Below are positions 1 through 36,397 of a stretch of 36,397 nucleotides of DNA, one piece after another. This stretch comes from Syntrophus sp. GWC2_56_31. GTDB taxonomy: Bacteria; Desulfobacterota; Syntrophia; Syntrophales; UBA5619. Location: assembly GCA_001829875.1 (NCBI GenBank), contig MICN01000087.1, forward strand, positions 1-36,397, given 5' to 3'. Within the stretch, counting starts at the first letter, position 1, and the number at the start of each line of letters is the position of its first letter. Below the pieces are notes generated by a model, which saw only the letters and a program-made list of their open reading frames with translations, was not told where the DNA came from and searched no databases. A program made the translations under genes and the position numbers.

Positions 1-864
1 CCCGTATAGCCGCCGAAAAGGGAGAGACTGGGCCAGAAGGCCCCGTCCGTGAATTTGGTCTGATCCGCGGCGATCTGCTTTTGGACCTCCAGACTCTTAA
101 GGTCCGCCCTCACGGCAAGAGCTTTCTCCTGAAAGGTAGTCAGGAGATCAATCTCACGCTCATCCGGAGGAGTTTCTCGCAGCGTGAAGGGATCTTTAAT
201 CCCGCAATTGCTTGCAAGAACCGCCAGCGCCAGCTCGAGAGCGTTCCGGGCCTGGAGATCGTCGGATTTCGCTCCGGAGAGCTCCCCTTCGGCACGAAGA
301 AGGACGGTCCTGGTTACTTCGCCGATCTTCAGCCTCGCTTCCGCCGCGTTTCTATACTTTATCAGACGCTCCAGGTTCGCACTGGCGATATCGAGACTCT
401 TTCGGGCCATGAGGGCGTTGTAATAAGCGGCGGCGACGTATCTGAGCAGATAATCTTCACGGATGGCCGCGAGATCATGTTTGCTTTTCGTCACGTTCTG
501 CTTCGAGATCTCCAGCGCCGTCAACTCCCTGCCGCTCAGCGAAAAGGTCTCCTCTATCCGGATTCCCCACGAGGAACCATAGTCCGGCTGGATGACACTC
601 GTTCCGGCCAGCTTCTTATCCGTATAGCGGGTATAACCTGCGGAGGCGGTCATACGGGGCAGGAGATAAGAGAAGGCCTTGTCTTTTCCGATCTCTGAAA
701 TAGTGAGGTTTTCCTCGGCCGCCTTGAGCTTTTCGGAACGCGTCAGGGCGGCCCGAAAGAGATCGTCCAGGGAATATTCCTCGGCGATAAGGGGGGCCGG
801 TGCGGTTGCAGAAAGAAGGATTGCAAAAAAGCCGGCTGCCGATTTCAAAAACATTTTGTTCATT
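1..864 (-). CDS. TolC-family outer membrane efflux protein (partial, C-terminus beyond window start)
   Basis: Minus-strand reading from ATG near 864 gives MNKMFLKSAAGFFAILLSATAPAPLIAEEYSLDDLFRAALTRSEKLKAAEENL..., a signal peptide plus TolC-like repeats. It is open to the window edge. Confidence 0.75.
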
Positions 865-929
865 ACAACTCCTTGAGACCTTTATCCCAGCTTGCGAATC
901 ATGTCACGGAAGCACGCATTTGAGATTTT

Positions 930-2309
930 TCAGTCCCTCCCCTCGCGAGTCGCTCCCGTTGCTCGCTCCAGATTCGCCCGGCCGATGTTGAAGTCGCCGA
1001 GGGCGTTGAAGTAATCCGATCTGGCCTTCGTGAGAATCGTCGCCGCATCGATCACCGCGGTCGCCGTTCCGACCTGCTCCCGGTACCGCTCGCTGTTGAT
1101 CCTGTAATTCTCTTCAGACTGTTCGATCGCCTTTTTTGCCACCTGGATCTGCGCTTGGGCCTCGTGGAGGAGGAGGAACGCATTTTTCACCTCCAGTGCG
1201 ATCTGATCCCGGAGGTTGGTCAGGATATGCGCTGCCTGATTCTCCCTGCTCTGTCCCGAAGCCACACGCTGCTCCGTTTTCCCCCACTCCCAAAAGTTCC
1301 AGGTCGCAACGGCCAGGATGTACCAGTTCTCCTGAGGCTTGTAGGGGCTCCCCGCGACACCCGGCGTGTCTCCGTATTTGGCGTAGTTTCCGACAAGACT
1401 GACATTCGGATAGTATTCGCTCTTCAAGAGTTTGACGATGCTCCGCGCCTGCTCCACACGGAGCAGGTGAGATCGGATTTCCGGCCGGTTCTCCAGGGCC
1501 TCGACGATACAGGCTTCCAGTCCTTTCTTATAGGGGGGGGCGTTCAGGATATCCTCTACCCCGACAGGGGCGCTGATTCCCCGCCGCAGGAGCGTATTCA
1601 ATTTCGCCTTGGCCATCTCCACGCCGTTTTCCGCCCGGACGAGAAACTGCCGGCTGTTGGCCAGCTCTACCTCGGCATAGAGGAGGTCATTACGGGGAAT
1701 AAGGCCGACATTGTAAAAATTCTGGGCCGTCTCCCGGTGGGCCGTCAGCTGTTCCACGGACTGCCTCGCCACAACGAGGGTCTTTTCAGCCTTCAGGATA
1801 TTGAAATAGGAGACTTTCACCTCCCGAACGATGTCCCGGACCATTGCCGCCTCCTCCAGGCGTGCGATATCCGCGGCCAGACGGTTCGCCTCGTAGTTTG
1901 CCAATATACCGCCGCCGGCGAAGAGGGGTTGCCTCGCTTCGAGAAACCAGTTGTAATTGTCCTTGGTCCCTACCTGGTAGGTATTCGACGGTATCGTCAC
2001 CGATCCTATCGGGGGGGGAAAGGTTATCGATGTCGACGGCGAGGTGACGGTCGGCTCGGTATTGAGACGGGAATAGCTGTAAGAGGTGCTGAATTTCGGG
2101 AGGAATCCGGTGAACGCCTCCTTCTGCTGCGCTTCGGCGCCCAGGACCCCTTCCCTCGCCGCCCGGATCAGGACGCTCTGCTTCAGCGCCGTCTCGATAC
2201 ACTCCTGGAGCGACAGAGGCTTGGCCGTCTCGGCCGCCCGGACGCCGGACGCCGATGCGGCAGCAAAGATCATGGCAGTCCCGCAGAAAAACCATACCTT
2301 AATGCGCAT
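930..2309 (-). CDS. TolC-family outer membrane efflux protein, 459 aa
   Basis: Signal peptide; LSLQECIETALKQSVLIRAAREGVLGAEAQ and C-terminal IDAATILTKARSDYFNALGDFNIGRANLERATG are typical of OMF/TolC proteins. Confidence 0.85.
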   Translation of the reverse strand: MRIKVWFFCGTAMIFAAASASGVRAAETAKPLSLQECIETALKQSVLIRAAREGVLGAEAQQKEAFTGFLPKFSTSYSYSRLNTEPTVTSPSTSITFPPPIGSVTIPSNTYQVGTKDNYNWFLEARQPLFAGGGILANYEANRLAADIARLEEAAMVRDIVREVKVSYFNILKAEKTLVVARQSVEQLTAHRETAQNFYNVGLIPRNDLLYAEVELANSRQFLVRAENGVEMAKAKLNTLLRRGISAPVGVEDILNAPPYKKGLEACIVEALENRPEIRSHLLRVEQARSIVKLLKSEYYPNVSLVGNYAKYGDTPGVAGSPYKPQENWYILAVATWNFWEWGKTEQRVASGQSRENQAAHILTNLRDQIALEVKNAFLLLHEAQAQIQVAKKAIEQSEENYRINSERYREQVGTATAVIDAATILTKARSDYFNALGDFNIGRANLERATGATREGRD

Positions 2310-2937
2310 CCTTCTTGACCCCCTTTAAAAAAATGTCGACGACAAAAGGGATGTGATTCATCAGCGGTGTCCTCTCCGTCATGGTCAGCCACTTGGAGGC
2401 GCAGGAATTGATGATTCCCGCAAGGGCGGAGGCCATCATGCGCGGGTCCATTCCCTTGAGGGCGCCGGCGCGGATCCCCTCGCTCATCACCGCCTCAACG
2501 AAAGCGATATGGGCGGCATAATCGGCCATCATCCGCTCCCGAAGCTCGATGCTTCCCTCGGAAAGAGTAAGATGATCTCCCCGGATAAAGATGCTGCAAA
2601 ACTCCGCATTTTTTTCAACAAAATGAAACTGTGAAATTACCATTCTCTCGATTTTCTTGACGATATCCACCTCTCTGGCCGCCAGTTTCCTGATCCCGGA
2701 ATACATCGCGTTCAGCTTTTGATTGAGCATTTCGGTGTAGAGATGCTCCTTGCTCGCGAACAGGAGGTAGATGGATCCGACGGCAAATCCGGAGGCGCGC
2801 GCGATCTCCGCCATGGTGGTGTTGTGGAAGCCTTTGGCAGCAAAGATCTTCACCGCCTGTTCAAGGATCTCCGCACGCCTCAGATTGTATTCCCTTTCCT
2901 TGCGTTTTGCCTTTTCCATCTGCGACCCGGGATTCAA
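2299..2937 (-). CDS. TetR/AcrR family transcriptional regulator (ORF start is TTG at 2937; ATG at 2919 also plausible)
   Basis: N-terminal HTH: RRAEILEQAVKIFAAKGFHNTTMAEIARASGFAVGSIYLLFASKEHLYTEML. Confidence 0.88.
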   Translation of the reverse strand: MNPGSQMEKAKRKEREYNLRRAEILEQAVKIFAAKGFHNTTMAEIARASGFAVGSIYLLFASKEHLYTEMLNQKLNAMYSGIRKLAAREVDIVKKIERMVISQFHFVEKNAEFCSIFIRGDHLTLSEGSIELRERMMADYAAHIAFVEAVMSEGIRAGALKGMDPRMMASALAGIINSCASKWLTMTERTPLMNHIPFVVDIFLKGVKKDAH

Positions 2938-2950
2938 ACCACGGAACCGT

Positions 2951-2976
2951 CGTTCATTTTTCTGAACGGAGGTTCA
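2951..2976. promoter_or_regulatory. Candidate TetR operator (overlapping inverted repeats)
   Basis: CGTTCA-TTTTTC-TGAACG (2951-2968) is a perfect 6-bp inverted repeat. It overlaps TGAAC-GGAG-GTTCA (2963-2976), just upstream of the tetR start. Confidence 0.45.
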
Positions 2977-3021
2977 CCATGAAGTCAAAACCGCATTTTT
3001 GTCAAGAGGAATTCACAGACG

Positions 3022-4008
3022 CTAATCGAGCATGTCCCTGAGCATCGGAAGCTGCAGGTCCATCGCCCGCTTTCCTTCTTCGATGGACTCATCCGCCCGG
3101 TTGAATTCCATGAGTCCGATATGGGCGAGTTTCGGTTTGACGAGGATATCCGGTGGATCGGCAAGGAGCCTCTGGCGGGTGATGGCGTCCTGCATGATTT
3201 TCACGGAGGTGGCCATCACGTCGAAGAGCGACGGTCCCCGTTCCGGTTGTTCCTGGAAAAGCTGCCGGAAAAGGTTGAGATTGCTCTGCTGCGCCGTCTG
3301 ATTTAAAAAGGCCGCCCAACGACCCTGGGCGCGAGGCGAAGTCCCGTTCTTGTGGTTGCCGTTGTTGCCCGAGGGGTCGGCCATCCGTTTAACCTTTGGT
3401 TTTCCCATGATGTCCGAATTCAGATTGACCGCGATGACGATATCGGCGCCCATCGCCCGACAGGGCGATACGGGCACCGGATTCACCAGCCCCCCGTCCA
3501 CCAGCCACTGACCGTTACGCGCGCAAGGAGTGAAAATGCCGGGAAGCGATATGCTCGCCCGAATGGCGTCGATAAGGGATCCTTCACGGAGCCAGACCTC
3601 GCTGCCTGTCTTTAGATCTGTCGCGACGGCTGAGAAAGGGACCGGCAGTTCCTCGATCCTCGGATCGGACAGGACTTCCCGCAGATATCCGCTGATTTTC
3701 TCGCCTTCAACCAGTCCGGAACGGGGGATCAGCACGTCCATGAAACCAATGATGTGCGACCAGGAAAGCTTCCGGACCCACCGATCCAGCGGATCGAGAA
3801 ATCCGGCCGCGAACGAACCGGCAACGAGCGCGCCTATAGAGGCGCCGCAGACGAAATCGATCGGGATACCCCCCTCCAGCAGGCTCCGGATCACACCGAT
3901 ATGAGACCAACCCCGGGCAGACCCACTGCCCAGCGCAATACCTACCTTTTTTGTCAACGGACTTTTCCCCTTTTCAAACGTACTATTGCGGCATCCTATC
4001 ACATTCAC
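3022..4008 (-). CDS. Patatin-like phospholipase family protein (RssA/NTE-like)
   Basis: GSGSARGWSHIGVIRSL oxyanion motif, GASIGAL nucleophile elbow (GxSxG), DGGLVNPVPV catalytic Asp motif. Confidence 0.88.
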   Translation of the reverse strand: MNVIGCRNSTFEKGKSPLTKKVGIALGSGSARGWSHIGVIRSLLEGGIPIDFVCGASIGALVAGSFAAGFLDPLDRWVRKLSWSHIIGFMDVLIPRSGLVEGEKISGYLREVLSDPRIEELPVPFSAVATDLKTGSEVWLREGSLIDAIRASISLPGIFTPCARNGQWLVDGGLVNPVPVSPCRAMGADIVIAVNLNSDIMGKPKVKRMADPSGNNGNHKNGTSPRAQGRWAAFLNQTAQQSNLNLFRQLFQEQPERGPSLFDVMATSVKIMQDAITRQRLLADPPDILVKPKLAHIGLMEFNRADESIEEGKRAMDLQLPMLRDMLD

Positions 4009-4119
4009 CGATGCAAAGCGAAAAAAATCGCCCGTTGCGAAGAAATAAGGAACCGCTCATCGACAATCATCTACAAGATTCTTGACTTTGCGCATATTTT
4101 TTGTTGAGATGATAGTACA

Positions 4120-5028
4120 ATGTCAAAAGCGAAGATGATCCTACGTAACCGCAATGTCATTTTCCTGCTCGCCTTGGCCGCCGGCCTCCTCGCCCCTTAC
4201 GCCGTCCCGGTCACGCGACATCTGGTTCTCCCCGCCCTGGGGCTGGCGATGGCCCTGGCCCTGACGGATGTCACAAGCGACCTCTTTCTCCACCCCCGCT
4301 CCTTTTTCTTCCCAGCCCTGCTCGGGATCGTCATGAACTACGTCATCCTCGGAAACGTCATCATCGGCATTTCCGCCCTCCTGATTCGCGATGAGATGCT
4401 CTGGACCGGTTTTGTCCTGCTGGCAGCCGCACCGCCGGCCGTCGCAATGATCCCTTTTTCCGGATTCCTTCACGGCAACGGCGCTCTCTCCCTGATCGGA
4501 ACTGTGGGGGCCTATCTAGGGGCGCTGGTGATCATACCGCTGATCTCCTTGAAGCTTCTCGGCTCCGCCACGTTCGAGCCCTACAAACTCCTCGTGATCA
4601 TTTTCGAACTCATCGTCCTCCCGTTTGCGGTCTCACGTCTGCTTATCCGGAAGGGATTGAATAAGCGGATCGAATCCTCCCGCGGCGCTATCACGAACTG
4701 GAGTTTCTTTGTCGCCCTCTACACGATGATCGGCCTGAACCACAACATCATTCTCGCCCGGCCGACGACACTTCTGACTGTCGCATCCATCTCCATTATT
4801 ACCATGTTTATCCTTGGTTTTTTAATCGATTGGGTCTGCTGCCTCTTTCATATCCCGCAAGAGACCCGAACAAGCCTTGTTCTCCTCGGCACACTCAAGA
4901 ATCAGGCGTTGGCCGGCGGCCTCGCCCTCACGCTCTTCGCGCAGGAGGCATCGCTCCCTGCAGCGGCTTCCACAATGGTCATGGTCGTCTACATTATCTG
5001 GCTGGATTTCAAGAAACGGTGGAATTGA
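4120..5028 (+). CDS. Polytopic membrane protein, bile-acid:Na+ symporter (BASS/SBF)-like
   Basis: 302 aa with about 9-10 hydrophobic segments; general BASS-like layout by eye only. Confidence 0.5.
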   Translation: MSKAKMILRNRNVIFLLALAAGLLAPYAVPVTRHLVLPALGLAMALALTDVTSDLFLHPRSFFFPALLGIVMNYVILGNVIIGISALLIRDEMLWTGFVLLAAAPPAVAMIPFSGFLHGNGALSLIGTVGAYLGALVIIPLISLKLLGSATFEPYKLLVIIFELIVLPFAVSRLLIRKGLNKRIESSRGAITNWSFFVALYTMIGLNHNIILARPTTLLTVASISIITMFILGFLIDWVCCLFHIPQETRTSLVLLGTLKNQALAGGLALTLFAQEASLPAAASTMVMVVYIIWLDFKKRWN

Positions 5029-5063
5029 ATGAAAAATAACTCAGACAAAAGGAGGAACGTCTC

Positions 5064-5252
5064 ATGAAATGCAACGTCGGCAGAACGGACCGCATCATCC
5101 GCGTCATCATCGGACTTGCCATCATCTGGGCGGGATTTTATTATGAGAACTGGTGGGGAGCCATCGGCATCGTCTTTCTTATCCCTGCGGCCATAGGCCA
5201 CTGTCCTCTCTACGTCCCCTTTAAATTTTCGACCTGCCGAAAGGACGATTAG
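5064..5252 (+). CDS. Small DUF2892/YgaP-like transmembrane protein
   Basis: MKCNVGRTDRIIRVIIGLAIIWAGFYY...GAIGIVFLIPAAIGHCPLYVPFKFSTC; preceded by AAAGGAGG. Confidence 0.8.
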   Translation: MKCNVGRTDRIIRVIIGLAIIWAGFYYENWWGAIGIVFLIPAAIGHCPLYVPFKFSTCRKDD

Positions 5253-5313
5253 CGGCAAAAGGGTATGGGTAAATAGGTTTCGCCATTTACTACCTGTTCA
5301 CCGGGGGTGTTTT

Positions 5314-6003
5314 ATGCAGAAAGATCGCACGGATTACAACCGGGGTCACCGCCGGCGGTTGAACCAGAAATTCATGAATGCCGGAATCGAGGGCCTTCAT
5401 GAATACGAGGCATTGGAACTCCTCCTGACGTATGTGATCCGGCGGCAGGATGTCAAAATAAGGGCCAAGGCGCTCCTCGAAAAGTTCGCTTCCGTCAAAG
5501 AAATTCTCGATGCGGACATAGACGATCTGAAGCAGATCGAGGGGATCGGCGAGAGCTGCGCGGTTTTCTTCAAGCTCGTCAAGGAAACGGCCTCGCTCTA
5601 CCTCAAAGCGAAGGCGAAGGAGAAGAAACAAGTCACCTGTACGAGCGAGCTTCTGGACTTCTGCAGGACGGTCATGGGTGGGAAAAAGGACGAGGAGTTC
5701 GCTGTCATCTACCTGGATGTCCAAAATCAGATCATCGAATTTGAAACGGTGCAGAAGGGAGTCGTCAATCAGGCCGTGGTCTATCCGCGGCAGGTGCTGG
5801 AGAGCGCCCTGAAGAAAAAGGCATCGGCGATCATCCTCGCCCATAACCACCCTTCCGGCCATGTTCGCCCTTCGGACGCCGATATCCGACTTACAAAGAC
5901 GATCCAGGAGACGGCAAAGGTGCTGGACATCCTTGTCCATGATCACATCATTATCGGAGAAAACCGCTTTTTCAGTTTCCGGGAAGAGGGAATGATGCCC
6001 TGA
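5314..6003 (+). CDS. radC: RadC/JAB domain DNA repair-type protein
   Basis: N-terminal HhH (LKQIEGIGESCAVFFKLV) and JAMM motif ILAHNHPSGHVRPSDADIRLTK. Confidence 0.93.
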   Translation: MQKDRTDYNRGHRRRLNQKFMNAGIEGLHEYEALELLLTYVIRRQDVKIRAKALLEKFASVKEILDADIDDLKQIEGIGESCAVFFKLVKETASLYLKAKAKEKKQVTCTSELLDFCRTVMGGKKDEEFAVIYLDVQNQIIEFETVQKGVVNQAVVYPRQVLESALKKKASAIILAHNHPSGHVRPSDADIRLTKTIQETAKVLDILVHDHIIIGENRFFSFREEGMMP

Positions 6004-6009
6004 GGGAAC

Positions 6010-6062
6010 AAATAGGGACAGCTCCCTATTTTCGCGGTGAAAATAGGGAGCTGTCCCTATTT
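6010..6062. repeat. REP-like palindrome: perfect 24-bp inverted repeat with 5-bp spacer
   Basis: AAATAGGGACAGCTCCCTATTTTC-GCGGT-GAAAATAGGGAGCTGTCCCTATTT immediately downstream of radC. Confidence 0.9.
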
Positions 6063-6101
6063 ATTCTGTTCTCGATGATCTTTCTTTATCGGGCGGCAGG
6101 T

Positions 6102-6386
6102 CTACTTCCGCTTCTTGTCGACCCTCTCTTTGAGCTCCTTGCCGACTTTGAAGAAGGGGAGTCTCTTCGGCGAAACCTTGATGCTTTTCCCGGTCTTGGG
6201 GTTCCTACCCGTATAGGCGTCATATTCCCGTACGACGAAGCTTCCAAACCCTCTGATTTCGATCCGGCCTTTTTTCTTGAGTTCACTTGTAAACCCTTTG
6301 AATACCAGATTAATCAGATCAATCGCCTTCTTTTCCGTCAGGTTTTCCTTTCGACTTAACGCCTCAATCAGCCCAGATTTGTTCAT
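6102..6386 (-). CDS. HU/IHF-family DNA-binding protein, 94 aa (trimmed to ATG at 6386)
   Basis: MNKSGLIEALSRKENLTEKKAIDLINLVF...GFGSFVVREYDAYTGRNPKTGKSIKV; AAGGAGG upstream of ATG. Confidence 0.92.
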   Translation of the reverse strand: MNKSGLIEALSRKENLTEKKAIDLINLVFKGFTSELKKKGRIEIRGFGSFVVREYDAYTGRNPKTGKSIKVSPKRLPFFKVGKELKERVDKKRK

Positions 6387-6510
6387 GACCTCCTCCTTAG
6401 AATGCCCATCGCTTTTCACCCCATGCATCAAACAAAAAAGCCTGTCATGCTTAAATAACGTGATAATATGTCTTTATTTTTAGCGACTATTATTTATTTT
6501 CAATCGAATG

Positions 6511-7260
6511 TCAAGACAATTTTTTTACTTCTTTTCGGCTTCCCGCCAGCGTAAGAAGCCGTTCCACCTCCCGCTGGGTCATCATCCGCCAGGTTCCTTC
6601 ACGGAGGGAAGCGAGAGTGATATCCGCCACGGCAACACGGATCAGACGGGTGACGGGATGTCCGATAGAGTCGAATACCCTTCTGATCACCCGGTTTCTT
6701 CCATCGGTCAGGGTGAGCGTCAGCCAGGCGCTTCCAGGGTTTGTCTTTTCAAGTTGAATCCCTGCCGGTACAAATCTCCCATCGGAAAGGTCGATCCCCT
6801 TTTCCAGGGCCTTGAGTTCCCCTTTCAAAAAATGCCCCTCCGCCTTGACCCGGTAGGTCTTCGGAATTCCAAAACGGGGATGCTGGAGCCGCTGGGCAAA
6901 CTCTCCGTCGTTGGTCATTATGAGAAGCCCTTCCGAGTCATAGTCCAGACGTCCTACCGGATAAACACGCGCTGCAACGCCGTTGAGCAGATCGGTCACT
7001 ATAGGCCTCCCCTGCGGATCACTCAGCGTCGTTACATATCCCTTGGGCTTGTGCAGCATGAGGTAGATCTTCTCCGTTTCCAGAGAAACGAGCCTGCCGT
7101 CCACCCGGATTTCATCCTTTTGAGGATCAGCCTTCTTTCCCGGCACGGTCACGACGACCCGGTTGACGCTTATACGGCCCTCGGCGATCATCTTTTCCGC
7201 CGCTCGGCGGGACGAAATTCCGGCCTCGGAGAGAATCTTCTGCAGACGCACCTCCGTCAT
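6511..7260 (-). CDS. rluB: RluB/RsuA-family 16S/23S pseudouridine synthase
   Basis: S4 domain MTEVRLQKILSEAGISSRRAAEKMIAEGRISVNRVV; catalytic VGRLDYDSEGLLIMTNDGEFAQRLQHPRF. Confidence 0.9.
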   Translation of the reverse strand: MTEVRLQKILSEAGISSRRAAEKMIAEGRISVNRVVVTVPGKKADPQKDEIRVDGRLVSLETEKIYLMLHKPKGYVTTLSDPQGRPIVTDLLNGVAARVYPVGRLDYDSEGLLIMTNDGEFAQRLQHPRFGIPKTYRVKAEGHFLKGELKALEKGIDLSDGRFVPAGIQLEKTNPGSAWLTLTLTDGRNRVIRRVFDSIGHPVTRLIRVAVADITLASLREGTWRMMTQREVERLLTLAGSRKEVKKLS

Positions 7261-7315
7261 AGACCCTTGCCCCTCGCAATGTGAAACTCCCCTTCCATGG
7301 TTCGGGGCCTCCCGG

Positions 7316-7849
7316 TTACGCACCCGACGACTCCTGCACATCCTTCAACTCCCGGAGCGTCGGCAATTCGGCTAGATCCCTGAGATTGAAGATCTCGAGA
7401 AATTTCCTGGTGGTACCGTAAATGATGGGCTTCCCGGGAACATCTTTCCTGCCTACGATCCGGACGAGCCTTTTCTCCAGGAGCCCCTTGAGCGCACCGC
7501 TTGTGTCAACGCCGCGTATTCGATCGATCTCGGACTTGACAATCGGCTGACGGTAAGCGACCACGGCCAGGGTCTCGAGGGCTGCCGGCGACAGCATCGC
7601 GGGTCTTGCAGCCTTCAATTTTCGTATCCAGGGGGCAAGATCCTGTCGTGTCCGGAACTGGAAGCCTCCGGCAACCTCCATAAGGCAGAATCCCCCCCTC
7701 CGCGCTTCATACTCGCGGACCACTTTCTCAAGGAGGGCAATTAGTTCCTTCTTTTCCGTATCGGGCATGATTTCTGCCATCCGCTCTACGGTCAAAGGCG
7801 CTTCGGAGGCGAAGATGATCGCCTCGATGATCGCAATTTTTTCTTCCAT
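7316..7849 (-). CDS. scpB: SMC-Scp complex subunit ScpB
   Basis: IEAIIFASEAPLTVERMAEI...LETLAVVAYRQPIVKSEIDRIRGVDTSGALKGLLEKRLVRIVGRKDVPGKPIIYGTTRKFLEIFNL. Confidence 0.93.
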   Translation of the reverse strand: MEEKIAIIEAIIFASEAPLTVERMAEIMPDTEKKELIALLEKVVREYEARRGGFCLMEVAGGFQFRTRQDLAPWIRKLKAARPAMLSPAALETLAVVAYRQPIVKSEIDRIRGVDTSGALKGLLEKRLVRIVGRKDVPGKPIIYGTTRKFLEIFNLRDLAELPTLRELKDVQESSGA

Positions 7850-7870
7850 CCTCTATCCTCTATGCAGCTC

Positions 7871-8596
7871 TCACCCCTCCACCGCCAGAGACAGCCTGAT
7901 CGTACCGAAAGGACCCGCCTGGTAGGCCCTGATCATCCTGAGTTTCATGAGCTCAAGAATCGCGAGAAAAGTGTAGACGATCCTCTTTCGGTCCGTCCGC
8001 TCTCCCAGCAGCTCACTGAAAGTCAATTGCTTTTTTTCGGACAGCCGCTCCATAATCTCGTTGATCCTGTCCGTCAAGGACATCCTCTCCGTATCGATCA
8101 CCAGGTCATCCGATTTGTCAAGACCGGCGATGATCGAACGAAAGGCTTCAACAAGCTCAAAAACGCCGACCTCGATCATCAGCTCGTCCCCGTCTTCCAC
8201 TCCTGCCGGATCTTCCGCAGGCGCACCCCGCGAAAACACATCCCGATCAAGAAGGGGGCGGGCCTCGAGGCTGAGCGCCGCTTCCTTGAAGGCCTGGTAC
8301 TCCAGAAGCTGTCGGACCAGGTCCGCACGCGGGTCCTGACCTTCTCCCCCGTCTTCTTCATCCTCTGCCGGCGGCAGGAGCAGCCGCGACTTGATGTGGA
8401 TAAGCGTCGCGGCCAGGACCAGGTACTCCCCGGCGAGATCGAGATTGAGCGAACGCATCATATCGAGATATTCCAGATACTGCTCGGTAATCAGGGCAAT
8501 GGGGATATTGTAAATGTCGATCTCGTTCTTCCGGATGAGATAGAGCAGAAGATCCAGAGGACCCTCGAAGATGTCAAGCTTGATCTCATAGCTCAT
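7871..8596 (-). CDS. scpA: Segregation and condensation protein ScpA
   Basis: YEIKLDIFEGPLDLLLYLIRKNEIDIYNIPIALITEQYLEYL; adjacent to scpB. Confidence 0.93.
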   Translation of the reverse strand: MSYEIKLDIFEGPLDLLLYLIRKNEIDIYNIPIALITEQYLEYLDMMRSLNLDLAGEYLVLAATLIHIKSRLLLPPAEDEEDGGEGQDPRADLVRQLLEYQAFKEAALSLEARPLLDRDVFSRGAPAEDPAGVEDGDELMIEVGVFELVEAFRSIIAGLDKSDDLVIDTERMSLTDRINEIMERLSEKKQLTFSELLGERTDRKRIVYTFLAILELMKLRMIRAYQAGPFGTIRLSLAVEG

Positions 8597-9587
8597 GGCT
8601 TATTTTCAATGCTTCCCGCACTTCGGCAAGCGTAGCCTTCGCAATCCCGGCGGCCCGACGGTTGCCGTCGGCGATGATCGCCAGGATCTCTTCAGGATGG
8701 TTCGAGTAATGCTCCCGCCTCTCATGGACCGGTCTCATTCCCTCCGCGACTGCAGCGGCAAGCCGTCGCTTGCATTCCGTACACCCGATGTCCGCACCCC
8801 GGCAAGCCGATTCTATCTCGGCTACCGCATCCGCGCTCGAATAGAGCTGGTGGAAGGTGCGGACGTTGCAGAGTTCCGGGCGACCGGGGTCGCTTCTCCG
8901 CTGGCGCTGAGGATCGGTAAACATCGACGCAACCTTCCTCTCCAGGGTTTCTCCCCGATCGCTCATGAAGATCGAATTATCATAGGACTTGCTCATTTTC
9001 CGACCGTCGATGCCGAGAAGCTTCGGGACTTCCGTCAGAAGCGGCTCGGGTATGGGAAAGAGCTCGCCATAGAGAAAATTGAAGCGGCGAGTGATTTCGC
9101 GTGTCAGCTCCACATGGGGGAGTTGATCGATGCCGACCGGTACGCCATATGCCTTATACATGATGATATCCGCCGCCTGCAGCACCGGATAACCCAGGAA
9201 TCCGAACGTCGAGAGGTCTTTTTGCGCAAGTTCTTCCTTCACTTCCTTGTAAGTCGGATTCCTCTCCAACCAGGCCAGGGGTGTAATCATCGAGAGTAAG
9301 AGGAATAGTTCGGCATGTTCTTTGATGGCCGACTGGATGAAGAGCGTACTTTTCTCCGGTTCCAGACCAGCGGCGAGCCAATCGATCACCATATCGAGCG
9401 TGTTCGCCCGGATCTCGTCCGTTGTTGCGTAGTCGCTTGTCAGTGCATGCCAGTCGGCGACAAAATAGTAGCACTCGTAATCACCGTGATTCTGGAGGGC
9501 AATCCAGTTTGAAAGGGCGCCATGGAGATTGCCTAAATGGAGTTTCCCCGTGGGCCTCATCCCGCTTAAGATCCGTTTCCTTGCCAA
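8586..9587 (-). CDS. trpS: Tryptophanyl-tRNA synthetase
   Basis: RILSGMRPTGKLHLGNLHGAL (HIGH region) and GRKMSKSYDNSI (KMSKS). Confidence 0.95.
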   Translation of the reverse strand: MARKRILSGMRPTGKLHLGNLHGALSNWIALQNHGDYECYYFVADWHALTSDYATTDEIRANTLDMVIDWLAAGLEPEKSTLFIQSAIKEHAELFLLLSMITPLAWLERNPTYKEVKEELAQKDLSTFGFLGYPVLQAADIIMYKAYGVPVGIDQLPHVELTREITRRFNFLYGELFPIPEPLLTEVPKLLGIDGRKMSKSYDNSIFMSDRGETLERKVASMFTDPQRQRRSDPGRPELCNVRTFHQLYSSADAVAEIESACRGADIGCTECKRRLAAAVAEGMRPVHERREHYSNHPEEILAIIADGNRRAAGIAKATLAEVREALKISHEL

Positions 9588-9607
9588 GTCTCCCTCCCGG
9601 AATGGAA

Positions 9608-9644
9608 CGAAAAGACCTCCACAAAGAAAAATGGAGGCCTTTCG
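9608..9644 (-). terminator. Rho-independent terminator-like hairpin downstream of the HU gene
   Basis: On the minus strand CGAAAGGCCTCCA...TGGAGGTCTTTTCG stem, between HU (9666) and trpS (9587). Confidence 0.55.
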
Positions 9645-9665
9645 CTTCGACTCTATATAATCCCG

Positions 9666-9938
9666 TTATTTTACTTTGTCCGTCAGCGCCTTGCCGGCTT
9701 TGAATTTGACAACCTTCTTGGCTGCGATTTTGATGGCCTTTCCGGTCTGGGGGTTTCGTCCGGTCCGGGCTTTTCTCTTCACCACGGAGAACGTTCCAAA
9801 CCCTACGAGCCCGAGTTTACCGCTCTTTTTGAGTTCCTTTTCCACTGCCCCGGTAAAGGCCTCCAGCGCTTTTGCGGCGGCTGCTTTCGAAACTGCTGCT
9901 CCCTTTGCCATCGCTCCAATCAATTCTGCCTTCGTCAT
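9666..9938 (-). CDS. HU-family DNA-binding protein
   Basis: MTKAELIGAMAKGAAVSKAAAAKALEAFTGAVEKEL...GFGTFSVVKRKARTGRNPQTGKAIKI. Confidence 0.93.
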   Translation of the reverse strand: MTKAELIGAMAKGAAVSKAAAAKALEAFTGAVEKELKKSGKLGLVGFGTFSVVKRKARTGRNPQTGKAIKIAAKKVVKFKAGKALTDKVK

Positions 9939-10220
9939 TCCTTTTTCTCCCCCTTTCGTTGATGATTTTAATGGAACATAACTTTCTCACCACCCCCACG
10001 GTGGCTAAACCTATAGCCGCTCATTTCCTGCAAAGGGAAAAATGCGGGAAACAATGCCATACTATAAAACGTGGAGTCACCACTAACACAATAAAAAACA
10101 ACAATCAAGAAAAATCTTAATATTTCTAATAAAGATGAGACATAAAAAAAATGCAGTCCAGCAACGCCAACGGTTTGATGCGCATAAGGCCGGGCGTTAT
10201 CTGATTTCACAGCAATTTTC

Positions 10221-11552
10221 TCAACGTCCCCTGTCCCTTTTCTTCACCAGAAAATAGAGTTCTCCTCGTTCTTTGAGGCTCCCCGCAAGCATTTCCGCTT
10301 CGTCACCGGTTCCGCAGAAGAGATCGACACGTCCCGCTCCCTTGATCATGCCGCCCGCATCCTGAGCGACGACAAATCGGGAGAAAGGCACCCAGGACAC
10401 CACATTCCCCTCCCGGTCGAGGATCGGCTTTTGCGCCCGAATAAAGGCCAGCGCCCCCCTTGGAAACACGGCGGCATCGGTCGCAATGGAGCGGCCCGCC
10501 GTAAGGATCTCCCCGAGAGAGCCGACAGGCCCCTCCTTGACTTCGCGGAAAAAAATGAAACTCTCGTTGTGCCCGAGGATCTCCGCGAGGGCTTCCGGGT
10601 GTTCCCTGAGGTAGCGTTTGATCGCCTGATACGACATGTCCTGAGGGCTGATCTTCCCTGTATCCATCAGGAAACGTCCCACGCTCTGGTAGGGGCGCCC
10701 ATTCTTGATTGCATAGCCGATCTGAAGGAGCTTTCCATTGGGCAGTTTGATTTTGCCGGACCCCTGCGTATGGAGAAAGAACAGATTGATGCGGTCGTCC
10801 ACCCAGGCGATCTCGAGATTACGACCGGCCAATGCAGCGAGATCTTCTATCTCGCTCCGACTATAATACGGAACGAGTTCTCCGTTTCTCACCCGGCCGA
10901 CCAGTTGGTCGCCCTGTTGCTTTTCTCTGAATTTTCCGAGGTTGACGACGACCGCGTCAGCCGGCGCCTTATATACGGGATATTTGTATTTCGCGGTTTT
11001 CTTCAGCGACCCGTCGAGGATCGGCTCGAAATAGCCGGTGAATAAAACGGCGTCCTTTCCGTCCAGACCGGTCGACCGATAGACGTCGAAGGTCTCCCGA
11101 ATCAGCATCTGCCTGGTTTCGCCCGTCTCGCCCCGACGGAGAATTTCCTTGAGGGCAAGGAGTGATTCCCTGAGCTCCCGAACGGTTACCATGGCGTCAT
11201 CCATCCGGTAAGGTCCGTTGCCGGCGGCCCGTGCGTAATACCTGAGGCTCTTTTCAATGGCCGTCTCCAGCGAGGCCGGATCCATGTCATCCGAAAAGAG
11301 AGGAAGTTGATCGGCAGAGAGGCGGATCAGGGGAGAGACCGGTTTCGGGATGACCGGGGGAGGCAGCGTCTCAGGCGGGACCGTGATTGGAGGTGCCGGT
11401 AGAGAAACAGGCGGCGGTATCGCGGCGGTCGGAGGAGCGGGTTTGAGCGTTGTCTGCGGCGACACCGATGGCGGTATCGGTTTTCTCGCCCGGCCCGCGC
11501 ACCCCGCTAGAAAAAAAAGGACCAGAAAAAAGATCAGGGCGCGTCTGGTCAT
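10221..11552 (-). CDS. mltA: MltA-family membrane-bound lytic murein transglycosylase
   Basis: Lipobox-like FFLAGCAG, proline-rich linker, TGYFEPILDGS, FLHTQGSGKIKLPNG, and C-terminal VVAQDAGGMIKGAGRVDLFCGTGDEAE. Confidence 0.88.
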   Translation of the reverse strand: MTRRALIFFLVLFFLAGCAGRARKPIPPSVSPQTTLKPAPPTAAIPPPVSLPAPPITVPPETLPPPVIPKPVSPLIRLSADQLPLFSDDMDPASLETAIEKSLRYYARAAGNGPYRMDDAMVTVRELRESLLALKEILRRGETGETRQMLIRETFDVYRSTGLDGKDAVLFTGYFEPILDGSLKKTAKYKYPVYKAPADAVVVNLGKFREKQQGDQLVGRVRNGELVPYYSRSEIEDLAALAGRNLEIAWVDDRINLFFLHTQGSGKIKLPNGKLLQIGYAIKNGRPYQSVGRFLMDTGKISPQDMSYQAIKRYLREHPEALAEILGHNESFIFFREVKEGPVGSLGEILTAGRSIATDAAVFPRGALAFIRAQKPILDREGNVVSWVPFSRFVVAQDAGGMIKGAGRVDLFCGTGDEAEMLAGSLKERGELYFLVKKRDRGR

Positions 11553-11553
11553 C

Positions 11554-12012
11554 TCACAGCTCCAGGATCATCGAGACTTCATCGCAAAAGTCGGGATATT
11601 TGGAACACCGGAAACAGTCCGACCAGATTTTCTCGGGGAGCGTGGAGCGCTTGACATCCTGAAAACCGAGTTTCCGGAAAAACTCCTGTTTGTATGTCAG
11701 TGTAAAGATCCGAAAGAGATCCAACGTGATCGCTTCGGAAATGCAGGCTTCCACCAGCTTTCGTCCGATCCCTTCCCTTCTGTGCGCCTCATCCACATAG
11801 AGCGAGCGAATCTCAGCCAGGTTCTCCCAAACGATGCTCATTGCACAGATCCCGATGACTTCATTATTCCCTTCATCTTGATAGATGAAAAAATCCCGCA
11901 GGCTGCCGTAGATATCCATCAGTGAACGGGGGAGCATCTCGCCCTTTCCCGAAGAGATGTTGATCGCTCTGTGAATGGTCCTGACATCACCGATACGGGC
12001 CTTCCTCAGCAT
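11554..12012 (-). CDS. GNAT-family N-acetyltransferase (short ArgA-like)
   Basis: AEIRSLYVDEAHRREGIGRKLVEACISEA acetyl-CoA motif; FRKLGFQDVKRSTLPEKIWSDCFRC. Confidence 0.75.
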   Translation of the reverse strand: MLRKARIGDVRTIHRAINISSGKGEMLPRSLMDIYGSLRDFFIYQDEGNNEVIGICAMSIVWENLAEIRSLYVDEAHRREGIGRKLVEACISEAITLDLFRIFTLTYKQEFFRKLGFQDVKRSTLPEKIWSDCFRCSKYPDFCDEVSMILEL

Positions 12013-13691
12013 CTCTCCCCCCTGGCGGCAGACAGCATCTCCCGTGCGTGGTCTCGCGTCTTGGCGGTCAGCTCTATCCCTCCGAGCATGCGGGCAATCT
12101 CCTCGAGACGCTGGGCCTCGGAAAGGACCGAGACGATGGTGTTTGTTCTCTTCCCGGCAACCCGCTTTACGACTTGGTAATGACGGTCCCCGCAGCAGGC
12201 GATCTGAGGCAGATGGGTAATGCAGAGGACCTGATGATGGCGGGAAACCTCTCTGAGTTTCTGACCCACGATCTCGGCCGTCGCTCCCCCGATGCCGCTG
12301 TCGACTTCGTCGAACACGATCGTCCCCACCGAACCGGTCCGGGCCAGAACTTTCTTTATGGCGAGCATGATCCGGGAAAGTTCGCCGCCGGAAGCGATGC
12401 CCCGCAGGGGTTTGAGCTCCTCCCCGACGTTCGTCGAGAGGTAGAATTCCGGATCGTCTATCCCCTTTTCGTTGAAGGCCGCATCCCCCTCCGGTATTTC
12501 TCGAAAGACAACGGCAAAATGGGCATTTTCCATTCCGAGCGTCCTTATTTCCGCCTCGATTGTCGCTTTGAGGGCGGCGGCCTTCTCACGACGCCTTCCG
12601 GAAAGGATTTTCGCATTTTCCACCAGCCGTCCCCGTTCGGCAGCGATCGCCGTCACCAACACAGAGATTTCCTCTTCGACCGAGGCAATGTTTCGCAGCT
12701 CTTCTTCCGCTTCGGCCGCTTTGCCGAGGACCGCGTCGAGCGTTCCGCCGTACTTGCGCTTCAGGCGGCCCAGAAGCTCCAGTCGCGCTTCAATAGCCTC
12801 CATCCGCGCCGGATCGAACGTATGGCGTTTCGCATAGTCGCGGAGGGTGAAGGCGGCGTCCTCGATCCGGTAATAGAGCTCTTCCATATCCCCCTCGGAG
12901 AGTTTCAGCGCCGGGTCGATCTTCCGGATCTCTTTTACAGCCACGGCGGCGCTTCGGAATTCGGTGAGCACCGAATCGCTTTTCCCGTAAAGGGTATCGT
13001 AACCCGCCTCCGCATAATCGATGAGTTTCTGGACGTTGGCGAGTATTTTCTTCTCATCGAGAAGCGCCGTGTCTTCGCCCGTCAGGATATCCGCCTGCGA
13101 GATCTCACCGATCTGAAAACGGAGGAGGTCCTCGCGCTGCGCCCTTGTTCGCCTCAACTCCTGAAGCCCGTGGTGTTTCTCGTTGAGCTCACGGTACCGG
13201 TCATACGTCTGGCGGTACGCCGACCGAAGCGGGAGCAGTCCGCCGAACTCGTCGAGAATATCCGTGTGATTGTCCGGGTCTAAAATCATCTGGTGTTCGT
13301 GCTGGCCGCAGATATTGATCAGCGATTCACCGATCGACGCTAGCGACGCCAGGGAAGCCAGGGCGCCGTTGATGTAAATCCTGTTCTTTCCTGAACGCGA
13401 TACGACGCGACGAACGATGAGGTCATCACCGTCGCCGAACCCCATCTCGCTGACCTTTTTCCGTAATCCGCCATAATCACGAATGTTGAACAGTGCTTCA
13501 ACCACAGCCGCATCCTCGAAGGAGCGGATCATGTCGGCGTTGGCCCGGTCGCCCAGAAGAAGGCCCACGGCGCCGATGATGATCGATTTGCCGGCGCCGG
13601 TCTCCCCGGAGATGACGTTGAGACCCCCGTCGAAGGCGATCTTCAGTTCATCGATGATGGCAAAATTACGGATGTTCAGTTCCGTAAGCAT
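12006..13691 (-). CDS. recN: DNA repair ATPase RecN
   Basis: MLTELNIRNFAIIDELKIAFDGGLNVISGETGAGKSIIIGAVGLLLGDRA; ASGGELSRIMLAIK; FDEVDSGIGG. Confidence 0.95.
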   Translation of the reverse strand: MLTELNIRNFAIIDELKIAFDGGLNVISGETGAGKSIIIGAVGLLLGDRANADMIRSFEDAAVVEALFNIRDYGGLRKKVSEMGFGDGDDLIVRRVVSRSGKNRIYINGALASLASLASIGESLINICGQHEHQMILDPDNHTDILDEFGGLLPLRSAYRQTYDRYRELNEKHHGLQELRRTRAQREDLLRFQIGEISQADILTGEDTALLDEKKILANVQKLIDYAEAGYDTLYGKSDSVLTEFRSAAVAVKEIRKIDPALKLSEGDMEELYYRIEDAAFTLRDYAKRHTFDPARMEAIEARLELLGRLKRKYGGTLDAVLGKAAEAEEELRNIASVEEEISVLVTAIAAERGRLVENAKILSGRRREKAAALKATIEAEIRTLGMENAHFAVVFREIPEGDAAFNEKGIDDPEFYLSTNVGEELKPLRGIASGGELSRIMLAIKKVLARTGSVGTIVFDEVDSGIGGATAEIVGQKLREVSRHHQVLCITHLPQIACCGDRHYQVVKRVAGKRTNTIVSVLSEAQRLEEIARMLGGIELTAKTRDHAREMLSAARGERC

Positions 13692-14577
13692 CTCGCCTCT
13701 TCCCGGCGGCGCCCGTTGGGAAACCGCCCCAACCCAATTTCTGCCTCAAAATCTCCATGTAGTTCCGGTGAGGAGACGAGACCAGTGTCGTCACGTGCAG
13801 CGATTTCTTGACCGTCATCGTATCTCCCGATTTCACGGTAAACGAGGCCTGTCCGTCGAGGGTCACAGTCGCTCCCTGCTCGGCCGTCCATATCGTCACC
13901 TTGATGACCGCGCTCTCCGGCAGGAGAATCGGCCGGTTCGTCAGGGTATGGGGGCAGATCGGGTTGATGATGATCGAATTCAGCTCGGGAAAGACGATGG
14001 GCCCGCCGGCGGCGAGCGAATACGCGGTCGAGCCGGTTGGCGTCGCGATGATGAGGCCGTCGGCCTTGAATGTCGTCAGATAGCGCTCATCCACTGTCGT
14101 CTCGAGTTCCACGATCCGAGAGAGGTTGCCCCGGTTGATGACCGCATCATTGAGGACGGTCCCTCCGTGGAAGGTTTCCTCTCCCCCGTTGATGTCCACA
14201 TCGAGCATCATTCGCTTTTCGATCTGGAAATTCCCCGCAAGGATCAGGTCCAAGGCGTTGAACATCTCTCCCAAATTCACCTCGGTCAGATAACCGAACA
14301 CGCCGAGATTGATCCCCACGATCGGCACATCCCGGTCCCGGATCAGGCGGGCCGTTCGGAGAATCGTGCCGTCTCCCCCGAATACGACAAGCAGGTCTAC
14401 CAGTGAACCCAGTATTCCGACCTCCACCCCGCGTGCGGCCCCGATTTTCGCGGCGATCCCCTCTTCCAGATGGACATCCAACCCGCGGGCGACCAGCCAG
14501 TCGTAGAGCGCGATGGTGCAGGCGGGAGATTTTTCCTTGGCGACATTGGCGATAAGCCCAACTTTTTTTATAAGCAT
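13666..14577 (-). CDS. nadK: NAD kinase
   Basis: VVFGGDGTILRTARL (GGDG), GINLGVFGYLTEV, IIATPTGSTAYSLAAGGPIV. Confidence 0.94.
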   Translation of the reverse strand: MLIKKVGLIANVAKEKSPACTIALYDWLVARGLDVHLEEGIAAKIGAARGVEVGILGSLVDLLVVFGGDGTILRTARLIRDRDVPIVGINLGVFGYLTEVNLGEMFNALDLILAGNFQIEKRMMLDVDINGGEETFHGGTVLNDAVINRGNLSRIVELETTVDERYLTTFKADGLIIATPTGSTAYSLAAGGPIVFPELNSIIINPICPHTLTNRPILLPESAVIKVTIWTAEQGATVTLDGQASFTVKSGDTMTVKKSLHVTTLVSSPHRNYMEILRQKLGWGGFPTGAAGKRRDAYGTEHP

Positions 14578-14649
14578 CCGAGCACCTTACAGGCAATTTG
14601 GCAAACGGTCTACCATAAAATGCCTCCTGTGTCCAACGGTTTCAATGGG

Positions 14650-14774
14650 GACGGCTTCGTAAAAGGGCCGCAGGCAAGGCGCGCGAGTCCTGAGGAGTGA
14701 GGCGTACTGTTGCGTACGCCGCAACGACGAGGGATGAAGCGCAACGCGGCATCCGGCCTTTTTACGTAGCCGTC
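14650..14774. repeat. MITE-like palindromic element, copy 1 (125 bp)
   Basis: Terminal inverted repeats GACGGCTTCGTAAAAGGGCCG...CGGCCTTTTTACGTAGCCGTC with internal hairpin GGCGTAC-TGTTGC-GTACGCC; second copy at 23648-23772. Confidence 0.85.
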
Positions 14775-14837
14775 GGCCTTGGGTATTGACAGGACGCCCT
14801 TAGGTGGGTTAGTGTCGCGCCTTCCAAGGAGGTATGA

Positions 14838-15980
14838 ATGGGCTTACGCAAAGGAGCGGTCTCATTTTCCAGGTACCGGTTGATCGGCTCCCTGCCGGAT
14901 CATTTCCCGGATTTTTTCAACGAACGGATCAGGAAAAACGCCTTTCAGACCGTCTGGCGCACCGCAGAAGAAAAGGCGGCCGGTTGGACGGGGCTGGAGG
15001 ATCCCCTGGACACGGATTTTCCTTACGCCTCCTATGCTTTGGGGCGGTACCTGCTCTTTTCCCTCCGTATCGACCGGAAATCGGTCGCGCCATCCCTGCT
15101 CCGACTCCGGGTGACGGAGGCCGAGAGGAGCAAGCTTTTGGAAACCGGCCAGAAGAAGCTTTACCGAGAGCAGCGGGAAGCGATCAGGGAGGCGGTGCGT
15201 CTCGAACTTCTCGGACGGACCATGCCCGTTCCCTCTTTCTTTGAAATATGCTGGTCCGTACCGGAGAGCACACTGTACTTCTGTTCGCTGTCCGATAAGG
15301 TGTTTGAAGACCTCCAGGCGATTTTCAGGGATTCGTTTCAACTTACACTCGCGCCGTATGTTCCCTGGGATCCGCCTTTGCCTGGCGAAGGGCAAACCCC
15401 CCAGCGCGGCGCTGCTGATGTAAATGGGGCGCTGTCCCCATATAAATCAGCGCTTCCATTGGGTGTCGATCCCTTGATGATCGGCCGGGAATTCCTGACA
15501 TGGCTCTGGTTCAAAAGCGAGGAGAGAAACGGGAGGATCCTGATCCCGGGCGCCGGCGAAAGCGAGGTCTTTTTCATCAGGAGGCTGGTCCTCGAATCGG
15601 GAGACGGGGAGTACGCCGAAACGGTGGTCTGTCAAGGGCTCCATGCCGATCTCAAGGAAGGCAAAGAGGCCCTGCGGCAGGGGAAGAAGATCACCGCTGC
15701 GCGCCTTCGTGTGGCTTATGACAACACCGAGTGGGAATTCACCTTCAAGGCTGACCGGTTTCATTTCCAGTCGGTGAAGTTGCCGACCATCCCCGAGGGC
15801 GAAGGGGAACAGATCGACCGCGAAGGGCAGCTCCTCGAGCGGATTGACCTCATCGAAAAGGCGGCAGGGATGATGGATCTGCTCTTCCAATCCTTTCTGA
15901 AACGCCGGCTTTCAAACGACTGGGAAGCGGAGCTGTCCCGCATGCAGAAGTGGATATTATCGAGCAGCGGTGGAAATTAG
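14838..15980 (+). CDS. rdgC: RdgC-like recombination-associated protein
   Basis: GAVSFSRYRLIGSLPDHFPDFFNERIRKNAFQTVW...VRLELLGRTMPVPSFFEICWSVPESTLYFCSLSDKVFEDLQAIFRDSFQLTLAPYVPWD resembles deltaproteobacterial RdgC. Confidence 0.7.
   Translation: MGLRKGAVSFSRYRLIGSLPDHFPDFFNERIRKNAFQTVWRTAEEKAAGWTGLEDPLDTDFPYASYALGRYLLFSLRIDRKSVAPSLLRLRVTEAERSKLLETGQKKLYREQREAIREAVRLELLGRTMPVPSFFEICWSVPESTLYFCSLSDKVFEDLQAIFRDSFQLTLAPYVPWDPPLPGEGQTPQRGAADVNGALSPYKSALPLGVDPLMIGREFLTWLWFKSEERNGRILIPGAGESEVFFIRRLVLESGDGEYAETVVCQGLHADLKEGKEALRQGKKITAARLRVAYDNTEWEFTFKADRFHFQSVKLPTIPEGEGEQIDREGQLLERIDLIEKAAGMMDLLFQSFLKRRLSNDWEAELSRMQKWILSSSGGN
15414..15451. repeat. REP-like palindrome located in frame inside the rdgC coding region
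   Basis: GCTGATGTAAATGGGG...CCCCATATAAATCAGC inverted repeat around CGCTGT; shares the GCTGTCCC core with the element at 6010-6062. Confidence 0.65.
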
Positions 15981-16005
15981 GAGCAACTCCCTATGTTCGT
16001 GGCGA

Positions 16006-16959
16006 TCACGCCAATGCTCCGGAACAGGAGGATCCTGATCCGGCCGTACAGCCGAAACAGTGGGTCCCTGTCATAATGGACCGATGTGCCAACCGGTCAT
16101 AGTTGATTCCTCCGAGGTGATTCGGGGAACCATGATTGACGGCAATGCCAAGGGCCAGATTGAAGTCGCAGTCATAGAGCGTCCCATTCCAATCGATACT
16201 GACCTGATGGCGACACATCAGATGCGGGAGCGTAGACGGATTAAACGCATCTTTCAGGGCTCGCATGTAAGTTTCCATCGCCCTGTCCCGTTCGAGTTGT
16301 TTTCTATATCGCCCTATGGGCATATTGGCCATAACGATCAACCGGTTAAAGTGTATATCCCATCTTCTTTCCAGCTCCTTGCGATAGACTCCTTCCAGCT
16401 CCACCTGCGAAGGGGGAAGGACGAAACCGCCGGGATTGAAGGCGAGATGCAGCAGTAACCCTTCTTCAAGTCCGTAGCCGATCCGATTGAGCTTTCGAAT
16501 TGCGATAACCGCCTTTCCATAGACGCCTTCGCCGCGTTGGGCATCGACGTTATCCTCCAGATAGCACGGCATCGATCCAACCAGCGAAACGCGCAGCGCG
16601 CCGAGAAGCGGGATGAGATCAGACAACGACGGTTCGATAAGATTTGTTAAATTGGTCCGGACCTGAACTCTATGACCTTGCGCACCGAGTTCATTCACGA
16701 AAAACCGGAAATGGGGGTGCAGCTCCGGGGATCCGCCGGTGATGTCGATGAGCTCGAACGGTTTCTCCCCAAGCGAGGAGATGATCTCTGCCATGGCGGA
16801 CTTCGGCATGACTTCGCTGCGGGATGGCGAGCATTCCAGATGGCAATGCCTGCACGACAGGTTGCAGTACCGCCCCAGATTGATCTGGAGAATGCGAATA
16901 TCCTCGCTCATCAAGCCCGATGAAAGGGATTCGCGGATCTTATGATCGAAATCATTCAT
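16006..16959 (-). CDS. Radical SAM protein, ArsS-like (with C-terminal DUF3641-type region)
   Basis: CNLSCRHCHLECSPSRSEVM radical SAM CxxxCxxC; C-terminal LMCRHQVSIDWNGTLYDCDFNLALGIAV...HCFGCTAGSGSSCSGAL. Confidence 0.82.
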   Translation of the reverse strand: MNDFDHKIRESLSSGLMSEDIRILQINLGRYCNLSCRHCHLECSPSRSEVMPKSAMAEIISSLGEKPFELIDITGGSPELHPHFRFFVNELGAQGHRVQVRTNLTNLIEPSLSDLIPLLGALRVSLVGSMPCYLEDNVDAQRGEGVYGKAVIAIRKLNRIGYGLEEGLLLHLAFNPGGFVLPPSQVELEGVYRKELERRWDIHFNRLIVMANMPIGRYRKQLERDRAMETYMRALKDAFNPSTLPHLMCRHQVSIDWNGTLYDCDFNLALGIAVNHGSPNHLGGINYDRLAHRSIMTGTHCFGCTAGSGSSCSGALA

Positions 16960-16991
16960 ACCTGTTCGCCTTCTTTTCGTTCATAAGTAAT

Positions 16992-18089
16992 TTATTTCTT
17001 GAACAATTTCAAGTATTGGTCATACCCCTCTTTTTCAAGCTCCTCCCTGGGGATAAACCTCATGGCGGCCGAGTTCATGCAGTACCGTAATCCCGTGGGT
17101 TTCGGACCATCCGGAAAGACATGCCCGAGATGCGAATCCGCATACCTGCTCCTCACTTCGATACGCTTTGTGAAGAAGCCGTTGTCCTCCTTCTCAACGA
17201 TGTTGCCCGGTTCGAGGGGCCGGGTGAAGCTGGGCCATCCGGTTCCGGAATCGTACTTGTCAAGCGAAGCGAAGAGGGGTTCACCCGAAACGATATCCAC
17301 GTAAATCCCTTCTCTCTTGTTATCGTTGTATTCGTTCTTGAAGGGAGGCTCGGTGCCCTCTTTCTGCGTAACCTCGTACTGCATCTGCGTCAATCGCTTC
17401 CGCAGGGTTGCATCGTCCGGTTTGGCGTAGACCTTGCCCTTTTTGGATTGCAGGTCGCCGCGACCCGGCGCCCACACCTTCTCCAGGAACTGATCTCTCC
17501 CCGATCCGCCTCGGTAATACCTGTACCGGAGGGGATTTTTCTTGTAGTAATCCTGATGATACTCTTCGGCATCGTAAAATCTGTCAAACCTGATGATCTC
17601 GGTGGCAATCGGTTTGGCAAATCGTCCGGCTTTTGCCAGTTCTTCCTTGGACTTTTCTGCGATCCGCTTCTGCTCATCGTCGTGATAAAAAATGGCGCTC
17701 CGGTATTGTGGTCCCCTGTCGACAAACTGCCCCCCCGCATCGGTGGGATCGATATGCCTCCAAAACACATCGAGCAGTTGCGCATAGGTCGCTTTTGCAG
17801 GATCATAGAAGACCTGAACCGCCTCGATATGTCCTTTCTCCCCGTACGATTCATACGTGGGATTCGCCCCGGTACCACCGGTATAGCCGGATATAACCTT
17901 GAGGACACCCGGCGCCTTTTCAAAGTCGGATTCCACACACCAGAAACACCCCCCGGCAAATGTGGCCGTTGCATCGCTTGCCTTTTTTTCCACCATGTTT
18001 CTTTTCGCCTCCTTATCACCGCTGTTGCCCGTATCGCACCCCAGTGCAAACAGCAATATCGCAATCAATAGCGCTCTTTTTTTCATCAT
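16992..18089 (-). CDS. msrAB: Bifunctional methionine sulfoxide reductase MsrA-MsrB, exported or lipoprotein
   Basis: N-terminal lipobox-like [10 protein letters not shown]; Msr[18 protein letters not shown]; Msr[27 protein letters not shown]. Confidence 0.93.
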
Positions 18090-18180
18090 CGCTTCCTCCT
18101 GGCATTTTTATTGGCAGTAACTTAACCACGGTCCCCGGTTTTGTCAAAAAGCATGCTGAATGGAAATTTCTGGTTGACGA

Positions 18181-18227
18181 ATCATATATATTGTGTTTAT
18201 ACTAAAATATCATACAATATATTGTGC
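18181..18227 (+). promoter_or_regulatory. Paired NrdR-box-like sites upstream of nrdJ
   Basis: ATCATATATATTGTGT (18181-18196) and ATACAATATATTGTGC (18212-18227), 31 bp start to start; compare consensus ACACwATATATwGTGT. Confidence 0.7.
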
Positions 18228-18289
18228 ATTTTAACATTGCGGCTTACGATGCAACGCTCAAGATGATCATCGGACAAGGAGATCCTATT

Positions 18290-20500
18290 GTGACCACGAA
18301 TCCATCCACCATTCCCCGCTTATCGAAAAACGCTGTGACGGTTTTAGAGAAAAGGTATTTATGCAAGGATCAGAATGGCCGTGTGACCGAGACGGCGGCA
18401 GAGATGTTCCTTCGCGTTGCTGAAGCGATTGCCAACGCCGATAAGAAATTCAGCAAAGACGCCGACACGTCGACTCTGACCCAGCAGTTTTATGCGATTA
18501 TGGCGGGGCTTGAGTTCCTGCCGAATTCCCCGACACTGATGAATGCCGGCCGCGAGTTGGGCCAATTGTCCGCCTGTTTTGTCCTCCCCGTGGGAGACTC
18601 CATGGATGAGATATTCGATGCGGTTAAGAATACGGCCCTCATCCATAAATCGGGCGGCGGTACCGGGTTCTCTTTTTCCAATCTCCGCCCCCATAATGAT
18701 GTGGTCCGATCCACCGCAGGGATTTCCAGCGGCCCTATTTCTTTCATGCGGGTCTTCGATATCGCAACAGAGACGGTCAAGCAGGGTGGTACGCGACGAG
18801 GCGCCAACATGGGTCTTTTGCGGGTGGATCATCCGGATATTCTCGATTTCATCCGCTGTAAGTCCGACCAGAAGCAGCTGAACAACTTCAATATCTCTGT
18901 GGGTTTGACCGAGGCCTTTATGGAGGCGCTGGAGCGCGACGAATCCTATCCGTTGATCAATCCCCGGGATAAGATGACAGCCGGAATAATGAGCGCCAGG
19001 GAGGTCTTCGACCTGATCGTCAGGCATGCCTGGGAAAACGGCGAGCCGGGCATCATTTTTCTCGATCGGTTGAACCGTGACAACCCCACGCCGCACATCG
19101 GCGCCATCGAATCGACAAACCCGTGCGGCGAACAACCCTTGCTCCCTTATGAGTCGTGCAACCTGGGATCCATCAACCTGGGGTTGATGATAAAGAAGGG
19201 CCAATTCGACTGGCAGCGGCTCAAAGAGGTCGTCTACCTGGCCGTACATTTTCTGGACAACGTGATCGAACTCAACCGCTATCCCCTGCCCCAGATTGCC
19301 CGGATGACCTATGCCAACCGGAAGATCGGCCTGGGTGTCATGGGGTGGGCCGATATGCTCATTGCCCTTAAGATCCCGTACAACTCCGAACAGGCCATCG
19401 CATTGGGGGAAAAGATGATGGCGTTTATCAACCATGAGGGGCATGAGGCCTCGATGGGTTTGGCAAAAGTCAGGGGCGCATTCCCCAATTTCGCGGGCTC
19501 TCTTTTTGCGCAGCGGGATATGCCTGCGATCAGAAATGCAACCGTCACCACCATTGCCCCGACGGGAACGATCTCCATTATTGCGAACACCTCATCGGGG
19601 ATCGAACCGCTTTTTGCCGTTTCCTATGTCCGCAAGGTCCTCGATAACAATATCCTGATCGAAGTCCATCCACTGTTTGAGAAAATGGCCAAGGAAATGG
19701 GGTTCTATTCCGAAGATCTTATGGAGAGAATTGCTCAGCACGGCACGATTCGGGACATCAGCGAAATCCCCGCCGATATTCGCAATATATTTGTGACGGC
19801 GCATGACATCACACCCGAAGACCATATCCGGATGCAGGCGGCGTTCCAGAAGAGCACGGACAATGCCGTCAGCAAGACGGTGAATTTTTCCAACACGGCG
19901 ACGATCGAGGATGTCAGGAATGTCTACGAACTCGCTTACAAACTGGGATGCAAGGGGGTGACGATCTATCGGGACGGATCGAGGGATCGCCAGGTCCTTT
20001 CTACCGCCAAAGCAGCGCAAGAACCCGAAAGAGACGGAAAGAAAGCCGTCCGTGAACGTCCCACGTCCCTCAAAGGCTGGACATATCGCATGCAGACCGG
20101 ATGCGGCCCCCTGTATGTCACCATCAACGAGGATGAAGAGGGCTTATTCGAGCTGTTCACAACAATGGGTAAAGCGGGCGGCTGTGCCGCATCCCAGAGC
20201 GAGGCCATCGGGCGGATGGTTTCCCTTGCCTGGCGGAGCGGCGTTCAACCGATCCAGGTCATCAAGCAACTCTTGGATATTTCCTGCCACTCGCATTCGG
20301 GCTTCGGCGACCACAAGATTCTTTCCTGCGCCGATGCCGTAGCCAAGGCCATACGAAATCACCTATCTTCCAACGGCCACGTGGAGAAGATGGAGAAACA
20401 CGCGCTGTTCAAGGGCGCCTGCCCCGAATGTGGCGGAAAGATCGAGCATGAAGGAGGTTGCGCCGTTTGCCATTCATGCGGATTCAGCGAATGCGCCTGA
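18290..20500 (+). CDS. nrdJ: Vitamin B12-dependent (class II) ribonucleoside-diphosphate reductase; start re-assigned from 18224 to GTG 18290
   Basis: NSPTLMNAGRELGQLSACFVLPVGDSM, STNPCGEQPLLPYESCNLGSINL, C-terminal zinc ribbon CPECGGKIEHEGGCAVCHSCG. AAGGAG precedes the GTG, and the ORF-track start lies inside an NrdR-like box. Confidence 0.93.
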   Translation: MTTNPSTIPRLSKNAVTVLEKRYLCKDQNGRVTETAAEMFLRVAEAIANADKKFSKDADTSTLTQQFYAIMAGLEFLPNSPTLMNAGRELGQLSACFVLPVGDSMDEIFDAVKNTALIHKSGGGTGFSFSNLRPHNDVVRSTAGISSGPISFMRVFDIATETVKQGGTRRGANMGLLRVDHPDILDFIRCKSDQKQLNNFNISVGLTEAFMEALERDESYPLINPRDKMTAGIMSAREVFDLIVRHAWENGEPGIIFLDRLNRDNPTPHIGAIESTNPCGEQPLLPYESCNLGSINLGLMIKKGQFDWQRLKEVVYLAVHFLDNVIELNRYPLPQIARMTYANRKIGLGVMGWADMLIALKIPYNSEQAIALGEKMMAFINHEGHEASMGLAKVRGAFPNFAGSLFAQRDMPAIRNATVTTIAPTGTISIIANTSSGIEPLFAVSYVRKVLDNNILIEVHPLFEKMAKEMGFYSEDLMERIAQHGTIRDISEIPADIRNIFVTAHDITPEDHIRMQAAFQKSTDNAVSKTVNFSNTATIEDVRNVYELAYKLGCKGVTIYRDGSRDRQVLSTAKAAQEPERDGKKAVRERPTSLKGWTYRMQTGCGPLYVTINEDEEGLFELFTTMGKAGGCAASQSEAIGRMVSLAWRSGVQPIQVIKQLLDISCHSHSGFGDHKILSCADAVAKAIRNHLSSNGHVEKMEKHALFKGACPECGGKIEHEGGCAVCHSCGFSECA

Positions 20501-20507
20501 AAATCGC

Positions 20508-22232
20508 TTAATCAAGCCATTTAAGATGAAGCCCTTTTTCACGGAATAATTGCAGGCAGGCATCGGCGACTGTCTTGTCGTAAAGGGTTCCTCTATTCTT
20601 TTCGATCTCCTCCAGGGCTGCCTCAATCCCCAGGGCAGGACGGTAAGGGCGAGGGGAGGCCATCGCCTCCACCACATCAGCCACAGCCATGATACTGGCC
20701 TCAACGCAAATTTCGTCCCCTTTCAGGTTGCGCGGATAGCCGGACCCATCCACCCGCTCATGGTGCTGATAAACTATCTCGGCCAGGGGCCAGGAAGATT
20801 CCACATCCTTGAGAATCTCATACCCCCTTTTGGCATGTTCTTTAATCAGCGGAACCTCGATTTCCGACAGCTTGCCGGGCTTCAGCAATATCTCGGTGGG
20901 AATGGATAATTTCCCGATGTCATGGATCGAACCGGCCATTCGGATGGCGTCGATCTTGTCCTGGGAGAGCCCCATCTCGCCGGCTATGCTGCGGGCAAGG
21001 GCTGCAGAGCGCCTCTGGTGACCCGCCATATAGGGATCTTTTATTTCCACAGCGGATCCCATGACCCGCATGGTCGTGCCAATCGTCTGTTGAAGATTGT
21101 CAAGAGCATGCTGACGTTGTTCCTCGGCTTCCTTACACCCGGTGATCTCGGTTTGTAACCCATCGTTCATCCGCACCAACTCATCCGTACGATCCGCCAC
21201 ACGCTGTTCCAGTTCATCGTGTGCCGCCTGCAGCGCCGTCTCCACCCGCTTGCGCTCGGCGATCTCGGTTCGTAACGCATCGGTAACCCGCACCAGCTCA
21301 TCCGTACGGTCCGCCACACGCTGTTCCAGCCGATCGTGTGCCTCCTGCAGCGACGCCTCGATCCGTTTGCGCTCGGTGACCTCGGTTCGTAAGGCATCAT
21401 TCGCCTGCACCAACTCGTCCGCACGATCCGCCAAACGCTGTTCCCGTTCACCATGCGCCGCCTGCAGCGCCGTCTCCACCCGTTTGCGCTCGTTGATCTC
21501 GGTTCGTAACGCATCATTCACCCGCACCAACTCATCCGTACGAGCCGCCAAACGCTGTTCCAGTTCACCGTGTGCCTCCTGCAGCGCCGCTTTCTCTCGC
21601 TTGCGCTCGGTGATCTCGGTGCGCAGCGCATCATTCACCCGCATCAACTCATCCGCACGATCCGCCACCCGCTGTTCAAGCTGATCGTGTGCCGCCTGCA
21701 GCGCCGCCTCCTCCCGCTTGCGCTCGGTGATATCGCGATCAATCCCGCTAAACCCTTCGATCTTTCCGGCTGCATTCATAATTGGGCTGGCTGTGCTTTC
21801 GAACGACCTGATAGACCCGTCTTTATGCCACCGTCTGATTCTGAAATTTTGCCACCCTATCTTCTGCTCAATGCAATGTTTAATCATCTCTCTGATCGGT
21901 TGTTCGTCCTCACTGTGCATCGGCGGAAAAGTGTAGGCCCCCATCACTTCACCGACCTGATATCCTAAAAGCGGATATACGGCGGGGTTGCTGTAGGTGC
22001 GGCATCCTTCCAGGTCCATTGCCCAGATCCAATCCGTCGTTGTTTCGACCAACCGGCGGTACTTGTCTTCGCTTTCACCCAGCAATTTCGCTCTCTGCTT
22101 TTGCTCTGATTGCGATTGTCCAAGTTCCCTATACGCCGTTTCCCATTTGAAAGAATCGACTTTTCCTGTGATTTCCTTGAATACGGAAATGTCTCCGACA
22201 AGCTCCTCGTTTGTAATGATTGGATCTTTCAT
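20508..22232 (-). CDS. PAS domain / repeated coiled coil / HD-GYP phosphodiesterase signalling protein
   Basis: PAS: SEDKYRRLVETTTDWIWAMDLEG...GFSGIDRDITERKR; HD-GYP: GSIHDIGKLSIPTEILLKPGKLS...HHERVDGSGYPRNLKGDEI. Confidence 0.92.
   Translation of the reverse strand: MKDPIITNEELVGDISVFKEITGKVDSFKWETAYRELGQSQSEQKQRAKLLGESEDKYRRLVETTTDWIWAMDLEGCRTYSNPAVYPLLGYQVGEVMGAYTFPPMHSEDEQPIREMIKHCIEQKIGWQNFRIRRWHKDGSIRSFESTASPIMNAAGKIEGFSGIDRDITERKREEAALQAAHDQLEQRVADRADELMRVNDALRTEITERKREKAALQEAHGELEQRLAARTDELVRVNDALRTEINERKRVETALQAAHGEREQRLADRADELVQANDALRTEVTERKRIEASLQEAHDRLEQRVADRTDELVRVTDALRTEIAERKRVETALQAAHDELEQRVADRTDELVRMNDGLQTEITGCKEAEEQRQHALDNLQQTIGTTMRVMGSAVEIKDPYMAGHQRRSAALARSIAGEMGLSQDKIDAIRMAGSIHDIGKLSIPTEILLKPGKLSEIEVPLIKEHAKRGYEILKDVESSWPLAEIVYQHHERVDGSGYPRNLKGDEICVEASIMAVADVVEAMASPRPYRPALGIEAALEEIEKNRGTLYDKTVADACLQLFREKGLHLKWLD
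21141..21725 (-). repeat. Five in-frame tandem repeats of 117 bp (39 aa each)
   Basis: ERKR codons begin at 21725, 21608, 21491, 21374 and 21257, exactly 117 bp apart; consensus ERKRxEaALQaAHdeLEQRvADRtDELvRvNDALRTEIt. Confidence 0.95.
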
Positions 22233-22328
22233 CTGATGCCCCCCGACAATGTAAAACGTTGATGACTGAAAAAAACCCTTTTCATCTCTTTTTCCTATGA
22301 CCCTATCTGCCGAGGCAAACAGACCCGG

Positions 22329-22751
22329 TCATCGAGAGTACTTAGCGGGTTTGACGGCGGTATTTTTCACTTTTGCCCGTACGGCAATTTTCGGGGTCCC
22401 TTTTGTTTTCTTTTCAGGCTTGGCGGGTGCAGCGGCTTTCGTCTCCTTTTTCCCTTCGAGCTTGCTTAACTGACCTTCAAGATTTTTGATCTTTATGAAT
22501 ACTTCTTTTACCTTGCTGTCGGCGGCCGGACTTTTCTTGCTGTCGAGCACATCATATACCCTCCCGCCCAGCACGGTCATCTGACTTTGTATCTTCGCTT
22601 TCAGATCAAACATCTTATATTGTCTTTTACCTTCCGCCGTGAGTTCACCCACCTTATCGGATACGACAGTCGCCCCCTCTTTTACGACCGCAATTCCGTC
22701 CTCAATCCCCTTCTTCACATCTTTTTTGATTTTGTCAAAAAGACCTGCCAT
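22329..22751 (-). CDS. Small hypothetical protein, helical with Lys/Ala-rich C-terminal tail
   Basis: 140-aa ORF MAGLFDKIKKDVKKGIEDGIAVVKEGATVVSDKVGEL...KETKAAAPAKPEKKTKGTPKIAVRAKVKNTAVKPAKYSR. Confidence 0.6.
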   Translation of the reverse strand: MAGLFDKIKKDVKKGIEDGIAVVKEGATVVSDKVGELTAEGKRQYKMFDLKAKIQSQMTVLGGRVYDVLDSKKSPAADSKVKEVFIKIKNLEGQLSKLEGKKETKAAAPAKPEKKTKGTPKIAVRAKVKNTAVKPAKYSR

Positions 22752-22915
22752 GGTGTCCTCCCTTTGATTTTTTTATTTTATCCGCGTTCAAAGTCACGCA
22801 TAAGGAGATGTCATAGGTGGAAATATCGCAGACGAATCCACTCATGTCAATAAATTTTCTTTAATTATGATTGCCTTTTAGGTAATTAGTTGAAGAAATC
22901 ACTAAGGAGGCGTTA

Positions 22916-23062
22916 TTGAAAAAAATCTTTTTACCGATCGTCGCCATTTTACTTCTGTTGGCCGCTTATCTGACCCTCTGGCCGGTACCGATTGAGCCCG
23001 TCAGCTGGAATGCGCCCATGCCACCCGGCTCTACATCCAGAGCCTTCACGCCAAAGAACTAG
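22916..23062 (+). pseudogene. Truncated N-terminus resembling SMP-30/strictosidine-synthase-like proteins
   Basis: AAGGAGG then TTG AAA AAA ... = MKKIFLPIVAILLLLAAYLTLWPVPIEPVSWNAPMPPGSTSRAFTPKN*, which stops after a membrane anchor. No downstream domain is found in any frame. Confidence 0.4.
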
Positions 23063-23234
23063 GCTGGATGCCAAAATGATCGTTCTGTTTTGGGATGCGT
23101 CACGTCTTGATCACACAGCGGAAGATTTCGGCACGACATCACCTAACTTTCCTTTGACATACAAGATACTCTTGCCTTATATGTGAGTTGTACAACCGCA
23201 GTGTCTCATCAATCTAATTCACAGGGAGACAATT

Positions 23235-23585
23235 ATGGTGAAATCGACTGCAGAGGAAGATCGTCGAACATACCCCCGCTTGAATGCCCCGATTCTCTAT
23301 CGCGCGGCGCCATTCTTTTCGCGTCGTCAACCCGTGATGAACATTAGCCTCGGCGGCATCCGCGTTTACAGCGATGAGGGGCTCAACATTGGCAAACGGC
23401 TGGAGGTTGAACTCTTCTTGCCGAATGATATGTCGATGGTATGCACGGCAAAGGTTGTGTGGCAGCAGTCGCTTCGGGAAGGCGCCGTTGCCAGGTATGA
23501 AATTGGGCTTGAGTTTTTAGAGATCTCGCCAGATGATTTGCGGCGTCTGGCAAAGGTGCTTGATTTTCAAGCGCCAGTCGAATGA
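23235..23585 (+). CDS. PilZ domain protein
   Basis: EEDRRTYPRLNAPILYR (RxxxR) and NISLGGIRVYSDEGL (D/NxSxxG). Confidence 0.82.
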   Translation: MVKSTAEEDRRTYPRLNAPILYRAAPFFSRRQPVMNISLGGIRVYSDEGLNIGKRLEVELFLPNDMSMVCTAKVVWQQSLREGAVARYEIGLEFLEISPDDLRRLAKVLDFQAPVE

Positions 23586-23647
23586 GTGTCAATGACGACG
23601 ACCAACATTGATGATCTTGTCGAAAGTCGAAAAAGCCTTCAATTTGG

Positions 23648-23772
23648 GACGGCTTCGTAAAAAGTCCGCAGGCAAGGCGCGCGAATCCTGAGGAGTGAGG
23701 CGTACTTTGCCGTACGCCGCAACGACGAGGGATGAAGCGTAACGCAGCATCCGGACTTTTTACGAAGCCGTC
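23648..23772. repeat. MITE-like palindromic element, copy 2 (125 bp)
   Basis: GACGGCTTCGTAAAAAGTCCG...CGGACTTTTTACGAAGCCGTC perfect 21-bp terminal inverted repeats; internal hairpin GGCGTAC-TTTGCC-GTACGCC. Confidence 0.88.
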
Positions 23773-24026
23773 AACATTGCATTCTCTATTCGCAGGACGA
23801 TGCAGTGCCGTTAGGAAAAGCATTGCCCGATTGCTCCCGAAAAATATGAAGCTGATCCCCTGAGTTTGAAATGTCATTTTTGTTGACTTTCTCGGGCTAT
23901 CCGCTATAGTCACCGCCGGACAAAGGGTCGTTCATTGCCGGCCAATACCCGTGAGGTGCTGCCCGCCCCAAGCAAAACGTAATACTTATGGGAAAATCAG
24001 TATAATAAACCGAATCGGAGGAAACC

Positions 24027-24989
24027 ATGCTGACCAAAATGTTGCGCTGTCTTTTGTTAGTCGTGTTTGTCGTGACGAGTGCGTACGCACAAAATTATCC
24101 GGCCAAATCGGTACGCATTATTGTACCCTATGCACCAGGCGGTAGCGTCGATTCCGTAACACGTTTGGTTGGTCAGAAGTTTACCAAAGAGTTCGGCCAG
24201 CCATTCATTGTTGAAAACCGAGCCGGTGCATCCGGGAATATCGGCACCGATTCCGCGGCAAAGGCCGCCCCCGATGGATACACACTCCTAATGAGCAGTT
24301 CCCCTCCCCTTGCTGCGAATATCCACCTCTTCAAAAAGCTGCCGTTCGACCCGTTCAAGGACTTTGCACCGATCATGCTGATCGCCAACCAGCCCAACGT
24401 GCTCGTGCTCAATCCTTCGGTACCGGCTGGAAGCGTCAAGGAGCTTATCGAATTGGCTAAATCGAAGCCGGGCAAGCTCACTTTCGGCAGTTCCGGCGTC
24501 GGAGCTTCCCAGCACATGGCGGCTGAACTTTTCATGATGATGACGGGCGTCAACATGAAGCATGTTCCATACAAAGGCGGCGGGCCGGCCATGGTCGATC
24601 TGATCGGGGGGCATATCGATTTGATGCTTGAAACCGCGCCGTCAGCGATACCTTTTGTACATTCGGGTAAGGTTAAGGCATTGGCCGTAACAACGCTGCA
24701 GCGCTCGGGCAGGCTGCCCAATGTACCAACCCTCGATGAGGCGGGATTGAAGGGCTATGAATTCCGCGGCTGGATTGGGCTCGTCGCGCCGGCTGGGGTT
24801 CCCAAGGAGATCATTGCAAAGCTTCACGACCAGCTTCAAAAGGACATCGCGGGTGATTTGCGCAAGCAGCTCGATGAAATGGGCCTCGATATCGCCGGCG
24901 GGACACCCCAACAGTTTGCGGATTTCATCCGCAAGGATTCCGACATGTACGCCAAGCTCGTCAAGGCGGCTAACATAGCGCCGCGCTGA
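24027..24989 (+). CDS. Tripartite tricarboxylate transporter substrate-binding protein (TctC/Bug family)
   Basis: Signal peptide; YPAKSVRIIVPYAPGGSVDSVTRL; VENRAGASGNIGTDSAAKAAPDGYTLL. Confidence 0.93.
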   Translation: MLTKMLRCLLLVVFVVTSAYAQNYPAKSVRIIVPYAPGGSVDSVTRLVGQKFTKEFGQPFIVENRAGASGNIGTDSAAKAAPDGYTLLMSSSPPLAANIHLFKKLPFDPFKDFAPIMLIANQPNVLVLNPSVPAGSVKELIELAKSKPGKLTFGSSGVGASQHMAAELFMMMTGVNMKHVPYKGGGPAMVDLIGGHIDLMLETAPSAIPFVHSGKVKALAVTTLQRSGRLPNVPTLDEAGLKGYEFRGWIGLVAPAGVPKEIIAKLHDQLQKDIAGDLRKQLDEMGLDIAGGTPQQFADFIRKDSDMYAKLVKAANIAPR

Positions 24990-25023
24990 CGGCTTTTCAA
25001 CGCTTGTCATTCCAGTCATTATT

Positions 25024-25063
25024 CGTGAGTCACCCTGCAGGCAACGCCCTGGGGTGACTCACG
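25024..25063 (+). promoter_or_regulatory. Intercistronic 12-bp perfect stem-loop after tctC
   Basis: CGTGAGTCACCC-N16-GGGTGACTCACG, not followed by a T-tract. Confidence 0.65.
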
Positions 25064-25091
25064 GCTTTAAAATACTTTCCAAATTTAGCAT

Positions 25092-26321
25092 TTGCAAATG
25101 AAGAGGGTGAATGAAATGGTCAAAGTCCTTAAAGGGAAAAAAATATTTACCGGTTATGAAGTCATCCATGACGGATGTGTCGTCATCGATGGAGAAAAAA
25201 TTGTTGGCGTGGGAATGGAATCAAAAATGCACATACCAGACAAAAGCGACATCATCGATTTTGGTGATAACACGATTTTGCCCGGTTTAATCGACAGCCA
25301 TACCCACTTGGCTTTAAGTGCCCAAATGCCCAACTATGCGGCAACCATGAAAGACGATACGTTAACTCTAACCCTTCGCGCAGCCCGCAATATTCGTTGT
25401 GATTTATTATCCGGAGTGACCACGATGCGTTGCCTGGGAGAAAAAGACTTTATCGATGTGGCGATAAAAGACGCCGTTGAAAAGGAATTAATACCCGGAC
25501 CAAGGTTGTTAATAAGCGGCAAGGGGATTCGATCCAGTTATGGGCATGGTATCATGGGGACCCCGTTTGATGGCGTAGAAGAGGTCAGAAAAGCCGCCCG
25601 CATCAATATTCACGATGCGGGCGCCGATCAGGTGAAGGTATTTGTAACCGGCAGCAAAGGCGAATTCAGAAACTTCAAGTTTGGAACCGAACGCACGGTG
25701 GAACGCAATGAAATGCAGTCACTCATGACCAAAGAAGAAATTCAAGCGGCTGTGGAGACGGCTCATTGTGTGGGTAAAAAAGTAGCGGCGCACTGTTATG
25801 GAGGTGTAGGGCTGAAACACTGTGTTGAAGCCGGTGTGGATACGATCGAACATGGAATCTATATGGATGATGACGACATAGAAATGATGCTCAAAGCAAA
25901 AGCATGGTTGACGGTTACCCAGAACGGCTATTTAAGCGATCAACGCATTATCAATAGGGGTACCCCTGAGCTGACAAAAGGTTTTGTGAAGTTTCGGGAC
26001 GACGTTCGCGCCGCGTATACCAAAGCTGTCCATTCCGGTCTGAGGTATGCGTTGGGCACGGACGGAAATCACGGCGGTTTTGCTTATGAACTGGAGACGC
26101 TGGTTGGTTTCAACATAGAGCCGATGAAGGCCTTACAGGCGGCAACCACGGAGGCTGCCTGCATGTGCGGGGTCGATGAAAAAGTAGGTTCTCTGGAAGC
26201 AGAAAAATTTGCAGATATCCTGGTTGTCGATGGTGATCCTTTGACTACAATGAGCGATATCACGAAGGTGACGGCTGTTTTTAAAGGCGGAAGACGAATG
26301 GACGATATAAGTCAGTGGTGA
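25092..26321 (+). CDS. Amidohydrolase family protein (imidazolonepropionase-like)
   Basis: GLIDSHTHLAL (HxH), KVFVTG (Lys), VAAHCYGG, TIEHGIYMDD, ALGTDG (metal Asp). Confidence 0.9.
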   Translation: MQMKRVNEMVKVLKGKKIFTGYEVIHDGCVVIDGEKIVGVGMESKMHIPDKSDIIDFGDNTILPGLIDSHTHLALSAQMPNYAATMKDDTLTLTLRAARNIRCDLLSGVTTMRCLGEKDFIDVAIKDAVEKELIPGPRLLISGKGIRSSYGHGIMGTPFDGVEEVRKAARINIHDAGADQVKVFVTGSKGEFRNFKFGTERTVERNEMQSLMTKEEIQAAVETAHCVGKKVAAHCYGGVGLKHCVEAGVDTIEHGIYMDDDDIEMMLKAKAWLTVTQNGYLSDQRIINRGTPELTKGFVKFRDDVRAAYTKAVHSGLRYALGTDGNHGGFAYELETLVGFNIEPMKALQAATTEAACMCGVDEKVGSLEAEKFADILVVDGDPLTTMSDITKVTAVFKGGRRMDDISQW

Positions 26322-26341
26322 GAGCCATCACAAGCTGAAGG

Positions 26342-26830
26342 ATGAAAATTAAAAGCCAAAAAGATTTCTACTCCGGCGTTTTGTTCATGGTGGTGGGCAT
26401 CGGCTTCGCCTGGGGCGCCACACGATATGAGATTGGTGTCGGCTCCAATATGGGGCCGGGATATTTCCCATTCATGCTTGGGGTCTTGATAGCCGCTCTA
26501 GGGGTCATCATTACGATCAAGGCGCTGATCATCAAAAACGAAGACGGAGACAAGATTGGTCCCTGGGCATGGAAACCCTTGGCCTATATTCTGGGTGCTA
26601 ATTTGGCGTTTGGCGTATTGGTCGGCGGCCTGCCCAGTATCAGGCTACCCGCTGCCGGTTTGATCGCAGGGATTTATATCCTTACCCTTATCGCCAGTTT
26701 GGCAAGCCACGCCTTCAAGATCCGTCAAGCGATGATTCTTGCAACCATCTTGGCAGTGGGCAGCTATCTCGCGTTCATTGTACTGCTGAAATTGAACATT
26801 TCTGTGTGGCCTGCCTTCATCACCGGTTAA
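26342..26830 (+). CDS. Tripartite tricarboxylate transporter TctB family protein
   Basis: 162 aa, 4 TM; FYSGVLFMVVGIGFAWGA...YEIGVGSNMGPGYFPFMLGVLIAALG. Confidence 0.9.
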   Translation: MKIKSQKDFYSGVLFMVVGIGFAWGATRYEIGVGSNMGPGYFPFMLGVLIAALGVIITIKALIIKNEDGDKIGPWAWKPLAYILGANLAFGVLVGGLPSIRLPAAGLIAGIYILTLIASLASHAFKIRQAMILATILAVGSYLAFIVLLKLNISVWPAFITG

Positions 26831-26840
26831 GAAAGCTGAA

Positions 26841-28355
26841 ATGATGGATTTAATTTCAAACCTGCATTTAGGCTTCAGCGTAGCCATCACTCCCATGAAT
26901 GTGATGTACGCATTTATCGGCTGCTTTTTAGGTACCCTTATCGGCGTACTGCCAGGCATCGGGCCGGTCGCCACCATAGCGATGTTGTTGCCCGTTACTT
27001 ACGTCTTGCCCCCCGTGTCGGCACTGATCATGATGGCTGGCCTTTACTATGGGGCGCAATATGGTGGATCGACCACCTCTATTCTCGTGAATTTGCCCGG
27101 TGAGCCCTCGTCGGTTGTGACCTGTATCGATGGTTATCAGATGGCCCGGAAAGGTCGTGCCGGCCCGGCACTGACCGCCGCCGCCATGGGTTCCTTTTTC
27201 GCCGGTTCGGTGGGGGTTCTGGTTTTAGCCGCTTTTGCAACGCCACTGACCGAACTTGCCTTCAAGTTCGGGCCTTCGGAATATTTCTCGCTCATGGTAC
27301 TGGGTCTTATCGGCGCTGTGCTGCTGGCCACGGGTTCATTGCTCAAGGCTATCGCAATGATCCTGCTGGGTCTGCTCCTGGGGGTTGTGGGAACGGACAT
27401 CAATTCCGGCGTCGAGCGCTTCAGTTTAAACATTGCCGAGCTGGCAGACGGCATCGGATTTGTGGTCATCGCCATGGGTATCTTCGGCTATGGCGAAATC
27501 ATCGGCAACCTTGGACAATCGAAAGACAAGCGCGAGGTGTTCACGTCCAAGGTGCACGGCCTCTTCCCCACCAAAAAAGACTTCAAGGACATGACGCCCG
27601 CGGTTTTACGTGGGACAGTCGTTGGTTGTATGCTCGGCATCCTGCCCGGCGGCGGCGCCCTGCTTGCCGCCTTTGCCGCCTACGCCATCGAAAAGAAAGT
27701 CGCCATGAGGACCGACGAAGTTCCCTTTGGACAGGGCAACATCCGCGGCGTTGCCTCGCCGGAGTCGGCCAATAATGCCGGCGCCCAAACGTCATTCATC
27801 CCTTTGCTTACGCTTGGAATCCCGACCAATGCGGTGATGGCATTGATGGTAGGCGCCATGACCATCCACAATATTCAGCCGGGACCGCAGGTTATCACCA
27901 ACAATCCAGAGCTTTTCTGGGGTCTGATTGTCTCGATGTGGATTGGGAACCTGATGCTTGTGATTTTGAATCTGCCGCTTATTGCCATTTGGATCAAGAT
28001 GCTGACGGTCCCTTACCACTTCCTGTATCCCGCCATAGTCCTGTTTTGTGCCATCGGGGTGTACTCCACCAACAACAATACCTTCGACATCTGGATGGTG
28101 GGAATATTCGGTTTCATCGGCTATCTGTTCATCAAGCTCGGTTGCGAACCGGCCCCCCTTCTCCTGGGCTTTATTCTGGGACCGATGATGGAGGAAAACC
28201 TGCGCCGCGCGCTCTTGATTGCCGACGGTGACTGGTGGCGTGCGTTCATGATGCGTCCGTTGTCGGCGACCCTGCTGATACTCGTTGCATTGCTGCTTCT
28301 GATCGTCATGCTTCCAGGCATTAAAAAGAAGCGCAAAGAAGCGTTGACGGGGTGA
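26841..28355 (+). CDS. Tripartite tricarboxylate transporter permease TctA
   Basis: GCFLGTLIGVLPGIGPVATIAMLLPVTY; YYGAQYGGSTTSILVNLPGEPSSVVTCIDGYQMARKGRAGPAL. Confidence 0.95.
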   Translation: MMDLISNLHLGFSVAITPMNVMYAFIGCFLGTLIGVLPGIGPVATIAMLLPVTYVLPPVSALIMMAGLYYGAQYGGSTTSILVNLPGEPSSVVTCIDGYQMARKGRAGPALTAAAMGSFFAGSVGVLVLAAFATPLTELAFKFGPSEYFSLMVLGLIGAVLLATGSLLKAIAMILLGLLLGVVGTDINSGVERFSLNIAELADGIGFVVIAMGIFGYGEIIGNLGQSKDKREVFTSKVHGLFPTKKDFKDMTPAVLRGTVVGCMLGILPGGGALLAAFAAYAIEKKVAMRTDEVPFGQGNIRGVASPESANNAGAQTSFIPLLTLGIPTNAVMALMVGAMTIHNIQPGPQVITNNPELFWGLIVSMWIGNLMLVILNLPLIAIWIKMLTVPYHFLYPAIVLFCAIGVYSTNNNTFDIWMVGIFGFIGYLFIKLGCEPAPLLLGFILGPMMEENLRRALLIADGDWWRAFMMRPLSATLLILVALLLLIVMLPGIKKKRKEALTG

Positions 28356-28357
28356 AA

Positions 28358-30592
28358 TCACTTCGGGACTGAGATTGACAGACGAAAACCATAGAGGTCG
28401 CCCTTTGCCTCCGGTGTGAGCCCGTAACGCGTCGATGCCCGGCTGCCGGCCGGTTCGAAGAGCCATGCTCCGCCACGCAGGACGCGGCGCGTTCCGCTCT
28501 GCGGCCCTGCGGGATTCTTACGGGGGCTTTGCCTGTAATACATCTCGCCATACCAGTCCTGACACCACTCCCAGGCATTGCCGGTCATATCGTACAGCCC
28601 CAGGCCATTGGGCTGTTTTTGGCCCGATGGATGTATACTGCCGCCCGAGTTGGCGCTGTACCATGCGTATTTCCCGAGCTCGTCATCGCTGCTTGTCCCG
28701 GCATACTTCTCTTTCTTGCCACCGCTGCGCGCTGCGTACTCCCATTCCGCTTCCGTGGGCAGACGATATTTCTTCCCGCTCTTCGCATTCAATTTTGTCA
28801 GAAATTCCTGAATATCGTTCCAGCTGACCTGCTCCACCGGACATTTTTCTCCGCAATTCTTGAAAAACGAAGGGTTGCTGCCCATAACCGACTGCCACTG
28901 ACCCTGCGTCACTTCATATTTCCCGATGTAGAAATCATCGACGCAGGCCGTGCGGACAGGCTGCTCGTCTGCCTGACCATCCCCGAAGGTGTCTCCCATC
29001 TGGAAACACCCCCCCTTGATCAATACCAACTCGAAGGCCTTTATCGGATCGACCGAGGTCTCCATACGTTCGGAGGGTGTCTCTTCTTTCAGCGTTGTCT
29101 GAACACGGAAGGCCGCCTTAATCCGTACAATGTCGCCTTCAATGGAAAAAGACAAGGGCTTTACCGCTGTAATCCGGGATACCGTCTCGATCGCTTCCGC
29201 CATCTTGTCGGTCCTCAGGAGATGGGACGCCTCCTTTGTATTGCGGAAATACTGTTTCTCGGCGTCATTTTTCACCTCGGCCAGCTTATCCGCAATCGCA
29301 TCGGCGGCAGCCTCGATCGGTGTCTGGGAACCTTTGAGGAAAGCTGCACCCCTTACGGGAATGATCGTTGCCTGAAGACGCATCTTCGCTTCGAGTGCAT
29401 TCCGGGCCGCTTTGAATGACTGTTCCGCTCTTTCCATTCCTCCGCGAATTTTATCAAGCTCGCGCCGCATAGGTTCGTGACGGGACTCCTGCTTTTGCAG
29501 GGCAGCGGCCCACATTTCCCGATCAGAACGGCTGTCGGCAATCTTCTTTTGAAGGTTGGCGGTTTTCTCCCGCAGGGACCGGAGCCGCTCGTTCAACCGC
29601 TCCCCCGTCTGCATGTTCTCTTTCATCGTATCACGAATAAGAATATCTACTTCTTTTGCATCTTTACCGCTCAGTGAATAATTGGACTTTTTTAGGAACG
29701 CATCCAGATCCTTCAGGGAATTGACCATGACAGCCGGTAAAGTAGGCGAATCGCCCTTTGTCAGGGGCTGTCCCTTTTTCGGCTTCTGGAAAGGATAAAA
29801 GTCGAAGCGCTTCAGTTGAAGATACGTGATGCTCTTGCTATCTTTTTCAAGCACAACGAGCAGCGCCTTTTCTCGATTCCCGATGAAGACCTCGTCCGTC
29901 GCATCGCGAATGAAATCCGCCGACAGGACGCCGCCCAGGGCTTTTGAGAGGGGTTGCTTGTAAGCCTCTTTGCGCTGTGCCGTAAGCAGCGCTACGGATA
30001 TCCGATCGGCAAGATGTTCGAGGGCAGCGCTTCGTGTGTCTTTTATGTCCACCGTGTACGTGACGGCAACAAGGTCGGAACCCTGCTTCTCCATGCCCAA
30101 CCATGTTTCGAAGGATTTCTGGAGAGTCTTCATCTCCTGATTCCCGCGAGCAAGACCGCTGTCGATCTTCTCGATGGTCGTACGGATCGTCCTGATCGCT
30201 TGGAGGGTGTCTTCCGAGTCCGTCGAAAGAGACCGAACCTGGGCGGCCAGATCATCGCGCATATTCCTGGCTTTGGTGAAGGACAGAACGGCATTATCGA
30301 TGTTTTCCCGAGACATTTCATCTTCTCGGGTTTTGTCTTCCTCGATGAACTTCCAGCTGTCCACCTCTTCCTGAGGGGTGGAGTAGGCTCCACTCTGCTT
30401 GTTGAGTTCGTCGATAATGGTTTTCCGTACATCGGCGCGTTTGTCGGACGACAGATTCTGCCATGGACTGCTCGACCAAGTCTGGGGTCGTGCATTGGAT
30501 AACAGATTCGGCCACGGGCTGCCCGACCACGCTTGCGGGCATAACACGAAGACCGACAGTACGATTGGAATCAGTAAACCTTTTGCTCTCAT
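28358..30592 (-). CDS. Exported coiled-coil protein with C-terminal SUMF1/FGE-sulfatase-fold domain
   Basis: Signal peptide; long coiled coil; IKGGCFQMGDTFGDGQADEQPVRTACVDDFYIGKYEVTQGQW...YRLPTEAEWEYAARSGG...NGLGLYDMTGNAWEWCQDWYG...RRVLRGGAW. Confidence 0.9.
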   Translation of the reverse strand: MRAKGLLIPIVLSVFVLCPQAWSGSPWPNLLSNARPQTWSSSPWQNLSSDKRADVRKTIIDELNKQSGAYSTPQEEVDSWKFIEEDKTREDEMSRENIDNAVLSFTKARNMRDDLAAQVRSLSTDSEDTLQAIRTIRTTIEKIDSGLARGNQEMKTLQKSFETWLGMEKQGSDLVAVTYTVDIKDTRSAALEHLADRISVALLTAQRKEAYKQPLSKALGGVLSADFIRDATDEVFIGNREKALLVVLEKDSKSITYLQLKRFDFYPFQKPKKGQPLTKGDSPTLPAVMVNSLKDLDAFLKKSNYSLSGKDAKEVDILIRDTMKENMQTGERLNERLRSLREKTANLQKKIADSRSDREMWAAALQKQESRHEPMRRELDKIRGGMERAEQSFKAARNALEAKMRLQATIIPVRGAAFLKGSQTPIEAAADAIADKLAEVKNDAEKQYFRNTKEASHLLRTDKMAEAIETVSRITAVKPLSFSIEGDIVRIKAAFRVQTTLKEETPSERMETSVDPIKAFELVLIKGGCFQMGDTFGDGQADEQPVRTACVDDFYIGKYEVTQGQWQSVMGSNPSFFKNCGEKCPVEQVSWNDIQEFLTKLNAKSGKKYRLPTEAEWEYAARSGGKKEKYAGTSSDDELGKYAWYSANSGGSIHPSGQKQPNGLGLYDMTGNAWEWCQDWYGEMYYRQSPRKNPAGPQSGTRRVLRGGAWLFEPAGSRASTRYGLTPEAKGDLYGFRLSISVPK

Positions 30593-30678
30593 GGAGTCCT
30601 CATTTTAAATGATCTGAATTGATAAGGAATTTATTTTTTATCGTGATTGAAGGATACGGAAAAGGATGATTCGTGTCA

Positions 30679-30708
30679 AGGATATTATACGACAGGATAT
30701 TATACGAT
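30679..30708. repeat. Tandem 15-bp direct repeat upstream of ferritin
   Basis: AGGATATTATACGAC / AGGATATTATACGAT. Confidence 0.85.
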
Positions 30709-30802
30709 AGCCATTTTATCGTTGACAAGGGGGGCTTCCTTTCCGTACTGTGTATGCAACTGTGTACCCATACTTTTTTTAGCCCTGAAAGGAGAACAAC
30801 CG

Positions 30803-31339
30803 ATGATCAACAAGAAAATGTATGATGCGATAAACGATCAGATCAAGAACGAACTGGAGTCCGCCTATATCTACCTCTCCATGGTGGCTTACTTCCATCA
30901 GCAGAATCTCGACGGCATGGCCCACTGGATGCGCTGTCAGGTCCATGAGGAGACCATCCACGCCATGAAGTTCTTCGATCACCTGACCAACCGGGGAGCG
31001 CCTGTCGTCCTCAAGGACCTCAAACAGCTCAAGACAACTTGGAAGAGCCCGCTCGAGGCCTGGAAGGACGCCTATGCCCACGAGCAGTTCATCACCGCCA
31101 AGATCCACTCCCTGATCAAGATCGCCCGCAAGGAAAACGATTACACGGCGGAGCCGCTGCTGGCCTGGTTTGCCAACGAGCAGATCGAGGAAGAGAGCAA
31201 CACGGACAAGGTCTGCCGCCAGTTGGAGATGGTCGGTGAAAACAAGCAGGGGCTGTTCATGCTGGACCGGGAACTGGGAACGCGGGTCTTCGTGGCGGGT
31301 TCGCCCTTCGATCCGGCGGCCTATAATTTGCTCCAGTAG
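30803..31339 (+). CDS. ftnA: Ferritin (start trimmed to ATG 30803)
   Basis: MINKKMYDAINDQIKNELESAYIYLSMVAYFHQQNLDGMAHWMRCQVHEETIHAMKFFDHL; AAAGGAG upstream. Confidence 0.94.
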   Translation: MINKKMYDAINDQIKNELESAYIYLSMVAYFHQQNLDGMAHWMRCQVHEETIHAMKFFDHLTNRGAPVVLKDLKQLKTTWKSPLEAWKDAYAHEQFITAKIHSLIKIARKENDYTAEPLLAWFANEQIEEESNTDKVCRQLEMVGENKQGLFMLDRELGTRVFVAGSPFDPAAYNLLQ

Positions 31340-31348
31340 TCGGCTGAA

Positions 31349-31579
31349 TCACTCGATCCTGAGCTTTGCCTGCTTCGCGACTTTTCCGTATTTATCGATT
31401 TCGGATTTGATCAGTGCACCGAACTGCTCCGGGGTGCCTCCGGCCGCATCGAGCCCCTGCGTCGCAAGCGAGCTGATCATTTCCGGCGATTTGAGCGTTG
31501 TCAGCAGGGCGCTGTTGAGTTTTTGGACAATCGCATCGGGCGTCTTTTTCGGAACGACGATCCCCTGCCAGTTGAGCAC
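31349..31579 (-). pseudogene. C-terminal remnant of a TctC/Bug-family substrate-binding protein
   Basis: NWQGIVVPKKTPDAIVQKLNSALLTTLKSPEMISSLATQGLDAAGGTPEQFGALIKSEIDKYGKVAKQAKLRIE; the N-terminal two-thirds is absent. Confidence 0.82.
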
Positions 31580-31672
31580 AGCCTAAAATGGCCTTAAAAT
31601 AATCTTCCGGATTCACCGAATCACTGAAATGGACGATGCTAGTGTTGAAATCTCATCATCCGTCATACTTCT

Positions 31673-34600
31673 CTATGACAAGTTATTGCCAAGATTGTTA
31701 AGTAAGTTCGAAGTATTCGGGCATCCTATAGCAGCCAGATTCTCGCAGAGCTTTTCTAATAAACGTTGCGGCGCCCCGGCCGAGATGAGTTGGTCCACCA
31801 ATGGTTCGAGTTCATGGCAGAAATATCTGGGCATTTGCGCATCTGATGTCAGGTGAACAAGCAGCCGTGCGACAGCCTCTGGAATCCGTTTGACCATGTC
31901 CTTTTTTTCTTGTTCCAGGCGGTAAAACATCGAAGTATTATCGAAATGCGGTACCCTCCCATTACGGATCCCTTCGACCGCCTCGGTAAAAACCGGTTCC
32001 AGTTCGACAACCCATTTCACCATTTCACAAAGCTCGCCATTGGAAAGCAGGCAGGGAATCCCCTGGTTGCGCCCCTGCCAGTATGACTTCAGCCACCGGT
32101 CCCACAGACCTTTCTTGACCTCATTCGACATGGGTGTCAGGTGACGACCGATCTCAGAAGCAAAGTGAATGCGATCTTCATTGGAAGTCGCTTTCAGAAA
32201 CTCCCAAAGCCACCCGTTATCCCTGGGGTCGTCCATGAAAAATAGCGAAATGTAAGTGACATGCTCGGTGAATCGCTCCCCTTCTTCCCGGAGTTCCGAA
32301 GCAAGACGGTGAAAGGCTTTTCTGTAATAGGGGAGAAGCTCGGTAAGGAGCGGCTCCGTAGGACGTCCCGCAGCAAGCCACCCCGACCACGCCTGACGCG
32401 CCACAAGGGCATCCCTTTCCCAATCCATCAATGGAATAAGATGCGTCTTCGTCCAAGCTTCATCCACGGAGAACAAAAACCGAAGTTGGCTGGCCAGCAC
32501 TGCACGGCCGAGAGCTCCGGCATTGCCGCCATCGGAGATGATCATGGTGAAACGATCCCTAAAACGCTTCGGCATCCCTTGTTTTGGATCGGTTTTTTTT
32601 CTGCCCCGGGACAGAGTATTAAGCCAGAATTCGGCCAGCTTGCCGGCCGGATGATCGATCGCCCTTCCCAACCGGTCCCGGTCCTCCATCTCCCCATCCT
32701 CATTTGCCAGTACCGCCCAAACCTGTTTTGCCACCCGATCGGCCAAGCTCAAGAGCCGAACCGGGATCCCCTCTTTCTTCTCCACACCCATCAGCAGCAG
32801 GTCTGCAATGTCGTGGACGTGATTTCGAGTCAGGCCCTCGCTATTCATAGTGGTCAATACGATCTTCCATTGTGCAGTCGAAAGACGGGCGCCCCACCAT
32901 CCGTGTAGGACGTTTCTCCATAGATCCGATGCCGGATCGGCATGTTCGATCAAGAGGTCGGCAAGTTCTTGCCCCCAGGCAAAGTCTTGCTGAACAGCCT
33001 CTCTGATGGTTCCGAGCAGACCGTCCCGACCGGGTCCCTCAAACGGATCACCCCGATAGTCCACGATGAATTTCCACCATTCCGCGGGCCGCTTTCCCAG
33101 GAGTTCCTCCACGGAGTGCGGACTGCGATGGCCGAAACCGCCGCTCGACATCCAATAATTTAAATCGGGGTGCGCTTCAGGCTCGAAGACGATCCCGGCG
33201 TGAGCTTGTCTGATATCGGCCAAACGGTCTGCCACCTCACGACAGTCGGGATCCGCCTGGGACAGCCAGTGAAAGAACCCAGATTTTTTATACGCCTTTC
33301 TGATCGGAGCCTCTTCATCTTTTTCCGGCCGCGCATCAATCCCTTCTTCGATGATCGTCAACAACGCTTTCCTTAACGCTGGATCGGCTCCCGGATAGGC
33401 CTTTTTCAGCAATTGAAAAACCTCATGCTTCATCCAATGTATGAAGAGGAATCCCTTGTCAATCAGCCAGCGGATTTTGGTGTTTCCGTCCTTATGGGTT
33501 GTCACGCCCATCCCATGCACCGCCAGGCGCCGCAACAGCAGCGGTTCCATGGCAGCCGCCGCATCGATCCATGCCTGTCCCACCTCCGGCGAGTTTTCCA
33601 AAGCCCATTCGAGGCAATCCCTCGCTGCATCGATCAGGAGGTCTTCCGAATGGGGAAACTGGTCCTGGTCATGCGGTTCGATGGCGGATCGATGCATGCT
33701 CAAGGGGTCCCACTGGGCGGTTGCCATACCCCAACTGCAACTCAGCAAAAACGACTGATTGAGGTTCTGCACCAATGCCGGCCAGAGTAAAAATGCAAGA
33801 TCGGGCAGATGCGGTTTGCCTTCCTTATCCCAGACTCTTTTGAGTGTATGATAATCTCCGCAGAAACCTATTTCCATCTCGATCTTGCGCCCATCATTTT
33901 CATCGGGGAAAGCGATCGCTTCTTTCAGAATAGAGTAGGGTCGGGTGAGATGGTCGAGCAATTGGACGGCGGCAGCGAACGCCCCTTGACGGAGAGCCAG
34001 CTTCAAAATGTACGAAAACGCTGATTGATCTGCACGGTGGCTGACAAACGGGAGAAATTCAAGCAAGAGGGGAATCCATTTAGAGATCACTTCCCGATCA
34101 GGGACATCCCTGGAGTAAGCAAGGCGCCCCGTAATCCCTTGCATGAAACGAGGATGCGGCGTTTTACTGTGCCGATTCATAACGGCAAAGACTGCATCGG
34201 GGTGCTCAACGGCGAAATTCTGTGCAATCCAATCCATAAAATCCTGGTCGATTTCGGTGAGATCGCCTTGGCTGAACAGCGGGGACAGTAATGGCCGTTC
34301 GGAGACCCAGGCCAGCCACTCCGGTTTTTTTGCATGATGTGTGAAAAAACGGACCGATACGATATCGGTGAGGGCATCGACCAGAAAATCCCTGGCTTCG
34401 TCATCCAATGACGTCGGAAGACCTTCGACGAGCGTTTTAATCCGCTGTTCGATCTCCAGGATGCCGCGGTTGGCATGGGCCACAAAGCCGGCAAATGCCT
34501 TGTCCAATCCTATATAGTCATCCCTCCCCTCGAACGGAAATGAGAGAGCCTTGATGCCGAGATTATCCCATTTTTGCAGATCGTCATCGGCCCGAACCAG

Positions 34601-35287
34601 TGCGAATCGTAGCCCGTTTTTATCAGGGGGCAATCCGCGGGAGAGATAGTGCATCACGATGTCGTCGTGGCTGTAACCAACAAACAAGACCGTATAGCGG
34701 CCGAACAGGGACAGGAGGAAGCGGGTCGCCCATCCCTCCGTCAGGTAGGTGCGGCCAAAGTCCCGATCGGTCAGAATCAGCCTCTTCGGGTCATCCCGGA
34801 CGCTGCCGTGGAGACAGACAATCCCCGCAAAGTCATTCCCCAACGGCAGGGCAGGCGCCCGGAAGACTATAGGTTTCTGCCCATAGATTGTGACGGCCGC
34901 TGTTTCGAAGTGAGCATCAAAATTGGTCGTGACGATCCGGATGTGATCCCACCTTCCGAAGAGCTTCAGGATATTTTCATGAAGGGCCGTGGGTCTTGAA
35001 ACGGGAGATGATAAACGCTCGGCTACCTGTTGATGGATCTTAATGCCGTTTTGATCCAGTCGGCCGAGGAAACGATCGATAGCCTCATTTTTCGAATCCC
35101 ACTCATAGCCCGACCACTTCGCAATTTCCAGAGTCAATCCTTTGAAGTCCGGATAATTTGAAGGAGGTCCAATGGAAACACCGGCCCCGGCAAAGACGAC
35201 CAATGGTTGCTCATGCCGGGCATTCAGGGATTGCTTATGCAGCGCTTTGATCAGTCGTCCGTCGAAATCGACACCATCAATCCACAT
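31673..35287 (-). CDS. SIR2-domain protein, 1204 aa (probable SIR2_2/DUF4020 architecture), putative anti-phage defence effector
   Basis: VVFAGAGVSIGPPSNYPDFKGL (GAGxS), RIVTTNFDAHFE (TNxD), GIVCLHGSV (His), VLFVGYSHDDIVMHYL; long C-terminal region. Confidence 0.82.
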   Translation of the reverse strand: MWIDGVDFDGRLIKALHKQSLNARHEQPLVVFAGAGVSIGPPSNYPDFKGLTLEIAKWSGYEWDSKNEAIDRFLGRLDQNGIKIHQQVAERLSSPVSRPTALHENILKLFGRWDHIRIVTTNFDAHFETAAVTIYGQKPIVFRAPALPLGNDFAGIVCLHGSVRDDPKRLILTDRDFGRTYLTEGWATRFLLSLFGRYTVLFVGYSHDDIVMHYLSRGLPPDKNGLRFALVRADDDLQKWDNLGIKALSFPFEGRDDYIGLDKAFAGFVAHANRGILEIEQRIKTLVEGLPTSLDDEARDFLVDALTDIVSVRFFTHHAKKPEWLAWVSERPLLSPLFSQGDLTEIDQDFMDWIAQNFAVEHPDAVFAVMNRHSKTPHPRFMQGITGRLAYSRDVPDREVISKWIPLLLEFLPFVSHRADQSAFSYILKLALRQGAFAAAVQLLDHLTRPYSILKEAIAFPDENDGRKIEMEIGFCGDYHTLKRVWDKEGKPHLPDLAFLLWPALVQNLNQSFLLSCSWGMATAQWDPLSMHRSAIEPHDQDQFPHSEDLLIDAARDCLEWALENSPEVGQAWIDAAAAMEPLLLRRLAVHGMGVTTHKDGNTKIRWLIDKGFLFIHWMKHEVFQLLKKAYPGADPALRKALLTIIEEGIDARPEKDEEAPIRKAYKKSGFFHWLSQADPDCREVADRLADIRQAHAGIVFEPEAHPDLNYWMSSGGFGHRSPHSVEELLGKRPAEWWKFIVDYRGDPFEGPGRDGLLGTIREAVQQDFAWGQELADLLIEHADPASDLWRNVLHGWWGARLSTAQWKIVLTTMNSEGLTRNHVHDIADLLLMGVEKKEGIPVRLLSLADRVAKQVWAVLANEDGEMEDRDRLGRAIDHPAGKLAEFWLNTLSRGRKKTDPKQGMPKRFRDRFTMIISDGGNAGALGRAVLASQLRFLFSVDEAWTKTHLIPLMDWERDALVARQAWSGWLAAGRPTEPLLTELLPYYRKAFHRLASELREEGERFTEHVTYISLFFMDDPRDNGWLWEFLKATSNEDRIHFASEIGRHLTPMSNEVKKGLWDRWLKSYWQGRNQGIPCLLSNGELCEMVKWVVELEPVFTEAVEGIRNGRVPHFDNTSMFYRLEQEKKDMVKRIPEAVARLLVHLTSDAQMPRYFCHELEPLVDQLISAGAPQRLLEKLCENLAAIGCPNTSNLLNNLGNNLS

Positions 35288-35328
35288 TGGCTCCCTCTAT
35301 TCAAGATGAACTTCCGGCCATGCTGATC

Positions 35329-36204
35329 TTAGTGTTCCTTTTCCGTCAATGCCTCGACAAACCCTTGTTTCAGCTTTTCCAGGTGAAGCTGGACCTCATC
35401 AAACTTTTCATAGCGCAACGGCAAGCCCCGGATCATATCGATGATCAATCGGTATGGAGAACCTTGCTTGGTTTCGGCCTCCAAAATTACTGTAATTGTC
35501 ACCACCGTATCGGGTACGGCGATCCGGGCCATATCACGACCCAGCAACCGGATACCGGCCAGCCGGGTGTCAAACGCCTCTTCTTCGAGAAGATCCCGTT
35601 CTTGCTCATAAAGCCTCTCCAGGTTTCCGGCATCTTCGTATTTCTGCATGATCATCAGGAGATCTCCCGCATCCTTGGCGCGTTCGGGATATCGTTCCGC
35701 CCATGAAATGACCTTCAACAGCGCCAGACCAGCCAGTGTCGGCAGTCGGATATCCAGTTCTGGAGCGGAACTCAGTCTGGCTGTCACAGAGGACTCGTAG
35801 GCCTCGTCAAAGCCGACCACACTTATGAACATTGAGTGCTCGGGAGGCCAACTGATCCTCTTTCGTTCGTCCGTAATATCGCCGAAAGGAACAATATCAA
35901 TCCAGACGGTTTCGTAGTGGAATCTTTGCCTCTCCCGCGTGGAAGTGAATTTTCCGGTGGCAATCAAGGCATCCTTCAATCGGTCGAACTGTTCCCAGTC
36001 CGCGACCCTGACACCCAGATCGATGTCCCGTGTGATCCGGGAAGGTTCCACCCCATACCCATGTTTCAGTATCAGATCTCTCGCCAAGGCGCCCACGACA
36101 AAAAAGGGAATGTTCAAGGCGTCCGACTCGCGCTTCAAGGCAGATAGGGCATTGATTGTCGGCCGGTCAATTTTCCCCGACAAGTCGAAGGATATGTTGT
36201 TCAT
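35329..36204 (-). CDS. AbiEii/AbiGii-type nucleotidyltransferase (putative type IV toxin)
   Basis: FFVVGALARDLILKHGYGVEPSRITRDIDLGVRVADWEQF (NTase G-A...DxD), WIDIVPFG (third Asp), LAGLALLKVISWAERYPERAKDAGDLLMIM. Confidence 0.8.
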   Translation of the reverse strand: MNNISFDLSGKIDRPTINALSALKRESDALNIPFFVVGALARDLILKHGYGVEPSRITRDIDLGVRVADWEQFDRLKDALIATGKFTSTRERQRFHYETVWIDIVPFGDITDERKRISWPPEHSMFISVVGFDEAYESSVTARLSSAPELDIRLPTLAGLALLKVISWAERYPERAKDAGDLLMIMQKYEDAGNLERLYEQERDLLEEEAFDTRLAGIRLLGRDMARIAVPDTVVTITVILEAETKQGSPYRLIIDMIRGLPLRYEKFDEVQLHLEKLKQGFVEALTEKEH

Positions 36205-36397
36205 AGATCATCCTGGCCGTTTCGATGTTCCTCTGGTCCCCCGTCGCCAGGAGATCAGCGTAAACGAGGATCGGGTGCACCAGCTCTCCATCAGTTCGCT
36301 GCTCGTCGGGTTTCCAGAATCGTTCGAGTATTTCGACATCGCCCGCGATATCCTTTCGGAGCCGGTTTTCAATCAGCAGCGGATTGAGCTCCGGGGC
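36167..36397 (-). CDS. AbiEi-like antitoxin, C-terminal part (partial, runs off window)
   Basis: Minus-strand open frame from window edge: APELNPLLIENRLRKDIAGDVEILERFWKPDEQRTDGELVHPILVYADLLATGDQRNIETARMIYEQHILRLVGEN*. It overlaps the nucleotidyltransferase start by 38 bp. Confidence 0.55.
   Translation of the reverse strand, partial: APELNPLLIENRLRKDIAGDVEILERFWKPDEQRTDGELVHPILVYADLLATGDQRNIETARMIYEQHILRLVGEN

Follow-up and report, generated by a model that had tools for sequence, protein, structure and literature searches.

Do an AbiE toxin-antitoxin pair and the SIR2 gene directly behind it form one three-part defence system, or are they two ordinary kinds of defence gene that have come to lie together? 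The question is raised by three consecutive minus-strand genes at the end of the window, which takes in the first 36,397 of the 39,093 bases of its contig and ends at a 10-N scaffold gap. An earlier note on this DNA had read them as a candidate composite system, in which a nucleotidyltransferase switch could be coupled to an NADase effector. The features concerned are listed below.

36167..36397, minus strand: 3' part of abiEi, predicted type IV antitoxin/putative winged-helix repressor of the AbiEi_2 family (PF09952, 74.8 bits)
35329..36204, minus strand: abiEii, pol-beta-type nucleotidyltransferase, predicted toxin, 291 aa (PF08843, 35.0 bits; motifs I-IV)
35288..35328, minus strand: abiEii-SIR2 junction, 41 bp, with a Shine-Dalgarno-like AGGGAG before the SIR2 start (sequence; scan)
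31673..35287, minus strand: predicted Dsr1-like SIR2 NADase, 1204 aa (PF13289 and PF13212; NF041818; structure model)

All coordinates and lengths given in the earlier note were exact, including the 38-bp overlap of abiEi and abiEii (36167-36204) and the 41-bp gap before the SIR2 gene, and its protein assignments were borne out: an AbiEi-like C-terminus (AbiEi_2, recognized on the partial gene), an AbiEii-type nucleotidyltransferase, and a SIR2 protein (PF13289 SIR2_2, 62.6 bits; PF13212 DUF4020, 47.5 bits). The upstream abiEi sequence that it asked for was located just outside the window, past the 10-N gap, where contig positions 37178-36408 encode the N-terminal 257 codons. Compared with the intact 350-aa AbiEi of G036, a genome from another family of the same order and the only other carrier of the trio, about 17 codons (residues 258-274) fall in the gap. 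The abiEi frame is probably continuous across it in the source genome; assembly effects could in part account both for this gap of 10 bases and for the interruption of the G036 SIR2 gene described below. Upstream of abiEi lies a TctC gene (contig 37339-38337, confirmed by Pfam), and window positions 24027-28355 hold a probable TctC/amidohydrolase/TctB/TctA run of a tripartite tricarboxylate transporter, recognized by eye from the sequences. The protein encoded at 28358-30592 (744 aa) resembles a coiled coil in its N-terminal half and carries an FGE-sulfatase (formylglycine-generating enzyme-like) domain at its C-terminus.

We examined the AbiE pair by Pfam search and by alignment of AbiEii with 13 window-type relatives. 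The PF08843 match is modest and the PF09952 match strong, and both are above the cut-off. Motifs I (VGA), II (RDIDLG), III (KVISWAER), and IV (KDAGD), of the types that PMC3985639 defines for AbiEii, were all found, and all four align with the relatives, motifs III and IV as the patterns K..SW.ER and KDxxD, respectively. The partial AbiEi is 93% identical to its G036 orthologue, which scores 144.8 bits against PF09952 and shows a weak, sub-threshold winged-helix match; the window gene is cut by the gap. Other families of the order, and other parts of the phylum, also have window-type pairs, mostly with the 38-bp overlap. The studied AbiE system is bicistronic and self-sufficient, its AbiEi represses its own promoter, and AbiE can stabilise mobile elements (PMC3985639). 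The window pair shares with it the overlapping AbiEi-AbiEii order in one operon, both Pfam families, and the four nucleotidyltransferase motifs; it differs in a longer AbiEi of the AbiEi_2 family, in an overlap of 38 bp instead of 4 bp, and in the SIR2 gene downstream. Judged by these sequence features, AbiEi/AbiEii is an ordinary type IV toxin-antitoxin pair. A D...ExK-like run (RPDYLLTIIVQGREFHYYAEIK), PD-(D/E)XK-like by eye, was noticed within the N-terminal 130 residues of AbiEi (L019:1370-2179). A single-sequence query found no viral relatives of AbiEii.

The SIR2 protein consists of a SIR2 domain at about residues 1-272, with catalytic Asn122 and His160 (a trait of Dsr1 proteins), and an alpha-solenoid at about 276-1198 that includes DUF4020 at 1024-1168. 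Asn122, Asp124, His160, and Gly161 are invariant among 67 sequences of the family, and the AlphaFold2 model (pLDDT 91) shows the SIR2 domain followed by the long alpha-solenoid. The closest PDB folds are nearly all DSR2 structures (8WY8, 8WKN, and others), aligned over the whole chain. The SIR2 domain alone superimposes on DSR2 with a TM of about 0.7, whereas the global TM-score is low (about 0.2, at about 11-12% identity), as a differently curved solenoid would give. N122/H160 correspond to N133/H171 of DSR2, whose double mutant is the NADase-dead control, and DSR2 works as a single gene, its C-terminal domain being the sensor of the phage tail tube (PMC10973363). The window protein thus resembles DSR2 in its best full-length fold matches, its catalytic Asn/His pair, and its architecture of SIR2 domain plus solenoid sensor; at this identity and TM-score, it may well differ from DSR2 in the shape of its solenoid and in its phage trigger, and it scores only 14.3 bits against an NCBIfam Dsr2 cut-off of 1400. 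The Thoeris ThsA and KomC SIR2 NADases share the SIR2 domain fold (target-normalised TM about 0.66 for KomC), but no SLOG, TIR, or KomB partner was seen at the window locus and the window solenoid is much longer.

Dsr1 (defence-associated sirtuin 1, NCBIfam NF041818; Garb et al., 2022, as cited in PMC10952713) is likewise a single large protein with an N-terminal SIR2_2 domain and a long C-terminal region, and similarity to the window protein is detectable over both halves. The window protein scores 268 bits against NF041818, far under the curated cut-off of 1400 bits, compared with 1674 bits for an annotated E. coli Dsr1 used as positive control; the PADLOC Dsr1 model gave 255 bits. Pfam finds DUF4020 in the window protein but none in the E. 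coli and Nitrosococcus Dsr1 proteins tested. In a quick FastTree phylogeny, with long branches and a midpoint root, the window protein falls outside the Dsr1 clade, in a 76-row sister group with support of 100. A scan of bacterial genomes, with a two-sequence alignment as query, gave 80 relatives, nearly all of which match over most of their length; with one more on a viral contig the total is 81, at 26-45% identity. The relatives found by the scan share two peptide patterns, so others exist. They are spread over Pseudomonadota, Chloroflexota, Acidobacteriota, Actinomycetota, Bacillota, Cyanobacteriota, Planctomycetota, and other phyla, and no relative was found in phage records. In the literature searched we found neither a mention of DUF4020 nor a paper on a SIR2 plus DUF4020 sister clade of Dsr1. 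By sequence comparison, the protein is Dsr1-like, from a widespread sister clade of Dsr1.

If the trio were one system, its parts would be expected in each other's company. Neighbouring proteins were scanned with HMMs of the window-type AbiE and with Pfam. None of the 81 SIR2 relatives had window-type AbiEi or AbiEii in the flanking DNA examined (several lie on short contigs with incomplete flanks), and only one of 117 neighbouring proteins of 150-520 aa was an AbiEii, at the locus L067, which the window-type HMMs alone miss. The relatives adjoin varied defence genes instead: HmaC, RloB/AbiLii, JetA, a second SIR2 protein, FRG/PDC-S15, and ApeA-type genes. In L057, L059, L079, L113, and L102 the SIR2-DUF4020 gene immediately follows HmaC, RloB/AbiLii, JetA, or a second SIR2 gene. 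Members of the family are often found at the 3' end of a different defence operon, and in defence islands generally. In the other direction, a SIR2 gene was next to window-type AbiE at none of 26 loci with readable downstream DNA. Seven of these come from the order, 13 from the phylum sample (with 300 or more bases downstream), and 6 from plasmids; some have a partial AbiEii. The search took in every genome of the order in the collection used (155 genomes), and the phylum was sampled. The trio occurs in two of the 155 genomes, the source genome and G036, and the G036 SIR2 gene is broken, so the conservation across genomes that the earlier note had proposed to check does not extend beyond the clustering of defence genes. 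That note had stated that SIR2 homologues routinely lacking AbiE, and AbiE pairs routinely lacking SIR2, would speak against it; as far as distribution goes, this is largely what the 81 and 26 loci show. In a paper naming AbiEii, SIR2, and defence, they are separate systems.

The G036 copy bears on both the unity and the history of the block. There AbiEi and AbiEii (80% identical) are intact, and the SIR2 frame, 74% identical over residues 1-146, is broken after residue 146 and followed by a PF19778 restriction endonuclease fragment (L020:7286-8334; G036:C194). In this region, similarity to the window is limited to 34895-37276; the flanks differ, and the G036 block lies in unrelated surroundings. 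From abiEi into the first part of abiEii the two are about 94% identical in nucleotides; beyond that point they are about 80% (79-84%) identical. The drop, near 36000 (about 35990-36040) inside abiEii, is likely a recombination breakpoint, and the block therefore looks like a recombined mosaic. In the slowly evolving rpoB region the two genomes share only 74-77% identity, less than even the most divergent part of the block; together with the unrelated surroundings, this indicates that the AbiE-SIR2 block most likely moved laterally after the two families separated. Synonymous divergence is about 0.5-0.6 in abiEii and SIR2, so the link has lasted some time. The broken G036 gene could suggest that the SIR2 gene is a passenger in decay that no longer has a function. 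We set this reading aside as highly improbable: the window gene is a full-length 1204-codon frame with a confident predicted fold and all family-invariant residues intact.

A true three-gene system, in which AbiEii activity or the release of AbiEi/AbiEii during infection would switch the SIR2 NADase on or off, is in our estimate unlikely. The packing is tight, and the 38-bp AbiEi/AbiEii overlaps across the order, together with the 41-bp AbiEii-SIR2 spacing found again in G036, indicate that it is not chance; the arrangement has also persisted over the synonymous divergence given above. L067 (JAQTZV010000026.1, a Desulfuromonadaceae MAG, positions 8892-13477) is a second, independent AbiEii-SIR2 pairing, with AbiEii overlapping the start of the SIR2 relative by 4 bp. 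But this AbiEii belongs to another subfamily (PADLOC PDLC02299, 315 bits) and has no AbiEi beside it, and its operon also encodes a helicase and a protein of 1376 aa; the SIR2 clade is almost always found without AbiE and AbiE without SIR2; and G036 lost SIR2 while keeping AbiE. A broader proposal is that AbiEii-superfamily nucleotidyltransferases, of the window type and of the L067 subfamily, repeatedly team with Dsr1-like SIR2 NADases and, by modifying the SIR2 protein or its sensor, let phage attack release the depletion of NAD+. In view of the L067 pairing and the persistence of the trio, such functional coupling keeps a low probability, and we consider the proposal itself still more doubtful than a three-gene system.

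No promoter- or terminator-like site was found in the scan of the 41-bp junction; this and the AGGGAG ribosome-binding-like site make co-transcription likely, in support of the earlier suggestion that the packing reflects one transcript. The abiEi promoter probably serves the SIR2 gene as well as AbiE. Since AbiEi is an autorepressor in the studied example, it may govern all three genes of a shared transcript and, by this analogy, may set SIR2 expression. It is conceivable, at somewhat less than even chances, that the SIR2 gene is stabilised and tuned by the AbiE in front of it, serving as an addiction module or autoregulated promoter, a coupling that would be regulatory and not biochemical. 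The stabilising and autorepressing properties of AbiE (PMC3985639), the junction lacking a promoter-like site, and the lateral movement of the block are consistent with this; the restriction of the arrangement to two genomes and the mosaic divergence (identity of 94% for the 5' part and of about 80% for the 3' part), which shows that the parts recombine separately, argue against it. Such an arrangement is a stronger form of, and compatible with, the explanation that we prefer.

We consider it probable that the locus holds two independent abortive-infection modules, arranged head to tail in a mobile cassette, with SIR2 probably co-transcribed. The 81 SIR2 relatives lacking window-type AbiE, the 26 AbiE loci lacking SIR2, the G036 copy with SIR2 broken and AbiE intact, the lateral movement of the block, and the varied defence genes beside other SIR2 relatives all point to independence, as do a fold and catalytic residues matching single-gene DSR2 and the self-sufficiency of bicistronic AbiE (PMC3985639); the presence of the trio in two families of the order and the 4-bp overlap in L067 count against it. 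On this two-module explanation, AbiEi would repress the promoter and neutralise the AbiEii nucleotidyltransferase, the pair forming a separate abortive-infection or stabilising unit. The SIR2 protein would be a stand-alone Dsr1-like sensor-effector, whose alpha-solenoid would sense a phage component and release the N-terminal SIR2 domain to destroy NAD+. SIR2 would be read from the abiEi promoter along with AbiE, at a level that AbiEi may set, and the two modules would act independently. Of the earlier reading, the protein identities and the likely co-transcription are supported; the nucleotidyltransferase switch coupled to an NADase effector, and with it the composite system, is not.

The trio is most likely a local pairing of two ordinary defence gene kinds and not a new three-part defence machine. 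The AbiE-SIR2 pairing is rare and separable; a functional one would connect an NADase with a nucleotidyltransferase toxin. The locus also documents a large sister clade of Dsr1, with SIR2 and DUF4020 in proteins of about 1170-1200 aa, which spans many phyla and lies far under the curated Dsr1 cut-off.
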